Position numbers and translations under genes: made by a program
Source of the DNA: a virus
DNA: 60,655 nt
Reading direction: 5' to 3' (one strand)
IMG/VR virus record: IMGVR_UViG_3300025671_000067
Coordinates: 1 to 60,655 of that record
The notes under the pieces: generated by a model
The model's input: the letters and a program-made list of their open reading frames with translations, nothing else
What the model was told of the DNA's origin: nothing
The model's database searches: none
Shown here: positions 1-60,655 of the stretch, in pieces
How the letters are laid out: each line of letters starts with the position of its first letter
Numbering within the stretch: the stretch's first letter is position 1

Positions 1-1338
1 CTTATGGGTAAGAACTTTCCACGGAAAGAATTAAAAATTATAGACCTGACCCTCCGTATGTTCATCGAACCCGTACTGGATTTAGACCTCGGATTACTTG
101 AACAGCATCTTGAAGACACTAAAGAGCTTAAGGATAAGTTGTTACTGGATGCTGGAGTCGAGAAAGAAGATTTGATGAGCAACCCTAAGTTTGCTGGATT
201 GCTTGAGATTCTGGGGGTCAAACCTCCCACCAAGATTAGCCTCACCACAGGTAAAGAAACGTTTGCCTTTGCCAAGTCAGATGAAGCCTTCAAAGAACTC
301 CAAGAGCATGAAGATGTGCGTGTCCAAACATTGGTCAACGCTCGACTCGGTAACAAAAGCACGTTGGAAGAAACACGTACGCAGCGGTTCATCGATATAT
401 CTAAGCGTGGATTGTTACCCGTTCCTGTCAAGTATTACGCAGCGCACACTGGACGTTGGGGTGGATCTGACAAGATAAACCTCCAAAACTTACCTAGCCG
501 TGGTCCTAACGGTAAGAAGTTAAAGAGAAGTATGATAGCCCCAGAAGGTTACATGATAGTTGACTGTGATTCATCGCAGATCGAGGCTCGCGTGCTTTCT
601 TGGTTAGCAGGTCAGCATGATCTAACCGAAGCATTCAGGAACGGAGAAGATGTTTATAAGAAGATGGCTATGTCTATCTATGCCGTCAAAGAGGAATCTG
701 AGGTAACAAAAGACCAGCGGTTTGTTGGTAAGACCACAATTCTTGGGGCTGGTTACGGCATGGGAGCCGTACGGTTCAAGGATCAGTTGCAGTCATTTGG
801 GTTCGACATAGAACTAGACGAAGCCCGCCGTGTAATAAACATTTACAGAGAAACAAATTTTCACATAGCTAGGTTCTGGAACGACGCCAGCCATACGTTA
901 CGTTGTATGGAACAGGGGGTAGGCTCAGAGCTTGGTATAAAAGGTGTTATAGGGATAGACCCTGCTGTACCTGCGATCATCTTACCTTCTGGTTTACAGA
1001 TGCGGTATGAGGACTTGCGGGGGGAGCAGGGTGAGAAGGGGGTGGAGTATACCTACAAGGTACGACGAGGCCGAAACCGGATATACGGTGGGAAAGTTGT
1101 CGAGAACGTATGTCAGGCGGTAGCGCGTTGCATAATCGGTGAGCAGATGTTAAAAATTGCTGAGCGATACCGCGTTGTACTTACGGTGCATGACTCTGTT
1201 GTGTGCTGCGTACCAGAAGCGGAGGTTCACGAGGCACAACGGTACATTGAAGAGTGTATGCGTTGGTTGCCTGAATGGGCCGATGGTCTGCCCATCGATT
1301 GTGAGTCTGGTATTGGCAAAGCGTATGGAGATTGTTAA
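1..1338 (+). CDS. polA: Family-A DNA polymerase, C-terminal polymerase domain (5' end outside window)
   Basis: Replicative phage DNA polymerase of the PolI family. The reading frame is open to the first base, and the first residues already match the link between exonuclease and polymerase domains (an ELKIIDLTLRMF-type stretch), so the ATG at 4 is probably internal and any 3'-5' exonuclease domain lies upstream. Motif A is VDCDSSQIEAR with catalytic Asp at about residue 187. Motif B is RFVGKTTILGAGYG. Motif C is VHDS with catalytic Asp at about residue 397. At the position of E. coli Phe762 the residue is Leu (codon 742-744). The stop overlaps the next start (TAATG). It opens the replication module that runs to 9.8 kb. 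Identification as a PolA palm/fingers domain is secure. Confidence 0.96.
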   Translation, partial: LMGKNFPRKELKIIDLTLRMFIEPVLDLDLGLLEQHLEDTKELKDKLLLDAGVEKEDLMSNPKFAGLLEILGVKPPTKISLTTGKETFAFAKSDEAFKELQEHEDVRVQTLVNARLGNKSTLEETRTQRFIDISKRGLLPVPVKYYAAHTGRWGGSDKINLQNLPSRGPNGKKLKRSMIAPEGYMIVDCDSSQIEARVLSWLAGQHDLTEAFRNGEDVYKKMAMSIYAVKEESEVTKDQRFVGKTTILGAGYGMGAVRFKDQLQSFGFDIELDEARRVINIYRETNFHIARFWNDASHTLRCMEQGVGSELGIKGVIGIDPAVPAIILPSGLQMRYEDLRGEQGEKGVEYTYKVRRGRNRIYGGKVVENVCQAVARCIIGEQMLKIAERYRVVLTVHDSVVCCVPEAEVHEAQRYIEECMRWLPEWADGLPIDCESGIGKAYGDC

Positions 1339-1664
1339 TGGGTCGGGTAGTTGATCTAGGAAAGTACAGAGACGAAAAGCGATTTAGAGAGGAGCTTGAG
1401 GAAGAGATGAGTACCCTGATGTATTCGGAAGAGATAGAAGAAGGGTCACATTTAGATAATGTTCTGAAAGAGATGGAGGAAGAAGTCATCTCCATATCCG
1501 TACTTAAAAAAGATGACGTGTATATAGTACGTATCCACCACCTAGATTACACACAGGAACCTCCTGTCTTACAGCACATGACTATAAAGCGAAAAGACAT
1601 CCGTGAAGTTGCTAGTTCGTTGTCAGAAATTGATAATTATTTACCAGAGGAAGAGATTACTTGA
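1338..1664 (+). CDS. Acidic hypothetical protein, 108 aa
   Basis: Unrecognised. The protein is rich in Glu and Asp, has no Cys and no membrane segment, and its first 50 residues look helical. The ATG at 1338 overlaps the polymerase stop as TAATG, which suggests coupled translation. A TTG at 1332 could add two residues but is less likely. Its stop overlaps the TTG start of the nuclease gene, so it sits inside a tight polymerase-nuclease operon and probably belongs to replication or recombination. No function is assigned. Confidence 0.75.
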   Translation: MGRVVDLGKYRDEKRFREELEEEMSTLMYSEEIEEGSHLDNVLKEMEEEVISISVLKKDDVYIVRIHHLDYTQEPPVLQHMTIKRKDIREVASSLSEIDNYLPEEEIT

Positions 1665-2332
1665 GTATTTACCCTTGGTCTTTCAGTAAGATCAAATCTT
1701 TCGAGCAATGTCCTAAGAAGTTTTACCACTTAAAGGTTATTAAGGACTATTCGGAACCAGAAACGGAGGCCATGTATTACGGTACCGCGTTTCATGAGGC
1801 AGCAGAAGAATACGTACGGGATAACGTACGCTTGCCTCCACAGTTTGACTATGCCAAGCCCGCATTGGACGCACTTATCGCTAAACGTGGTAAGAAGTTA
1901 TGCGAATATAAGATGGGTTTGACAGCTAATTTAGAACCATGCGACTTCTTTGCAGATGACGTTTGGTTCCGTGGGATTGCAGACTTAGTGATCCTTGATG
2001 AAGAGACCGAAACTGCTTGGGTGGTGGATTACAAGACAGGTAAGAACGCACGTTACGCAGATAAAGGTCAGTTGGAGTTGATGGCGTTAGCTACCTTCAA
2101 GCACTTTCCTGATGTTAAGACAGTGCGCGGCGGGTTGATGTTCGTAGTGTCAAACGAGTTAGTCAAAGACACTTATGAGTTCAACATGCAGGGTGAGTTG
2201 TGGCGCAAATGGTTGGCTGATTTTACAAATATGGAATCGGCTTATGATAAAGATGTGTGGAACGCTAACCCTAGTGGGTTGTGTAGGGCGCACTGTGTGG
2301 TACTAGAATGCCCGCACAACGGGAGAAGGTAA
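1661..2332 (+). CDS. PD-(D/E)XK nuclease, Cas4/RecB-like
   Basis: Likely exonuclease of the RecB/Cas4 superfamily, acting on DNA ends in replication or recombination. Visible are the GxxxH motif (Gly41 to His45), an Asp in GIADLVI, the DYK catalytic core (VVDYKTGK) and the downstream QLELMA helix with the conserved Gln. One Cys near the N terminus (Cys17) and three near the C terminus (in GLCRAHC and LECP) match the four Cys that hold the 4Fe-4S cluster in Cas4 and AddB relatives. At 223 aa it has the usual length for a standalone enzyme. The start is a TTG overlapping the previous stop. There are no CRISPR genes nearby, so a Cas role is not implied. Confidence 0.88.
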   Translation: MSIYPWSFSKIKSFEQCPKKFYHLKVIKDYSEPETEAMYYGTAFHEAAEEYVRDNVRLPPQFDYAKPALDALIAKRGKKLCEYKMGLTANLEPCDFFADDVWFRGIADLVILDEETETAWVVDYKTGKNARYADKGQLELMALATFKHFPDVKTVRGGLMFVVSNELVKDTYEFNMQGELWRKWLADFTNMESAYDKDVWNANPSGLCRAHCVVLECPHNGRR

Positions 2333-2617
2333 ATGCCTTACAAAAACAAGAAAGACAGAAAGAAGCAAAAGAACAAACCAGTCGGTAGTCCAGAGTTCAA
2401 GCGGCGTATGGAGCGGCAACAGGCTCGCCGTGATATGGATAGGACTGGAAGAGATGCAAACAACAATGGCAAGGCGGATAAACGAGAAGGTAAAGACGTT
2501 AGCCATAACAAAGCATTAGCAAGAGGCGGTAGCAATAAAGACGGTGTACGGGTAGAGAGCCGAAGCGCAAACCGTAGCCGTAACTTGAAGAAGAAATCTC
2601 CCAGACGCTTAGCCTGA
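2333..2617 (+). CDS. Small basic HNH-like protein
   Basis: A 94-aa, very Lys/Arg-rich protein. Its second half, DVSHNKALARGGSNKDGVRV followed by SRSANRSRN, resembles the core of short HNH-type proteins (His, GG, Asp/Asn, then a basic tail). A complete catalytic set is not evident, so it may be a DNA-binding relative rather than an active endonuclease. The stretch DANNNGKAD just before it is Asp/Asn-rich and could bind a metal. The start follows directly on the stop of the nuclease gene. It probably works on DNA with its neighbours. Confidence 0.65.
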   Translation: MPYKNKKDRKKQKNKPVGSPEFKRRMERQQARRDMDRTGRDANNNGKADKREGKDVSHNKALARGGSNKDGVRVESRSANRSRNLKKKSPRRLA

Positions 2618-2728
2618 TGCGTCTATAAACAACGTGGGTTTTTCGATCCTTACGATTAGGTTAAGTGACGTTTTGAGCCTACAAAAATCAGGTTAGTCCG
2701 TGCACCATAGTAGCATTTTCGCAGACCT

Positions 2729-2758
2729 AGCCCCATCTGTGGACGAAGCGGGGCTTTT
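2729..2758 (+). terminator. Hairpin with short T tract just ahead of the helicase gene
   Basis: AGCCCC (2729-2734) and GGGGCT (2750-2755) can pair around a 15-base loop, followed by a short T run to 2758. It lies between the end of the HNH-like gene and the Shine-Dalgarno of the helicase (about 2758-2765). It could be a weak intrinsic terminator or attenuator, or a structure that influences access to that ribosome-binding site. Confidence 0.45.
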
Positions 2759-2768
2759 AGGAGGAAAG

Positions 2769-4304
2769 ATGGAAATCATTAACAACAAGGCGCTTCTTTT
2801 GCGCCTTCGTAACCCTCAAAAAGTAACGACTGTTATACCCAACAGTAAAGAGCTTGCAGATAATAAAGTAGTTGTGAAGTGGGGTATCGACGAAGCACAA
2901 GTTCTAAAGAACCTTAACATAAAGGTACCGTCGCCCATCGAAGGTAAGTACAAGTGGACAGGTAAATACGCTCCCTTCGAGCATCAGAAGACTACCGCTT
3001 CTTTCCTTACGCTTAACAAACGTGCCTTCTGTTTCAATGAACAAGGTACCGGTAAGACTGCTAGTGCAATCTGGGCAGCAGACTATTTAATGCAAGAAGG
3101 TTATGTTCGACGTGCATTGGTTATCTGCCCCCTGTCTATCATGGACTCCGCGTGGAAGGCTGATCTGTTTACGTTCGCTATGCACAGGTCGGTAGACGTA
3201 GCGTATGGGTCAGCAGAAAGACGTAAGCAGATAATTAATGCGGGCAGTGATTTCGTAGTAATAAATTATGATGGTGTTGAGATCGTATCGGACGCCATCA
3301 CCAACAACGATTTCGATCTGATCATTGTGGATGAAGCGACTCACTACAAGAACGCGCAGACCAAACGTTGGAAAACACTTAATGCGCTCGTCACTCCTGA
3401 CAAGTGGTTGTGGATGATGACTGGTACACCCGCAGCTCAAAGTCCTTTGGACGCATACGGCATAGCTAAACTTGTTAACCCATCAGCAGTGCCTAGATTC
3501 TTCGGTACGTTCCGTGATCGTGTGATGCACAAGATAACTAACTTCAGGTGGATACCGAAAGAGGACGCTACCGACACAGTGTTTAGAGTGTTGCAACCCG
3601 CAATCCGTTTTACCAAGGAGGAATGCTTAGACCTTCCAGATATGGTGTACACCAAACGTGAGGTAGAGCTTACTCGACAGCAGATCAAGTATTACAAAAT
3701 CCTGAAAGACCGCATGGTAATGGATGCCGCTGGCGAACAAGTTACAGCAGCAAATGCGGCGGTTAACATGAACAAGTTACTGCAAATATCTTGTGGCGCA
3801 GTGTACACCGACAAGGGTGAGTCACTAGAGTTCGACATCAAGCATCGCTATAAAGTCCTACGTGAAGTCATCGATGAGTCCAGTAAGAAGGTGTTGGTGT
3901 TCGTACCTTTTAAGCACGTCATCGACATGCTGGTGGAGAAGTTAAAAAGTGATGGGATTACTACCGAAATTATTAGAGGGGACGTATCGGCTCCTAATCG
4001 AACTGACATATTCAAACGATTTCAGATCAGTGATGACCCCCGCGTTCTAGTAATCCAACCCCAAGCTGCGGCACACGGTGTAACGCTGACAGCAGCAAAT
4101 ACGGTGGTCTGGTGGGGGCCAACAAGCTCACTAGAAACCTATGCCCAAGCCAACGCTAGGGTGCACAGATCGGGTCAAGACCATAAGTGTACTGTGGTAC
4201 AGCTACAAGGGTCTGCAATAGAAAAACACGTTTATAGAATGCTTGATAACAAAATAAACATACATACAAAAATTATAGACTTATACAACGAAATACTTGC
4301 ATAA
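2769..4304 (+). CDS. SNF2/DEAD-like superfamily 2 helicase
   Basis: ATP-driven DNA translocase or helicase of the SNF2 branch. In order: a Q-like region (FEHQKTTASF), Walker A NEQGTGKTAS at about residues 90-100, motif II as IVDEATHYKN, motif III as MTGTPAAQSP, and in the second RecA-like lobe motif V/VI as ARVHRSGQ. About 511 aa is normal for phage-encoded SNF2-like proteins without accessory domains. I choose the ATG at 2769 because TAGGAGGA sits just upstream. A GTG at 2700 would add 23 residues but has no ribosome-binding site and would run through a hairpin. It probably supports replication-fork remodelling or replication start. Confidence 0.9.
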   Translation: MEIINNKALLLRLRNPQKVTTVIPNSKELADNKVVVKWGIDEAQVLKNLNIKVPSPIEGKYKWTGKYAPFEHQKTTASFLTLNKRAFCFNEQGTGKTASAIWAADYLMQEGYVRRALVICPLSIMDSAWKADLFTFAMHRSVDVAYGSAERRKQIINAGSDFVVINYDGVEIVSDAITNNDFDLIIVDEATHYKNAQTKRWKTLNALVTPDKWLWMMTGTPAAQSPLDAYGIAKLVNPSAVPRFFGTFRDRVMHKITNFRWIPKEDATDTVFRVLQPAIRFTKEECLDLPDMVYTKREVELTRQQIKYYKILKDRMVMDAAGEQVTAANAAVNMNKLLQISCGAVYTDKGESLEFDIKHRYKVLREVIDESSKKVLVFVPFKHVIDMLVEKLKSDGITTEIIRGDVSAPNRTDIFKRFQISDDPRVLVIQPQAAAHGVTLTAANTVVWWGPTSSLETYAQANARVHRSGQDHKCTVVQLQGSAIEKHVYRMLDNKINIHTKIIDLYNEILA

Positions 4305-4325
4305 TTAATTTAAGTACACTATATT
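4297..4325 (+). promoter_or_regulatory. Candidate sigma-70-like promoter
   Basis: TTGCAT (4297-4302), a 17-base spacer, and TATATT (4320-4325) lie in the gap after the helicase stop. The -10 is good and the -35 weak. Transcription would start some 25 bases ahead of the gene at 4355, whose own Shine-Dalgarno is GAAGGAG. Confidence 0.35.
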
Positions 4326-4354
4326 CTACAGTTCGACTAGAGAAGGAGATCGAA

Positions 4355-4762
4355 ATGGAAGAGGATAGTCATTTGTCTGTGGATAAGCTAACCAAGGTTT
4401 ATCTAAAGATAACTGCTAAACGTTCTGAATTAAAGAAGGCTTTTGATGAGGAATATCAACGCCTTTCAGATGCGCGTGACAAAATCAAGTTAGCTTTGTT
4501 AGAGCATTGCAAAGAGCATAACGTCAATAGCGTGAGGACTGAGGAGGGGCTGTTTTACCGAACGGTTAAGCAGAGCTTCTGGACGAACGACTGGGAATCG
4601 ATGTACGAGTTCATACTCGATAACAAGGTACCTGAGTTCTTCGACAAACGCCTCAATCAGAAGAACGTGCGTGAGTTCCTAGAGGCAAACCCCGATAAGT
4701 TACCGAAAGGGCTTAATTCGGATTCAACCTACACTATCTCTGTAAGGAGACCCAAAAAATGA
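4355..4762 (+). CDS. Conserved-type hypothetical protein, 135 aa
   Basis: Not recognised with confidence. The first half is a predicted long helix or coiled coil rich in Lys/Glu. The second half carries WTNDWESMYEFILDNKVPEFF and ends in a basic tail. A strong GAAGGAG precedes the ATG. The stop overlaps the next start as ATGA. Its position between the helicase and the ssDNA-binding protein points to a replication or recombination accessory role. Resemblance in size and helix content to Gam-like DNA-end binders was considered, but no diagnostic motif was found. Confidence 0.75.
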   Translation: MEEDSHLSVDKLTKVYLKITAKRSELKKAFDEEYQRLSDARDKIKLALLEHCKEHNVNSVRTEEGLFYRTVKQSFWTNDWESMYEFILDNKVPEFFDKRLNQKNVREFLEANPDKLPKGLNSDSTYTISVRRPKK

Positions 4763-5019
4763 GTAGCCCCTTTGTCCCTATCGCAGATGTTGCAAAACAT
4801 TTCAAGGTAAACCAAGCCACCATACGTGGTTGGTTGAAAGCAGGGATCATCCCCAAAAGTACCTATATCCATATAGGTTCAACCTATCGGTTCAATCTGG
4901 CCGCTATCACCGAGGCTTTGACTGCCGCTGAAGATGAGGAAGTTAAACCAAATAGTTGGAATGACATCAGCGGTGATGAAGAACCCGTCCCTCAACTAGA
5001 AACAGATGAAGACTATTAA
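4759..5019 (+). CDS. Excisionase/MerR-like helix-turn-helix protein
   Basis: Small DNA-binding protein of 86 aa. Residues 3-52 (VPIADVAKHFKVNQATIRGWLKAGIIP and on to YRFNLAAITEAL) have the winged HTH pattern of excisionase/MerR-type domains: helix, turn, the recognition helix ATIRGWLK, then a short wing. The C-terminal 35 residues are acidic and probably disordered. With no integrase in the window it is more likely a transcription or replication regulator than a true excisionase. It overlaps both neighbours (ATGA before, TAATG after), so it is part of one operon. Confidence 0.75.
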   Translation: MSSPFVPIADVAKHFKVNQATIRGWLKAGIIPKSTYIHIGSTYRFNLAAITEALTAAEDEEVKPNSWNDISGDEEPVPQLETDEDY

Positions 5020-5678
5020 TGGGCGAGACACTCAAAAGAATCAGTATACGCAACCGCCGTTTTGAAGGTCTGCCTGAAATAGCGGAAGAATCTGTAAATG
5101 TAGTAGTGGTTGGTGTAGCCTACATGTCCCGTATTTATTACGCGGATGCTTATGACCCTGATAAGGTCGCGCTACCGACTTGCTGGTCTTCAGATACAGA
5201 CACTCCCGCCGTAGATGTTCCAGCAGAACAGAGGCAAGCGGGGCGTTGTTTAGATTGTGTCCACAACATAAAGGGGTCCGGTGCGGGCCAAAGTCGAGCA
5301 TGTAAATTTGTGCAACGATTGGCCGTAGTGATAGAGGATGATCTGGAAACAGTTTATCAGCTACAGCTATCCTCACCCTCTATTTTTGGGGACGCGATTG
5401 GGGTGAACATGCCTTTGAAAGCCTACGCTAGGTATTTAGAGGCGCAGAACACCCCAATAGTCGCTGTGGTGACGAAGATATTTTTCGACCCTAAAAGCGA
5501 CTTACCAAAACTCTTCTTCAGACCTATACGTCCACTAGAAGAGCAGGAGTACGAAACCATACAGACCATGATGAAGCATCCTGATACTACGAAAGCAATT
5601 ACTTTAAATGTAGTTCCACTGGAGGACGCGGGTGCATCACCATTTTCTGAAGTAGATGGCTTCGTTTTTAATGACTAA
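5019..5678 (+). CDS. Hypothetical protein sharing an SPFxEVDGF motif with the ssDNA-binding protein
   Basis: A 219-aa protein with no assigned function. A Cys cluster (GRCLDCVHNIKGSGAGQSRACKF in the middle third) could bind zinc or an iron-sulfur centre. The C-terminal tail, GASPFSEVDGF, contains the SPFxEVDGF motif that is also found in the adjacent ssDNA-binding protein, as SPFEEVDGF. This suggests that the two proteins dock on a shared partner or derive from a shared tail. The start is at the TAATG overlap with the HTH gene. It probably works at the replication fork with the ssDNA-binding protein. Confidence 0.75.
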   Translation: MGETLKRISIRNRRFEGLPEIAEESVNVVVVGVAYMSRIYYADAYDPDKVALPTCWSSDTDTPAVDVPAEQRQAGRCLDCVHNIKGSGAGQSRACKFVQRLAVVIEDDLETVYQLQLSSPSIFGDAIGVNMPLKAYARYLEAQNTPIVAVVTKIFFDPKSDLPKLFFRPIRPLEEQEYETIQTMMKHPDTTKAITLNVVPLEDAGASPFSEVDGFVFND

Positions 5679-5696
5679 TGTTTGGAGAAAACATAA

Positions 5697-6398
5697 ATGA
5701 CTTATCAAATTAAAGGTGTAGAGGCGCTTTACCCTCGGATTAATCGGACATATAAGTTCGACAGCAGTGAAAACCGAAGCGTTCCGTGTGACCCAACTGA
5801 TGATGGCGCGTCATACGAAATGTCCTTCAAGATGAACGAGACGCAAGCGAAAGCATTAATGACCGCGATGGCTACGGCTTATAAGGAAAAACGTGAGGCT
5901 AAGTGGCCCGAAAAGTTCCCAGTGCCTTTCACCAAAGATGATGACGGTATGTATATCGGTAAGGCAAAACTTAAGGGTGCGTACGGAAAGGATGTTACTG
6001 CAAAGCCGAAGCAGTATGACGCTAAGAACAAGATCCTGCCAGATGATTTCCAACTGACAACTGGAAGTACGGTAAATATCGCTGTTGTGTTAATTCCTTA
6101 CCACATGCGCGACTCTGGGGTTTCACTTCGTTTGCGTGCCGTACAGGTTATCAAATACGTACCTATGCAAGTGTCTTCACCGTTTGAAGAAGTTGATGGG
6201 TTTGACAGTCAGGGATCTACTGAAGATGAAAGCCCGTTCTTTGATCTAGATACCGAATCTAGTTCGGAGGTAGAGGCAGCAGTAGATGATGTGGAGGACA
6301 TCATCGAAGAACCGAAGAAGAAAGCGATGAAAGTTAAAACCGCTGCTCCCAAAGAGAAAGCGGATCTGAGTGACCTTGTTGATGCTTGGGACGATTAG
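5697..6398 (+). CDS. Enc34-like single-stranded DNA-binding protein
   Basis: Likely coats single-stranded DNA during phage replication. The N-terminal domain (residues 1-160, including GVEALYPRINRTYKF and the GSTVNIAVVLIPYHM and VSLRLRAVQVIKYVP strands) matches the OB-fold proteins typified by phage Enc34 (DUF2815-type). From about residue 160 the protein is acidic and low in complexity, with SPFEEVDGF at its start, as is usual for the protein-docking tail of ssDNA-binding proteins. It is flanked by the tail-sharing gene upstream and the primase-helicase downstream. The family call is good; the tail's partners are inferred. Confidence 0.82.
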   Translation: MTYQIKGVEALYPRINRTYKFDSSENRSVPCDPTDDGASYEMSFKMNETQAKALMTAMATAYKEKREAKWPEKFPVPFTKDDDGMYIGKAKLKGAYGKDVTAKPKQYDAKNKILPDDFQLTTGSTVNIAVVLIPYHMRDSGVSLRLRAVQVIKYVPMQVSSPFEEVDGFDSQGSTEDESPFFDLDTESSSEVEAAVDDVEDIIEEPKKKAMKVKTAAPKEKADLSDLVDAWDD

Positions 6399-6410
6399 TC
6401 CTAATTAATT

Positions 6411-6434
6411 TGGGCTTTAACAAGAAGAAGCCCA
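6411..6434 (+). terminator. Weak hairpin after the ssDNA-binding protein gene
   Basis: TGGGCTT (6411-6417) pairs with AAGCCCA (6428-6434) around a 10-base loop, 13 bases after the stop codon. The following sequence is only mildly T-rich (TTCATT). It may partly terminate transcripts, giving more ssDNA-binding protein than primase mRNA. Confidence 0.4.
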
Positions 6435-6449
6435 TTCATTCAACAGTAT

Positions 6450-6496
6450 CCACGGCTAGACTAGTCGAAAAGGGCGTGACTCTGCCCCTGCCGTGG
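6450..6496 (+). promoter_or_regulatory. Structured leader ahead of the primase-helicase gene
   Basis: CCACGGC (6450-6456) pairs with GCCGTGG (6490-6496), and inside it GGGC (6472-6475) pairs with GCCC (6484-6487). The structure ends 19 bases before the ATG at 6516, and that start has only a poor Shine-Dalgarno. Together with the hairpin at 6411-6434, this fills the 117-base gap with potential RNA structure. A regulatory role is inferred. Confidence 0.35.
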
Positions 6497-6515
6497 TGTC
6501 TTTCGGATCTATCTC

Positions 6516-9347
6516 ATGGAAACAGCTATATTTTTAAAGGAGGCGCTACCGAAAAACGGGTCGTATTGTGTATTTGCATCCAAATCATCTGCCGATAAAA
6601 GATCACAGCAGTTCTTTGATTCCGTAGATGACCTGATTGATGCGGCACAGGACTTGGATACAAAGGGTTATGATGTTTATTTCGCACTAGCTAGTTTCAA
6701 GGAAGCTAACTCACGTAAAGTAGATAACGTACAATCTTTGAAGTCGTTTTTTCTAGATCTTGATTGTGGCCCATCGAAAGATTTTGTATCGCAGAAGGAA
6801 GCGATATCTCAACTAAAGACATTTTGTACTAAATTTAATTTGCCACGCCCTTTAATGATTAACTCTGGGCGTGGTGTCCACGTTTATTGGGTGTTATCCG
6901 AAGCCGTACCTTTAGATGACTGGCTACCTGTAGCCACTAAATTGAAGCAGTTGTGTGCGGATAATAACTTTTTAGCAGATCCCGCTGTCACGGCGGACGC
7001 TGCACGAGTGTTGCGGGTACCCCAAACCCATAATTACAAACCAGACATCCCAGCAGAGGTAGACTTTGTTGGGGCACACCTACCCAATCTTGTTGACTTT
7101 GATTTGTTTTCGAGATCGCTCGGAAATGATGTGATACCAGTTCCCACAAAGAGACTGGATGGAGCCAACGCGGTGATGAACGCAGCGTTGTCAAACCGCG
7201 AGTATCGTTTCAAAGATATCCTACGCAAGACCAATCAAGGAGATGGCTGCACCCAAATACACAATGCGTTAACTAACCCTAACGAGGTATCAGAACCTAT
7301 TTGGCGGGGCGTATTGTCGGTACTGAAAGCGTGTAGCGATGGGTCCAGAGAAAAAGCTCACAAGATCTCTAAGGGATATGACGGGTATGACCCAGAAGAG
7401 ACCGACGCTAAATGGGATAAGTTAACTTCTGACAAACGATACACTTGCGCTAGGTTTGAAGAGATTCAGCCAGAAACGTGTTTACACTGCCCAAATAGGG
7501 GTAAATATAGATCGCCTTTGCATATCGGAAAGCGTGTAAAGGAAGCTACAGAGGAAGAATACGTAGTTGAGGCACCTGCTTTAGATCTACCTAACACCCC
7601 TATTAACACATTCGTTATACCTAAATATCCTTACCCCTACCTACGCGGCTCTAACGGCGGCGTTTATATACGCTCACAGGATTCGGAGGGGAACGAGAAC
7701 GAAGAACGCATTTACCATAACGACCTCTATGTAGTTAAACGCATAGTCGATATAGAACTAGGGGAGTCTATAGTGTTGCGTTTGCACTTACCAAGAGATG
7801 GTGTGCGGGAATTTACGGTACCGCTTACGTCTGTAACTTCTAGAGAAGAACTTAGAAAGAGCATGTCCATGCACGGGGTGGCTATAGCGAAGGTAGATAA
7901 ACTTATGGAATACGTAACAACGTGGGTAAATGAACTACAGGAGAAAGAGATGGCAGATAAAGCTTACAGGCAGTTTGGCTGGATCGATGACGAAGCCACA
8001 GGGTTTGTACTCGGTAACCAGATAATTTTGAAAGATGAGGTGCGGTTTAACCCACCGTCGAAGACTACTATGAGTCTGTTCCCGTACTTTCAACCTGAAG
8101 GTACCTTAGACGAGTGGCGACAAGTTATTGATTTCTACAACCGGCCCGGATTTCAATTACACCAATTTGCTACCTGTGCGGGGTTCGGTTCGGCACTTGT
8201 GCATTTTGTAGATGACATAGCGTGTGCAGCACTACATATTTACAGTAAAGACTCTGGGCTAGGTAAGACCACCGCCATGAGAGCAGCAGCGTCTATATGG
8301 GGTGACCCCGGCGAGCTAGTGATTAATCAAGGCGATACGGGCAACAGCCAGATGAACCGATCCGAGGTGCTGCATAGTTTGCCCTTACTAATTGACGAAC
8401 TTACAAACGCCAAAAGCGAGGCATTGAGTGCCTTGGCTCTGCAATTTACCACTGGTAAACAGAGGAACAGGTTAGTTAGCGGAGGGAACGTAGAGCGGGC
8501 ACGAGGGGAATCATGGAGCTTACTTGCGATAACAACAGGTAATACTAGCTTTATAGAACGTATCCGCTTGAAGAAAGATAACCCTAATGCGGAGGCACAG
8601 CGCATATTAGAAGTACGTGCAGAAAAGCTCTTTAAGGGTTCTTCTGACAAATCAGAAACTGACGAATTCAGTCGCGCATTAGGTAAATGTTACGGGCATG
8701 CTGGACCTATATTCGTTCAGTATGTGATCAACAATGTTGAAGAGGTGAAACGTCTGATCAAAGAGATACAGATCAGGGTAGATAGACGAGCAGAGCTTTC
8801 CTCAGAAAACCGATTCTGGTCAGTGTATGCAACTATGACTTTGGCGGGGGCAGTCATTGCTAGTCAATTAGACCTAATTCGGTTTGACATTCCTGCGCTT
8901 ACAAATTGGGCCATAGATATGCTTAACGATAACAAGTCGAGGGCACAGGATATGGCGGTATCTATTGAACAAACGTTGAATGAGTATGTTAATGAACACT
9001 ACGACAACATACTGCGGATCAAAAGCACCAGCGACCTTCGTAAGCAGGACGGTACGCCTATGGAGTCAATTATTCTCCCAGAAGCTATACCCCGAAACCG
9101 GTTGGTGGCTAGGTATGAGACTGATATAAATAAATTATACCTAGTACCTAAACCGTTGCGGATATGGTGTGGGGAACAGCAGATAAACTATGCGGCATTT
9201 GTACATGACCTTACTGAAAAACTGGGGGCCAAGCGTATAAAGATGCGGCTAAGCAAGGGTACGCCATTAAATATGCCCCCGACAGATGTGTTAGTAGTTC
9301 AGTTCTCTGGAGCTGGTGATGAAGAAGGGAGTATTGAGAACGTATGA
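6516..9347 (+). CDS. Primase-helicase fusion (DUF927-like ATPase domain)
   Basis: A 943-aa replication protein that probably makes primers and unwinds DNA. The N-terminal third is archaeo-eukaryotic primase-like: an acidic pair in FFLDLDCGPSK and NSGRGVHVYWVL, the usual substrate-binding strand. A Cys-rich patch near residue 320 (TCARFEEIQPETCLHCPNRG) may bind zinc. The C-terminal half has Walker A SKDSGLGKTTAM at about residues 577-588 and Walker B LPLLIDEL at about 622-629, followed by TGN sensor-like residues, as in DUF927 superfamily helicases. The frame offers no other good start near the AAAGGAGG inside codons 7-9, so the ATG at 6516 is kept. Its end overlaps the next gene by about 32 bases. 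Confidence 0.88.
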   Translation: METAIFLKEALPKNGSYCVFASKSSADKRSQQFFDSVDDLIDAAQDLDTKGYDVYFALASFKEANSRKVDNVQSLKSFFLDLDCGPSKDFVSQKEAISQLKTFCTKFNLPRPLMINSGRGVHVYWVLSEAVPLDDWLPVATKLKQLCADNNFLADPAVTADAARVLRVPQTHNYKPDIPAEVDFVGAHLPNLVDFDLFSRSLGNDVIPVPTKRLDGANAVMNAALSNREYRFKDILRKTNQGDGCTQIHNALTNPNEVSEPIWRGVLSVLKACSDGSREKAHKISKGYDGYDPEETDAKWDKLTSDKRYTCARFEEIQPETCLHCPNRGKYRSPLHIGKRVKEATEEEYVVEAPALDLPNTPINTFVIPKYPYPYLRGSNGGVYIRSQDSEGNENEERIYHNDLYVVKRIVDIELGESIVLRLHLPRDGVREFTVPLTSVTSREELRKSMSMHGVAIAKVDKLMEYVTTWVNELQEKEMADKAYRQFGWIDDEATGFVLGNQIILKDEVRFNPPSKTTMSLFPYFQPEGTLDEWRQVIDFYNRPGFQLHQFATCAGFGSALVHFVDDIACAALHIYSKDSGLGKTTAMRAAASIWGDPGELVINQGDTGNSQMNRSEVLHSLPLLIDELTNAKSEALSALALQFTTGKQRNRLVSGGNVERARGESWSLLAITTGNTSFIERIRLKKDNPNAEAQRILEVRAEKLFKGSSDKSETDEFSRALGKCYGHAGPIFVQYVINNVEEVKRLIKEIQIRVDRRAELSSENRFWSVYATMTLAGAVIASQLDLIRFDIPALTNWAIDMLNDNKSRAQDMAVSIEQTLNEYVNEHYDNILRIKSTSDLRKQDGTPMESIILPEAIPRNRLVARYETDINKLYLVPKPLRIWCGEQQINYAAFVHDLTEKLGAKRIKMRLSKGTPLNMPPTDVLVVQFSGAGDEEGSIENV

Positions 9348-9546
9348 TCTGTCCCCTGATGGGGTTCGGATTGTAATAGACTGGGGGAAGATGAGTGTCG
9401 GTACATCTATATTTGTCCCGTGCATCAATACCCCTGAAACAGTACGTCAGGTTAAGTTAATAACAGAACAGAAAGGCTGGCGTATAGAGACTAGAGTTAG
9501 GATAGAGGATGCAAAACTAGGGGTTCGTATATGGAGAATGTTGTGA
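9316..9546 (+). CDS. Small hypothetical protein, 76 aa
   Basis: Unrecognised. It starts at GTG 9316, or ATG 9319, inside the end of the primase-helicase gene. The core SVGTSIFVPCINTPETVRQVKLITEQKGW and the ending KLGVRIWRML suggest a compact alpha/beta protein, with a pattern similar to small phage proteins that follow replication genes. There is no signal peptide or membrane segment. The position implies co-translation with the primase. Confidence 0.7.
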   Translation: MMKKGVLRTYDLSPDGVRIVIDWGKMSVGTSIFVPCINTPETVRQVKLITEQKGWRIETRVRIEDAKLGVRIWRML

Positions 9547-9613
9547 TATATTTTGCTCGACAGTTCGTCCTCCTTCTCAATTTCGTTCTGTCATCCTCCT
9601 GCTCCTACGAGCG

Positions 9614-9637
9614 CCCCCTCTTCGGAGGGGGTTTCTT
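9614..9637 (+). terminator. Intrinsic terminator with UUCG loop
   Basis: CCCCCTC (9614-9620), loop TTCG, GAGGGGG (9625-9631), then TTTCTT. The C(UUCG)G tetraloop is very stable. It terminates the plus-strand replication transcripts 67 bases after the gene ending at 9546. The same 16-base core, CCCCTCTTCGGAGGGG, is found in the terminator at 56500-56525. Confidence 0.88.
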
Positions 9638-9660
9638 AACTCCTCATCCAAGGAGCACTC

Positions 9661-9822
9661 ATGACTATGAAACTGACAAGAAGTGACTTGTTACAGGCGT
9701 GGATGACGTTAGTTAAACTGCGCGAAACGAAAAAACTAGATGCGTCTGACGATCAGTTTGTCTTAACTGTTCTAAATATACTAGATAAAGAGCAGCACAA
9801 ACGAATGGAGACAGAGAGCTAG
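9661..9822 (+). CDS. Small hypothetical protein, 53 aa
   Basis: Begins MTMKLTRSDLLQAWMTLVK and ends in EQHKRMETES; helical, charged and soluble. AAGGAG (9650-9655) sits 5 bases before the ATG. It lies beyond the terminator at 9614-9637, so it would need read-through or its own promoter, which I could not identify. The last 4 bases overlap the end of the convergent 2076-aa gene. The good ribosome-binding site makes it a likely real gene of unknown role. Confidence 0.6.
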   Translation: MTMKLTRSDLLQAWMTLVKLRETKKLDASDDQFVLTVLNILDKEQHKRMETES

Positions 9823-12800
9823 TCAGACAACACTATTGGTTCGTTATCTTCTAAATGTTCTTGTAATGCCGTTCGGAACATAGGACTTAGTGCTATACCG
9901 TTGTGTGCGGTGGCAGATGTTTTCATGTGAGATCGCATCGAACGCGCTACCGAATCGGCAGTTATGACTGCTTTCGGGAATCTAGCACCAATACGTTTGT
10001 TGAAGGCCAACATCTCGTTTCTGATTTCTCTCGCTTCTTCGTAATCTTGCATACGCATGGCGATGTAGTACTTCCTGAGTAGCGACGAACGGTTGTTGCG
10101 AATAGTATTTTCGATACGCTTAAGCCCTTGGTTCTCCTCTTGTCGTCTAGCATAGTCAGCAGGTGCAAATCCTACTACTTGAGAGAACAACTGGCCTGTG
10201 GTGATGTCATCAAGGATAGGATCTTTACGTCTGGTGAGTGCGCCCTCTTCTGTATAACGGATTGCTTTAAGGCCATTACGTACCGCCCCCGGCACCATAG
10301 ACTCAATACCTCGCTGCATATCTCCGTTGATAAGTTCACCCGTACCTCGGATAAATGATTTACCTACACTCCATGCAGGGCCACCTAAGTAGTACCCTAT
10401 AGTTTCTTCTGGAGAAGCATCTCGATTGTATCGGTTTGCTTGAAACAACAAGTTAGTAAGAGCTACACGTTGAGATACATCAACATCGAGCAATGCAGTT
10501 AATGCGCCCTTATACCACCCTTCACTGATGTACTTACGTACGATGGTCTCCGCATCGTCTTCATCATCGTCTAAGAACAAGTTTGCGATCATGGTGAAGG
10601 CACCGAACAACGGTAGCCCTTGTACCCCTGCAAAGAACAAAGCCGTTCCATGTACAGCCACTAATTGCCTGAACGCTGCCTTCCTTATTTCAGGATCGTT
10701 CTCACGGTTTAGCATGGTCTTAGCCGCTCGAAGCATGGTGTAGTACATCTGAATACCATACGTCTTGTACATCAGGGCGACTCGACCTATACCCTTCTGC
10801 GCCCATCTGGGAGCAGTCTCTAATACTGAACCGCCGTTTAACTGTTGTGCTTCATATAAAGCGTTTTGAGCAGCAAGTTCTTTTTTCTTAGCTGACGATA
10901 GTTTCTGTTCTTCTGCGGTAGCTCGTTTGGGATCATTTAGTCTGGCTAGTTCTAATTTATATGCAGCCAACATAGCTACTTGACGGTTGTACTGCTCCAC
11001 CTGATGGAACATAAAGGCTGACCAAGAACTTACTCTATCGATAATGTTCTTATCTCGTCCAGAAGAATCTAGACCCAAACTATCCGCAAACAAGGATCGG
11101 TTAAGTTGTCCACGCCCTGCGGCAAGCTGAACTAATGGGAGGATCTCTTCGAGTTCTTTGCGTCTTTCCGCGTACCCTTCAATGTCTTTACGGACAGTGT
11201 AGTTACCCGCTTCATCCATCTCAAACAAATTGTCGATGGAAGGCATAGCAAAGGCGTCTACCGTATCTTGTTTACCGAAAGGGACAATCCCTCTAATACG
11301 TCTACGCCTTGTAGATTTCGACATCAACGTACCAGAGACTAACCCCGCTGCGTCAGTAATCGCTTTACCCGCAGCACGGAAGCCATGTTTACCGCCTAGC
11401 ATAGGTAACACAAAGAGAGGTACTTGCGAGAGGTTAACCAACGCAGACGAAGTGTTAAACCCGATAGTCCATATAAAGGCAGCGCGGTTAGCTGCTTGAG
11501 CGATACCATCTTTAGGAGGACGCATTGCAAAATCAGCACGGGCTACAAGTTCATCTTGTAGGTCTTTGAGAGTACCTTCTTTTTCCCTCATCCGTTGCAT
11601 GGCAGACTTTTCACTATCTGGCATGTCAGGATCAGTGCCGAGTATTTGCTCTCGTAGTTTTGTTATCTTATTAGTGTATTCCAACCGTGTAATTTGTCGC
11701 CCAATGTCGTAGATCTTAGACCGCATAACCTGCGTGTGGTTTTGGTTAAACCCAGCGATACCTTCACGTTTCTGGAAGTTCTTGGCAAATGATGTTTCAG
11801 GTAGAGTTTCTATGAACGAGTTAAGGATATCGTTTCTGACCGCTGCATCTACTTTAGCGGTTTCCATAATCTCCAATACTTCGTTAACGAAGCCGACAGA
11901 AGTAGTCTTTTTGTAAGTCGGGCTATCATTACCGTCGTATTCGTTGTACACCAACTCACCGGCACTATCTCGCTCTATTCTGTTGTCGTTCTCTAAAACA
12001 TTTTCTATGTACTTACGCCGTTCTCTAGGCGTTTCAAACATTAAGAACACAGGTTCAGTGCTATCTGTTGCTTCGTTATAGGCTTGGAAACTAAGTTTGT
12101 AGTCGCCGGATCGCATAAGTGGGAAATACGGATCTACCCTCCCTCTTTCAGTTATCTTGTCGAATACAGACTTACGTAACTTCTCTTTGCTTTCTTTGTC
12201 TATGCTGAGGTCATCAATCCGTTTATTAACTACAGCAAGTAATTCTTTATACAACTTGGCGTAGGAATCGCGCATCCCTTTGTAGACATCTTGCCCACCA
12301 CTTGCTTCGAGCTTGTTCCACCTAGATTGCAGCCCTTTCCATATAGCCAGCTTCTCTTTGTTCTTCTCGTAAGTGCTTCTTGGCTTGGACGGATCGACAC
12401 CCTCTAAAGTACTTTCGGTTATAACTTCATCTAACAGAGGCACAACGTCTTGGTTGTTCTTAACCCAATTATCAACCATCTTCATGGTGCCATCAGCGGC
12501 ATTATCTTTTGTGTTCAGTGCGCCACGCTGTTTTTCCATCAACCGATGCAGCTCTAGACCTAAATCACCTAGTTTCTTGTTGTAACTACCTGCTATGTCT
12601 GCCAAAGCCTGTGAAGGCGAAAAGCCTAAGAAGGCACGGCGTGTCTTACCAGATACTCCACTCTTCAGGAACTTGTCCGCTTGGTTAACAAAGTCTTCCC
12701 GAAACTTCTTAGTGGGTTCTTTGAAGTCTTTCTGAACGTTACCTATTTTCCGCATCAGGTCACGTACTTCTATGTCGGTAGAGTTCTGCAGCAGGTCACC

Positions 12801-15800
12801 CGAACCATATGTGTCAGCAGCAGGGGCTATGATTCTTTGCAGTAGGGCATCTACTTCGGTGAAAACGTCTGTGTTAGATAGTTCAACAGGAGCGCGACCA
12901 ATGAGCTTTTTGAGGAAGTTGCTTATTGTGTTGTAAAAGGCTTGGAGGGCGCTTATGAATTTACCACCCTGTTTTACGTACTCATTACCTTTTACCTGCA
13001 CCTGAATCCGAGCTAGTTGTTGCCTAAACTCTTGGCTACCGTAAGCCTCTGCAGCGAACTCTGCTACATTTTCAGTACCGTTCACGCTTGATAGATCTGG
13101 TTCGACAAGGTTAAACAGTTTAGTTAACTGTTTAGTAACTGGATGCGAGGGGTTCAATAAGATGTTAGCCGTAACAGCATGCGCCATTTCGTGCATCAAC
13201 GTGGATACTGCAAGCCCTTCGCTAACCTCTTCGTTTAGCAGGATTAGATCGTTGAAATGCTTACGATCTTTAGCGTCTGATTTCGTTATATAAATGCCCG
13301 GAACTATCGTGTTATGCCTTCGGCCTTTAGCATCTAGGTATTGACGGTATGCTATGGCAGTTTTCTTATCTTTCAGGGCATAGTAATTATCTTTACCCGT
13401 TAGAGCTTCTGGCTCTGCAGGTACCACGGCTACTTTAGTAGTGCCCACCATTGTAGAGAACTGTTTAGCCAGTCGTTTTATAGTAGGGTTAGCGTCCGTT
13501 TTACTGAGAAGCTCCAAGGCTTCCTTCAAGTTACCTTGCCTTAGTTCTTTCAATACCGGAGCAGGTAGGGGGGTATCAACGCCCTCTTGGAACCTTGGTA
13601 ACCCTAAGTCCTTCTTAACTTGCGATATTATCTCGTTAACAGATCCCGGCTCGCCTTGGTCTATGCGTTTGTTAGCTTCCTTCACTACATCTTCAGGCAG
13701 CGACTCTAACTTAGTACTCTTGGGCTTAGGTCGTTTTTGAGCAACGTCTGTCGGTGGTGGCGTTTTAGTCTTTGTATCTTTAGCTGCTTCAGTTCGTTTT
13801 TTATTAGCTTCTCTTTGCTTTCTAGCCGCTTCCGCTACTCTATTTGCTTCAGACTGATCTCTTAACTCTAATTCTTTTTCAGTAGCAATATCTGCTTGCC
13901 TTCTTAGCTCTGGATCTACATCAGCTAGCGAAGGTTCTACCCCCCTTTGCATTTGCCGTATCATTCTAATTCTTTGCGCTGGAGTAATGTTCCTCCCTTT
14001 ACGTTTAATTTCTGCGGCTGCAGCGGCATCTCTTGCGGCACTTCGACGAGCATCGCTTTCTTGCACCAAAGTTGTTTCAGAGACAGTTGCGCCTTGAGTT
14101 ACGTCACCATCAGTAACTGTTGCAGGGGTAAATTCCGCAGGGGCACCGCGTCGTTCAAGGATACTTAGTTGCTCATCGATTGACTTACCTTTGAGACTTT
14201 GTAGCAGTTCGTCACTATCCTTGACCGAAAGTTTTGGTGCTTGTGGAGCTTCTGTCGGAGCTTCTGTCGGTGCTGCCGCTGGTCCAGCTTTTGCCTTCGC
14301 GGGTGCTACTTCAGGTCTGGCTGGAGGTACTTCTGTTTTCTCAAACGCAAGGTCTATCTGACGTGTTTCGGGTTGACCCAGAAACTCTTTTATTTTGTTC
14401 TTAGTTACAGTATCAGTGACATCAGGGTTATCTACGTATGCTTTTAGTTCCGCATTTAATTCGGAAAGAGGGACTTCTTTCTTCGCCATCAAACGTTGAT
14501 AAATAGGCTTCGTCTTTCGACTACGAGTATCTGTCGGAGCTATACCGATATCTTTAAGGAATTTCTGACTAATTTTTTGAGTTGGTTCTGCAGGAGGGGT
14601 AGGCGTAGGTTTTTTAGCTGCTTGAGCTTCTGCCGCAACAAGTTGTATTGGGAATAAGTCTGTTTGAGGTCTACCCTCTAATTCTTGTTGCGCTGCGGCT
14701 AGGGCTTGTGTTTGGTCAGCAATTTGTCTTTGCCCAATAACTGCAGCGCTGGGCCGATCACTAGAAACTATTTGTGCTTCTGCTTTTTGTCTACGATTCT
14801 CCTCCGCTTGTGCAGCACGTTGAGCTTCTACCTCTGCTTCTATTTGCGCTTTTATAGCATCTACTTCATCTAGTATGTAATTATCCTGAACTTGCTTTAC
14901 GGGTACGGTGTTACCTTCAGCATCTGTAACAAAGTCTCGGGTCTCAAACCCTATTAAGTTTTGAGCTTGAGCTGCTTGAGCAGCGCGTGCTTGTTCTAAA
15001 TTTATGAGTTGAGCTGAAGTACGATCTGCTCCCTGTCTTTGTTCGATAACTTCATCCGAGGGCATATCCCCAAAGGTTTCTTCAGCATCTATAGCAGCGG
15101 TTCTAAGCTGCTCGGGGGTAAAGACTTCTCCCTGAGAAGACACCATATAAGGTTCTGGTTTGTACTCAAGCAGTAGGGTTTCGGTCTGTTCGATTGATTC
15201 CGGTGTTACTTCATCAGGATCAACTGCCCCCTTACCCCTGCTTTTAGGTAATGCTAAATCAAGTAACCCTTGTACTAAACCGCCAACACCTGCCCCATAG
15301 CCAAACGCTTCACCAGTGTCGGTGAACACTCCTTGTTGAGGGTCATAGACACCCCGTTGAATTAGGTTTTGTGCTACTCCTGCCGCAGCTTCCTGTGCAC
15401 CTTCTGCACCAGCCGCTATAGCCGCACGTTTTACGCGAGTAATTGCATCTCTGATACCGCCTTTCCCAATAGCGTCATAGAGATTACCAAGAACTTTAAT
15501 GGGGATTAGTTCAGACAGCCCTACTACAGCACCTAACGCGGTAGCAGTCCCTCTTTCACTTTCAGTGGCACCGGCAGCGCGGGCACGCTCACTAGCTTCT
15601 CCTGCACCTGCACCTACAGCTAAAGCCCCTGCAGCAGGTATCCCAACTCCGGGTATTAATGAAGTGGCTCCAAGACCAACAAAAGAACCTACTGCTTCAC
15701 CGAATTTACCGCCTACGGTGTCTTCTGAACCTACATCAGGGGCAAAGTAACTTTGGGCTGAACGCCCTAGTCCCTGAATGGCTTCCCTAGCTTTAAGTTC

Positions 15801-16049
15801 AGATTCTTCGTCAAGGATTGAAGCACCGCCGAGAGCGGCAGATTCAAGAAGACCTAAAGCCCCACGGGGGATACCTTTACCGAACTCTTCAATTTGATCT
15901 AAGAAGTCAGGTTCTGGGCCTGCAGGGGCAATACTGACAGGTACTCCTCGTAATTTCTTATACGCATTAGCTACGATTTCAAACTCTTCAGTACCTTTTT
16001 TGTCTTCGTTGGCAATTAGCCACTCTGCGTATTTATTTACGCGTGACAT
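9819..16049 (-). CDS. Very large virion/ejection-type protein with HExxH metallopeptidase motif, 2076 aa
   Basis: The largest intact gene and last of the late operon. Residues about 105-190 are Gly/Ala-rich and hydrophobic (VGLGATSLIPGVGIPAAGAL), resembling membrane-active stretches of ejected internal virion proteins. Residues about 380-850 are Ala/Gln/Lys-rich, low-complexity and helical. HEMAH, an HExxH zinc-peptidase motif, is at about residue 951 inside VSTLMHEMAHAVT. The C-terminal 700 residues contain a hydrophobic conserved-looking block (FIWTIGFNTSSALVNLSQVPL) typical of large polyvalent phage proteins. It is probably packaged and injected with the DNA, with the protease acting in the host cell or during maturation. 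The role is inferred from size, position and motif; the glutamate that would be the third zinc ligand was not located with certainty. Confidence 0.72.
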   Translation of the reverse strand: MSRVNKYAEWLIANEDKKGTEEFEIVANAYKKLRGVPVSIAPAGPEPDFLDQIEEFGKGIPRGALGLLESAALGGASILDEESELKAREAIQGLGRSAQSYFAPDVGSEDTVGGKFGEAVGSFVGLGATSLIPGVGIPAAGALAVGAGAGEASERARAAGATESERGTATALGAVVGLSELIPIKVLGNLYDAIGKGGIRDAITRVKRAAIAAGAEGAQEAAAGVAQNLIQRGVYDPQQGVFTDTGEAFGYGAGVGGLVQGLLDLALPKSRGKGAVDPDEVTPESIEQTETLLLEYKPEPYMVSSQGEVFTPEQLRTAAIDAEETFGDMPSDEVIEQRQGADRTSAQLINLEQARAAQAAQAQNLIGFETRDFVTDAEGNTVPVKQVQDNYILDEVDAIKAQIEAEVEAQRAAQAEENRRQKAEAQIVSSDRPSAAVIGQRQIADQTQALAAAQQELEGRPQTDLFPIQLVAAEAQAAKKPTPTPPAEPTQKISQKFLKDIGIAPTDTRSRKTKPIYQRLMAKKEVPLSELNAELKAYVDNPDVTDTVTKNKIKEFLGQPETRQIDLAFEKTEVPPARPEVAPAKAKAGPAAAPTEAPTEAPQAPKLSVKDSDELLQSLKGKSIDEQLSILERRGAPAEFTPATVTDGDVTQGATVSETTLVQESDARRSAARDAAAAAEIKRKGRNITPAQRIRMIRQMQRGVEPSLADVDPELRRQADIATEKELELRDQSEANRVAEAARKQREANKKRTEAAKDTKTKTPPPTDVAQKRPKPKSTKLESLPEDVVKEANKRIDQGEPGSVNEIISQVKKDLGLPRFQEGVDTPLPAPVLKELRQGNLKEALELLSKTDANPTIKRLAKQFSTMVGTTKVAVVPAEPEALTGKDNYYALKDKKTAIAYRQYLDAKGRRHNTIVPGIYITKSDAKDRKHFNDLILLNEEVSEGLAVSTLMHEMAHAVTANILLNPSHPVTKQLTKLFNLVEPDLSSVNGTENVAEFAAEAYGSQEFRQQLARIQVQVKGNEYVKQGGKFISALQAFYNTISNFLKKLIGRAPVELSNTDVFTEVDALLQRIIAPAADTYGSGDLLQNSTDIEVRDLMRKIGNVQKDFKEPTKKFREDFVNQADKFLKSGVSGKTRRAFLGFSPSQALADIAGSYNKKLGDLGLELHRLMEKQRGALNTKDNAADGTMKMVDNWVKNNQDVVPLLDEVITESTLEGVDPSKPRSTYEKNKEKLAIWKGLQSRWNKLEASGGQDVYKGMRDSYAKLYKELLAVVNKRIDDLSIDKESKEKLRKSVFDKITERGRVDPYFPLMRSGDYKLSFQAYNEATDSTEPVFLMFETPRERRKYIENVLENDNRIERDSAGELVYNEYDGNDSPTYKKTTSVGFVNEVLEIMETAKVDAAVRNDILNSFIETLPETSFAKNFQKREGIAGFNQNHTQVMRSKIYDIGRQITRLEYTNKITKLREQILGTDPDMPDSEKSAMQRMREKEGTLKDLQDELVARADFAMRPPKDGIAQAANRAAFIWTIGFNTSSALVNLSQVPLFVLPMLGGKHGFRAAGKAITDAAGLVSGTLMSKSTRRRRIRGIVPFGKQDTVDAFAMPSIDNLFEMDEAGNYTVRKDIEGYAERRKELEEILPLVQLAAGRGQLNRSLFADSLGLDSSGRDKNIIDRVSSWSAFMFHQVEQYNRQVAMLAAYKLELARLNDPKRATAEEQKLSSAKKKELAAQNALYEAQQLNGGSVLETAPRWAQKGIGRVALMYKTYGIQMYYTMLRAAKTMLNRENDPEIRKAAFRQLVAVHGTALFFAGVQGLPLFGAFTMIANLFLDDDEDDAETIVRKYISEGWYKGALTALLDVDVSQRVALTNLLFQANRYNRDASPEETIGYYLGGPAWSVGKSFIRGTGELINGDMQRGIESMVPGAVRNGLKAIRYTEEGALTRRKDPILDDITTGQLFSQVVGFAPADYARRQEENQGLKRIENTIRNNRSSLLRKYYIAMRMQDYEEAREIRNEMLAFNKRIGARFPKAVITADSVARSMRSHMKTSATAHNGIALSPMFRTALQEHLEDNEPIVLSD

Positions 16050-16051
16050 GG

Positions 16052-18019
16052 TTAGATACCTACTATAGCGTCTGCGCGAGGATCACCTTGTTCTTCCGGT
16101 TCAGGGGTACTTAAGTCCACCCCTAAGTTACCACCAAACTCGTCGATCATGGCATTTAGCGGCCCTAACGATGCGGCCATCTTACTTAAGGCAGCGTCTA
16201 TTACCTCTTTTCGGTACTCTTCTGGAGTGCCTTCATAGTCTTCTGGAGGTGGGGTGTACCCTATTTGAACAGTAAGATCAGCTATGGCGCTCTGTATCGC
16301 AAGCTCTGCAGACTGCTTAGCTTTAACTAACGTACCTAACAGTTGCCGTTGAGATTTAACGTCATCAGCTACAAGTGATTCTTCTCTAAACTTATTAAGT
16401 GCATCATTAGCTTGCTGCGTTACTTTAGCGTCTAAGTTTCCTACGGCTGTTCGTACCTCATTGTTAGCGTTGTTAATAACTAATTGCGCTTCTTGATTCC
16501 TAGCGGCTCTAGCATCGGCACTCTCAGATTGATACACGCCTAGACTTGTATTAAGCGCAGTACGAATATTTTGACGCGCTTCTTTCTCTGCATCTTTTCC
16601 GTATTCAAGCGCACCGGAAGCAATCTCATTGCTTTGAGCTACAAGTTTATCTACAGAGTTTTGGTAGGCTTCAAAATTCTTTTCTTTTCTAGCCCTTTCT
16701 GTGTCTTGGATATTAGACAATGCTTCAGACATTCCTGCCCCTATGCTGCCTAAGCTACCCTTGTTAGCACCAGCGGCAAACATCTCTCGGAGTCCTCGGA
16801 GTCTATTTGTAGTCTCAGGTTCTTCGTATCTACGTTTTATCTCGGCTGCAATCCCTTTCTGTTGTGCTGCTAACTCTGGGTCTAAAGCCATCTGTTTTTT
16901 ATAAAACTCTGCCGCAGTGTCTCTTGCCGTAGTAGGATCTGATCCACGTAACGCGGCTATGCCTTTTTGTAGTTCTGAAAGGTCAGGTTTCTGCCCCGCT
17001 TGTTTTAAGCTATCGGGGATTTCCATAGGTTTGAAAGCGACTTCTTCAAAGACCCTTTCTTTTTCTACTTTTTCTTTGGCTGGTGCACCACCAACTGGAG
17101 CAGGTGCACTTGTGGGTGCTACGGCTACTTTCTCTTCAACTTTCTCTTCAACTTCTACTTCTTCATCTGCTTTAGGTAATTGTGACAAAATACCTGCGGG
17201 AGTGGCTTTTCGCGCTCCTGCTGCTATACCTCTGTTTGCAGCTTCCGTAAGGCCAAAATAAGGGACTCGTTCAGCTTCTTCAAACGGTGTCGCTAACCCT
17301 AACGCTTTCCCTATGTCGCTAGTCCGTGCTTCTTCGGCAACGTTTCTAAGCGCAGTTATAGGCGTTTTTGCTAAATCTAAAATACCTGTCCCCGCACGAG
17401 CAAGTTTAGAAAGATCTCCTTTTTGAGTGCGGATAGAATTTATTTGCCGTACGATTTCTTGTTGTTTCTCAGCGGGTAGTTCTGCGAACTGTTCGTAGGT
17501 AAGTCCATACCTCTTTAATTCGTCAGCATCAACACCCCCTTCTACTTTATCGCCTTTTTGAAACCCTACGATCCCGCCACCTTCAAAGTACCGTGCTTGT
17601 ATATTCGGTGCAGGTCGAGTCATTAACCCGCCCATAGCTGCTTGTACTGGAGGGCGTTGTTGAGGTTGGGCAGCACGACGCATATTCTGCTGTTCCATCC
17701 GTTGTTTTTGTGCCAACACCCCACCCACTTGCGCTGCTCTATCTCGCATACCCGGCATGATCATAGGTTGCTGAGGTTGCCGCATTTGCATGACTTCTTG
17801 TTCTACTTGTTGCAACACAGTCATAGGGTTGGGTTGCGCTTGCAAATTAGCGTTGTTAGCTCTTTGCTTTTCTTGTTCAGCAATTTGCTGCAGCGCGATC
17901 ATTTTGATGGTATCTGGACCCATCGTATTCATTTCTTGCTGCAGTCGAGGAGCGCCCTTTGCCATTTCAGCGGCAACGTTTCTACCTAACCCTACGGGTT
18001 CGATTGGTCTGTATGCCAT
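16052..18019 (-). CDS. Gln/Met-rich virion-region protein, 655 aa
   Basis: Not matched to a named family. Residues 1-150 are Gln/Met/Pro-rich and low in complexity. Around residue 145 is RYFEGGGIVGFQKGD, one of the aromatic-x-x-GG motifs that recur in this genome. A predicted disordered, acidic, Pro/Ala-rich stretch follows (VEVEEKVEEKVAVAPTSAPAP), and then a long helical region with coiled-coil character. Its start overlaps the stop of the 288-aa gene as TAATG. Its place among the large terminal late genes suggests an internal core or ejection protein. Confidence 0.65.
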   Translation of the reverse strand: MAYRPIEPVGLGRNVAAEMAKGAPRLQQEMNTMGPDTIKMIALQQIAEQEKQRANNANLQAQPNPMTVLQQVEQEVMQMRQPQQPMIMPGMRDRAAQVGGVLAQKQRMEQQNMRRAAQPQQRPPVQAAMGGLMTRPAPNIQARYFEGGGIVGFQKGDKVEGGVDADELKRYGLTYEQFAELPAEKQQEIVRQINSIRTQKGDLSKLARAGTGILDLAKTPITALRNVAEEARTSDIGKALGLATPFEEAERVPYFGLTEAANRGIAAGARKATPAGILSQLPKADEEVEVEEKVEEKVAVAPTSAPAPVGGAPAKEKVEKERVFEEVAFKPMEIPDSLKQAGQKPDLSELQKGIAALRGSDPTTARDTAAEFYKKQMALDPELAAQQKGIAAEIKRRYEEPETTNRLRGLREMFAAGANKGSLGSIGAGMSEALSNIQDTERARKEKNFEAYQNSVDKLVAQSNEIASGALEYGKDAEKEARQNIRTALNTSLGVYQSESADARAARNQEAQLVINNANNEVRTAVGNLDAKVTQQANDALNKFREESLVADDVKSQRQLLGTLVKAKQSAELAIQSAIADLTVQIGYTPPPEDYEGTPEEYRKEVIDAALSKMAASLGPLNAMIDEFGGNLGVDLSTPEPEEQGDPRADAIVGI

Positions 18020-18885
18020 TAGGTTGATCCTCCACTACTACCACTACTACCACTACCGCCGCCAAGCAATTCAAATAGACCCATAATTCCACCAGCACCA
18101 CCTAAGATGTTAGACAAAGTGCTAGGCTGAGAATAAGTTGTGGACTGTGCTGCTATGGGCAACCCTTGTAAGAGTGATTGCTGATACTGCACTTGCTTGT
18201 ATGGGAAGTCTCGTTCTTCTTCAAACTGAGCGATATCGGCAGCAATACCTTCAGCTTCAATAGCACGTTGTTGTGCGCCAAGGTTTGCTTGGTTCTGTAG
18301 GGCTTGCAGCCCGTATTGGTTGGTAAGATTCTGGGCCTGTTGTTGCGCTGCTTGTTCAGTATTGAACTGGTTTACCGCTTTGTCGTACGCCGTTTGGTAT
18401 CCAGTACCTGTGATGTTTGCTAGGTTTTGCATCAAGTTACGGTTGAGTTCAGACTCCATAATGGCTTGACGTGAGCCGCCATATGCGCCAGCTTGAGTCA
18501 ATCTTGCCGCATCTTGTAATCTTTGGATTTGAGCTTGGCGACGAGCTTCTTCAATCTGAGGGTCTAGGGCTGCTTGTAGATAAGGATTCATATAATCCTG
18601 TGCAGCTTGAGCAGTGAATTGCTGTGGTTGGAATGCCCCCATTTGCTGGGTAGGTACAGCTAGACTACCAACTCCTTGAAACGCAGCTTGCTGCGCCGTA
18701 GAAGCACCGGCACTTAGTGGCCCTGTATATGCTTGGTACCCTTGATTAGCAAGCGCCTGCCCTTTGCCAAGCATTTCCGTAACATATGGTCCAGCCCAGT
18801 TAGACAGTGATGATTCTGTACCTGTTGGCTGTCCTACGGTTGGATCTGTAGTACCACCTGTTTGAAATTTTCTAACGTAATTCAT
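18019..18885 (-). CDS. Gln/Ala-rich virion-region protein, 288 aa
   Basis: Begins MNYVRKFQTGGTTDPTVGQP, which contains the short GG motif seen in neighbours. The middle is a Gln/Ala/Asn-rich helical region (AARLTQAGAYGGSRQAIMESELNRNL) and the C terminus is a Gly/Ser-rich tail (LLGGGSGSSGSSGGST). Proteins with this composition lie beside the tail and ejection genes of many aquatic podovirus-like contigs. No catalytic motif was seen. The gene is coupled to the 655-aa gene by a TAATG overlap. Confidence 0.65.
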   Translation of the reverse strand: MNYVRKFQTGGTTDPTVGQPTGTESSLSNWAGPYVTEMLGKGQALANQGYQAYTGPLSAGASTAQQAAFQGVGSLAVPTQQMGAFQPQQFTAQAAQDYMNPYLQAALDPQIEEARRQAQIQRLQDAARLTQAGAYGGSRQAIMESELNRNLMQNLANITGTGYQTAYDKAVNQFNTEQAAQQQAQNLTNQYGLQALQNQANLGAQQRAIEAEGIAADIAQFEEERDFPYKQVQYQQSLLQGLPIAAQSTTYSQPSTLSNILGGAGGIMGLFELLGGGSGSSGSSGGST

Positions 18886-18893
18886 GGTCGTAT

Positions 18894-19709
18894 TTACCGG
18901 TCTGGCATAAATTTTCTAGGGTTAATTTCTTTACCCTGTTGTTTACTACCTGTACGTGCTTGACGGACTCTATCCATCATACTGTAAAGCGTCTCAGCCC
19001 CTGCATTTGAGTTACCGTTACCCAAATGACTTACTACATCTGCAGGGACTACAAACTCACCGTCGCTTAAACGAGCTTCTTGCATTCCATCGATACGAGC
19101 GGGTACCTTATCCCCCATTCCATCGGTGGTTCCTCCAAGATAATACCCATTATAGCGTCGATTATACGCGGATGCTGGACCTCCTCCAGCAAGAGCGGCT
19201 ATCCCCCCCTGCCTATAGGTAGGCGCATACCCAGCTAGCCCGGCAAATTCGGTAGGTGCTGGCATTGTGGTGCCTACTTGCGAGGGTGGGGCACCCATCA
19301 CTGGGGGTGGCATTTGCGGTTGCGGTTGTGGTGGTGCGCCGTATTGCCGTGTCTGCCTAGCCATATTAGCCATATTCTGGGCTTTTAGATTCAAAGCCTG
19401 TTGTATAGCTCGTTGCTGCGCTGATGCTTCTTGTCCCGGCGCTGCGTATTCCATGTCAGAGAAGTATCGCTGTCCTCCACTACCGGGGCGTCTACTAGGG
19501 TCATACGTATCTTGTACCCGCTCTCTAACTCCGGTGTACTCTGGGATACCTCCTTGATAGCCCACAGAAGGGATATTTGCGTCCGTAATCCCAAAGGAAT
19601 TTAACGCAGCGCCGCCCAGAAGACTGGCAAGTCCAGCAAAACCCGCATTCTCTTCATCATTAAAGAAATCTACCACGCCAGCTACATAATCTAGAAAACC
19701 ACCAGCCAT
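18894..19709 (-). CDS. Virion-region protein with GG motif, 271 aa
   Basis: Unassigned. Starts MAGGFLDYVAGVVDFF. A Pro/Gln-rich middle (QPQPQMPPPVMGAPP) is followed by YRQGGIAALAGGG and the C-terminal block DGEFVVPADVVSHLGNG, then YSMMDRVRQARTG. I associate the latter block with structural proteins of aquatic phages, but this is recollection rather than a computed match. It ends 8 bases before the 288-aa gene begins. It is likely a minor virion or core component. Confidence 0.65.
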   Translation of the reverse strand: MAGGFLDYVAGVVDFFNDEENAGFAGLASLLGGAALNSFGITDANIPSVGYQGGIPEYTGVRERVQDTYDPSRRPGSGGQRYFSDMEYAAPGQEASAQQRAIQQALNLKAQNMANMARQTRQYGAPPQPQPQMPPPVMGAPPSQVGTTMPAPTEFAGLAGYAPTYRQGGIAALAGGGPASAYNRRYNGYYLGGTTDGMGDKVPARIDGMQEARLSDGEFVVPADVVSHLGNGNSNAGAETLYSMMDRVRQARTGSKQQGKEINPRKFMPDR

Positions 19710-19711
19710 TG

Positions 19712-21277
19712 TTAGTCCCCAAAACTCATTATTTGTGAGATTTCGTCTAAGAAATCATAAGATACTTTGCCACCTTTCGCCATACCCGGAGGTCTTCCTC
19801 CTAGATTCAATGGCCCTTGCATAATGCTCCCTAACCCTTGCGGGCGTTGCCTTTTTGCCGCCGCCATAGGTACCCCATAAGGACTTGCAGAACCATAGAA
19901 TCCTGCCTGTTGCTGGGTAGCAAAGGGGCTTTGAAAGTCATATATGTATCTAATGTCGGCCAAAGGCGCTTGGTTAACGGTAACTGTCTGTCCAGCTATA
20001 TCTTCAGCGCCTAAAACTAGGTCTAGGAAACCTCTAGCTGCACTTCGTCTATTTGCTTCCGCTATCTGCTGCTGTGTCTGTTCAGTGGTAGTGTCTATCT
20101 TCTCACTGATTTTAGTTTCGGTTTCAGTTGCAGTTTTGGATATAAGTTCTTGAGTAGCGTCCCACTGATTAGTGAGGTTTGTCTCTACTTCGTTAATTCT
20201 GGTAGTTAAATTATCCTCAGTAGTCCCAAGTTGCTCTAATAGAGCTTCTTGGTTAATACCCATTTGCTCCGCAAGGTCAGCTATTGCTGCTTGTGTAGCT
20301 TGATCTCTTGTTAGACCCGCAGCTTCATATTCGGCCAGTTTTAGGTAAAGATCTGTCTCAAGCTGAGATACTTGCTCTTTAGTAGCGAGTTTAGAAAGAT
20401 CAGCTTCTAACTTAGTCTGGAAGTCAGATATTTGTTTAGTCAGGGCTTCTTTTGTTGTATTTAGATCATCCGCTAACTGGTCAATGTCCGCATTGGCATC
20501 TTCAATGGCTTTCTGTGTAGCTACATCCCGACTGTAACCTTGAGTCTCATAGGCTTCTATTCGAGCAAGTAAGTTAGCCTCTAAGTCCGCAACTTGTTTT
20601 TTGGTGGCAAGCTCAGCTATATCTGCGTTTATATCAAGCTGGAACTTAGCTAATGCTTGTGTAACTTCGTCTTGAGTAGCTCCTAGTTCGGTAGCTAGTT
20701 CACCAAGTGCGATATCAATTGCATCAAAACGAGTTTCACCCGCAGCTTCAAGTTCTCCAATACGTATCTTTAATCTTTCTTCGGCATCAGTAACATCTTG
20801 TTGAGTTGCTAACCCTTCAACCTCTCTAGCAACGATATCTTCTACTTCAGTTCTGGTAGCTAAGTCCGCAAGTTCAGTATCTAGTAATGTTTTTATTTCC
20901 TCTTTGGTTGCTAGCCCTTCTATGTCAGCTTTGGTGACCAGATTGGCCATTTGCGTTTTAATAGCAGCAACATCTGCAGCAGTTGTGCCCAGAGTACTAG
21001 CAACACCATCTACTACTGATTTCAAAACATTTAATTGGTCAGCGGTAGCAAACTTACTTAACTCTGCATATATACCGGACGGCCCACCTTCTTGTCCTGC
21101 AGGTACGCCAATAGCCGCAGCAAGAGCATCATCTCTATCTATACCGTTAGCTTCTAACTGATTAATTAACGCTATGAGGTTGTCTTGAAGAGTACCTACT
21201 TCACGATTAAAGTCGCCTACACGCACATAATCGTCTTGTTCACCTTCAATCGTAGTGTCTTCTATGTTCACCTTCAA
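19712..21277 (-). CDS. Coiled-coil virion-region protein; probable C-terminal part of the gene split at 21265
   Basis: Up to 521 aa. Residues about 20-400 consist of repeats of roughly 60-70 residues built on motifs such as LATKEEIKTL, LATQQDVTD, LATKKQVADL and LATKEQVSQL, which imply a long parallel coiled-coil fibre. The C terminus has GMAKGGKVSYDFLDEI, with the recurring GG motif. The only start is a TTG (or a GTG two codons on) with no ribosome-binding site. Its first residues, NIEDTTIEGE, repeat the last residues of the upstream gene. Removing one copy of the 28-bp tandem duplication at 21237-21292 fuses the two in frame into about 2113 aa, so this is probably not an independent gene. 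Confidence 0.7.
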   Translation of the reverse strand: MKVNIEDTTIEGEQDDYVRVGDFNREVGTLQDNLIALINQLEANGIDRDDALAAAIGVPAGQEGGPSGIYAELSKFATADQLNVLKSVVDGVASTLGTTAADVAAIKTQMANLVTKADIEGLATKEEIKTLLDTELADLATRTEVEDIVAREVEGLATQQDVTDAEERLKIRIGELEAAGETRFDAIDIALGELATELGATQDEVTQALAKFQLDINADIAELATKKQVADLEANLLARIEAYETQGYSRDVATQKAIEDANADIDQLADDLNTTKEALTKQISDFQTKLEADLSKLATKEQVSQLETDLYLKLAEYEAAGLTRDQATQAAIADLAEQMGINQEALLEQLGTTEDNLTTRINEVETNLTNQWDATQELISKTATETETKISEKIDTTTEQTQQQIAEANRRSAARGFLDLVLGAEDIAGQTVTVNQAPLADIRYIYDFQSPFATQQQAGFYGSASPYGVPMAAAKRQRPQGLGSIMQGPLNLGGRPPGMAKGGKVSYDFLDEISQIMSFGD

Positions 21278-21292
21278 TCGTAGTGTCTTCTA
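21237..21292. repeat. 28-bp perfect tandem duplication at an ORF junction
   Basis: Copies at 21237-21264 and 21265-21292 are identical. The unit length is not a multiple of three, so the second copy shifts the frame: the upstream ORF ends at 21246 and the downstream ORF begins within the repeat. Confidence 0.95.
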
Positions 21293-24200
21293 TGTCAACT
21301 TGGTCTGATAGGTCAGTGCCAGTACCAGTGCTTTGGTCAGTGCCAGTACCAGTGCTTTGGTCAGTGCCAGTACCAGTGCTTTGGTCAGTGCCAGTACCAG
21401 TGCTTTGGTCAGTGCCAGTACCAGTGCCTTGGTCAGTGCCAGTACCAGTGCCCGCATCACCAGTATCTCTTGCGTCAACTACCCCCGTAACAGCATCTTC
21501 AATGCTAGTTGAGACCCCAGACTCTATGTCGCTAACAACTTTGTTTATCTCTTCTTGCGTAAACTGTAACCCTGCTCCAACCAAGAAAGCTGTTACTTGG
21601 TCTAGTGTGCTTTCGCCTCCGGTTTCACTTCCAGTCTGACCTCCAGTTTGGTCTACACTTTCACCTTCACTTCCAGTCTGACCTCCAGTTTGGTCTACAC
21701 CTTCACCTTCACCTTCACCTTCACCTTCACCTTCACCTTGAGCAGCGGCAATAGCTTCATTTCTATCTTGTATAACCTGATCAACTGTCTTACCGCCCGT
21801 TATCTGAGCCATTAACTCAGCGATTTCTTCAGGGGTAGCGTCGGGGAATGCGGTTGTTAGAGCATTTTGATTAGCAGTGTTTTGAGCTTCAAGTTGAGCA
21901 GCGGCAATAGCTTCATTTCTATCTTGTATAACCTGATCAACTGTTTTACCGCCCGCTATTTCTTCCATTAATGTAGCAATTTCTTCAGGGGTAGCGTCGG
22001 GGAATGCGGTTGTTAGAGTATTTTGATTCCTAGTGTTGGTCATGCTTGTGTTGATATTAGAAATAACACCAGTAGTGGAACCGGCTGCAACAGCTTGATC
22101 TATGAAGTTTAGTATTTCTTCTTCGGTGAAGTTGCCTTGATTGTCAGTGATATGTGTACGGATCGTATCCGAATATGCTTGCCTAGTAGCAGCCGTTGCA
22201 GCATCATCCACGCTGGTCTGGAAGGTAGTTCTTTGTTGATTCAGGATATCGCTAGCAGACTCACCTTCCGCTACGGCTCCTATAAGCTCTCTATCCGCAT
22301 CTGTCAGGGTGTATCCTGTTGCCGCAGCAACGGCTTCTAATTCTTCGGCTGTAATTACTAGATCATCAAACTCTGTTTGTTTTCTATCCAACAACGCACT
22401 AGCACTACCCTCAGTAACATTGCCTACAAGTTCTTTATCCGTATCTGTTAGCGTGTAACCTTCAGCGGCAGCAATGGCTTCTAACTCTTCTAAAGTGACA
22501 GCTTTGTTGTCAAATACTTGTCTCTGTGTAGCCAAAGCACTTTCTTCAGTAGTGCCCGGAGGCAACATACTTGCTAATGCCTCTGCTTCTCCTTCAGCGA
22601 GCGTGTACCCTTCGGCGGCTGCAATTTCGGTAATTTCTTCTGCATTAATTGCTCTAGCATCAAACTTATCTTGTTCAACTTTAAGGGCTTCAGCTTCAGT
22701 AGTATCTGCGGCTATGTTCCCCGCTAGAGCCGTTGCTTCTGTGGTTGATAAAGTTACGCCTTCTGCGGCGGCAGCGTCTTTAATTTCCTGAACGCTTAAC
22801 GCAAGAGAGTCAAATAAGGACGTTGCTTCTGTAGTCTGCGTTTGCTCAAAGTCTGCACCGCCTTGTCCTACACGGTCATAGTCGCTGTCAGACAGTTCGT
22901 AGTTTTGGTCAGCAGCAATAGCTTCTAACTCTGCGCTTGTTAACTGGCGAGGATCTACGTATCCCGGTATTTCGTTTTTCTTTGCGGAGTATTCAAATAC
23001 TTCAGCGTTAGACGGCTCATACCCTAATGCTCTAAACCTAGCGCGAGTATCATCAAGGCTTGTTTGCCGTTCTTCTACCGCATTACTTGCTGCAAGTGCG
23101 TAAGATACAAGTTCTTCTTGGCTTATACCTGTTACGCCATCGGTATCTAGTTCTGCGATGGAGGGAGCAGTAAGTTCTTCAAAATCAGGGTTGCTTTCAC
23201 GCCAAGCCTCCATAGCCTGATCGCGTTCAACAAGTTCTTGTCCTGTTAATACACCATCGTTATTTATATCAAACTCAGCATCAGACGGTGCGCCGTAGAT
23301 ATTCTCCGTAAGATCCTCAATAAGATCCTGCATGTGCGCCAATTCGTCGGTGTCACCAGCAAGTTCTTCTATTTGTCCCGGTAACAGTTCTACACCGAGT
23401 TGTGTAGCGGTATTGAATACTTCCTGTTCTGTGAGGTAACCCGCATCGTCAACACCGTTCGCTATGTCATTTCTTACACTAGCGTTATCGATCTCCAGAT
23501 CCATCAAGTCAGTCTGTAGCTGAGCGGCTGCGTCGGCGGCGGTAGCTCCTCCTAACACTGCGGCTTCAGCGACAGCAACAGCTTCTGCTACTTGAGCATT
23601 ACTATGTTTAACCCAATTAGCTACTGTGTCTGCACCACCAATACCACCACCTACACCAGCGCCAGTCAGACCGCCAATAATCAAGCCACTAGCGGCACTC
23701 CCACCGTAGTCTCTATCGAAGTCTCCAGCAGCATCCATCTGCCAGTCTAGTGTCAAACTTGTTACTGTTTCGTCTATAGCTTCCTGTAAGCCTTCACCTA
23801 CAGCGGCAGTACCAGTACCCAACACCCTAGCGCCGAGTTCCCCAAGGTATTTGTGTATAGCTTTTTTAACTGCTTCAGGTGCTTGCGTAAATATGGCATT
23901 ACCGAGTCGCTCAATACCATCTTCTGCGCTGATAGCTTTTTCGTATAAGTTACCGCCAATACCCATACTGACAGCGGTAATAATGCCGCCTATCATGCCT
24001 TGGTTAATTGCTATGCTTTGTGCTTTGGCTTCTGCTTCTTCTTGGGTGTAAGCCTCACCGGTATCTGGATTTATGACGCCTTCTTTCAACAGGTTCTGCA
24101 TAGCGTCTTCGTATGCTTGACCAGCATTACCTGTAATAGCTTCTGCTAAATCTAACGCAACCCCCGTCCCGAACCCTGCGGATTGCGCCCATTTCTCTGC

Positions 24201-26081
24201 TACTTCTTTAGCTACTTGTAGAGCTTTTGCCCCACCTTTAACTATTGTAGCTGCGCCTCCAGAAGCCAATATCAAAGGTATTTCTTGGAGCAGTTCTGAC
24301 CCTACTTTGTCAACTAGGAATTCAACAGGGTGATCAGCTAGTGCACCGAAAATAGCTTCGCCGGTATCCCAAAACCCTTCAGCCGCGCCTATCTTAGCGT
24401 CAATGTCTTTTAGTGCAGTTTTGAACTCGTCTGTGTATGTGTCGTTACCCAGAGCCGCTAACTCTTTACCTAACTGGTTTAAGCTAGAGTCTTCTGGGTT
24501 TTCACCTATCATGGCTAGAGCACCAGTAGCAGTTTGCAGTAAGTCACCCGCCGCTTTTAAAGCTACTGCTTGAGTGGTTTGAATAGCATCTTGTTCAAAA
24601 AATGCCTCTGCCCCCTGCAGCATGGCGTTTAGCCCTTTCTTAGCTGCTTGTGTTTTTACATCATTCTCAGGGACATCTTTAAATAGCTCGTCTACATCAG
24701 CTTGTAATTCGTCTAAGAAACGTCCTATGGGGGTTTCAGGTTCGGCTATAGACTCTTGATACTCGTCACGTACTTCTACATAACGATCTATTAACCCTTG
24801 ATCAGTGGCTTCTATACCCGTACCTGATTCGGCCATGATCGGTGAAGACCAGACATTTGTAGCAAGGCTTATCCCTACATCATAAAACTCATCACTGGTT
24901 AATATGGTTTCTCTAGAAACACTATCTTGACCACCAAATATACGGTCTAAATAGGCATCCATTGCTGCGCCACCGGTTAAAGCATACGCAGGATCATTAG
25001 GATCTAATTGAGGCCTTGTTATAGTTTCATTACCAGACTCTAGCTGACTTAATATTCCTTGTTGAAGCAAATTCAGTCTTACTAACGCAGCATCTTGCAT
25101 AGACTGTGTAACTATTTGGGCTGCACCGGTTAAAAAACTATCAGCGGATTCTCTCGTGTAGTCTGCTAACCACGCTGCAGCGGGGCTTGAATCAAAACCA
25201 TAGTCACTTAAAAACGCGGTCATTGCTGGGCTGGGATCTTCGTCGTTTTCTCTAGCAGCCTCCCATGCTTGCAATTCTTCGGGGGTTATTTGTCCATCCC
25301 CATCAACATCTGCTGTTGCTGCTACCGCCTGACCCGCTTCGGTACCATCTTGAAAATACATGATACCGTTTTTTATTTCCCACTCTTTTACATATTCCGC
25401 CATCTCTTCGGTGTTTAGTGCCCCATCACCGTCAAGATCAAAAGGTTGGTACTCTACACTGAGTTCGACTTCGCGGTTAGGTAATTGGAAGTACTGCCAC
25501 CAGTTTCCACCGTGAACCGCTGCATAATTTTTTGCGGCATCTATAGATTCTTCTGTAGCATTAAAATGATCTTCAAATGCAAGTCGTTCGGCTTCACGAA
25601 CATCTGCAGGATTATTTGGATCACCTCCTATTACATCGAGATATTGATTAGTTAAATCAGTAAGGTCTGCATTACCAAACTCAGCAGGTCCAGAAGAAGT
25701 ACCTAACGTTGACAAAGTTTCAGGAGGTAAAACATCACCAAACAATGACGTATACATCGCGTTAAGTGCTGCGGTTTGAGCAATGTCACCAACAATACTG
25801 TCTGCGCTATTAAGTATTTCTTGGATTACATCTATATCGCCGTTTTCTGCAGCTTCTAAAATAGCGGCAGTAGTTGCGTCTTCTCTTGCTTGGAGATCCG
25901 CAAGGACTGTTTCTTCTTCAATACTATCAAGTTCTTCTTGAGTTATTCTTGGAACGGCTAAATCTATCCCACCCGCATTAATAAACGATTGGTATTCTGT
26001 AGGGCTTAAGAACCCATCACCATCTGCATCAAAGTCTTGCCAATATACTGGTTCTCTTTCTGCTTCAAATGTACGTGCCAT
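21246..26081 (-). CDS. Giant EF-hand-containing virion-region protein, 1611 aa (probable N-terminal part of a split gene)
   Basis: Canonical calcium-binding loops are visible: DADGDGFLSPTE at residues 18-29, DLDGDGALNTEE at about 214-225, DVDGDGQITPEE at about 254-265, DINNDGVLTGQE at about 937-948 and a degenerate DTDGVTGISQEE at about 977-988. The middle has Gly-rich hydrophobic stretches (SGLIIGGLTGAGVGGGIGG) that could insert in membranes. Residues about 1080-1300 carry repeats of about 46 residues around IAAAEGYTLTD. Two longer repeats of about 47 residues around TAFPDATPEEIA follow, then (EG)n and TGTGTDQS repeats. The size, composition and position fit an internal or ejected virion protein whose folding may depend on calcium. 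The frame is cut by the 28-bp duplication at 21237-21292. Confidence 0.75.
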   Translation of the reverse strand: MARTFEAEREPVYWQDFDADGDGFLSPTEYQSFINAGGIDLAVPRITQEELDSIEEETVLADLQAREDATTAAILEAAENGDIDVIQEILNSADSIVGDIAQTAALNAMYTSLFGDVLPPETLSTLGTSSGPAEFGNADLTDLTNQYLDVIGGDPNNPADVREAERLAFEDHFNATEESIDAAKNYAAVHGGNWWQYFQLPNREVELSVEYQPFDLDGDGALNTEEMAEYVKEWEIKNGIMYFQDGTEAGQAVAATADVDGDGQITPEELQAWEAARENDEDPSPAMTAFLSDYGFDSSPAAAWLADYTRESADSFLTGAAQIVTQSMQDAALVRLNLLQQGILSQLESGNETITRPQLDPNDPAYALTGGAAMDAYLDRIFGGQDSVSRETILTSDEFYDVGISLATNVWSSPIMAESGTGIEATDQGLIDRYVEVRDEYQESIAEPETPIGRFLDELQADVDELFKDVPENDVKTQAAKKGLNAMLQGAEAFFEQDAIQTTQAVALKAAGDLLQTATGALAMIGENPEDSSLNQLGKELAALGNDTYTDEFKTALKDIDAKIGAAEGFWDTGEAIFGALADHPVEFLVDKVGSELLQEIPLILASGGAATIVKGGAKALQVAKEVAEKWAQSAGFGTGVALDLAEAITGNAGQAYEDAMQNLLKEGVINPDTGEAYTQEEAEAKAQSIAINQGMIGGIITAVSMGIGGNLYEKAISAEDGIERLGNAIFTQAPEAVKKAIHKYLGELGARVLGTGTAAVGEGLQEAIDETVTSLTLDWQMDAAGDFDRDYGGSAASGLIIGGLTGAGVGGGIGGADTVANWVKHSNAQVAEAVAVAEAAVLGGATAADAAAQLQTDLMDLEIDNASVRNDIANGVDDAGYLTEQEVFNTATQLGVELLPGQIEELAGDTDELAHMQDLIEDLTENIYGAPSDAEFDINNDGVLTGQELVERDQAMEAWRESNPDFEELTAPSIAELDTDGVTGISQEELVSYALAASNAVEERQTSLDDTRARFRALGYEPSNAEVFEYSAKKNEIPGYVDPRQLTSAELEAIAADQNYELSDSDYDRVGQGGADFEQTQTTEATSLFDSLALSVQEIKDAAAAEGVTLSTTEATALAGNIAADTTEAEALKVEQDKFDARAINAEEITEIAAAEGYTLAEGEAEALASMLPPGTTEESALATQRQVFDNKAVTLEELEAIAAAEGYTLTDTDKELVGNVTEGSASALLDRKQTEFDDLVITAEELEAVAAATGYTLTDADRELIGAVAEGESASDILNQQRTTFQTSVDDAATAATRQAYSDTIRTHITDNQGNFTEEEILNFIDQAVAAGSTTGVISNINTSMTNTRNQNTLTTAFPDATPEEIATLMEEIAGGKTVDQVIQDRNEAIAAAQLEAQNTANQNALTTAFPDATPEEIAELMAQITGGKTVDQVIQDRNEAIAAAQGEGEGEGEGEGEGVDQTGGQTGSEGESVDQTGGQTGSETGGESTLDQVTAFLVGAGLQFTQEEINKVVSDIESGVSTSIEDAVTGVVDARDTGDAGTGTGTDQGTGTGTDQSTGTGTDQSTGTGTDQSTGTGTDQSTGTGTDLSDQVDIEDTTIEGEHRRHYD
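21311..21450. repeat. 24-bp tandem repeats encoding TGTGTDQS
   Basis: About 5.8 copies of a 24-bp unit, nearly identical at the DNA level, encode an eight-residue TGTGTDQS linker near the C terminus of the EF-hand protein. The unit is a multiple of three, so changes in copy number would keep the frame. The tract is likely to vary between close relatives. Confidence 0.95.
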
Positions 26082-26090
26082 AACCGTTAC

Positions 26091-26669
26091 CTACAACACA
26101 TCTGTCGTGTGTGGGATAAGAATAGACGCTTTTTTGACCCCTTCGTTTATAGTTGTCAGTTTACCGTCAAGTGTAGCGTCTGAGGCTACAGTCGTAGCAA
26201 TTCCTGCTGTAGTCATTTCTGGCTCTGCAAAGTTATCAGCAATAGCCACTCCAAGCTGTGCATAATCGATACTCGCTGCGCCCGATAGAGATATACCAGA
26301 TACTGTAGCGGGAAATACTGGCGAACCATCAGTAAAATAGTACGGTGTACTGTAATCGTCCGAGTACAAAATCCCGCTGATTGCCACTACTCGTGGATCA
26401 TAGACCACCTTCCAGCCGTTAATGGTAAAGAAGGTGCCACCAGTCTGTCCACCGGGGATAGGATCTAACCCAGTAAATCTCATAGCTGGCAAGTACTGTG
26501 TATTTTCAATGCGTTCAAACCAACGAATCCACGCTGAATAAAGCTCTGTCTGGACATCTAACGACGTAACGCCAGCATTGACCTGGATGCTCTTGGTGAT
26601 ACCGTTGAAACTCACCTTGTCATCGTCTAGCCACTGCTCACCATGACTGATCCAGAGGTTAAGCGCCAT
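26091..26669 (-). CDS. Predicted structural protein, 192 aa
   Basis: Not matched to a named family. The sequence is rich in beta-forming and aromatic residues (ELYSAWIRWFERIENTQYLPAMRF, YYFTDGSPVFPATVSGISL), has no Cys, and has a C-terminal region with the look of a helix (TIATTVASDATLDGKLTTINEGV). It lies 3 bases from the 734-aa gene, inside a run of four consecutive fibre-like genes, so it is probably a tail or tail-fibre accessory protein. Confidence 0.65.
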   Translation of the reverse strand: MALNLWISHGEQWLDDDKVSFNGITKSIQVNAGVTSLDVQTELYSAWIRWFERIENTQYLPAMRFTGLDPIPGGQTGGTFFTINGWKVVYDPRVVAISGILYSDDYSTPYYFTDGSPVFPATVSGISLSGAASIDYAQLGVAIADNFAEPEMTTAGIATTVASDATLDGKLTTINEGVKKASILIPHTTDVL

Positions 26670-26672
26670 TGC

Positions 26673-28877
26673 TTACTGTATCCGTTCTTTCCAGCTTAAT
26701 GCAGCATTGATCTTCGTGTCTGTGCCCGGAGCAACGAAGTGGCCAATCATGAACGTCCACGCCGAACGTGAAGGTGGGGTACCTTCGATATCACCATCTG
26801 CTGCGGCACCTGCCCAACCAGAACCGTCAACTGCGCCTAACGTTGTCTCGTAGTCTCGTGGGAATGTAGCAGTCTGAAGAGCCACACTGGTTACGTTACC
26901 CGCACCGCCGCTAGTAGTCGTGAATGCAGAGCTTCCTAGACCAACATCTAGTGCCGCATCAGTTCTGCCCTCTACGCTTGCTACTGAACCGTTTAATGCA
27001 GTGATAACTGCTGTTCCTGCGCCAGTCACCGTAATCGTGTCACCAACAACCACGTTAGTCGTGCTACTCAAAGTAAGTTCACGAACGACTCTATCATCAT
27101 CAAGGTCTGCTAGATTTGCGTACAAAATCGCTGAGTTACCACCAGTGAATGCTAGGTAAACAGTCGTATCGTTTAAACTGTTTGGCCCCGTCTGCGAAAT
27201 ACCCCTAATTGTCACCTGATTACGATCATCAAACAGGTGCCTGTTCTGCCCAGTGATAGGGTTAGCGCCTAACGTCAGAGTTGCTGGATTAGCAGTAGAT
27301 ATAGATGAAATAGGCTGCTTGCGAACACTAGTCGTTGTCTCAGCGTTTACCTTTAGCGTACCTTCTTGAATCGTGTGGAACAACTTGGACAGGTCAATCT
27401 CACCGTCCCCTTTGATAGTCGCTTCAAGAATCTGCTGTCCGTGTGCAAGGTGTTCGGCTTGTGTATCAAACTCAACCGTCGTGTAGGTTTCTTGGCTGTA
27501 GCTTTCGCCTCGCAAAATACATCGGCCATAAGCTCTGACTTCAACTCTTCGGTCAGTTTCGGCAGCGGTTGAATCAAATGCGCTAACCTGCAATCGCTTT
27601 GGTAGATACAAGCTGTGGTTCTCTAAACCGTTGATCTGCTCAACAGGTCTGGCAGAAAATACATACTTTGCGCCAGTCAAAGTGCCATCAAGCGTGTGGC
27701 TGCGGTCGTACACCTTCAGCGCGCCTTCTTCCATAATGTCAGCGGTAGATTCTGTGTAAACGGAAGCACCATAGGCATACATAAACTGATTACCCGTATA
27801 GCCCGCGCCATTGATACACTTTAGTGCCCAACAAATTGGCCTGTTAGGGTTGGAGATTGCGTTATGACTAGCCTTGTTTTCCATATACATTTCGTGGCAA
27901 ACCACCCGCTCACCAAGGTAGTAAACGCCCCATCTTATACGGCCACCGCCTAAGTATTGGTAGTCAATCCAGTACAGGTTAGACTTTGTAACGTCCAGCG
28001 TCATCCCCGATGATCCTGTACCGTCAAGCTTGTCTTTGTTCCAGTCATCTTGAGCAATAGCACTGTCTGTAGTCGAACCTTCAAATGTTTTTCTATGTAC
28101 TACATTTAATGTGCTGCCGTTCTGCTGAAAGAAGAATCCGTCCGTTGCATCAAACGCACCCCAGTTCTGTACCAGTCCGGACGTGATTTTACTGTTTAAC
28201 CTAGTAGCAATCGTGAAAATCGTGCTACTGCCAGCTAATGCTGGATGGTACAGATTGCTAGTGTGCGTAGCTTGGTCGTTTAAGGTGTCACCAATTTCTA
28301 GCTTGACGGCCTGAAACGTAGGCTCATGGGTTACCGTAGCTGAACCAATTAAAGCGTTGCTAAATGCCGCAGGGTTTATGTCTTTCAGAAACAGGTATTC
28401 AGCGATCAGTTTTTGTTGCGATGTACGAAGTTGGTTGAAGGATGAAAGTTCCGCTGGGCCTTCGCCAAATCTAACCTGACCAGAACCGAATCTATCAATG
28501 TTCCAACCGTAGGATGGATTGTCCCATCCCATGATGTTATTGGCTTGGATATATAGGTCATAAACATCAACGACCGTTCCAGCAAGCGTAACCCCATCTG
28601 GATCAATGATATCCTGGCCAGCGACAGGCGAAACCTCGTTATATTTATCAGCCTTTGAGTAATGAACTGACAAATGCCCTGAAGTACCGCTGCCTTCCAC
28701 GCCATGGACGTGAACCATCATTGTAGGCCCACCGCCGCCACTAATCGTGTAATGTTCACCGATTTGCCATGCGTCGTACCCGCCTGAGAACTGAATCTCA
28801 GCAGTATGAATCATGTTTACGCGATCACCAGTGGATTCTGGCGGTACGCGAGTGAATCTCCTATCATTTACTGCCAT
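26673..28877 (-). CDS. Predicted tail/fibre structural protein, 734 aa
   Basis: Large beta-rich protein. The central part (residues about 200-350, including FTIATRLNSKITSGLVQNWGAF and MFYAYGASVYT-type strands) resembles concanavalin/laminin-G-like carbohydrate-binding jelly rolls, but I could not confirm this by alignment. The C-terminal third is Thr/Val/Gly-rich with TVTGAGTAVITAL repeats. No catalytic motif was recognised. Within the late operon it stands beside two other fibre-like proteins and may contribute to receptor binding. Confidence 0.6.
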   Translation of the reverse strand: MAVNDRRFTRVPPESTGDRVNMIHTAEIQFSGGYDAWQIGEHYTISGGGGPTMMVHVHGVEGSGTSGHLSVHYSKADKYNEVSPVAGQDIIDPDGVTLAGTVVDVYDLYIQANNIMGWDNPSYGWNIDRFGSGQVRFGEGPAELSSFNQLRTSQQKLIAEYLFLKDINPAAFSNALIGSATVTHEPTFQAVKLEIGDTLNDQATHTSNLYHPALAGSSTIFTIATRLNSKITSGLVQNWGAFDATDGFFFQQNGSTLNVVHRKTFEGSTTDSAIAQDDWNKDKLDGTGSSGMTLDVTKSNLYWIDYQYLGGGRIRWGVYYLGERVVCHEMYMENKASHNAISNPNRPICWALKCINGAGYTGNQFMYAYGASVYTESTADIMEEGALKVYDRSHTLDGTLTGAKYVFSARPVEQINGLENHSLYLPKRLQVSAFDSTAAETDRRVEVRAYGRCILRGESYSQETYTTVEFDTQAEHLAHGQQILEATIKGDGEIDLSKLFHTIQEGTLKVNAETTTSVRKQPISSISTANPATLTLGANPITGQNRHLFDDRNQVTIRGISQTGPNSLNDTTVYLAFTGGNSAILYANLADLDDDRVVRELTLSSTTNVVVGDTITVTGAGTAVITALNGSVASVEGRTDAALDVGLGSSAFTTTSGGAGNVTSVALQTATFPRDYETTLGAVDGSGWAGAAADGDIEGTPPSRSAWTFMIGHFVAPGTDTKINAALSWKERIQ

Positions 28878-28887
28878 GATTTAATCC

Positions 28888-30549
28888 TTATGGGGTGTAT
28901 GCCCTGTCTTGTTCTGCCGTCAACGTTACAACGTTTGACTTGCTGCGCTCAATCGTACCAGTCGCAACAACGGGCTTGGCTACGCCCTTGTTTCCAGCCA
29001 CTACCGTAATTCCGATTTGACCTGTAGCTGCTGTCTTGTCAGTCCTGCCACCCTGACTGTTGTTGTCATAGTCAATGTTCGCGGAGATCGATGAAGCGCT
29101 GATCGTCCCAGCAATGTCTGTTGGGGTTGACTGGTTGTCATCCAAGATGATCGCTGAAGCCGTCCCGTAATCATCTGCACCTGTAATTGAGTCAGTAATG
29201 TAAACAACATAGTAACCAGTACCGCCAGACGTCAAGAAGCTGTTGAAATTCAGCGTCAAGGTAGCCGCGAAGTCGTATTGACGGGCTGTTCCACCCTGGT
29301 CGGTAAATTCAACGTTGTTAACGTCAGTAGATGCGAGGTTTGTAATAAACACGCTTTGTGAACATACCAACTTGTCACCTACAAAGCGCAACAACGAATC
29401 CGCAGTTTGCCCCGTAACTGTACCTTGCGAGTTAGATACTGCTGAGTTGATGTCAGAGTTTTGACGCAACAGATACTGAACCTTAGTGTAAATCTGCTGA
29501 AGCGTCTTGCCGTCACCATCAATAATGATTCGGAAGTCAAAGTCATCGTTAGTGTTATTGATGTCGATTACTTGCGAGACCGTGTAATAACTTACGTCAA
29601 TATTTGCATACGTCGCAGCTTCAGAACCCGTGATTTCGGCATCAGTATTGACGATATTCAAGTCATCTGCGTTAGACAGAAGAACATTAACAGTATAAGC
29701 GCCTGCACTCGTTTGACCCGTATCGGCAAGAATTGAATCGCTGTAAGTCTTACCAGCTTCGCGGCAGAATGCTTTAAAAAACGTCTGCGTGTTGAACGTC
29801 GTGGTGTCTGTGTCAACGGTCGCATCACCAAAAATTTGAACGCCTTGGTTTGCTTCGTCAGCATAAACAAAATTGACCTGTCCGCCATCGGCGTCTACTG
29901 TTTGGTAGTAAAGCTGTGCGTTTGCGCTAACCTCACCCAGAGACACGATGCCTACATAACGTCGGGCTAGATCACCACTTGAATCTGTGCCAGCCGTGTC
30001 GGGTGTAGTTGGTCGGTATTCGTTCCAGCCACCATCGCGGAGCATATATCGCGTAGCGTCTGAGTCGGTGTTGTCGGGATGCCATGCGTTGTACCTTGAT
30101 CCGTCAAAGCCGAATTCAAACTGGCCTGATTTGGCGTCAATTGCATACATCGGGAATGGGAACGCGTTGTAATAACTTGTTTCCCAGAGTTTGACAAATT
30201 TTGAATAGAGCGCCTGTAACGTTACCCCATCCTTCGCGACTAGAGCACCAACTCCAGCATTGAAGGTAAAATCCCTAACCGTTGTGTCAATAGTCAAGTT
30301 ACCTGCACTTGTCATTGCGGTACTCGTTACGGTTTGCGATTGATCCACCGTGTAAGTTCCGGTTCCGCCTGTGCCTGTACCTTGGGCCGTGATAATTGTT
30401 CCAGCGGTAACACCCGACCCGGAAATCACAGCGTTCACATCGATAAAGCCCGAAGTGACAGCGGTTACAGTAAGGGTAGTACCACTAATTTCGCCAGTGA
30501 AACTTGCCCCACCGACTGAGAGATCATCACCATCTATAATTTTTGCCAT
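28888..30549 (-). CDS. Predicted fibre structural protein ending in DRAYTP, 553 aa
   Basis: Begins with a Gly/Thr-rich region ([34 protein letters not shown]) common in virion surface proteins. The middle has aromatic-rich strands ([25 protein letters not shown]). It ends [11 protein letters not shown], and the next protein ends QSIDRNYVP, which suggests a shared C-terminal docking peptide. No enzymatic motif was seen. It probably forms part of a tail appendage together with the flanking proteins. Confidence 0.62.
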
Positions 30550-30561
30550 TTATGTGTCTCC

Positions 30562-32100
30562 TTAAGGGACGTAGTTTCTATCGATTGATTGGCTGACTTG
30601 TATAGTCCCGCCGTTTGGCCCTAATTCAAATCCGTTCACGTAGTAAGGGATATACCCTTCACGGTAAACAGCAACGTCAACAAACGTCCCAGCGCTGTAA
30701 GTATAGCTGTAGCTGGATGACGTCCCCGCGATGTCTTGATCGTCTTGTAACTTAGTGACAGTCCCTGACGATTTTATTACAACATCAGACCCGCTTACCA
30801 CGTTTGATATTGTAAGTGTCTTCTGCCCGATGTTTTTTATGACCGTAGCACCTGCCGTCCGGTAGCTAAAGTCTGTGTCAGACGTGATCGTGACGTTACC
30901 GCTGCTTATGTTGACGTAGATGGCTTCGTTTCCAGTTGAGCCATTACTGGACGCGTAATTTGTAAAGCTAATATTGGTCAATGTATGGCTAGTGCCGCCC
31001 GTAATCTCTAGGCCGTGGCCAGTGCCAGAGCTAATAAATTGCAGGTTTGATATTGTTGTTACAGATGACCCTGCCAGCAAAGCTGTGGTAGCGGTGCTTG
31101 CGTTGAAAATGCAACCAGTCATTGTGGCACCGCCTAGCGTCACCTGATTACAACGAGCAAAGGTTGTGTCTACGACTGAACTATTTGATTGGAATATAAA
31201 CGTGTCCATATCCCGAAATGCACAAGAATCTAAATTAATATCAGCGTTATCAACCGCCTCAAAATAACCTTTACTAACAGTTCCCAGCGCATTGATAGAG
31301 ATGCCTGTGAAATCTACACGACTGGCGGCATTCTGAACTTCAATACCGTTAAACGTACTGCCTACGAAATCTGTCTCAGCGACGAAGCAAGCCTTGTTGC
31401 TGTCCCGAAAGTCAACGCTGTTTCCACCTGTTGAGCCTAACTGAAGCAAGCCTTGGAATGTATATACACCGCTTCCGTAACGTAGCAGACCCCACTGGCG
31501 AGTCGTAGAGTTATCAAACGTTGCTGCCCCTGAGAATGTCGCATATCCGTTAGCCAAATCGCCATCAGTAATAATCAGAGATCGACCGTGGCGTATTGCG
31601 TCCAACTTGAATGGCTGACCTTTTGATGGGCCTGTTGACGGAACGTTCCACATACACCCCACGATATCGGTAGCCGTATGAGATCCGGTGCTTGCCGTGA
31701 CTGTTGGGTCAATCGGGTAGCATTTCCATCCGCCGATCTGGTAAGTGTCATTGCCGTCTACGTACCAGCGAGATTTAGTGGTGGCATTATTTCCTATGAT
31801 GATTTGAATGCCGCCCGATGATTTAGCTGCAATGGCCTGAGCTACGTCAGCCTTTGTCCAAACAAAGACCGCATCCCCTGAAGCAACCGTTGCACCACCG
31901 TTGTAGTAAATCCCACGCACAGAGCTAGAAAACGGGTTACGTGAGGCGCAGCTAGTCCCCTCAATGAAGTCATCTGCATCTGCCACGGTAATAGCATTCT
32001 GACCACCGCCGCCGTCAGTGATAAGGGTAAAGTTGGCGGTGCTGCCAGTATTCTCATCAATGATTGCAGATAAGTCTGTTGTATAGCTTGCAGCCGCCAT
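30562..32100 (-). CDS. Predicted right-handed beta-helix fibre protein, 512 aa
   Basis: Residues about 180-430 show short-period strand-turn repeats (VDFTGISINALG, INLDSCAFRDMDTF, VTLGGATMTGCIFNAS, HTLTNISFTNYASS) as in pectate-lyase-type beta helices used in phage tailspikes. I see no depolymerase active site, so binding alone is equally possible. It ends QSIDRNYVP, matching the DRAYTP end of the neighbouring 553-aa protein. Its start overlaps the stop of the 122-aa gene as TAATG. Confidence 0.68.
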   Translation of the reverse strand: MAAASYTTDLSAIIDENTGSTANFTLITDGGGGQNAITVADADDFIEGTSCASRNPFSSSVRGIYYNGGATVASGDAVFVWTKADVAQAIAAKSSGGIQIIIGNNATTKSRWYVDGNDTYQIGGWKCYPIDPTVTASTGSHTATDIVGCMWNVPSTGPSKGQPFKLDAIRHGRSLIITDGDLANGYATFSGAATFDNSTTRQWGLLRYGSGVYTFQGLLQLGSTGGNSVDFRDSNKACFVAETDFVGSTFNGIEVQNAASRVDFTGISINALGTVSKGYFEAVDNADINLDSCAFRDMDTFIFQSNSSVVDTTFARCNQVTLGGATMTGCIFNASTATTALLAGSSVTTISNLQFISSGTGHGLEITGGTSHTLTNISFTNYASSNGSTGNEAIYVNISSGNVTITSDTDFSYRTAGATVIKNIGQKTLTISNVVSGSDVVIKSSGTVTKLQDDQDIAGTSSSYSYTYSAGTFVDVAVYREGYIPYYVNGFELGPNGGTIQVSQSIDRNYVP

Positions 32101-32468
32101 TAGAGACTCATCCCACGCCCGACGATCTTGTCGGATAAAACGCCACCTGAAAAAGTATTATAAAAAGCATCTTCTGCTGCACCGCTAGGAACAAGTCTAT
32201 ATGCAGTGCCGTCAGCATAAGTGTATTCGTAGACATCCCCTTCAGCTATAGTCGTTAGGAGTGTAGGGGCACTACTGTAGTTGCTCGCGTACTCTGTCCA
32301 AGTCCGACTGGCCTTATCGTTAACTGTTTTAAGGCTTTGATCTAATTGGTTGAAGTATAGACGCAGTACGTTATTAATAGCCTCGAAAGCACTAGCTATG
32401 TACGTATTGGGCGCGTACGGCAATGCCGGAGCACGAAAATTAATTTTAAAATCCTTCAGAAGCGCCAT
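32100..32468 (-). CDS. Tail-associated hypothetical protein, 122 aa
   Basis: Unrecognised. Residues 20-50 form a likely helix (AFEAINNVLRLYFNQLDQSLKTV), followed by a beta-rich half (EGDVYEYTYADGTAYRLVPSG). TAATG overlaps with both the gp10-like gene upstream and the beta-helix gene downstream suggest that its product is made in step with theirs. It may be a connector between the tail hub and the appendages. Confidence 0.65.
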   Translation of the reverse strand: MALLKDFKINFRAPALPYAPNTYIASAFEAINNVLRLYFNQLDQSLKTVNDKASRTWTEYASNYSSAPTLLTTIAEGDVYEYTYADGTAYRLVPSGAAEDAFYNTFSGGVLSDKIVGRGMSL

Positions 32469-34354
32469 TAGCGTCTCCCATCAGGTCTCATATCAAATCG
32501 GGGACTGCCTAACTGCCATGCCACTCCTAGGTCCGTAGACTCGATTTTAACCGACATTTGCCTACCCCGTACCCTAGTATTAAGCTGTCCAGTAAACTGC
32601 TCTATGGGCAACGTAGCCGTTCTGACGATACTTCCATTGTTTGATCCACCCTCTGAAGTCGGTGAATTGTATCCAGAACCAGAATTAGCCAAAGGTAATA
32701 ACGACATCACCGCGCTAGGACTGCTTGCAGTAGACCCTGTAAACCTAATATCAGGAAGCACGCGCCAAATAAACATGAACTGGTGCCCGTCATCTAGATC
32801 AAACTCTGCTGTTGCTATGGACGCTGGTATTGCTGTCGCTGTACCGGTCTCGTTGTCGTCTACACCTTGCTCGTGGTTTACTAGATTATACGAATATGTA
32901 GCAGCTAATGGATAGTCCCGCAGTCCAGAATCTAACCATGCCGTTCTAGACATATTCCCGTAGTACCATATATCTTGCAGGTAATTATAGATAACGTACT
33001 TATCGATAACGGTAGAGTCTTCAGAACAGTAAAACCACCAAATTTCATGGTATGACTCGTTGGTACCCGCAAAAACCTGTTGATACTGCTGGTGATTAAA
33101 GTCGTTAAATATGTACTTCCGCAGATCACATCGGAGGGGCTGAGTTCGCCCGTCGTACATATAAAATTTATCGTTACCCATCCAGTAAGCTACCCCATTA
33201 GCGTATGCGACGCAGTTTTGTGAGGCAACAGATATGTTTTCCCCTACGATCTGCGCGGTCCATACTGCGGGAGCGCCTACATACTGCAGGGAATACAATG
33301 ACGAGTTAGTCCACACCAGTACTTCTTGGCGGGCTTGTGATGCTGTGACAATCTCTGTACCGCGTGATAACCGTAGGCTACCTGCTTGATTCGTTGCTGC
33401 TGGGGTCCAGTTAGTGGCGTCTTCTTGGTCTGACCAACGGATTAGCATCGGGTCGAAAGTAGCAGTGCCAATGTCATTACAACCAAAACAAAACACAAAG
33501 CGGTTAATATCTGACACCACAATAAAGTTTTGGTCGGTCGGAACATCTGACGCACCACCCAAGCTGGATAAGAGGACCGCCCGAGTAGATACCCCGCTAG
33601 TAGCATCCCAATAGTAGATAGCCCCACCACGAGGTCCAAAAATAAGATCTTCTCCAAAATTAGACTGGCTCCATAAACGGATTGCGTTCGTCGATACTGT
33701 CCCTGTACCCCACGTACCAGACCCCCAAGTTCCTGCACCCCATCCAGTTAATGGAATAGCGTAAGGAAATCCGACGTTAATCTGATATTCACCGACTACA
33801 GAAGCACCACCGTTGCCAGTGTCCGAAACATCTGCTGTTACCGTATTACCTAACGTATCTTTAGCAGTAATCAAGTATGTACTAGCGTCTACTGCGTTGT
33901 CGATCTGGTACTCTTGGTTAAGTACATCAGCGGTTATATTACCGCCTAAAGAGACCGCCCCGCTAAACGTCACAAAGTCCCCAGTAATCGCACCGTGACC
34001 AGCATCAGTAACCGTTATAGTAGAACTACCTGAAGTAGCAGAAAAAGTAACATCTCCCGCAGCGGTCGTAGCTCGGATCGGCGTAATATCATTATACCCA
34101 CCGCCTTCTTCCAGATAGAACTTAAGATTAGTGCCTACTCCAATAAGATTGATACTGCCTAACGTAATCCAGTTCCATAACGAACGACATACGCCAAGAA
34201 ACGACGTAGTGGATATACGCTGCCAGCCGCCAATCTTTTCGGGGTAGCCCTGACGGAACCTGACTTTATCGCAGTCGTACCAACCGCCTTCGCTTGTGTA
34301 CCGAGTGTTCTCTCGATTAACTCCGGGCTTTATCTGTAGTTTTTGTAGTGGCAT
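32468..34354 (-). CDS. P22 gp10-like tail stabilisation protein, 628 aa
   Basis: Likely tail hub or DNA-stabilisation protein that plugs the portal after packaging. The start, MPLQKLQIKPGVNRENTRYTSEGGWYDCDKVRFRQGYPEKIGGW, is the characteristic N terminus of gp10-family proteins in podovirus-like phages. The interior has the beta-propeller-like repeats of that family (RLWSQSNFGEDLIFGPRGGAIYYWD, LSRGTEIVTASQARQEVLVWTNSSLYSLQ, NCVAYANGVAYWMGNDKFYMYDG). An inserted Ser/Thr-rich region at residues about 95-175 looks like an added Ig-like module. The assignment rests on sequence pattern and context. Confidence 0.78.
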   Translation of the reverse strand: MPLQKLQIKPGVNRENTRYTSEGGWYDCDKVRFRQGYPEKIGGWQRISTTSFLGVCRSLWNWITLGSINLIGVGTNLKFYLEEGGGYNDITPIRATTAAGDVTFSATSGSSTITVTDAGHGAITGDFVTFSGAVSLGGNITADVLNQEYQIDNAVDASTYLITAKDTLGNTVTADVSDTGNGGASVVGEYQINVGFPYAIPLTGWGAGTWGSGTWGTGTVSTNAIRLWSQSNFGEDLIFGPRGGAIYYWDATSGVSTRAVLLSSLGGASDVPTDQNFIVVSDINRFVFCFGCNDIGTATFDPMLIRWSDQEDATNWTPAATNQAGSLRLSRGTEIVTASQARQEVLVWTNSSLYSLQYVGAPAVWTAQIVGENISVASQNCVAYANGVAYWMGNDKFYMYDGRTQPLRCDLRKYIFNDFNHQQYQQVFAGTNESYHEIWWFYCSEDSTVIDKYVIYNYLQDIWYYGNMSRTAWLDSGLRDYPLAATYSYNLVNHEQGVDDNETGTATAIPASIATAEFDLDDGHQFMFIWRVLPDIRFTGSTASSPSAVMSLLPLANSGSGYNSPTSEGGSNNGSIVRTATLPIEQFTGQLNTRVRGRQMSVKIESTDLGVAWQLGSPRFDMRPDGRR

Positions 34355-34364
34355 ACATCACCCA

Positions 34365-34577
34365 TCATAAAGTTTCACCGAAGACCGGAGGTAGCGTAGT
34401 AACTTTGATAGCGACATTCTGCTTTAGGTTTAAGGTAGCCCCACAATCGGAGCAGGTGTCGGCTTCTAGTTCCGACTCGTCTAGGTCAAACCCACAGGCA
34501 GCACATACGATTTCTATATCGTGAGCAGGGTCTACGTTCCCCCCTTCTAGCTCTTTTGGCTCGTGACTTACTCGCAT
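34365..34577 (-). CDS. Small zinc-ribbon protein, 70 aa
   Basis: Begins MRVSHEPKELEGG. CAACG and CSDCG, 18 residues apart, form two CxxC knuckles typical of a rubredoxin-like zinc ribbon. I place the start at 34577, right after the lysozyme stop and behind AGAGG. A longer frame to 34655 would run back through the lysozyme gene. Role unknown; perhaps a structural or regulatory metal-binding protein. Confidence 0.72.
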   Translation of the reverse strand: MRVSHEPKELEGGNVDPAHDIEIVCAACGFDLDESELEADTCSDCGATLNLKQNVAIKVTTLPPVFGETL

Positions 34578-34579
34578 AT

Positions 34580-35011
34580 CTACCTCTTCTGGTATTCGCC
34601 GGACTTGATCATCTGGCAGACTTCTAAGGCCCTGTCGCCTACTTGCGTGGCCCACTTGCTGTCGTAAAACTCGTCCCCAGCCTCTACGTATCTACCTTCG
34701 GCCATGTGCCCTAAAGCCTTGACGAAGCCCCTAAGTCTGGTTTGGCCGATATTAAACGACAAGTTAATCAATGCTTCTTGGCGTACAGAATCTAAGTCGT
34801 CGAACCATTCATATTCCGTATCTAGCTCTTTTCGGCACCGATCTATATCGTTTTGTAATAAGTAGTCGATCTCGTCGTCAGATAGACCAAGCCCAATACC
34901 TTCTTCTAAGCAACGTCCTACACCCACTGTGACGTAGCCTAGATGATCTTTGTAGGCATGGGTTTTTACCCCTTCATGCCGCTTAAGTAATTCTCGTATT
35001 CTGTAACTCAT
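34580..35011 (-). CDS. T4-type lysozyme (GH24 endolysin)
   Basis: Muramidase that cleaves peptidoglycan for host lysis. The catalytic triad of the T4 family is present at the right spacing: Glu13, Asp22 and Thr28 (HEGVKTHAYKDHLGYVTVG), and INLSFNIG matches the substrate-cleft helix. At 143 aa it is slightly shorter than T4 gpE. No signal peptide or membrane anchor is seen, so release depends on the holin encoded immediately upstream, whose stop codon overlaps this start by a few bases. Confidence 0.93.
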   Translation of the reverse strand: MSYRIRELLKRHEGVKTHAYKDHLGYVTVGVGRCLEEGIGLGLSDDEIDYLLQNDIDRCRKELDTEYEWFDDLDSVRQEALINLSFNIGQTRLRGFVKALGHMAEGRYVEAGDEFYDSKWATQVGDRALEVCQMIKSGEYQKR

Positions 35012-35484
35012 TGGTCGTGCTTATGCGATGCGCCGTAATAAAAGCTTATGATAGATGAGACAATACCCCCGAGATAGCCCAGCACAAGATTAACAATGCC
35101 GTCATCATTAGCAGCGGGATCTTGTATTGTGACCATTGCGATGTATCCTCCGAAGAAAAGAACGCATGTAATCGCAATAAAACGTGGCGTCCAATCGCCT
35201 TGGAAAGCTTGTCTAGCGTTTTGAATATCTGCTGTTTCAAGTGCAAAAACATCAACATCTAACTCCTTCATCCGTGCCTCGAAGTCCAGTTCCGCCTTCT
35301 TGATCTCCGCAAGTTGTTCGGGCGTCGCAGTCTGTACGGCTTTCTCAATGCTCTTCTCATCAGGACCACATCCAAGTACGTTAGCAATAGCTTGCGCTGC
35401 GGTACCACCAAGAGGCCCACCAAGAGCCTGCCCAAGTGTCGGGGCGACCGCCCCAATCAAACCTTTAATCGCACCGAATTTCAT
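35008..35484 (-). CDS. Three-transmembrane-type holin
   Basis: Likely holin that opens the inner membrane for the endolysin. The N terminus is Gly/Ala-rich (IKGLIGAVAPTLGQALGGPLGG). A charged helix follows at residues 48-90, with two strong hydrophobic segments after the DWTPRF motif (FIAITCVLFFGGYIAMV and IVNLVLGYLGGIVSSIISFYYG) and a short charged tail. This layout fits the GTA-type 3-TM holin family. It overlaps the lysozyme start by four bases, a classic lysis arrangement. Confidence 0.8.
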   Translation of the reverse strand: MKFGAIKGLIGAVAPTLGQALGGPLGGTAAQAIANVLGCGPDEKSIEKAVQTATPEQLAEIKKAELDFEARMKELDVDVFALETADIQNARQAFQGDWTPRFIAITCVLFFGGYIAMVTIQDPAANDDGIVNLVLGYLGGIVSSIISFYYGASHKHDQ

Positions 35485-35485
35485 A

Positions 35486-35674
35486 CTACATCCTCATCCA
35501 TTCAGCAAATACGATAGCCCCTAGAATAAACGGATATATAGCAAGCACCATGCGTTCTAGTCGTTGGAACTTAAGGCCTCCTTCGTCAAGCCGTTTCTCT
35601 ATGTTCTGGTACCGGATCTTGCACTCAGCTTCATGGATTTCAATCTTTTTTAGGGCTTCCTCTGCAATGTTCAT
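35486..35674 (-). CDS. Small membrane protein with coiled coil, 62 aa
   Basis: A helical charged N-terminal half (EEALKKIEIHEAECKIRYQNIEKRLDEGG) is followed by one membrane segment (MVLAIYPFILGAIVFAEWM). This is the layout of XhlA-like small lysis accessory proteins. It directly precedes the holin gene in transcription order (gap of one base). A role in lysis is inferred. Confidence 0.7.
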   Translation of the reverse strand: MNIAEEALKKIEIHEAECKIRYQNIEKRLDEGGLKFQRLERMVLAIYPFILGAIVFAEWMRM

Positions 35675-36465
35675 GAACTATTCCTAATGTATACAATCTC
35701 AAACGCAGCAGAAATGTCGAAAGTGACGGAAGCAGATGACGATACTGCCCGTACTTCGATGTCCGACTTCTCTGTAAATTTTTGTGGGATCGTAAAGGAT
35801 TCTTCAATATGCATACCTGTTGTCAAAGACTTAACGTCCTTTGACTGAAATACTTCTCCGAATGGCCTGACCGCCAAAATTAATTTGCATACCGCAGGGG
35901 TGTTGGAGGTAGTTCCATTCGATACATCATATTGAAGCATATACCCAGTGTGACCCGCAGGCACTGTCCAAAGAGCCATTAGGCTTTGATTTGAACCAGT
36001 AACTCCATTAATGCTTGCGTATACATTTGCTGGAACCCCAGTCGTTACCGTTCCTGTGCCCGCGTAAATAACTCCAGCATTTGCGCCCCCCGAACCCGCA
36101 GAACGAACAATCATTCTATTAATCCTCAAAAACGATTGGGTTGTGTTGACTGCGGTTTGCCCGTTCAGGGTTACAATTTCAGTTATTTCGTTGTAGTCAC
36201 CATCAAGGCCATATAACTGAACCGTCCTTGCTCCAGTTCCAGCAGAAGTATCATCTGTCGAAGAACTAGAAACTTTAAGGACGGTTGCAGAAGTTAAATA
36301 ACTATATAAGCCACCTTCAGCCCATATGGTTGCTATACTATCAGTAACAGAAGAGTTATTACCGAACTTAAAAAGTGGGTAATGCCAAGCAATTTGCCCT
36401 CTAGCTACTTGAAGCTCGAAAGGCTCGCTGGTGCCAACCCTCGTTATTGACGATATTTCAGCCAT
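35671..36465 (-). CDS. Predicted beta-rich structural protein, 264 aa
   Basis: No family recognised. It starts MAEISSITRVGTSEPFELQVARGQI and continues as alternating strands with Ser/Thr/Gly turns (LKVSSSSTDDTSAGTGARTVQLYG, GVIYAGTGTVTTGVPANVYA). The pattern resembles phage surface or decoration proteins with a jelly-roll. It overlaps the small membrane-protein gene by four bases. A virion surface role is inferred from composition and location. Confidence 0.62.
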   Translation of the reverse strand: MAEISSITRVGTSEPFELQVARGQIAWHYPLFKFGNNSSVTDSIATIWAEGGLYSYLTSATVLKVSSSSTDDTSAGTGARTVQLYGLDGDYNEITEIVTLNGQTAVNTTQSFLRINRMIVRSAGSGGANAGVIYAGTGTVTTGVPANVYASINGVTGSNQSLMALWTVPAGHTGYMLQYDVSNGTTSNTPAVCKLILAVRPFGEVFQSKDVKSLTTGMHIEESFTIPQKFTEKSDIEVRAVSSSASVTFDISAAFEIVYIRNSS

Positions 36466-36466
36466 G

Positions 36467-36757
36467 TTAGCCTGCCGCTTCTTCTACTTCTTCAACAATC
36501 ACAATGGATTCTTTAAGTGCATTCTGTCTATAGTTAAGTGCAACCTGAAGGTTGACCATTTGTCGTTGTGCTGACGCTACTTGATTCTGTATTTCTGCAA
36601 TCTGGTTACGTAAGTTGACGACTTCTACGTAATGCTGCTTAGCGTCATCTGTTTGCTCGTTCATGTCATATTCTTGGTCGTCGATTACAACGATGACGGG
36701 CTGTGCTTTTTGTTGTTCTTGCGCTTCTTGCACTTCTTGTTGCTCCACTTCACTCAT
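36467..36757 (-). CDS. Small acidic coiled-coil protein, 96 aa
   Basis: Glu/Gln-rich start, then VIVVIDDQEYDMNEQTDDAKQHYVEV and a 45-residue predicted coiled coil (LRNQIAEIQNQVASAQRQMVNLQVAL). The pattern is like the small DUF6447-type phage proteins found among late genes, but that link is from memory. Soluble, no Cys. Function unknown; could be an assembly chaperone. Confidence 0.62.
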   Translation of the reverse strand: MSEVEQQEVQEAQEQQKAQPVIVVIDDQEYDMNEQTDDAKQHYVEVVNLRNQIAEIQNQVASAQRQMVNLQVALNYRQNALKESIVIVEEVEEAAG

Positions 36758-36766
36758 ATTAGTCTC

Positions 36767-37165
36767 CTAGTTTTTAGCGACTTTACTATTCCACAGTTCA
36801 AAAAGCGTTTCTATCTTTTGTTCCTGTGTTTCGGTGTGGCTGCGTAAGCGGCCAAGTTCAATTTCCATCGCACGCATGTCTTTTTCGATGTCGTTCATTT
36901 CTTTGATCTTTTCTTCTAACGCCATAATCTTAGCGTTTTGGATCAGATCATCAGGCAACGCACCTCGCAAACCAAGCGGCCACTCCCGAACAAAATCGGC
37001 GTTGTCTTGGATCTGCATCTGGTGCATCTCGTGTCCGTGCTCAACCCCGGTAATCCGGGTATCAAGCGTGACATACGCAGTAGTCGCCATGACAATGCCA
37101 GCGGATAAAGCAACCAAGTTCCGCAAAGGGATCTCGACTGTTGTATTTTCTGATAGCTCTGTCAT
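36767..37165 (-). CDS. Membrane-anchored coiled-coil protein, 132 aa
   Basis: One likely membrane segment near the N terminus (LVALSAGIVMATTAYVTL), then a long charged helix (KIKEMNDIEKDMRAMEIELGRL) and the C-terminal motif ETLFELWN. The next gene upstream (37168-37320) ends with RTLFDLWN after its own membrane segment, so the two look related. Both sit in the lysis-side group of small membrane proteins. A spanin-like or holin-accessory role is possible but unproven. Confidence 0.65.
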   Translation of the reverse strand: MTELSENTTVEIPLRNLVALSAGIVMATTAYVTLDTRITGVEHGHEMHQMQIQDNADFVREWPLGLRGALPDDLIQNAKIMALEEKIKEMNDIEKDMRAMEIELGRLRSHTETQEQKIETLFELWNSKVAKN

Positions 37166-37167
37166 GG

Positions 37168-37320
37168 CTATTTATCACGGTTATTCCACAAATCGAAGAG
37201 GGTTCGCACCTTCTCCTTAATCTGCTCGATGTCAGCGTGCATCTTTGCCAGTATAATCACAAGGGTTACAAACCCGACCGCGACGGGCCATAACACATTA
37301 ATTGCATCTAGCGCGGTCAT
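37168..37320 (-). CDS. Small membrane protein, 50 aa
   Basis: MTALDAINVLWPVAVGFVTL leads a single membrane segment, continuing with VIILAK and a charged tail, EQIKEKVRTLFDLWNNRDK. The TLFxLWN ending is shared with the 132-aa protein encoded next. Two bases separate the stop from that gene's start. It is probably one of several small lysis or membrane proteins. Confidence 0.68.
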   Translation of the reverse strand: MTALDAINVLWPVAVGFVTLVIILAKMHADIEQIKEKVRTLFDLWNNRDK

Positions 37321-37326
37321 AAAGCA

Positions 37327-37497
37327 TTAGGCGTCCTTGTTCTTGGCATGCCCGATATTGACTGCGAGCAGATCAAGAAACTTCTTAGCCTTTGCCACAA
37401 TCGCATCGTCCTTCGGCGTAGGCGTCATAGCACTCACCACCGAGGCCAACGTAACCGCAGCAGTTAGCCAGTTGAAGATATCCCAGAGTAATTCCAT
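37327..37497 (-). CDS. Small membrane protein, 56 aa
   Basis: MELLWDIFNWLTAAVTLASV begins a hydrophobic stretch that could cross the membrane, followed by TPTPKDDAIVAKAKKFLDLL and a short basic tail. The start overlaps the stop of the 98-aa gene as TAATG. Proteins of this size and layout are common next to phage lysis genes; it could be a holin or anti-holin. Function not established. Confidence 0.66.
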   Translation of the reverse strand: MELLWDIFNWLTAAVTLASVVSAMTPTPKDDAIVAKAKKFLDLLAVNIGHAKNKDA

Positions 37498-37793
37498 TAC
37501 CAAGGCACTCCATTAGCCTGAGTTGGATTCTTGTCGCTTTCAATCTTGGCTGCAAGCGATGCCTCAATAGCGTCCTGATCGACACCGTTTGCCCAACACC
37601 AGCCCAATACCTGAGACTCCGTTAAGTCGTCGTAAGGCGTAAAGTCAGGGCTTGATGCGTCATAGGTAAAGCCGCAAGTGCCGTATGATGATGCAGAGTA
37701 GTCTCCGTCAACTGCGGTGCAGCGCCAATGGGCAATAAAAACCCCGCCGTCAGATAGCTCACGTTCAAGCGTTGAGATTGTCCATGTAACCAT
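37497..37793 (-). CDS. Small conserved-type phage protein, 98 aa (tail-fibre companion)
   Basis: Pattern WTISTLER, GGVFIAHWRCTAVDGDYSASSYGTCGF and a C-terminal PTQANGVPW, of a kind I associate with small proteins encoded next to tail-fibre genes in many phages (DUF7936-like). Three Cys are present. It is coupled by TAATG overlaps to the fibre gene upstream and the membrane-protein gene downstream. It may be a fibre assembly helper or a minor virion protein. Confidence 0.72.
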   Translation of the reverse strand: MVTWTISTLERELSDGGVFIAHWRCTAVDGDYSASSYGTCGFTYDASSPDFTPYDDLTESQVLGWCWANGVDQDAIEASLAAKIESDKNPTQANGVPW

Positions 37794-40700
37794 TAGTTAG
37801 CTCCTTCTAATGTTGCGATACGTGCAGTTAATTCCTGAATAGCTTTGATCAATACTGGAACCATCTGCGCTTGATCGACTAGCCATTTCTGATCGCTTTC
37901 TTCGTCAATACTTAGGTCTTCTTCGTTCCGTGGTGCGTTTACTGCAAAAGGCAAAACGTCCACTAGCTCTTGAGCCAAAACGCCTGTCCACTTGCCACGA
38001 GCATTACGGTTATTGAATGAGGTGTCAGATGGATCGTCCCAGTTGAAATCCACGACACGGACTTGATTAAGTTTTTCTGTGGCGTTCATTTCGGTGTCAA
38101 CGATATTAGTCTTCAATCGTTGATCAGAGGACACTTGAATGGCAGCGTTTCCAATGTACAGTGTTGCTGAACCACCTCCTGCTGAACTGGAACGTATTTG
38201 ATTGTCGCCGTTTGCTGCGCCTACATAGACGCCTTCACCAACCATGATATTGCCGCTGTTAATGCCGGCTGAATAAAGGTTAAAAAAGCCGCGACCACCT
38301 GCGTGGAGGTCTTTGAAGCGTGAATCAGGTTCGCCTAAGTCAACGGTGTTGTCACGCTTTGCACCAGCGGCATTTGTAGGAAGAATTTGATTAGTTGCAT
38401 CGTCAAAACGTAAGTAACAATTGCCTGAGCCAATTTGTAAATCTGTTCCGTCGGTAGAAGCAATACTACCGACTGGTGCGCCGTCTTTGTAGAAAATTGC
38501 AATTTCGCCGTCACTGTCTGTTCTGTTTACAAGCAGAGGAACGCCGCCCCATTTTGCAAGACCTAATCGACCACCGCCTAAAAAGATACCATCGTCGGCT
38601 GCTGTTGCTGTTGAATTATCCCAAGGCGTTGTATCAGTAGTCCCAACCAACAAGTTGCCGCTGGAGTCGATGCGCATGCGTTCGGTTGAATCTTCATAAA
38701 ACCTTAAAGCGTCAGCCGCAGAGGAAACCAGCAACGACCACTCATTTGTTCCGCCTTCAATTTGGACAGTAGCAGAACTTGCGTTTGATACTTCAATGTT
38801 TCTTGTGCCAACCCCGGTTGAACTTAGCTTCCCAACCAGCAAGTTGCCGCTGGCATCAAGCGTCATGGCTGCTTCAAGAGTTATTGTGGCGTCTGCTGCT
38901 GGTGATACATCTGTACTTCTATACCAAGTGTGTGCGCCGAAACTTTGTTCGTAGATAGTTGCATTAGCTGCCGTTGAAAATTTAAATCCACCGTTGTAAT
39001 ACGCGTTTTGGCCTGAGTACAAATAGTCGGCGAGTTGCGAGCCAACAAATCCACCTTTGGTCACAAGCGAGCTAAATGATGTGTCCCAAACTGGGGTAGT
39101 GTTTGACAGTCTGACTTGCCCCTGCGAGTCGATACGCATGCGTTCTGTTGGAGAATCATTACCACCACCATCAGAGTCAGTAGTGCTAAAAATTAAATTA
39201 CCGTCTACTGCCCCGCCCGGCCCTTCGTTTCCAGTAACGTAGTTTGCAATGCTGGCTTTTACTCCAGCGTCATCTGCATCTGCCGAATAAAATTCAATAG
39301 CTCCAACATTTACGTTGATTCCGATGGAGCTTGAAGAGCCGACACGAATAACAGCGTCACTGCCGCTAGAAGTTCTAACGTCTAATGTTTTAGCTGGACT
39401 AACACCAATCCCGACGTTGCCGCTTGAGTCGATGCGCATGCGTTCTGATACACCAGCCGAGCCACTAGGCGCAGTATTAAAAGTAAGCTCGCTACCAGCA
39501 CCAGACCCTGCATATAAATTTACAATGCTTGCGGTAACATTTTCGTTACCAGTATCGCTCGTATAAAATTCTATGCCGCCTTGTGGGTTTGCTGCTGTAG
39601 CAGAGGTATCTGTGTCCGTGATGCGAATAAAGTTGGCTTTTGATCCTGCGTTGTTGTTGCCAGAGACTTCCAGCTTTCGGTTTACTGTGGTAGTACCAAT
39701 CCCGACGTTGCCGCTGTCATCAAGTGTCACTGAAGCAGTTGTAGAGGTGCTGTTATAGAAACCTAAATCTCCATCAACATCGACACCTATTTGCCACGTT
39801 TCGCCAGCACCAGCAGGTTCTTCAATCGTAATTGCATGTGCGTTTGAGTCAGATTTGACAATAAGATTTCCAACGCTTGTGCTGTTATCTGTTGTCCCTA
39901 CAAAAACTTGGCCGCTGGAGTTGATAGTCATAGCTCTTGTGGCTGCGTCTGTTCCTGTCGTGCTTCCGTGTACAAAAAAGCCTAGTCCAACAACATCAGC
40001 ATCCGAAGCACTATCACCTATTGCAGCTATACCCGCTGAACCAGTACCTTTTGATAGAGATATAGCACCATACGGATTACTTACACCTGTTGTGGCTGCT
40101 GCGTTTCTGATTTTTAATCCAGCGGTGTCGTGGACTCCTGTATATGTTCCAGCCTGCTCAACCATTAAAAGAGTTTCAGGACTCGCCGTACCAATCCCAA
40201 CTCGACCGCTGGAGTCGATACGGAGGCGTTCTGTAGCTCTAGCACCTTCTGAGTCAGAACTTAATGAGGTAGCAAATACAAGTTCAGCTCCAGCGCCAGT
40301 AGCAGTCTCAGCTCTTGCTTCAATAAAAGCGGCTACGTTTGGCCCTGCACCAGAACTGTCTGTATTGTAAAACTCAATACCCGCAAAGTTTGTGTCTTCG
40401 ACGTTGCCAGAGTTACCTGATATTCTCAAGTAGCTTTCGCTTGATGTTGCTGATGTAATTTCTGCTACTCTAGACGGACTCGTAGTCCCAATCCCCAGCG
40501 ACTCTGCCGAAGCATCCCAGAACAACTTCGCAGTCGTGCCAGTGTCTTCGTAGAAGCTGATGTCGCCTGATGCTCCAATAGTTAATGCCTTTGTTTGTGC
40601 AAAGGAACCGCCACCAGCATGGTCTTCGGTTACAAATTCAAATCCTGCCGTATAAGCAGACGCAACGGTTGGCTGCAATCCACTAATAACATTTATTTTT

Positions 40701-42034
40701 GCACCGTTGCTTATGTTGCTAATTGGTTCAAAGTTTAGGCCCGTTGTAAGCCCGCTAGTGTTCACATCGCTGTTGCCAATAGTAGGTCTTGTTGTTGCTG
40801 TGCTCTGAACAGTCAAACCATCAGCCGTCACAGTGCCGTCCACATTCAGCGACACGTTCATATCTACAGCGCCTGCGCTATTAATAGTCATAGCCGTAAC
40901 TTGAGCGTTAGGCGTGGAGCCTGTCGTGCCCGCAGGAGCCGTTTGAAAAACTAATGAACCGCCAGCGCCCGTACCTGTACCTGCGCCACCACGGAAAGTA
41001 ACGTTATTACCTGATATGTCAGTACCAGAGGCGTCGTCAGTACCAACAGAAGTGTCTTTAAGTAAAACACCGTCAATGTCTACACCAGCAGCTGCTGTGG
41101 TTTCTAAAATAGAATCCGTGGTTATGGATTGTCCAGCATCGACGACGATGTTATTTGAACCTGTGGTGTTACCGTTAGCCAGAACCTCAGACAGTTCGTT
41201 GTTTGCACCTACTTGAGCGTCCACATACTGTTTAATAGAGTCCGACGTGGCCAGCGTAGTAGTAGAGGCGTCAGACATATCCGTCGTGGTGTTGATACCC
41301 GTTACAGTAGCGCCTGTAGCCAACGTTAAGTCTGTGTTAGCCGTAAGGTTAGTAAATACCCCTGTAGTAGCCGTAGTAGCCCCAATTGTTGCGTTGTCTA
41401 TCGTACCGCCATTTATATCCGGCGAGGTCAAAGTTTTATTTGTAAACGTCTCAGTCCCAGCAAGCGTAGCCAGCGTACCTGTAGTGGGTAAAGTAACGTT
41501 TGTCGTACCCGTAGTAGTTAGGGTCAACGCATTAGCACCGGCAGTAGAAAACGCCGCAGCGGTAGATACCGCACCAGCAAGTGTGACAGTGTAGCCACCT
41601 ACAGATAACGAGTTAATGTTAGTAACAGCTTCGACAACGTTAGTGCCATCGCAAAACAACAGCATCGTCGTACCATCAGGAATCGCAATTCCCGTACCGG
41701 CTGAAGTTTTTAGAGTAACCGTACGGCTGCTACCAACCGCGTTTTTAGCGATATAGATCTTTGAAGCTGTAGGGCAAATGACTTCCGCATTACCAGTTAA
41801 CGCTGCGAGCGTATCAGTAAACTCAAGCATCGCTGCGCGAGACTCAGCTGTCGTGCCGTCTGCTGTAGTAAGCGTATGACCGTTTCCAGTCCAAGTATTA
41901 ATTACCGAACGGCCCGCGATGGCCTCTTCTATCATAGAGGTGATATTGTCATTAACGACATCGCCCCAAGTACCACTTAACTCCCCCTGTACGGGCAGAG
42001 CTAGTTTAAGAATGGAAGTGTATTGTGTCGTCAT
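37793..42034 (-). CDS. Tail fibre with C-terminal S74 intramolecular chaperone, 1413 aa
   Basis: Long trimeric receptor-binding fibre. The first 300 residues include the shaft start (TSILKLALPVQGELSGTWGDVVN). The shaft has repeated beta blocks with signature IGTxxP or VGIGT preceded by MRIDSSG, occurring about every 50-100 residues, as in tail-fibre shafts. The last 110 residues form a peptidase S74 domain: SSDQRLKTNIVDTE with the cleavage-site Ser, RVVDFNWDD, WTGVLAQELVDVLP and a final coiled coil, ELTARIATLEGAN. This domain trims itself off after the fibre trimerises. It is the main candidate for host recognition. Long open frames on the opposite strand here are shadows. Confidence 0.9.
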   Translation of the reverse strand: MTTQYTSILKLALPVQGELSGTWGDVVNDNITSMIEEAIAGRSVINTWTGNGHTLTTADGTTAESRAAMLEFTDTLAALTGNAEVICPTASKIYIAKNAVGSSRTVTLKTSAGTGIAIPDGTTMLLFCDGTNVVEAVTNINSLSVGGYTVTLAGAVSTAAAFSTAGANALTLTTTGTTNVTLPTTGTLATLAGTETFTNKTLTSPDINGGTIDNATIGATTATTGVFTNLTANTDLTLATGATVTGINTTTDMSDASTTTLATSDSIKQYVDAQVGANNELSEVLANGNTTGSNNIVVDAGQSITTDSILETTAAAGVDIDGVLLKDTSVGTDDASGTDISGNNVTFRGGAGTGTGAGGSLVFQTAPAGTTGSTPNAQVTAMTINSAGAVDMNVSLNVDGTVTADGLTVQSTATTRPTIGNSDVNTSGLTTGLNFEPISNISNGAKINVISGLQPTVASAYTAGFEFVTEDHAGGGSFAQTKALTIGASGDISFYEDTGTTAKLFWDASAESLGIGTTSPSRVAEITSATSSESYLRISGNSGNVEDTNFAGIEFYNTDSSGAGPNVAAFIEARAETATGAGAELVFATSLSSDSEGARATERLRIDSSGRVGIGTASPETLLMVEQAGTYTGVHDTAGLKIRNAAATTGVSNPYGAISLSKGTGSAGIAAIGDSASDADVVGLGFFVHGSTTGTDAATRAMTINSSGQVFVGTTDNSTSVGNLIVKSDSNAHAITIEEPAGAGETWQIGVDVDGDLGFYNSTSTTASVTLDDSGNVGIGTTTVNRKLEVSGNNNAGSKANFIRITDTDTSATAANPQGGIEFYTSDTGNENVTASIVNLYAGSGAGSELTFNTAPSGSAGVSERMRIDSSGNVGIGVSPAKTLDVRTSSGSDAVIRVGSSSSIGINVNVGAIEFYSADADDAGVKASIANYVTGNEGPGGAVDGNLIFSTTDSDGGGNDSPTERMRIDSQGQVRLSNTTPVWDTSFSSLVTKGGFVGSQLADYLYSGQNAYYNGGFKFSTAANATIYEQSFGAHTWYRSTDVSPAADATITLEAAMTLDASGNLLVGKLSSTGVGTRNIEVSNASSATVQIEGGTNEWSLLVSSAADALRFYEDSTERMRIDSSGNLLVGTTDTTPWDNSTATAADDGIFLGGGRLGLAKWGGVPLLVNRTDSDGEIAIFYKDGAPVGSIASTDGTDLQIGSGNCYLRFDDATNQILPTNAAGAKRDNTVDLGEPDSRFKDLHAGGRGFFNLYSAGINSGNIMVGEGVYVGAANGDNQIRSSSAGGGSATLYIGNAAIQVSSDQRLKTNIVDTEMNATEKLNQVRVVDFNWDDPSDTSFNNRNARGKWTGVLAQELVDVLPFAVNAPRNEEDLSIDEESDQKWLVDQAQMVPVLIKAIQELTARIATLEGAN

Positions 42035-42043
42035 CTCTTAACC

Positions 42044-42820
42044 TCACGCGGCTATGTCTATCCAGTTTGGGTTTTGCGTCCTATTTACGTCGCCCCAAGA
42101 TGGACTTTGTGTACTATTAATATCTTGCCAGTTGGGGGTCTGGTTGTCATCTACTTCACCCCAAACAAACACTGACCCTACTTGTCCTGTAGCAGACACC
42201 CCGGAAACAGGTACATCTGCATTAGCTTTAGGAGTTACTATCCCTAATCTAGCGTTTCCAGCGACTCCAGTGACCGGTACGACGACACCAAACTTAATAA
42301 ATACGTCGCCTATTTGTCCGGTTGCGGCAATTCCCGATGGGTATACGTTGCCTGTACCTGTAACACTTACGCTACCTAGAGCTGTTGTTCCCTCATTTCC
42401 TGTAACAGCTACGTTGGCTTCTGCAACTACGCTAACTGTACCTAGATTCCCAGTTGCGCTTAACCCGCTTGGGGCTACGTCGGCGTTAGCCTTAACAACT
42501 ACGCTGCCTAGAGCTGTTGTCCCTTCGTTCCCAGTTACAGCTACATTGGCATCCGCAACTACATTAACTGTACCTATACTAGCGGTCGCTGCGAGTCCTG
42601 AAGGCTGAACAGTAGCTGCGCCACTAATGGATACAGCACCAACGGATCCAGTGATTTCTTCCCCAGTAGGGGATACGTTCGCTTCAGCAATAACGCTAAC
42701 AGTGCCTATAGACCCTGTAGCTTGGATCCCATCAACATTGACATATAAGAGCGGGGTGCCCCAAGAACCTTCGCCCCAACTAGCGCGGCCCCACCCTTCG
42801 TATAATGTTGACGACGGCAT
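42044..42820 (-). CDS. Repeat-built tail protein, 258 aa
   Basis: After an N-terminal Trp/Gly patch (GWGRASWGEGSWGTPLLYV) there are about eight repeats of roughly 23 residues with the pattern V-x-V-x-G-x-x-A-T-G-x-x-G-x-V (for example GLAATASIGTVNV, GLSATGNLGTVSV). It ends with three tryptophan repeats, QTPNWQDI, QSPSWGDV and QNPNWIDI. Two segments near 42374-42464 and 42508-42598 are near-identical DNA repeats. This is probably a fibrous or surface-exposed tail component that evolves by repeat exchange. Confidence 0.68.
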   Translation of the reverse strand: MPSSTLYEGWGRASWGEGSWGTPLLYVNVDGIQATGSIGTVSVIAEANVSPTGEEITGSVGAVSISGAATVQPSGLAATASIGTVNVVADANVAVTGNEGTTALGSVVVKANADVAPSGLSATGNLGTVSVVAEANVAVTGNEGTTALGSVSVTGTGNVYPSGIAATGQIGDVFIKFGVVVPVTGVAGNARLGIVTPKANADVPVSGVSATGQVGSVFVWGEVDDNQTPNWQDINSTQSPSWGDVNRTQNPNWIDIAA

Positions 42821-42830
42821 CTACCGCCTC

Positions 42831-43262
42831 CTACGCAATCCTGATAATAGCGTTACTCGCATCAGCTGTCGGAAATTGGATCGTAAAATCACCTGCGGTG
42901 GACGTCTTATCCCCACCAAAATCCAATACTGCTACCGCTGGATTCGACCCGCCTGACTGGTAAATTAAAGCCCCACGAGCTGTAATCGTCGCTGTAGACC
43001 ACGTTACATTAGAGAAGCTCAAATACGCTGTGGTACCCGAAGTCGTTGGGTTAGTGGATATCGTAAGCGTTTCCCCACCTGTCGAATATCCAGTACCAGA
43101 AACTTCATTAGTCGCCGCATACACCGTTGTAGACGCATCCAATGTAGCTGACGACGTGAACAGTGCGATCTTGAAAACCTGTGTGGTGTCTGAACTAAAG
43201 TCCATTTCCCCGTCAAGCAGCGCTTGCTTAAACGAAGTACACATTGCCTGTGTGATTGCCAT
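42831..43262 (-). CDS. Virion structural protein, 143 aa
   Basis: Pattern MCTSFKQALLDGEMDF, VFKIALFTSSATLDASTTVYAATNEVSGTGYSTGG and the C-terminal NAIIRIA are typical of a small beta-sandwich protein that recurs in podovirus-like tail modules. No catalytic residues. It lies between the repeat-built tail protein and the adaptor gene. Its exact place in the virion is unknown. Confidence 0.7.
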   Translation of the reverse strand: MAITQAMCTSFKQALLDGEMDFSSDTTQVFKIALFTSSATLDASTTVYAATNEVSGTGYSTGGETLTISTNPTTSGTTAYLSFSNVTWSTATITARGALIYQSGGSNPAVAVLDFGGDKTSTAGDFTIQFPTADASNAIIRIA

Positions 43263-43272
43263 AAATATCTCC

Positions 43273-43902
43273 TTAAGTTACTGCTACTCGGTATTGCCCA
43301 GAACGATAGGCATCTTCTCTTAATTTACCGTCTCCAAGGTTTTTCAGTAATCCGATGGCTTGTACAAACAAGCGTTCATACAAAGCTACAAGATCCTGCT
43401 CACCTTTCATAAAACGGATAGCTTCGACTAGAGCACCGTTCAGCAACGCTGAATCGAACTCATCTCCAAGCCACGTCGTTCCCGCAGTAACAATGGATTC
43501 TGGGTAATACCCGTAATGAAGTTCCATAGAATAGTTACTGTCTGGAGTCGGCCCCAAAATAAACGAATCGTCATCAAAGTAAGCGTAATGTTTGGGGAGT
43601 CCCGTAGCGGTAGGGCCGGGGTACGCTTCTCTAATAAAGTTAACGTCTTTGTTTAGTAAGAAGCTGTAATTCCCTGATCCATCAATAACGGCAAGTGAAT
43701 AAGACCACAAAAAGTCCGTAGGGATACCAAGATATTTATTACTAGCCGTCAACGTACCAGTCACATTTTTACGTAACGCAGGGATCTGAACAGTGTTATA
43801 TATTTTCTGTTCTGCCTGTTCGGTAAACATTGCAAGCTGGTCGTCAGTAAACGAAGTCTCGCAAATATCCTCGATATTGGTCTTGAGAGAAGCGTAGTTC
43901 AT
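43273..43902 (-). CDS. Head-tail adaptor-like protein, 209 aa
   Basis: Starts with a helix typical of adaptor or tail-completion proteins (YASLKTNIEDICETSFTDDQLAMFTEQAEQKIYNTVQIPALRK), then a beta region (YLGIPTDFLWSYSLAVID, ELHYGYYPESI) and a C-terminal helix with ALVEAIRFMKGEQD. This matches the overall layout of gp6/gp11-type connector proteins. Its neighbours (228-aa gp4-like protein, gp10-like protein) support a place in the head-tail joint. Confidence 0.72.
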   Translation of the reverse strand: MNYASLKTNIEDICETSFTDDQLAMFTEQAEQKIYNTVQIPALRKNVTGTLTASNKYLGIPTDFLWSYSLAVIDGSGNYSFLLNKDVNFIREAYPGPTATGLPKHYAYFDDDSFILGPTPDSNYSMELHYGYYPESIVTAGTTWLGDEFDSALLNGALVEAIRFMKGEQDLVALYERLFVQAIGLLKNLGDGKLREDAYRSGQYRVAVT

Positions 43903-43905
43903 GGC

Positions 43906-44052
43906 TTATGCCATCGGCCCCCGACACATTGTTCCTTTTGTTGCAGCCCCTGCACCACGCATCTTAATCCCAGACGTTTTAACGCCTTTCATGCTGGCTT
44001 TAGGTCCGTAGGGTTTTACACCACTCATCTTATGCACTTTATCTTTTTTCAT
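43906..44052 (-). CDS. Small basic Gly/Lys protein, 48 aa
   Basis: MKKDKVHKMSGVKPYGPKAS, then IKMRGAGAATKGTMCRGPMA. It shares the R-G-x-G-x-A-x-K-G pattern with the C termini of the 197-aa and 83-aa proteins nearby. Its start overlaps the previous stop as TAATG. Strongly basic, so DNA binding inside the head is possible, but unproven. Confidence 0.68.
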   Translation of the reverse strand: MKKDKVHKMSGVKPYGPKASMKGVKTSGIKMRGAGAATKGTMCRGPMA

Positions 44053-44417
44053 TAGCTGGTCACCACCGTTACTGTTCCAATGTACCCATTTGCTACTAAG
44101 TTGTTAGGAGTAAGCCCGTATGGATCTTTACCACCGCCTACAGGTGCCCAACCCCACTGAATATCCCGACTGCTAAAGTCTCCAGAAGAACCTAAGCTCC
44201 TATCTGGACGGGGATCTCGTATCGCTTGTGGATCGTTTACTGGAAACTCTCCTAGCTTCAACTGAGGCTGGTCTGGATTCCAACATTCTGGACATGCTTT
44301 GACGTTAGTATCCCTACCCTTAACAATTAAATTACGTAGCTCCTTTAACTTATATTGAAAGCCGCAGACATCGCATTCTGCTATGGCCTTCTTTGCGGAA
44401 GCAAACCGGTTAGTCAC
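44052..44417 (-). CDS. Zinc-ribbon virion-module protein, 121 aa
   Basis: Residues 12-45 have CDVCGFQYKLKELRNLIVKG followed by CPECW, which together form a four-Cys zinc ribbon. The rest is Gly/Pro/Asp-rich (PNDPQAIRDPRPDRSLGSSG and GGGKDPYGLTPNNLVANGYIG). Such proteins accompany connector genes in podovirus-like genomes. It sits between the gp4-like adaptor and the 48-aa gene and is probably a minor connector or structural protein. Confidence 0.72.
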   Translation of the reverse strand: MTNRFASAKKAIAECDVCGFQYKLKELRNLIVKGRDTNVKACPECWNPDQPQLKLGEFPVNDPQAIRDPRPDRSLGSSGDFSSRDIQWGWAPVGGGKDPYGLTPNNLVANGYIGTVTVVTS

Positions 44418-44419
44418 AT

Positions 44420-45106
44420 CTAGATCCTCGCAATACGCGGTACAAACCTAGCCGGTGTTTTTACCCTGTCCTCTTCCGCAGCTAAACGAAATTGCTCTTC
44501 GTACTCCGCTTTTAATATTGGCAGTCGTTCTGCTAACTGAGGATCTTTCATTGCAACGTAGTAGGCTAAACCTGCCACCATACAAGGAAAAAACCTGAAG
44601 TTCATATCTGCCGTTTGCACCCCGCTACCAGCGTCTTCAATTCGACGCATCCGCCAGTACTTAAACACGTAATCATTCGTATCCGGTACCGGCCAGACAT
44701 TAATTTTTGGGTTATCCCTAAGCCGCTCGATGTATACCTGAATCGGTCTACCCTGCGTTAATTTGTTAGGAATAGAAGAATATGTACTTACACTGATCCG
44801 TGTAATAGTAAGATCTTGTTGAGTGGCTGTAACCCCTGCATTTGTCCGTATAACCTGTTCTAGTAAGTCAATGGTATCGGCAGGTAGGTTGTACTCAGAA
44901 GTCCCTGCAACAAGGTTTACGGTGCCCTCATCAACTGTCCATAGGTTTAGCCCACGGTTTTGCCACTCAATCGACATTAAGTTCATAGAACGACGTGCGG
45001 TCCGCAAATCGTAACCAGAACGCATTTCTCTACCGGCACGCTCCCACGCTTCTTCAGCGATTTCGGTAAAGTCCATGTTGAACGCTGTAGTGCCTGATGT
45101 GGTCAT
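44420..45106 (-). CDS. P22 gp4-like head-tail connector, 228 aa
   Basis: Likely binds the portal ring after packaging and begins the tail. The N-terminal helix-rich part (FTEIAEEAWERAGREMRSGYDLRTARRSMNLMSIEWQNRGLNLW) is the typical start of gp4-family connectors. The middle strands TVNLVAGTSEYNLPADTID follow, and the C-terminal helix includes FFPCMVAGLAYYVAMK and the positively charged end VPRIARI. The length is close to that of the family. The stop of the DUF5872-like gene overlaps the start. Confidence 0.82.
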   Translation of the reverse strand: MTTSGTTAFNMDFTEIAEEAWERAGREMRSGYDLRTARRSMNLMSIEWQNRGLNLWTVDEGTVNLVAGTSEYNLPADTIDLLEQVIRTNAGVTATQQDLTITRISVSTYSSIPNKLTQGRPIQVYIERLRDNPKINVWPVPDTNDYVFKYWRMRRIEDAGSGVQTADMNFRFFPCMVAGLAYYVAMKDPQLAERLPILKAEYEEQFRLAAEEDRVKTPARFVPRIARI

Positions 45107-45381
45107 CTTCTCTTTCTTTTCAGCGGAGCAACTCGTCTGGGTTTTCCTGCGGGTTGTCCAATCCGTTTTTTCTGTGCGATTCTGCTTCTTTTCTCAGACG
45201 TCGTAGCTTCTGACGCAGTTTTAGGCGTTTTGCTAGAGACTCTTTTTGTTGGTCTACAGTAGGGGGTTCCCCGTTTTTCGCCTTTCTGCCTGCCACAAGC
45301 CTTACCTGTACGTACGTCCTTCCAGTCTTCTTTGAACCAACGTTTTAACGCCGCTCCTTTGGCTGTTTTGCGTACCGCCAT
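45103..45381 (-). CDS. DUF5872-like basic protein, 92 aa
   Basis: ALKRWFKEDWKDVRTGKACG followed by RTPYC-type residues (KRGTPYCRPTKRVSSKTP) is the signature of the DUF5872 group, found in phages and large DNA viruses. Two Cys and many Lys/Arg suggest metal-assisted DNA or RNA binding. The start overlaps the stop of the 45-aa gene (TAATG). Function unknown; a virion DNA-associated role fits the location. Confidence 0.75.
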   Translation of the reverse strand: MAVRKTAKGAALKRWFKEDWKDVRTGKACGRQKGEKRGTPYCRPTKRVSSKTPKTASEATTSEKRSRIAQKKRIGQPAGKPRRVAPLKRKRR

Positions 45382-45518
45382 TATTTACCTGCCTTCTTTT
45401 TGCGGCATTTGGCTATCGCCCCTGAAGCATAGGCGGACGGAAAGACCTTGTATCTGGACTTAACCTTGCGATAGCAATCGTCTTTAACCGTACCGCCTTT
45501 CTTGTAGTAACAACGCAT
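45381..45518 (-). CDS. Small Cys/Lys-rich protein, 45 aa
   Basis: MRCYYKKGGTVKDDCYRKVK, then FPSAYASGAIAKCRKKKAGK. Three Cys, nine or more Lys, and the YKKGGTV motif. A 7-bp hairpin (45520-45536) lies directly upstream of the ATG, where a Shine-Dalgarno would be expected. Proteins ending AYASGAIAKCRKKK are familiar from aquatic phage contigs. Function unknown. Confidence 0.7.
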   Translation of the reverse strand: MRCYYKKGGTVKDDCYRKVKSRYKVFPSAYASGAIAKCRKKKAGK

Positions 45519-45519
45519 A

Positions 45520-45536
45520 AACATCAACCTGATGTT
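45520..45536 (-). promoter_or_regulatory. Hairpin touching the start of the 45-aa gene
   Basis: AACATCA and TGATGTT pair around a three-base loop, one base ahead of the ATG at 45518. It may mask the start or act as a weak terminator after the 197-aa gene, since the 34-base gap holds nothing else. Confidence 0.35.
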
Positions 45537-45552
45537 AAAGTTTCATTTTGCC

Positions 45553-46146
45553 TCAGCTACCCTTCATCGACACCATTTTAGCGGCGCGGACACCTTTGGT
45601 AGCTTTACCACAGCCACGAACAGTTCCACCTTTTTTATAAGAAGATGTCTTACCACCTTTCTTCATATCTTTAGGCTTAGATTTTCTCTGCGCGTTTAGG
45701 TACTCACGTAGGCTCTTATACCCTGAAGCTTCAAGTTCTTCTTTTGTAACCGCAGCTTTCTTACGCCCATCTTTACCGATAAACGTATCTTTACCCGCTT
45801 TTCTGGCTTCAGCAATAGATTTTGGCTGACCTTCTGCTGGCATACCCTTAGCGGTAGCCGCTTCTCTCCGCATCATAGGAGCAGGCCCGGTCTCTTTTTT
45901 AGAGTCCATACTTGCCTTTGGAGCTTTAGGCTCTATTTCAGGTGCAGGCATAGCTTCTTTTTTAGCTTTTAATTCTTGGCTTTCGTTAGGCCGACGCTTA
46001 CCTACTGCACGAGTCTCAGTATCCTTAACGCGCATCCCCGAAGGTAGCTCCTCTGGAGCTTCGTCTTTCTTAAATGGACGTGTGCGGCTAGTTTTTCTTT
46101 TAGCTTGGGGGCGCTTTTTTCTTCTAAACATATCAGAAAAAGCCAT
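45553..46146 (-). CDS. Lys-rich virion-module protein with GG motifs, 197 aa
   Basis: Almost entirely low-complexity: Lys, Arg, Ala, Glu and Pro dominate (MFRRKKRPQAKRKTSRTRPF at the start). The last 40 residues carry MKKGGKTSSYKKGGTVRGCGKATKG and end KMVSMKGS, very like the end of the next protein (KMVKMKGS). The C terminus looks like a shared module fused to a disordered basic body. It could bind DNA or RNA. It lies in the cluster of small basic genes between the connector and the capsid. Confidence 0.65.
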   Translation of the reverse strand: MAFSDMFRRKKRPQAKRKTSRTRPFKKDEAPEELPSGMRVKDTETRAVGKRRPNESQELKAKKEAMPAPEIEPKAPKASMDSKKETGPAPMMRREAATAKGMPAEGQPKSIAEARKAGKDTFIGKDGRKKAAVTKEELEASGYKSLREYLNAQRKSKPKDMKKGGKTSSYKKGGTVRGCGKATKGVRAAKMVSMKGS

Positions 46147-46149
46147 GAC

Positions 46150-46401
46150 TTAGCTCCCCTTCATCTTAACCATTTTGCAAGGACGTACAGCCCCGCCACG
46201 AGCCATACCGCAACCACGGACTTTACCGCCTGATTTCATACGGGGATTGTAACCCTGTGCCATCATACCGCCGTCTTGATACTTCTTCATCTTCATAAAC
46301 TCTTCTCCAACACTTTGTGGAACGCCAACTTTCTTGGCAAATTTAGGGTTATTGGCTACTGCAGCCATAAACTTTTGCTGTTTTTTAGACTTAGCAGGCA
46401 T
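46150..46401 (-). CDS. DUF3008-like small basic protein, 83 aa
   Basis: MPAKSKKQQKFMAAVANNPK, FAKKVGVPQSVGEEFMKMKK matches the short DUF3008 helix pair. The C-terminal half is Gly/Cys/Lys-rich with YQDGGMMAQGYNPRMKSGG and VRGCGMARGG, ending KMVKMKGS like its neighbour. I place the start at 46401, where ATG overlaps the previous stop as TAATG; an ATG two codons upstream is possible. Function unknown. Confidence 0.72.
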   Translation of the reverse strand: MPAKSKKQQKFMAAVANNPKFAKKVGVPQSVGEEFMKMKKYQDGGMMAQGYNPRMKSGGKVRGCGMARGGAVRPCKMVKMKGS

Positions 46402-46694
46402 TACCACTTTACCTTATCAGCCCAATACGCAGCGGACTTTTTGCCTTTAGCGATGTTCTTGCTATGTCGAGCTTTAAACGATTTACGTTTAGCCTTCATG
46501 CGAGCAGATTCGCCTTTTTTAGGCTTGCCAGCAGTACTAGCGCCTTGTTCTCCGAAACGAATAATCTTTTCGGTACCCCCCTCACATGCCTTTACGACGT
46601 GTGATTTTTTGGGGTGATTAGGCGTTCTGCGCGGCTTATTACAAGCCATGCTCTTCTTATCGACTCTGCCACCAGCAGCGTAGTACCTACGCAT
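46401..46694 (-). CDS. Conserved-type small basic phage protein, 97 aa
   Basis: MRRYYAAGGRVDKKSMACNK, then PRRTPNHPKKSHVVKACEGG, KIIRFGEQGASTAGKPKKGE, and SFKARHSKNIAKGKKSAAYWADKVKW. This RFGEQGASTAG plus AAYWADKVKW pattern is one I associate with many aquatic phage genomes, without a known function. Two Cys and many His and Lys point to nucleic-acid or metal binding. The start carries the YYAAGGRV form of the recurring GG motif. Confidence 0.75.
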   Translation of the reverse strand: MRRYYAAGGRVDKKSMACNKPRRTPNHPKKSHVVKACEGGTEKIIRFGEQGASTAGKPKKGESARMKAKRKSFKARHSKNIAKGKKSAAYWADKVKW

Positions 46695-46706
46695 AATGTC
46701 CTCCTC

Positions 46707-46979
46707 CTAGCTATAGAAGAAAGTCATAGCAGTGATATTCGTTGCTGTAGCTACGTAAACGTCTGAGACACAACGAATACCATCGTCAGGGATGTTGATT
46801 GAGTGCGAATCAGACGCTAGAAAGTCGATATCTAGCACTGTGTCACCACCGTTACCATTAGTAACAGTAAGGCGTCCTGCGCCCGCACCTGTCAAAACCT
46901 GTATCTGACGAACTCTAGCAGGGCCAACGGCTAAAGAACCGGTCCCAGTAACTCGTTTTGTTAGTACATCAGAGGACAT
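46707..46979 (-). CDS. Small predicted structural protein, 90 aa
   Basis: Beta-rich (VTGTGSLAVGPARVRQIQVL, GRLTVTNGNGGDTVLDIDFL, SINIPDDGIRCVSDVYVATA), with no catalytic residues. The pattern resembles small head- or tail-surface proteins. It is one of two small genes immediately downstream of the capsid terminator, and may be a decoration or fibre base protein. Confidence 0.62.
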   Translation of the reverse strand: MSSDVLTKRVTGTGSLAVGPARVRQIQVLTGAGAGRLTVTNGNGGDTVLDIDFLASDSHSINIPDDGIRCVSDVYVATATNITAMTFFYS

Positions 46980-46990
46980 GGATTACCTCC

Positions 46991-47206
46991 TTATCCCGCA
47001 GATACGGTCAAAACGCCTGAGTTACTCCATAGCTGCCCAGCAACAGTTGGATCAGAAGTCGGGAGGTCAGAAAAGATGATTACGCTGTTTGTACCATCGT
47101 ATGTAATAGAAATATTTTCTGTAACAATACCGGTATTTGCAGCTTTGGTGATGTCCTTAAAGCCATTCTCGGAACGGACTGGACCTTGGAACGTAGTGTT
47201 AGCCAT
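46991..47206 (-). CDS. Small predicted structural protein, 71 aa
   Basis: MANTTFQGPVRSENGFKDIT begins a beta-rich protein with SITYDGTNSVIIFSDLPTSD and the ending QLWSNSGVLTVSAG. I associate the TTFxGPVRSENGF start with small virion-associated proteins next to capsid genes. It is the first gene after the terminator at 47272-47301 and so may have its own promoter, which I could not identify. A good GGAGA precedes the start. Confidence 0.66.
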   Translation of the reverse strand: MANTTFQGPVRSENGFKDITKAANTGIVTENISITYDGTNSVIIFSDLPTSDPTVAGQLWSNSGVLTVSAG

Positions 47207-47231
47207 TGTTATCTCCTGTCTCGGCTAGTGT

Positions 47232-47250
47232 CAGTTGCCCTATGCAACTG
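47232..47250 (-). promoter_or_regulatory. Hairpin in the leader of the post-capsid genes
   Basis: CAGTTGC and GCAACTG form a 7-bp stem around a 5-base loop, between the capsid terminator and the 71-aa gene. It would be in the 5' untranslated part of read-through or re-initiated transcripts. It may stabilise the mRNA. Role inferred. Confidence 0.35.
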
Positions 47251-47271
47251 TCAGGGATAGATCGATCTTAT

Positions 47272-47301
47272 AGAAAAAAGAAGGGGGCAACAAGTGCCCC
47301 C
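47272..47301 (-). terminator. Intrinsic terminator after the major capsid gene
   Basis: On the minus strand GGGGGCA (47301-47295) pairs with TGCCCCC (47289-47283) around a 5-base loop, followed by TTCTTTTTT. This is a strong rho-independent terminator 10 bases beyond the capsid stop codon. It would separate the highly expressed head genes from the tail genes. Confidence 0.9.
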
Positions 47302-47310
47302 CATAGTCTT

Positions 47311-48225
47311 TTAAGCTCCGGGTGAACCGAAGATTCCAAGAGGATCTGAGACCCCGAAGGAATATCGCTCACGAGCCTTATAGCGGCTGTTGCCCGTATC
47401 GAAATCAGCGTCCATAGACGTAGACATCGGCGTACGAACAAAGTGCTTGAGGCCGTTCGGAACATCAGTCATCAAGAACCATGCGTCGGTATCCGTCAGA
47501 TAATGGTTAACTGTGTAACCTTCTGGGATTGAACCGTTGTTACGGATGGCGTTGATGTCGTTGTCAGCCGTACCCACACGACCTTCAGTTTCGAGCAAAC
47601 GAGTCGCTACGAACTGGAGATTGGGCGGAATAACTAGCTTACGAGGCTTGGCTGCAATCAAGAGGCCACGCTCATCGGTCCAACCTGCAATCTGAATAAC
47701 GGCAGCTTCAAGAGAAGTTTCGTTAAGATCAGCCGCAACAGCGGGACGGTTTGAGTTAGAGCCACCTGATACCAACGGGTGGTCCGTTGCACACAGTACT
47801 TTGCCGTCACCATAAGTCGGGTTGCCGGAACCAGTGAACGCTTGGTTCAACACGGTTGCACCTTTAACCTGCTTGGTGTACGCCATAGCACGAGCCAGCG
47901 CCTTCGTATAACGTGCAGACAATGAGTCATACAAGTTATCTTCAATAGCTTCTTCCGTAATTGAGAAGCCCATTGCGATGGTTTCGTGTGTGTAACGTGC
48001 AGTCCATGCTTCTTGAGCATTGTCATACTCAATCGCAGCACCTTCGTTTTTAACGGGTGCAGCTGAGAAGCCAGACAGCTTGGTTTCTTCTTCAAAAGAG
48101 CGATCAGAAGATTCAGTTTCGTAAATCTCTGCATGCTCTTCACCATACTTAGCGTACTCCATTCCAAACAGTGCGTTTAGACCGGGAAGGAGTTCTTTAA
48201 GTAGTTGGGCGCGTGAAATAGCCAT
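47311..48225 (-). CDS. Major capsid protein, 304 aa
   Basis: Shell-forming coat protein. The length, the position after scaffold and just before a strong terminator, and the sequence pattern support this. The acidic N-arm and first block (LPGLNALFGMEYAKYGEEH), the block SGFSAAPVKNEGAAIEYDNA, the helix GFSITEEAIEDNLYD, KGATVLNQAF, and the strand GDGKVLCATDHPLVSGG fit a HK97-fold coat protein. The C-terminal strand block is YKARERYSFGVSDPLGI. I could not assign it to a specific coat subfamily. Two neighbouring small proteins (197 aa and 149 aa) probably act with it. Confidence 0.85.
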   Translation of the reverse strand: MAISRAQLLKELLPGLNALFGMEYAKYGEEHAEIYETESSDRSFEEETKLSGFSAAPVKNEGAAIEYDNAQEAWTARYTHETIAMGFSITEEAIEDNLYDSLSARYTKALARAMAYTKQVKGATVLNQAFTGSGNPTYGDGKVLCATDHPLVSGGSNSNRPAVAADLNETSLEAAVIQIAGWTDERGLLIAAKPRKLVIPPNLQFVATRLLETEGRVGTADNDINAIRNNGSIPEGYTVNHYLTDTDAWFLMTDVPNGLKHFVRTPMSTSMDADFDTGNSRYKARERYSFGVSDPLGIFGSPGA

Positions 48226-48237
48226 TACTTATTCTCC

Positions 48238-48831
48238 TTATACGCCAGTGGTGTTGTCATACTGGTGACCTGCGTTCCACTTAACGTAGGCTTCCGTATA
48301 ACCACCAGAGCTGTTCTTAGTTTCTTCGACCAAACCAATAATGCGGAATGGGAGAGTGTTAGTCGTAGCTGACGTATCTGAAATCGCGCAACGTGAGTTG
48401 CCTGAAGTAGAGTCGCCAGTATTATCTACACCCGCCACGTTCGCACCAACGTCGGTTTGAGCGAGGTCGCCAATAGTAGTACCCGAAGATACAACAGCAG
48501 CTTTAAAGAGAATGTCAGTGCCATCTGCAACGAATGCTTCGATGTCAGATGCAACCGTGCTTGCAGGATACGATTGACGCCATACCTTGTAACCAAGGTT
48601 AGGGTCGGTGTACGTGCAACCAAGGAAAACACCAACAGGTGTCATAGCAGCATCGAACGTATCACGTTCAACGGTGCCTCCGGTGACAAGTTTAACAGCA
48701 TCTCCATAAAAAATAGAGGTAGCATAGCCACTAGCAATAGGCATGTGACGAGTTACACCCACGAAAGGAGAGCCGCTCAACAGTTTCACCGGAACTAGGC
48801 CATAAGGCCCACTTACAGTAGGATAAGCCAT
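48238..48831 (-). CDS. Capsid-associated structural protein, 197 aa
   Basis: Begins MAYPTVSGPYGLVPVKLLSG, followed by a beta-rich body with GDAVKLVTGGTVERDTF and FLGCTYTDPNLGYKVWRQSY. Proteins of this pattern lie directly upstream of the coat gene in aquatic podovirus-like genomes. It is possibly a head decoration or auxiliary capsid protein. The 12-base gap to the coat gene holds only a ribosome-binding site. Confidence 0.72.
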   Translation of the reverse strand: MAYPTVSGPYGLVPVKLLSGSPFVGVTRHMPIASGYATSIFYGDAVKLVTGGTVERDTFDAAMTPVGVFLGCTYTDPNLGYKVWRQSYPASTVASDIEAFVADGTDILFKAAVVSSGTTIGDLAQTDVGANVAGVDNTGDSTSGNSRCAISDTSATTNTLPFRIIGLVEETKNSSGGYTEAYVKWNAGHQYDNTTGV

Positions 48832-48845
48832 TTTAAGCTCCTAAA

Positions 48846-49295
48846 TTAAGTTCCGTTTCCAAAAGTAACCTTCGATTTGCGGTCATGAAATAACGGCATA
48901 CGAGGGTCGTTTTCTCTCATGAGATTGTTATCTACCGAAGCCATCTGAGACTTAGCTTGTTGTCCGTAATAATCATTACGTTCATCCACCATCTCTACTG
49001 GCGCTTTACAAAGCATCAGACCGCCTTGCACGATATTATCTTTAAAGCGTTCGTTTTCGACACTTACCAGAGTAATTTCGGGGTGTTCCGTAGCTTTTAC
49101 CGGTTCCCAACCTTCACGAAGTTTGGAAGATACATTGGTTGGATCGACGTTTCCTAAAGTGCTAATGCGTATCCATCTGTAAGCATACCCATCCTCCGGT
49201 GTGGGAGAAGGTAGTACTTCTGGACGTTGCCAAGCCCTTTTTCGGCCAGTTTTTTCTCTCGTGTCTAGATCACGGTTTAGTCGATTCTCAGCCAT
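48846..49295 (-). CDS. Head-module protein, 149 aa
   Basis: Pattern AYRWIRISTLGNVDPTNVSSKLREGWEPVKATEHPE and IVQGGLMLCKAPVEMVDERNDYYGQQA, ending FGNGT. I recognise this as a frequent small protein between scaffold and coat genes of aquatic phages, without known function. The C-terminal half is helical. It overlaps the end of the scaffold gene by eight bases. Confidence 0.72.
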   Translation of the reverse strand: MAENRLNRDLDTREKTGRKRAWQRPEVLPSPTPEDGYAYRWIRISTLGNVDPTNVSSKLREGWEPVKATEHPEITLVSVENERFKDNIVQGGLMLCKAPVEMVDERNDYYGQQAKSQMASVDNNLMRENDPRMPLFHDRKSKVTFGNGT

Positions 49296-50289
49296 TTGCC
49301 TTCCTCTGTTCTAACGCCACTTGGTCGGCGTATTGTTTTGGGGTTAGTCCTAAACGTTTTGCAAGCGTAAGCTGCGTGGGCGAAAGTCTAATCTTCCTTG
49401 GGGCCGTGCTTCGCGTAGCAGGAGCCACCACATTAGATTGTCTTTTCGGTTTTTCGACTACCTCACCAAGTTCATCCTCGAATTGTCCGGGGAATACTTC
49501 TCTCATGCGAGAGTCTATCCTCTCGTAGTACTCATTGCTCTGGGGGTCTACCCCGAGTTTGACAAGCTTTGTATGCAATCCCAGCGCAAAACTCGTCATT
49601 TCATCGTCATTTCCGAACCATGTGTTGTATTTAGCCCAATCACTAGCTCGTTCATCGACGGGTGCCGGTATGTTCTGTTGTGTATCTTCCACTGTTTGTA
49701 CAGGAGTTTCAACCTCCTGTAAAGCATCAGGTTTCAAGTTATTTAACCTATCTGCTTTAATCTTAGCGTTAGTTAATTTTTCTTGTGCCTCTAACAACTT
49801 ATCAGCGTCACCCGCTTCATAAGCTTGCTTGTACTGACGCTTGGCTATAATCATCTCACCAGCAGCGGTCTTTTTAGCTTGCTCTAGAAGAGCTTCTTGG
49901 TTCTGATTAACTGTACCTTTTAGCTTTTTATTTTCTTCTAAAAGGGTACGACTAAACCGCTCTAGTTCTTCTCGTTGTCGCGCTTCTTCACGTCGTTGAG
50001 CCGTTAACTTCGCAATACGTTTGTTAACTTTCTTTGAGTACCCATCTAATTCTTCTTTAGTAGGTTCGTCAGGTAAGTCTTCATCGTCGTTATTGTTATC
50101 GGCAACTTGTTTAACGGGTTCTTCTATTTCTAGTTCAGGCTCAACGTCAACTTCTACCTCGTTTTCTATCTCGTTAGAGTCTTGTTTACGGTTTTTGCCT
50201 ATGACTTCTGCACTGGATGGTTCAATTTCAATCTCAATGCTTTCTTCTTTTTCGTCAGGAAACTCAAATTCAACTTTTTGAAAGGGCAT
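49288..50289 (-). CDS. Scaffolding-type protein, 333 aa
   Basis: Likely guides procapsid assembly and then leaves. The first 80 residues are strongly acidic and disordered (EIENEVEVDVEPELEIEEPV). Residues about 90-190 form a charged coiled coil (EELERFSRTLLEENKKLKGT). The C terminus is basic and helical (RKIRLSPTQLTLAKRLGLTPKQYADQVAL), like the coat-binding helix-loop-helix of P22 scaffold. Length and position, just before the coat genes, are as expected. Assigned from architecture rather than clear homology. Confidence 0.78.
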   Translation of the reverse strand: MPFQKVEFEFPDEKEESIEIEIEPSSAEVIGKNRKQDSNEIENEVEVDVEPELEIEEPVKQVADNNNDDEDLPDEPTKEELDGYSKKVNKRIAKLTAQRREEARQREELERFSRTLLEENKKLKGTVNQNQEALLEQAKKTAAGEMIIAKRQYKQAYEAGDADKLLEAQEKLTNAKIKADRLNNLKPDALQEVETPVQTVEDTQQNIPAPVDERASDWAKYNTWFGNDDEMTSFALGLHTKLVKLGVDPQSNEYYERIDSRMREVFPGQFEDELGEVVEKPKRQSNVVAPATRSTAPRKIRLSPTQLTLAKRLGLTPKQYADQVALEQRKANG

Positions 50290-50299
50290 TATCTACTCC

Positions 50300-50680
50300 T
50301 TATGCGCGGGTAATACCGCGTGGGTCAGCAACCACAGCCTCAATAGAGTCATCGTTCATCAAACGATACTCTACACCATTAACCTTAAACCTAGTACCCG
50401 TATTAGCACGAAACATAACGTAATCGCCTTGTTTGCACCACGGGCCTGTCGGGAACCGGTCTTCATCAGCATAAGCTTGTTGGCCCATGTCCAATACCAA
50501 ACCAATAATCGACATAACATGTTCATGGTTAATAGTAGTAGCAGATTTAACGAGTCCAGATTCCCCAAACGTCTCTTCGACTTGGGGTAATGCAACTAGA
50601 ACTCGGTAGCCTACCGGCACAGGGAGTTGGTTTTCTATATCTTCTTGAGTTAGTTGAATTTCAGCGACAGCTTCACTCAT
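50300..50680 (-). CDS. GroES-like co-chaperonin
   Basis: Likely 10-kDa co-chaperonin that caps host GroEL while the coat protein folds, as T4 gp31 does. The GroES barrel pattern is present: VPVGYRVLVALPQVEETFGESGLV, then IIGLVLDMG, WCKQGDYVMFRANTGTRF (the KxGDxVxF motif) and VNGVEYRLMNDDSIEAVV. The mobile loop would lie around SATTINHEHV. About 126 aa from the ATG at 50680; a longer frame to 50713 would overlap the previous gene heavily. The start uses the junction ATGACGATGAGTGAAG, also seen at the large terminase start. Location among head genes supports the role. Confidence 0.85.
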   Translation of the reverse strand: MSEAVAEIQLTQEDIENQLPVPVGYRVLVALPQVEETFGESGLVKSATTINHEHVMSIIGLVLDMGQQAYADEDRFPTGPWCKQGDYVMFRANTGTRFKVNGVEYRLMNDDSIEAVVADPRGITRA

Positions 50681-50870
50681 CGTCATCATCCATGTAGTTT
50701 CGGGCAAGGCCATTTATATGGGACAAACAGGTCTCTAGACCTCGAATCAAGCCTGTTGCTTCCTTGTACTGGGTGAAGTCTTTAGCTCCCCCCGACGCAA
50801 GAAAATCCACTGCAGAGGAGCGATCCTCCTCTATTTTATCTCTTAGCACGTCAAAGACGGTTTTAGCCAT
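50673..50870 (-). CDS. Small head-module protein, 65 aa
   Basis: FDVLRDKIEEDRSSAVDFLASGGAKDFTQYKEATGLIRGLETCLSHI, then an acidic end, MDDDDE. Helical; the pattern AVDFLASGGAKDFxxYKxxTGxIRGL is familiar as a small protein beside phage portal genes, function unknown. The start overlaps the portal stop as TAATG and its end overlaps the GroES-like start. Possibly an assembly factor. Confidence 0.75.
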   Translation of the reverse strand: MAKTVFDVLRDKIEEDRSSAVDFLASGGAKDFTQYKEATGLIRGLETCLSHINGLARNYMDDDDE

Positions 50871-53335
50871 TACTGACCCTTATTCTGTTGTTCTATAAGT
50901 CGCATAAGCTCTAAATCTAACTTCTCTTTGTTATTTTGTTTGTCTAACGCAATTTTGACGCCTTCTTTTTGGGCTTCAATAGAGAGTTCTTGTTTATCTA
51001 GCTTAAGTTGTTCTACCTCTAAAGCAGCGTCTACCCGATCCTTTTGAGCCTTACGCTGTTGTTCTGCTTGACGGATTTGTATATCTGCAGCATCTTTTTG
51101 AGCCTTCCGTTGGACTTCTTGCTGTTTTACTGCTAGTTCTTGTTGCTGTAACTGGAATACAGGGTCTTGCGCCTGTTGCTGAGCTTGTTGCTGTGCAGCC
51201 TGTTGTTGATGGGCTTGTGTTAGCTGTGTGCCCGCTTTAGCCATTAACTGAGCTAAAGTAACCTCAATGCTTTCTGGAAGTTCTTCGTTTGGTGCGGGGA
51301 GAGGCGCTCCTAACTTTTCTTCTATTTGCTTACGGTAGTTAAACCCTAAGTGTTGTGCTAAATGCGCTTGTAAAGCAGCCATAATTGCCTGCCCTTGCGG
51401 GTTCTGCCCAATCATTTGAGCAACCATAGGATCTTGCATAAACGCTTGATGCGTTGTTATATGCGCGTCATGATCTTGGTATATAAACGCTTTAAGTGGT
51501 TTACCATTGAGTGCATCCATGTTTTCACTAACTGGATCAGTCGGTTTAAGATCATCTTGAGTCGGGACAAGTTTATCTGCATTTTTAACTCCTAATACCT
51601 CGATCATCTGTCGATGTAATTGAGGTAGGTCGTATATTTGTGGCGCTGACTGAGCCATCTGCAATACCGCTTGGTATTGAACAACCCGCTGCGCCATTGT
51701 TGAGCTGTTAGGATCACTGACAGGAATAACATCTACTGTCATATAGTCCGCTACCCGTGCGCTTACTTCTCCACGGATAGGCATATAGTCATACTCTGTC
51801 GGGGCGTACTCCGACATAATCGCCTTGAGCATCTTGAATTCTTGCTTCATGGCGTAGTGAACGCGGGCTTGTACCGCAGCCATCGGCTTCAATGTACGTT
51901 CTAACAGAGCTAGTGTGGTTCCAACTGGCGCATTGGCCGACATATCAGAGATGTCCATATCACTGATAGCACCGAGCCTACGACCTTCCGTAGTAATCTG
52001 GTTCAGCAACGCGAGCAGCGTTTGGCTTGGCTCCTTATAAGGAAGTGGCATGATGTTGTCGCGGATCGAGCCAGACGGTACATCAACGTCTTTCCACTCT
52101 CCCGGCTCAATCGGCGTGTCATCGCCTTTGATTCTCAACCCACGAGCTTTTAAACCCCCCGGAAGGTTAGATAGCGTACCAGCATCCACCAGTTGTCGTA
52201 TAAGCGACGTTCCAGCCTTGGCGTACCCTCCTATGATGTGGATCAAGCCAAGTCCGTAAAAACCAAATCCGGGCACGTATACATAGTGCACAAAATGCTG
52301 ACGCTTAAGATGTAGTAGATCTTCTTCTGCCCAGTTACGTCGGATAGCTAAAACTTCTCCGGTTCCTCTTTCGATGGTAACGACATAAGGCTTTGCAATC
52401 TCGTCTTTATCTTCGTCAACATCGTCAATAACGAGGTCCGCGTGTACTTCATAAACTGCATATCGATCATCATCAGTGAGTGAATATCCACCTTCTTCTG
52501 CTTTCCTTTTCTCTACGTCTGTATGGAAAGGTTGTGGGTCACCTAGTTCAACATCTCGATAAAACCCAATAGCCTGAAGCTTTCGTAATTCGTTTTTAGT
52601 CTTTCGCATGACGTGCGTAACACGCTCTGCGGTTTCAATGTGTGAAGCGCCATAAGGAATAATTACATCTTCAGCGGGAATATAAATAGCGACTTGACGG
52701 CCAATATTAGGATCAAAATAAACTTTCTTGAACGCGGATCCAGCTAGCCCAAGGCTATACAACATACGCTCATGCTCTGAACGATACTCGACCATCCGTT
52801 CAGTCAACTGATAGTTCATATCCGCCTTTACTCGTTCAGCGGCTTCAATCTTATCTGGTGTTTCTTCACCAAGAATCTTTACACGAACGGGACCAGCGGC
52901 TGGGAAAGTCTCACTCATCGTTTCTGCTTGGAAACGAATGGCGGCTTCGGCAAGTACCGTCGAGTAAACTCCGCAGGCTCCTTCCCACGGATCAGTGCGT
53001 TCTTCGTACTTAAACCCTAATACGTCCAGTCCTTTAACAAACGTATCAGCCCAGTCTTTGCGGCTATCAATATCTGCATCGATAAGCCCAAGTAAATCTT
53101 GTGAAAGCCCTTGCAACGTATTTTCATCTAACCCTTCTGCAAGGTTGGCATCAAACGCCATCATGTCTACTTCATTAGCATCTGGAATTATTGTTATCTC
53201 CATGCTGCCATCAGATAGCGTGACCATCTCTGGGTCAACGATTTCTATCTCTAGCTCAGCGGATTCTCCCTCTTCAAACTCCATAACGTCATCAAGACCT
53301 TCGGGAGCCGCATACAAACCTTTTTCAATCGCCAT
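50870..53335 (-). CDS. Portal protein, podovirus type, 821 aa
   Basis: Twelve-subunit ring that is the DNA entry and exit channel. The N-terminal 90 residues are acidic. The core has the wing and stem pattern of large podovirus portals: DPWEGACGVYSTVLAEAAIRFQAETMSETFPAAGPVRVKILG, GSAFKKVYFDPNIGRQVAIYIPAEDVIIPYGAS, YVPGFGFYGLGLIHIIGG and the clip region GIRDNIMPLPYKEP. From about residue 660 a long Gln/Ala-rich helix (QQQAQDPVFQLQQQELAVKQQEVQRKAQ) forms the extended barrel seen in P22 gp1. Position next to terminase is as expected. Confidence 0.9.
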   Translation of the reverse strand: MAIEKGLYAAPEGLDDVMEFEEGESAELEIEIVDPEMVTLSDGSMEITIIPDANEVDMMAFDANLAEGLDENTLQGLSQDLLGLIDADIDSRKDWADTFVKGLDVLGFKYEERTDPWEGACGVYSTVLAEAAIRFQAETMSETFPAAGPVRVKILGEETPDKIEAAERVKADMNYQLTERMVEYRSEHERMLYSLGLAGSAFKKVYFDPNIGRQVAIYIPAEDVIIPYGASHIETAERVTHVMRKTKNELRKLQAIGFYRDVELGDPQPFHTDVEKRKAEEGGYSLTDDDRYAVYEVHADLVIDDVDEDKDEIAKPYVVTIERGTGEVLAIRRNWAEEDLLHLKRQHFVHYVYVPGFGFYGLGLIHIIGGYAKAGTSLIRQLVDAGTLSNLPGGLKARGLRIKGDDTPIEPGEWKDVDVPSGSIRDNIMPLPYKEPSQTLLALLNQITTEGRRLGAISDMDISDMSANAPVGTTLALLERTLKPMAAVQARVHYAMKQEFKMLKAIMSEYAPTEYDYMPIRGEVSARVADYMTVDVIPVSDPNSSTMAQRVVQYQAVLQMAQSAPQIYDLPQLHRQMIEVLGVKNADKLVPTQDDLKPTDPVSENMDALNGKPLKAFIYQDHDAHITTHQAFMQDPMVAQMIGQNPQGQAIMAALQAHLAQHLGFNYRKQIEEKLGAPLPAPNEELPESIEVTLAQLMAKAGTQLTQAHQQQAAQQQAQQQAQDPVFQLQQQELAVKQQEVQRKAQKDAADIQIRQAEQQRKAQKDRVDAALEVEQLKLDKQELSIEAQKEGVKIALDKQNNKEKLDLELMRLIEQQNKGQ

Positions 53336-53346
53336 AATTCATACTC

Positions 53347-54900
53347 TTAGTAGTATCCACCGCGTCGTTGTTTGAAATACCTTTGTTCTTCAGGTTCATC
53401 AGTTGGCAAGCGTATGAATCCACCTTGTCTAAAACGCATTAACGCCATGACAGTAGAGTCAACCAAGTCATCATGGCTCATAAACGGGAATCCAGCAATC
53501 TCTTCGACTACTTCCTCTGCCCAACGAGTTTCGGGTATCCATACCAGACCCGATGCTACAATATCAGCTACAGAATTTAAACGCGCTAGTTTATCACCAG
53601 ATCCTCTATGCGGTGTATATTCTTGCACAGGTAGTCCCATCCTACGCATCTCTTGATAGAGTGCGGTACCTGCGCTCTTCTTCTCCACAATAAACGCATC
53701 AGGCTCCCAATCTGCATACTCTTCCATAGCTAGCTGCTTTAGTTCAGGAAACTCTAATCGCTGTTTGATGCTGTTAAGTAGGATGATGTTATAGGCATCT
53801 ACCTCTTCGTTAAAGAACACACCCCACGTAGTCAGCGCGGTGAAGTCCGCACGGTTATGTTTTTCTGCCGCTGCGTCCAACGACATGATGATGTACTCAC
53901 AACTAGGCGGGGTATCCCTACCCCAATGTTGCCACCATTCTCGCTTAATTAACGCAGCTTCTTCTGCTGTTGGTTCCTGTTGGTACTGCGCGTTCCACTG
54001 GAATGTCGGCATCGACGCCTTAGTCCGTAGTAAAGCGTCTAAATCAAAAAACTCCGGCCATAGGGGTTTTTGAATCGGTTTACCTGTATCCTTATCTTCA
54101 AGGTCTAGTATGGCTGGAAATTCTATTACCTCAAAGCTATCGGCCCGATCATTCTGGGTCATATCTCTAATTACACGCCCAGTTAGATCATCCATGTGCC
54201 ATCGAGTCTGGATAATCGCTACGCGGCCTCCCGGCATCAAACGAGTACGAGCACCGAACGTATACCATTCATACGCCTTCTCAAACACCGAAAAGTTACC
54301 GTTAATTACGTCCTGCTCTGAGTGAGGATCGTCAACCAGTAACAAATCCGCACCACGACCTGCTAACGCAGAACCTACGCCGCACGCGTAGTACTCACCA
54401 CCTACATTAGTATTCCAACGGCCAGCCGACTTAGAGTCAACCGCAAGTGACACGGTAGGAAAGATAGATTTATAGGAGTCGGTGTTAATTAAGTTCCTTA
54501 CTTTCCTACCAAAGTCTACTGCGAGGTCCGTGGTGTGTGACACCATCATGACCTTCTTATTAGGGTTCCGCCCCAGAAACCACGCCGGAAAGAATATAGA
54601 TACTAACTGTGATTTTCCGTGGCGGGGCGGAATATTAACGCAGATACGATCTTTATCGCCCCGCTCAATTGCCATGAGCATATCTGCCAAAATTCGGTGA
54701 TGCTGCCCTACAATGTAGTCAGGCTGCATCGCTTTACAGAACTCTATTAGATCGTCATAAGCTAACTTGTTCTGCTTACGTGTACTTAGTTCATCGACTA
54801 GACGATCAATTTCTACTACTTCTTCGGGGGTGTAGGCATCAAGATTATCCAACATCACTTGGATTTCTTCTTCTGTGAAGTCTAATGCGACTTCACTCAT
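53347..54900 (-). CDS. terL: Terminase large subunit
   Basis: ATP-driven packaging motor with a nuclease domain. Walker A is IPPRHGKSQLVS at about residue 95, Walker B is LLLVDDPHSE, and the coupling motif lies in the loop that follows. The RNase H-like nuclease begins with IIMSLDAAAEKHNRADF (catalytic Asp), then VEKKSAGTALYQEM, and ends with MSHDDLVDSTVMALMRF (acidic pair). About 517 aa, as usual. I use the ATG at 54900, giving MSEVALDF; an upstream ATG at 54918 is possible. The start overlaps the small terminase end. Confidence 0.95.
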   Translation of the reverse strand: MSEVALDFTEEEIQVMLDNLDAYTPEEVVEIDRLVDELSTRKQNKLAYDDLIEFCKAMQPDYIVGQHHRILADMLMAIERGDKDRICVNIPPRHGKSQLVSIFFPAWFLGRNPNKKVMMVSHTTDLAVDFGRKVRNLINTDSYKSIFPTVSLAVDSKSAGRWNTNVGGEYYACGVGSALAGRGADLLLVDDPHSEQDVINGNFSVFEKAYEWYTFGARTRLMPGGRVAIIQTRWHMDDLTGRVIRDMTQNDRADSFEVIEFPAILDLEDKDTGKPIQKPLWPEFFDLDALLRTKASMPTFQWNAQYQQEPTAEEAALIKREWWQHWGRDTPPSCEYIIMSLDAAAEKHNRADFTALTTWGVFFNEEVDAYNIILLNSIKQRLEFPELKQLAMEEYADWEPDAFIVEKKSAGTALYQEMRRMGLPVQEYTPHRGSGDKLARLNSVADIVASGLVWIPETRWAEEVVEEIAGFPFMSHDDLVDSTVMALMRFRQGGFIRLPTDEPEEQRYFKQRRGGYY

Positions 54901-55519
54901 CGTCATACCCCTCATCATCAGGCTTTTCTATAGGTTTTAACCCCAATTTCTCATCCAAATCGATGATTTCCCCCTCTAAAACCACGGGAGCGTTCAATTC
55001 TTGGGGTGGATTTACTAATTTCTCTAGCTTTAAGCGCAGTTTTGCCCGTAAGTCATCCGTTGACTGATGAGTAATAGTCACTTCTGACTTTTCTGCAAAC
55101 AAACTTACATCAGATATCTTACCTAACAGCTCTAGTGCACGAATACGTACCCTTGGGTCTGGGTTCTCTGACTCTAACAGGAGCTTGTTTGTAACTAAAT
55201 GACGGATCTGGACTGCGCTTTCCGCAATAGAGTGCCCAAACTCTTGCAATATATTGCCTGTTAGGATTAAAGACGCGGGGGTCATTTTTGCGGTTTTAGC
55301 TAAAGATACTTTCTTAGACGTGCTTGCTGGGTTTTCAGCATAGTCTGCTGCTATACCTGCAGCTACATCCTTATCCGCTATGGTTGGGGTAATGTTTAAC
55401 CCATGTTCGGACAAAAGCATCGCTGTATTACACGCAGCCTCGGCTCGGATGCGAAGATCCGGGTATGGGATGTTGTCAGCTAGCGGTATTCCCACTTCTG
55501 GCGTAACAATCACTGTCAT
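54893..55519 (-). CDS. terS: Small terminase-like protein, 208 aa
   Basis: Likely recognises the packaging site and recruits TerL. It is assigned by position, directly ahead of TerL and first of the late operon, and by its helix-rich sequence with a central region TPASLILTGNILQEFGHSIAESAVQIRHLVTNKLLLE and a Cys-free acidic end, DDEGYDDE. No strong HTH is obvious, so this is a moderate assignment. The start lacks a clear ribosome-binding site. It is the most upstream late gene on this strand. Confidence 0.7.
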   Translation of the reverse strand: MTVIVTPEVGIPLADNIPYPDLRIRAEAACNTAMLLSEHGLNITPTIADKDVAAGIAADYAENPASTSKKVSLAKTAKMTPASLILTGNILQEFGHSIAESAVQIRHLVTNKLLLESENPDPRVRIRALELLGKISDVSLFAEKSEVTITHQSTDDLRAKLRLKLEKLVNPPQELNAPVVLEGEIIDLDEKLGLKPIEKPDDEGYDDE

Positions 55520-55550
55520 AAATATGTACTAGCTCATAGCTAACGGCATA

Positions 55551-55579
55551 AATCTACATAAAAAATAATTTTTATGCAA
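55551..55579 (-). promoter_or_regulatory. Candidate late promoter ahead of the small terminase
   Basis: Read on the minus strand, TTGCAT (55579-55574), a 17-base spacer, and TAGATT (55556-55551). The spacer is occupied by an 8-bp AT palindrome, CATAAAAA with TTTTTATG. The -35 equals that of the candidate at 4297, so TTGCAT may be a shared element. The start of transcription would be about 25 bases from the gene. Confidence 0.35.
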
Positions 55580-55669
55580 GGAGGTTGGGACTCCTATCGG
55601 GGGGTGTTCCTATATACGAGGGGGTGGGGGGTCGGAACTCAAAAAATTGGTCGTTATTCGTGGGAATTA

Positions 55670-55691
55670 GTAATGCTGGAGTAATGCTGGA
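55670..55691. repeat. 11-bp tandem duplication
   Basis: GTAATGCTGGA occurs twice in direct succession (55670-55680 and 55681-55691), inside the 371-base divergent gap. Possibly a binding site pair or part of a packaging signal. Confidence 0.8.
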
Positions 55692-55706
55692 GTCCCAGTA
55701 GATGAC

Positions 55707-55731
55707 GGGGTGTATAGGGGGCGGGTAGGGG
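55707..55731 (+). promoter_or_regulatory. G-quadruplex motif in the divergent control region
   Basis: Four runs of at least three G (55707-55710, 55717-55721, 55723-55725 and 55728-55731) with loops of 6, 1 and 2 bases fit the standard quadruplex rule. Two further G-rich tracts lie at 55599-55604 and 55619-55631. It may affect transcription or packaging here; not tested. Confidence 0.5.
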
Positions 55732-55772
55732 CTTGCGTCAGGAAAAATGGGACCGGCATGCTGTATCGATTA

Positions 55773-55801
55773 TTTATAGACAATGCCGGATCTCGTGGTA
55801 A
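55773..55801 (-). promoter_or_regulatory. Candidate minus-strand promoter with flanking inverted repeat
   Basis: Read on the minus strand, TTACCA (55801-55796), a 17-base spacer, and TATAAA (55778-55773). The -10 hexamer lies within an inverted repeat, CCGGCAT (55753-55759) with ATGCCGG (55783-55789), that could be an operator. It would give a leader of about 250 bases to the small terminase. Confidence 0.38.
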
Positions 55802-55837
55802 CTTGTTAACAGGTCGGGGGGAAACGCCTTCCGATTC

Positions 55838-55861
55838 GCCAGTATGGAATTCCATACTGGC
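55838..55861. promoter_or_regulatory. Palindrome copy 1 (perfect 24-bp inverted repeat)
   Basis: The core AGTATGGAATTCCATACT (55841-55858) is extended to a perfect 24-bp palindrome. It ends 29 bases before the ATG at 55891. First of four copies in this region; a likely binding site for a dimeric regulator or an mRNA hairpin. Confidence 0.75.
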
Positions 55862-55890
55862 TAACATTAACGAAATAGAGAGATAAAACT

Positions 55891-56493
55891 ATGGCTAATC
55901 AGAAACAAGCTGGATCACTGGTAATGGGCTTCAACGGCAAGATGACGCTGGAACTGTCCAAAGGCATCCTATCCTTTGAAAACAAGGCTAAGGGGGCTGA
56001 AACAGCCAGAGGCGTAGTGCTAGACCAGTTAGAGGATGATGGATGGGATCCTACTGTGGATTTCAATTCTGGAACTGAAACTAGGGAATGGTTGAAACAG
56101 CAAATCACCCAAGCCAAATACGGCAAGGATGGATTGATCCGATACCTAAGCAAGAAGGGTGATATATCGGAAGAGCAATGGGCGCAACGGGATTATGAGC
56201 AGGCGCAAGTCTCTAGCAGGCTGACCAATTTCAAGACTGCCCTCACTAAACGATTGGCTAAAGCTGCACTAATCGCTGCAGGTAAAGATCCCAAGGCTGA
56301 GGCTGAAAAAGAGAAGGCTCGAAAGGCTGCGGAGAATACGCCAGCTAAAAGGCTCACTACCTTGATGGACTCAGCCAAAAAACTGCTCATGAATGCTGAG
56401 AATGAGTTTCCAGCTGGACTCAATAAGCAGGCTCACCTTGAGCGCATCGACAAGATACTGGCTAACCTCGGCAGTGTCGAACAAGCTGACTGA
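55891..56493 (+). CDS. Ala/Lys-rich hypothetical protein, 200 aa
   Basis: Unrecognised. The N-terminal 60 residues are beta-like and start MANQKQAGSLVMGFNGKMTLELSK; the rest is charged helix (ALTKRLAKAALIAAGKDPKAEAEKEKARK). There is no membrane segment. The gene is preceded at a short distance by palindrome copy 1 and followed 7 bases after the stop by a terminator, so it is a monocistronic unit. Being the first gene read away from the control region, it may be an early protein. The start has a modest GAGAGA-type ribosome-binding site. Confidence 0.72.
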   Translation: MANQKQAGSLVMGFNGKMTLELSKGILSFENKAKGAETARGVVLDQLEDDGWDPTVDFNSGTETREWLKQQITQAKYGKDGLIRYLSKKGDISEEQWAQRDYEQAQVSSRLTNFKTALTKRLAKAALIAAGKDPKAEAEKEKARKAAENTPAKRLTTLMDSAKKLLMNAENEFPAGLNKQAHLERIDKILANLGSVEQAD

Positions 56494-56499
56494 CCTATG

Positions 56500-56525
56500 G
56501 CCCCTCTTCGGAGGGGCTTTTTTTT
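56500..56525 (+). terminator. Intrinsic terminator with UUCG loop
   Basis: GCCCCTC (56500-56506), loop TTCG, GAGGGGC (56511-56517), then eight T. A strong terminator closing the 200-aa gene and shielding the repeat region that follows from transcription. Confidence 0.92.
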
Positions 56526-56536
56526 GTCTCAAATTT

Positions 56537-56566
56537 TTGATACCAGTTCCCGTAGTAGCGCGGCGC
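56537..56566 (+). repeat. 30-bp direct repeat, copy 1
   Basis: Begins TTGATACCAGTTCCCGTAGT. Identical to copy 2 at 56591-56620 except for one base (G to A at position 26 of the unit). The copies are 54 bases apart, start to start. Confidence 0.92.
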
Positions 56567-56590
56567 ATCATGTATTTTCCCACTAACAAA

Positions 56591-56620
56591 TTGATACCAG
56601 TTCCCGTAGTAGCGCAGCGC
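56591..56620 (+). repeat. 30-bp direct repeat, copy 2
   Basis: Second copy of the unit at 56537-56566, one mismatch. It lies just upstream of palindrome copy 2. Confidence 0.92.
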
Positions 56621-56628
56621 GTAAAGCC

Positions 56629-56646
56629 AGTATGGAATTCCATACC
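56629..56646. promoter_or_regulatory. Palindrome copy 2
   Basis: AGTATGGAATTCCATACC: identical to the other copies across the 16-bp inner palindrome GTATGGAATTCCATAC, with one mismatch at the outer base. It lies between the direct repeats and the first AATGTTC array, far from any gene start. Confidence 0.75.
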
Positions 56647-56649
56647 AGC

Positions 56650-56688
56650 AATGTTCCCGTAATGTTCCGTAATGTTCCGTGAATGTTC
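56650..56688 (+). repeat. Phased AATGTTC array, forward
   Basis: AATGTTC at 56650, 56661, 56671 and 56682, i.e. spacings of 11, 10 and 11 bases, with the extended unit roughly GTAATGTTCC. One turn of the helix apart, so a protein could bind along one face. Confidence 0.85.
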
Positions 56689-56724
56689 GGTAATTCAGCA
56701 CTCGTTTTACTACATTATATTCCG

Positions 56725-56758
56725 TGTAATTTGATGTAGTCTGGTGTAGTTGGGTGTA
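56725..56758 (+). repeat. 10-bp phased TGTA array
   Basis: TGTA at 56725, 56735, 56745 and 56755, exactly 10 bases apart, with the extended unit GGTGTAGT(T/C). A second set of helically phased repeats, directly before the AT-rich core. Confidence 0.8.
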
Positions 56759-56778
56759 ATGTGTGGCAGTCAAAAAGC

Positions 56779-56826
56779 TCTATATATATATATTTATTAA
56801 TAATGTTCTATAAATAAAAATATACT
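56779..56826. other. AT-rich core, candidate DNA-unwinding element
   Basis: An alternating TA tract (56781-56792) followed by TTTATTAATAATG and ATAAATAAAAATATA: nearly pure A and T over about 45 bases, with one AATGTTC inside at 56802. Easily melted DNA between the repeat arrays. Confidence 0.6.
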
Positions 56827-56987
56827 TGGGCCTGTTTTGTTCAACCTATCCCATAACATGTTTTCACATAAATGTTCCCAAAAAACTTTCCTCTTCCGAA
56901 GTAAGAGAAAGCTAGACTCCATTTCTCAGTTTTACAGAACATTCGCTACATTCTTTGATTTTCAAATAGTTACGCCATTTTCGGGCC

Positions 56988-57015
56988 GAACATTACCGGA
57001 ACATTCAAGAACATT
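56988..57015 (-). repeat. Phased AATGTTC array, reverse
   Basis: GAACATT at 56988, 56999 and 57009 (spacings 11 and 10 bases), the inverse of the forward array and with the same extended consensus GTAATGTTC(C/G)G. A single further copy is at 56937. The two arrays face each other across the AT-rich core. Confidence 0.85.
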
Positions 57016-57061
57016 TATTGTTTGACATCGTAATACACAATACTTGACAACAATCCATCAT

Positions 57062-57090
57062 TTGACATAGGACTCTATCTATGCGATAAT
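57062..57090 (+). promoter_or_regulatory. Strong sigma-70-type promoter
   Basis: Perfect -35 TTGACA (57062-57067), a spacer of 17, and -10 GATAAT (57085-57090) with the TGC just before it forming an extended -10. Two more TTGACA lie upstream, at 57022 and 57044. Expected start is near 57097, so palindrome copy 3 (57128-57149) would be inside the untranslated leader. Drives the cassette at 57182-60655. Confidence 0.85.
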
Positions 57091-57127
57091 GTGTTTGTGA
57101 GTGAGGGTATTGCGCCTTTATTTCACC

Positions 57128-57149
57128 CCAGTATGGAATTCCATACTGG
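57128..57149. promoter_or_regulatory. Palindrome copy 3 (perfect 22-bp inverted repeat)
   Basis: Core AGTATGGAATTCCATACT at 57130-57147, extended by CC and GG. It ends 32 bases before the ATG at 57182, about the same distance as copy 1 from its gene. Since it lies downstream of the likely transcription start, it could be a road-block operator or an mRNA hairpin. Confidence 0.78.
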
Positions 57150-57181
57150 TTATCTCTCAAACAAAACAGGAGGTTACAGCA

Positions 57182-58102
57182 ATGGATGTTCAACCCACAT
57201 TGCAAGTAGTACCAGAGGTAGCGACACCATCTATTCAGTCAAGCGCCATGCTCGTTGAGTTCAGCGCGTCTGTGTGGACAGGTCGTAAGAAAGACAAACA
57301 CGCGTCAGCAGACGTTACCTTTCGTAACAATGCAAACAAAGGCACAGCCAATGTGAGTAAGAAATTACTTGGTGACTGTGACGAGCTGGATGCGGTACAG
57401 AAGTTCGTCGGTATCGTGCGGAACGAGCACTATCGCATGACAATGCCGTGGTCAGATCTGGGTCAACGTCTGATACCCACCGCATTGTTCTTCGACTACC
57501 GACAGCGAATGTCACAGCATGAGCAAGAGTTCGATCGTTTGGTGCAAGCGTTCCTTGATGTGTACGATTGGGAAGTGATCCAAGCCAAGACCAAGCTCGG
57601 TGATTTGTTCAACGATACGGATTACCTATCGCGGCACGCGCTCGACAAAAAGTTCCGATTCAGTGTGACAGCAGTACCCGTGCCTGAGTCCGGTGACTTT
57701 CGTATTGACTTGGCGAACGAGCAAGCAAGCATCCTGAAAACAGAATATCAGGAACACTACGAACGACAGATAAACCGAGCGATGGGTGACGTGTTCAATC
57801 GCACGCGCACGTATCTCGAACGTCTGTATAACAGTCTTGACTACAACGAAGGTGAGCGGCGCAAGAAGCTCGTGCAGGGTACGTTCGACAACGTGATGGA
57901 CATGATTGACATGCTCAAAGCGTGCAACCTAACGGGTGACACCCAGATGGAAGCGATACGCTTAAAGCTCGAAGATCAGTTCCGTGGTATCGGTAGGTTA
58001 CCCATATCACCAGAGGCGCTCAAAGAAGATAGTCACCTGCGTACCGAAACAAGATTGGTAATTGATGATGTCCTTAAGTCATTACCGTCATTGGACATGT
58101 AG
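57182..58102 (+). CDS. DUF3150-like protein, 306 aa
   Basis: First gene of the MoxR/VWA cassette. Contains LVEFSASVWTGRKKDKHASADV and a helix-rich body with DYRQRMSQHEQEFDRLVQAFLDVY, YLERLYNSLDYNEGERRKK and the basic end HLRTETRLVIDDVLKSL. Sequence and gene neighbourhood recall DUF3150 proteins, which are encoded next to MoxR-type ATPases. No catalytic motif. I use the ATG at 57182, eight bases after AGGAGG; an upstream start at 57101 would translate through the palindrome. The strong promoter at 57062-57090 feeds it. Confidence 0.75.
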   Translation: MDVQPTLQVVPEVATPSIQSSAMLVEFSASVWTGRKKDKHASADVTFRNNANKGTANVSKKLLGDCDELDAVQKFVGIVRNEHYRMTMPWSDLGQRLIPTALFFDYRQRMSQHEQEFDRLVQAFLDVYDWEVIQAKTKLGDLFNDTDYLSRHALDKKFRFSVTAVPVPESGDFRIDLANEQASILKTEYQEHYERQINRAMGDVFNRTRTYLERLYNSLDYNEGERRKKLVQGTFDNVMDMIDMLKACNLTGDTQMEAIRLKLEDQFRGIGRLPISPEALKEDSHLRTETRLVIDDVLKSLPSLDM

Positions 58103-58141
58103 TGCAGGTTTTCCGGTAACAAAACCAAGGAGGTGTCAAAA

Positions 58142-58456
58142 ATGAGATACACAGAACGAGAGTTTGATCTGTGGAATCGTGACGTACCAAAACCAGTCAC
58201 AGAGGAACCAACCGTGATCAACCGTCATCAAGCGTTCTATGAAGCGCGAGTCAGCGGTATGACAGCAGCGCAGCAGCGTGATCACATGTATATGTACACG
58301 AAGAAGAAAGAAGGGAGGCATTACTTCAAGCATATCGACACGCGGGAATACATGTCGTTCCCGATCCCACCAGATGGTGAGGATGTGGTCATCGAAGACG
58401 GTGAAGTGTTGCGTGGGTATGAGACGCGCATTGGGCACTTCAAGCTGTGCGAGTAA
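58142..58456 (+). CDS. Small hypothetical protein, 104 aa
   Basis: MRYTEREFDLWNRDVPKPVT, then a helical middle (HQAFYEARVSGMTAAQQRDHMYMYTKKKEG) and a compact end (IPPDGEDVVIEDGEVLRGYE). AAGGAGGTG lies just upstream of the ATG at 58142. Part of the cassette between the DUF3150-like and MoxR genes. Unrecognised; may be an adaptor for the ATPase. Confidence 0.72.
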   Translation: MRYTEREFDLWNRDVPKPVTEEPTVINRHQAFYEARVSGMTAAQQRDHMYMYTKKKEGRHYFKHIDTREYMSFPIPPDGEDVVIEDGEVLRGYETRIGHFKLCE

Positions 58457-58459
58457 CAC

Positions 58460-58477
58460 AGTATGGAATTCCATACT
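58460..58477. promoter_or_regulatory. Palindrome copy 4
   Basis: AGTATGGAATTCCATACT, starting 3 bases after the stop of the 104-aa gene and 172 bases ahead of the MoxR gene. The 193-base gap also holds the self-complementary AGCCGGCT at 58571-58578. No clear promoter was found in it. Confidence 0.72.
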
Positions 58478-58649
58478 AACAGGGGTGGGGCGTTAACCGG
58501 ATTTTGCCCTACCCTAGTGTTTTACTCAGTAACGTGTTTTCGACAAGTAGGCTATATCGCCAATGTCGGAAGCCGGCTTTTACTATTTTTTAGTGTTTCA
58601 TGTGGTAACAAAACAGTGGTAAACAACAGTCCAAGAAGGAGGACACAAC

Positions 58650-59744
58650 ATGGCTATGACAGCTAAAAGGATGTACGCGCAGTCACTTACTGCGTGCGAA
58701 GATATGATCGTTGCGATGGGTACGCAGCAGACCATACTGATGCAGGGTCACATGGGTATTGGTAAGACATCGATACTCAAATCTCTCGCGGAACGTCTAC
58801 CGAATCACATACCCTGCTACTTTGACTGTACGACCAAGGATCTGGGTGACATCTCGATCCCCAACGTCATGCAGTTAGATGGCGCGGATTTTGTGCAGTA
58901 CGTACCCAATGAGGAGTTTGGCGTACACACGGGCAAGCCGGTCATCCTGATGATCGATGAGTTCGGTAAGGCCAACCCAGCAGTTAAGAATGCGTTGTTA
59001 CGTGTGATCCTCGAACGGCAGGTGGGTAACAAGCCGTTACCCAAAGATAGTATTGTGATTGCGACGACTAACTTGGGTGAGGAGGGTGTCGGTGACTTGT
59101 TACCCGCACACGCACTCAATCGCCTGACCGTCATCGAGGTAGCCAAACCCACGCCTGACGAGTGGGTCGAGTGGGGTATCGCCAACGAGGTCGATCCCAT
59201 CGTGCTGGCATGGGCGCGTAACAACGACAAAGCGTTCGCAGACTTCCGTGATGTAGAAGACCCTGACGATAACGACTTTATCTATCATCCACGCTCACAG
59301 CGTGCAGCGTTTGTTACACCTCGCTCGCTCGAAGCGGCCAGTCATTGGTTCAAAGCGCGGGATCAGTTCGGTGACAGATCGTTGCAAGCGGCACTCATCG
59401 GTACCATCGGTGAAGCAGCGGGTGGTGACATGATGGCGTTCGCTCGACTAGCGGAGCAGTTGCCATCCATCGACTCAATCAAGAATGATCCGCTCAGCGC
59501 GATAGTGCCAACCAGTGCGGGTGCAGTCATGATGGTTGTGTATAAGGTGTTATCGACACTCGAACGTGACTGGGTTGACCAGTGTATGGACTACATGTTG
59601 CGCCTATCAAAAGAAGCGCAGGGTGTGTTCGCCAATGGTGTACGTGCGAAGAAGTACGCCAAGCAATCTATCGTCATGCAGAATCGCAAGTTCACGCAGT
59701 GGGCGATGGATAACAATTACTTGTTTACAGCAGACGTTAAGTAA
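58650..59744 (+). CDS. MoxR-type AAA+ ATPase
   Basis: AAA+ ATPase of the MoxR/CobS kind, which remodels protein complexes with a VWA-domain partner. Walker A is GHMGIGKTS at residues 33-41, Walker B is ILMIDEFGKANPAVK, sensor 1 is VIATTNLGEEG, and the arginine-finger region lies around LLPAHALNRLTVIEV. A helical lid completes it. At 364 aa it is the normal size. GGAGG precedes the ATG, and the VWA protein gene follows 11 bases after its stop. Similar genes in phages have been labelled cobS, but nothing here points to cobalamin synthesis. Confidence 0.9.
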   Translation: MAMTAKRMYAQSLTACEDMIVAMGTQQTILMQGHMGIGKTSILKSLAERLPNHIPCYFDCTTKDLGDISIPNVMQLDGADFVQYVPNEEFGVHTGKPVILMIDEFGKANPAVKNALLRVILERQVGNKPLPKDSIVIATTNLGEEGVGDLLPAHALNRLTVIEVAKPTPDEWVEWGIANEVDPIVLAWARNNDKAFADFRDVEDPDDNDFIYHPRSQRAAFVTPRSLEAASHWFKARDQFGDRSLQAALIGTIGEAAGGDMMAFARLAEQLPSIDSIKNDPLSAIVPTSAGAVMMVVYKVLSTLERDWVDQCMDYMLRLSKEAQGVFANGVRAKKYAKQSIVMQNRKFTQWAMDNNYLFTADVK

Positions 59745-59755
59745 GGAGGACTGAC

Positions 59756-60250
59756 ATGTTCGCACTTAATGTAACCTTGACCGCTGAACAGCGGATAGAG
59801 AAAGCCGTGATGTCTATCATGGCGCATGACACGTACGTGGGTTTGTCTAGCGTGCTGATGATTGGTACTCGCACCGTCGAGGATAATGTACCTACCGCGT
59901 GCACCAACGGGCGTGATGAGATGTATGGGCGTGCGTTTGTCGATTCGCTCACCGATGCTGAGTTACGTTTCGTGATATTACATGAGGCGTATCACAAGAT
60001 GTACAGCCATCTGACAACGTGGAAACATCTTTACGACAAGCACGCGTTCTTGGCTAACGTGTCGTGTGACTACGTGATCAACGTGCAGCTAGTTGATGGC
60101 GATGCGGGTGAAGGGTTCATTGTGATGCCTGATATCGGGTTGTTCGATGCCGAGTATCGCAACATGGACTCAGCGCAAGTGTTCCACAAAATCTACGAGT
60201 CGCTTGACGAATCCCGAGGATACCGATACCGGTGGGTTTGCATACGGTAA
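59756..60250 (+). CDS. DUF2201-type metallopeptidase/VWA protein, N-terminal part
   Basis: Probable partner of the MoxR ATPase. Zinc-peptidase motif HEAYH at residues 76-80 within RFVILHEAYHKMYSHL, followed by LANVSCDYVINVQL, as in the N-terminal domain of DUF2201 proteins. The expected VWA domain is not in this frame: the frame ends at 60250, and the continuation is in the +1 frame (60210-60655). The last 13 residues here (SRGYRYRWVCIR) look like out-of-frame sequence. Start at ATG 59756 behind AAGGAGG. Confidence 0.78.
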   Translation: MFALNVTLTAEQRIEKAVMSIMAHDTYVGLSSVLMIGTRTVEDNVPTACTNGRDEMYGRAFVDSLTDAELRFVILHEAYHKMYSHLTTWKHLYDKHAFLANVSCDYVINVQLVDGDAGEGFIVMPDIGLFDAEYRNMDSAQVFHKIYESLDESRGYRYRWVCIR

Positions 60251-60655
60251 GCCGCTCGATGACCACGATTGGGAGGGTGCTGAAGCGTTAACCGCTGAGG
60301 AGAAGCGTGACCTTGAACGTGAGATTGACGAAGCCATACGTCAGGGTGCGCTAGTTGCTGGCAAGTTGGGTAGTGGTGGTGCGCGTGACCTCGAAGCGTT
60401 ACTCAAACCACAAATTAATTGGCGTGACGCACTGCGTGAGTTCATTGCTACTACGTGTGCCGGTAACGACTTTTCCACATACGCACGACCCAACCGGCGT
60501 TATCTCAGCACAGGTGTGTATCTGCCCAGTGGTATCAGTCAGCAGGTCAAGGAGTTGGTGATCGCCATCGATACGTCAGGTTCTATCCGTCAGCGTGACT
60601 TGACGGTGTTCTTGTCTGAGATCAAATCCATCTGCGATACCGTGCATCCCGAAGC
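60210..60655 (+). CDS. VWA-like domain of the same protein, +1 frame, cut by window end
   Basis: From 60210 the +1 frame reads NPEDTDTGGFAYGKPLDDHD and on to LVIAIDTSGSIRQRDL, the DxSGS metal-binding motif (MIDAS) of a VWA domain. The region ends with the window. The frame is open from 60126 and lacks a ribosome-binding site, so it is the continuation of the 59756 gene. The shift fits a +1 slip at UCC-CGA (60212-60217), or an indel error. Either a programmed frameshift, a mutation or a sequencing artefact. Confidence 0.72.

Follow-up and report, generated by a model that had tools for sequence, protein, structure and literature searches.

The IMG/VR record IMGVR_UViG_3300025671_000067, which was analysed over its whole length of 60,655 bases (hereafter the window), contains a segment (56650-57015) in which copies of the seven-base word AATGTTC face copies of its reverse complement across an AT-rich tract. 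What does such an arrangement do in a phage genome? A preliminary description had proposed an iteron-type replication origin, and this is still the best explanation: on sequence analysis we consider it probable that the segment serves as a replication origin like those of staphylococcal pathogenicity islands (SaPIs) and PICIs, a reading that is based chiefly on the homology of a phage-encoded helicase and on the architecture of the element. If true, this provides a predicted replication origin together with named candidate initiators for a large, mostly uncultured phage family, and the natural variants of the motif, with their matching proteins, make the recognition directly testable.

The window is without terminal repeats and both its ends (1-4 and 60250-60655) apparently lie inside genes (encoding a DNA polymerase and a VWA-type protein, respectively), so that the genome is incomplete. 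Left of the array the genes run leftward, a presumed terS (54893-55519, leftward; named by its position alone and without a match in the library or the PDB) and terL (53347-54918, leftward) leading. To the right lie the rightward early genes, in which a DUF3150 gene (57182-58102) is followed by one for a MoxR-like ATPase (58650-59744) and by an HNH nuclease gene. Encoded at the opposite end of the record are a DNA polymerase, an exonuclease, a helicase, a helix-turn-helix (HTH) protein, an SSB-like protein and a primase-helicase. Relatives of the TerL protein include those of the Pelagibacter phages HTVC023P and HTVC027P (~46%), and it is on account of these isolates that the array-bearing family is called marine; at the nucleotide level, the comparison of the array segment with phage isolates yielded zero similarity matches.

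Parts of the repeat element

A recount in the sequence returned every repeat at the position that had been reported earlier. AATGTTC starts at 56650, 56661, 56671, 56682, 56802 and 56871, and GAACATT at 56937, 56988, 56999 and 57009. The first four copies form a left array (56650..56688, + strand; 11/10/11 bp spacing) that is kept in relatives, and the last three form a right array on the opposite strand (56988..57015, - strand; 11/10 bp spacing). The two opposed arrays, phased at ~10.5 bp, flank a TA tract (56779..56826, neither strand being implied; 92% AT) that has the highest AT content among all 48-bp stretches of the 60.6 kb and is a candidate unwinding element. The clustering is far from what composition would yield, as there are 10 copies within 366 bp (56650-57015), whereas any 7-mer reached at most 5 copies when the segment was shuffled 1000 times with its dinucleotides preserved. 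On both strands together the window holds 19 copies, and the 9 that lie outside the array are about the number expected by chance for the whole window (shuffle mean 8.84).

The copies that stand apart from the arrays differ in their conservation. The single AATGTTC in the right part of the TA tract (56802..56808, + strand) shows 88-100% conservation per column in 17 sequences and the single inverted copy (56937..56943, - strand) is conserved for the most part, whereas the copy at 56871, which had been grouped with these two, is present but shows no conservation and is therefore probably due to chance. Similarly, the four TGTA words (56725..56758, + strand) are indeed exactly 10 bp apart (56725, 56735, 56745 and 56755), but they are kept in the closest clade only. 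As to the proposal that the segment is free of genes and shielded from one side, no conserved gene was found in it, and at its left the preceding gene ends in a terminator-like hairpin with a T run (~56498..56526, + strand; GGCCCCTCTTCGGAGGGGCTTTTTTTT) that can be aligned in close relatives.

Two further repeats occur in this part of the window. A 30-bp tandem repeat (TTGATACCAGTTCCCGTAGTAGCGC, at 56537-56566 and 56591-56620) recurs in close relatives, there too on the left side of the array and with a variable copy number. A 22-bp palindrome (CCAGTATGGAATTCCATACTGG) is present at 55839-55860, 56627-56648, 57128-57149 and 58458-58479, for the most part close to the starts of genes. Relatives have it in a different sequence, but with the copies changed in concert, so that a separate operator or an RNA hairpin is possible.

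Conservation of the layout and change of the repeated word

The expectation that repeats and spacing are kept in relatives while the rest drifts was borne out. In an alignment of 17 sequences the motif columns are 88% conserved, versus 57% for the other columns of the core, and upstream of the DUF3150 gene in IMG/VR relatives the layout, with four copies in forward and three or four in reverse orientation, recurs with variations down to ~46% protein identity. IMG/VR was scanned for three spaced copies of AATGTTC in a manner blind to genes, and combination with gene-led searches yielded at least 139 opposed-array loci (at least 121 without duplicates). Nearly all of the arrays listed are located at a junction that has terS/terL on one side and the DUF3150/MoxR early genes on the other: among the 139 loci listed terL is present in 112, MoxR in 101 and DUF3150 in 118, the set including loci that were first fetched via the DUF3150 gene. 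Spacings between copies on the same strand concentrate, for the loci listed, at 8-11, 19-22, 31-33 and 42 bp (54% being 9-11 bp), and for 83% of the 121 arrays listed the locus has its 50 bp of highest AT content inside the array or at its edge. The identical three-copy scan of bacterial and archaeal genomes returned almost only short runs in one direction. The element is thus real and conserved, and the phages that carry it constitute a large, mostly uncultured family.

Relatives that lack AATGTTC keep the layout with another word. In many of them this is AATGTTA, in one genome (G005) it is AATGTCG, and other words are used at L051, L063 and L070; the isolate Pseudomonas phage Rollin (L376) carries opposed arrays of TATGCAA at ~260-550. 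A motif-blind scan for opposed phased hexamers returned the array as the sole locus in G000, G001, G002, G005 (ATGTCG), G010, G012, G026 and Rollin (TATGCA); it gave one unrelated match in Pag-Yong1 and nothing in several other genomes, some of which have less regular arrays. Opposed arrays were not found in Pag-Yong1 and DSL-LC04, nor was the array found in G007 and Rhizobium phage RHph_TM3_14A, which both have homologous primase-helicases. The concerted change of all motif copies is the behaviour expected of a binding protein and its sites. Two atypical occurrences may be recorded here: a MAG contig of an uncultured bacterium (L238, 3143-3379) has dense opposed AATGTTC clusters while the phage genes that were searched for are absent, and two viral contigs (L132 and L185) have 14 copies of AATGTTC in one direction only.

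A binding protein and its sites could also serve the control of early genes, which is the strongest rival to a replication function. The arrays would then be operators on which filaments or a loop formed by the HTH protein regulate the early promoter and perhaps leftward transcription. A sigma70-like promoter (TTGACA-17-GATAAT; 57063..57092, + strand) does adjoin the right array ahead of the rightward early genes, it can be aligned in the close relatives, and the candidate HTH protein resembles BldC and excisionases, i.e. regulators (PMC5859096). Nevertheless, the motifs do not overlap with the promoter, and the distance between array and DUF3150 gene is variable (0.6-1.5 kb or more, and several kb at L100, L123 and L190). 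A crude promoter pattern lies beside the array on one side in 49 of 118 cases and on the other side in 17 of 118, with mixed orientations. Moreover, there is one cluster per genome scanned where a regulon would give several, and the conserved AT core between mirror arrays is left without an explanation, so that we regard this reading as unlikely.

A packaging site, at which a TerS-type protein would bind the phased repeats and terminase would cut nearby (pac or cos), is disfavoured and in our estimate quite improbable. In its favour, a distance of 1-2 kb separates the array from the presumed terS and terL, and a weak resemblance to terminase small subunits is seen for the HTH protein (phrog_57, and the packaging structure 7lwr in the fold search). 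However, 172 contig ends show no clustering at the array, the ends of some near-complete relatives overlap elsewhere, at unrelated positions, and a mirror-symmetric element gives no direction for packaging. In addition, the presumed TerS proteins (assigned by position) of an AATGTTC and an AATGTTA genome are 97% identical and have no residues that are discordant with the motif. Centromere-like sites can also have phased short repeats, but with an unexpected AT core and no partition ATPase or partner gene recognised nearby among the genes checked, a partition site or other nucleoprotein scaffold, for instance of a plasmid-like stage, is the least probable reading.

A predicted origin and its candidate initiator

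The reading as a replication origin connects the array to the PrimPol-DUF927 primase-helicase encoded at 6516..9347 (+ strand; 943 aa), a SaPIbov1-Rep-like protein with an AEP-like N-terminus and a DUF927 domain. Profile searches matched it to SaPIbov1 Rep (8tch, E 2.7e-21) and to the SCCmec protein Cch (5dgk, E 7e-20), and its structure model (mean pLDDT 74.5) has fold matches to 8tch, 5dgk and the S-2L PrimPol domain. A relative of this protein is encoded in every searched opposed-array record of at least 55 kb and in most of the shorter ones; the records without it are at most 43 kb or have no opposed array. SaPIbov1 Rep has a relative in the DUF927 helicase Cch, and in SaPI Rep it is the C-terminal domain that recognises the iterons, apparently as two hexamers (PMC7581432). 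In the phage protein, residues 865-929 have a winged-helix-like secondary structure in a model of medium confidence.

PICI origins always contain two iteron sets that flank an AT-rich region (PMC6092414). The present element shares with them this arrangement, a helicase that by homology belongs to the SaPIbov1 Rep family, is encoded by the element and has an AEP primase either in the same protein or alongside it, and an iteron sequence that differs between elements. It differs in that it belongs to a ~60-kb phage genome instead of a satellite, in its consensus (AATGTTC), and in a separate small winged-HTH (wHTH) protein that partly co-varies with the motif. It also differs in location: the SaPI/PICI origin lies just downstream of rep, whereas here the array is at the junction of the late and early arms, with the helicase gene more than ten kb from the array in relatives. 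It is on this last point that we describe the element as one that would work like a PICI origin, rather than as one that is a PICI origin. The literature searched contained nothing relevant on AATGTTC and no SaPI/PICI-style origin in a tailed-phage genome, in line with the preliminary description, which was aware of no described phage origin with this consensus; the architecture does have its precedent in SaPIs and PICIs.

Other repeat-type origins are less similar. The phage P4 alpha protein, which acts at ori/crr, is likewise a primase-helicase initiator with a repeat-type origin, which it recognises via a winged-helix domain (PMC4234260). Alpha, however, has a Toprim-type primase where the present protein is an AEP PrimPol, no second cis region was found here, and the repeat sequence is unlike that of P4. 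At lambda-type and iteron-plasmid origins, which also have direct repeats beside an AT-rich element, an O or Rep protein loads DnaB, whereas the present element combines two opposed arrays with a helicase of the self-loading type.

On this model, the two opposed iteron sets, each with its sites on the same side of the helix, would flank the unwinding element and recruit the primase-helicase, plausibly as two hexamers that are loaded head to head, after which the helicase would melt the TA core, prime and start bidirectional replication. The iterons would be read either by the C-terminal domain of the helicase or by the wHTH protein, aligned head to tail on each array.

A GC-skew analysis, which had been suggested as a check on the origin, gives no help. 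The minimum is found ~1.7 kb left of the array, and in most genomes ~1.6-2.5 kb left of it, usually at the point where the genes diverge, and a consistent signal of arms is absent from fourfold-degenerate sites. Because the minimum follows the switch in coding strand, the skew neither supports nor refutes the reading.

The small winged-HTH protein as candidate reader of the array

Judged from sequence, the likely reader of the array is either the C-terminal domain of the helicase or the 86-aa BldC/Xis-like wHTH protein (4759..5019, + strand), these being the best candidates found. The latter has an HTH_17 match above the Pfam cut-off, and its model is predicted to have the wHTH fold of the BldC/Xis family, with BldC, RdfS and Xis as best fold matches (probability 0.99-1.00, at E-values of 0.03-0.06 only). 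These, too, are small wHTH proteins that oligomerise on DNA: BldC lines up head to tail on 9-bp direct repeats (PMC5859096), and RdfS forms head-to-tail oligomers (PMC11963761). They function as regulators or excisionases, whereas a role at an origin is proposed here.

In a comparison of two close relatives, one with AATGTTC (G003) and one with AATGTTA (G004), the 83-aa HTH proteins are 73% identical while the direct neighbours are 92-99% identical, and 4 of 82 residues are common with the AATGTTA genome G024 against the phylogeny, versus 82 of 9133 overall. Residue signatures for AATGTTA genomes were written down as predictions before new records were examined. The prediction of K or R at residue 46, which in the model lies in the wing at the end of its second strand, held in the new AATGTTA records G051 (a mixed array in which AATGTAA is densest), G052, G062 and G063, and also in G016; in the AATGTTC set 20 of 24 genomes have N, D, S, C or A at this residue and the other four (G010, G036, G037 and G043) have R, so that K/R is not sufficient for AATGTTA, and these counts are not independent because the genomes are related. 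For G024 the densest word in this comparison is TATGTAG, although the comparison of words among the relatives gave AATGTTA for it. In the primase tree (read by eye) the motif switches at least three times within one clade, and residue 46 changes with it on every occasion. A scan of columns places HTH residues 29 and 46 among the top, along with many primase columns that track the phylogeny. Two other signatures failed, namely N or Q at HTH residue 29 (G in G052, D in G062 and K in G051, with several AATGTTC genomes lacking G) and an LPLTH-type signature in the primase C-terminus (in G021).

Residue 46 co-varies in part with the motif, which is suggestive, and the covariation of the helicase C-terminal domain is inconsistent. 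This would favour the HTH protein over the helicase as the reader, a departure from the SaPI model. It is possible, though we would not call it probable, that the origin is a two-protein variant of the SaPI/PICI type, in which BldC/Xis-like wHTH proteins, aligned head to tail on each of the opposed arrays, would pass the AT core on to a double hexamer of the PrimPol-DUF927 protein, and in which co-evolution of wHTH protein and iterons would make the specificity of replication differ from lineage to lineage. The HTH proteins have in common an acidic C-terminal end (DEDY/DEDV-like) that is reminiscent of partner-binding tails.
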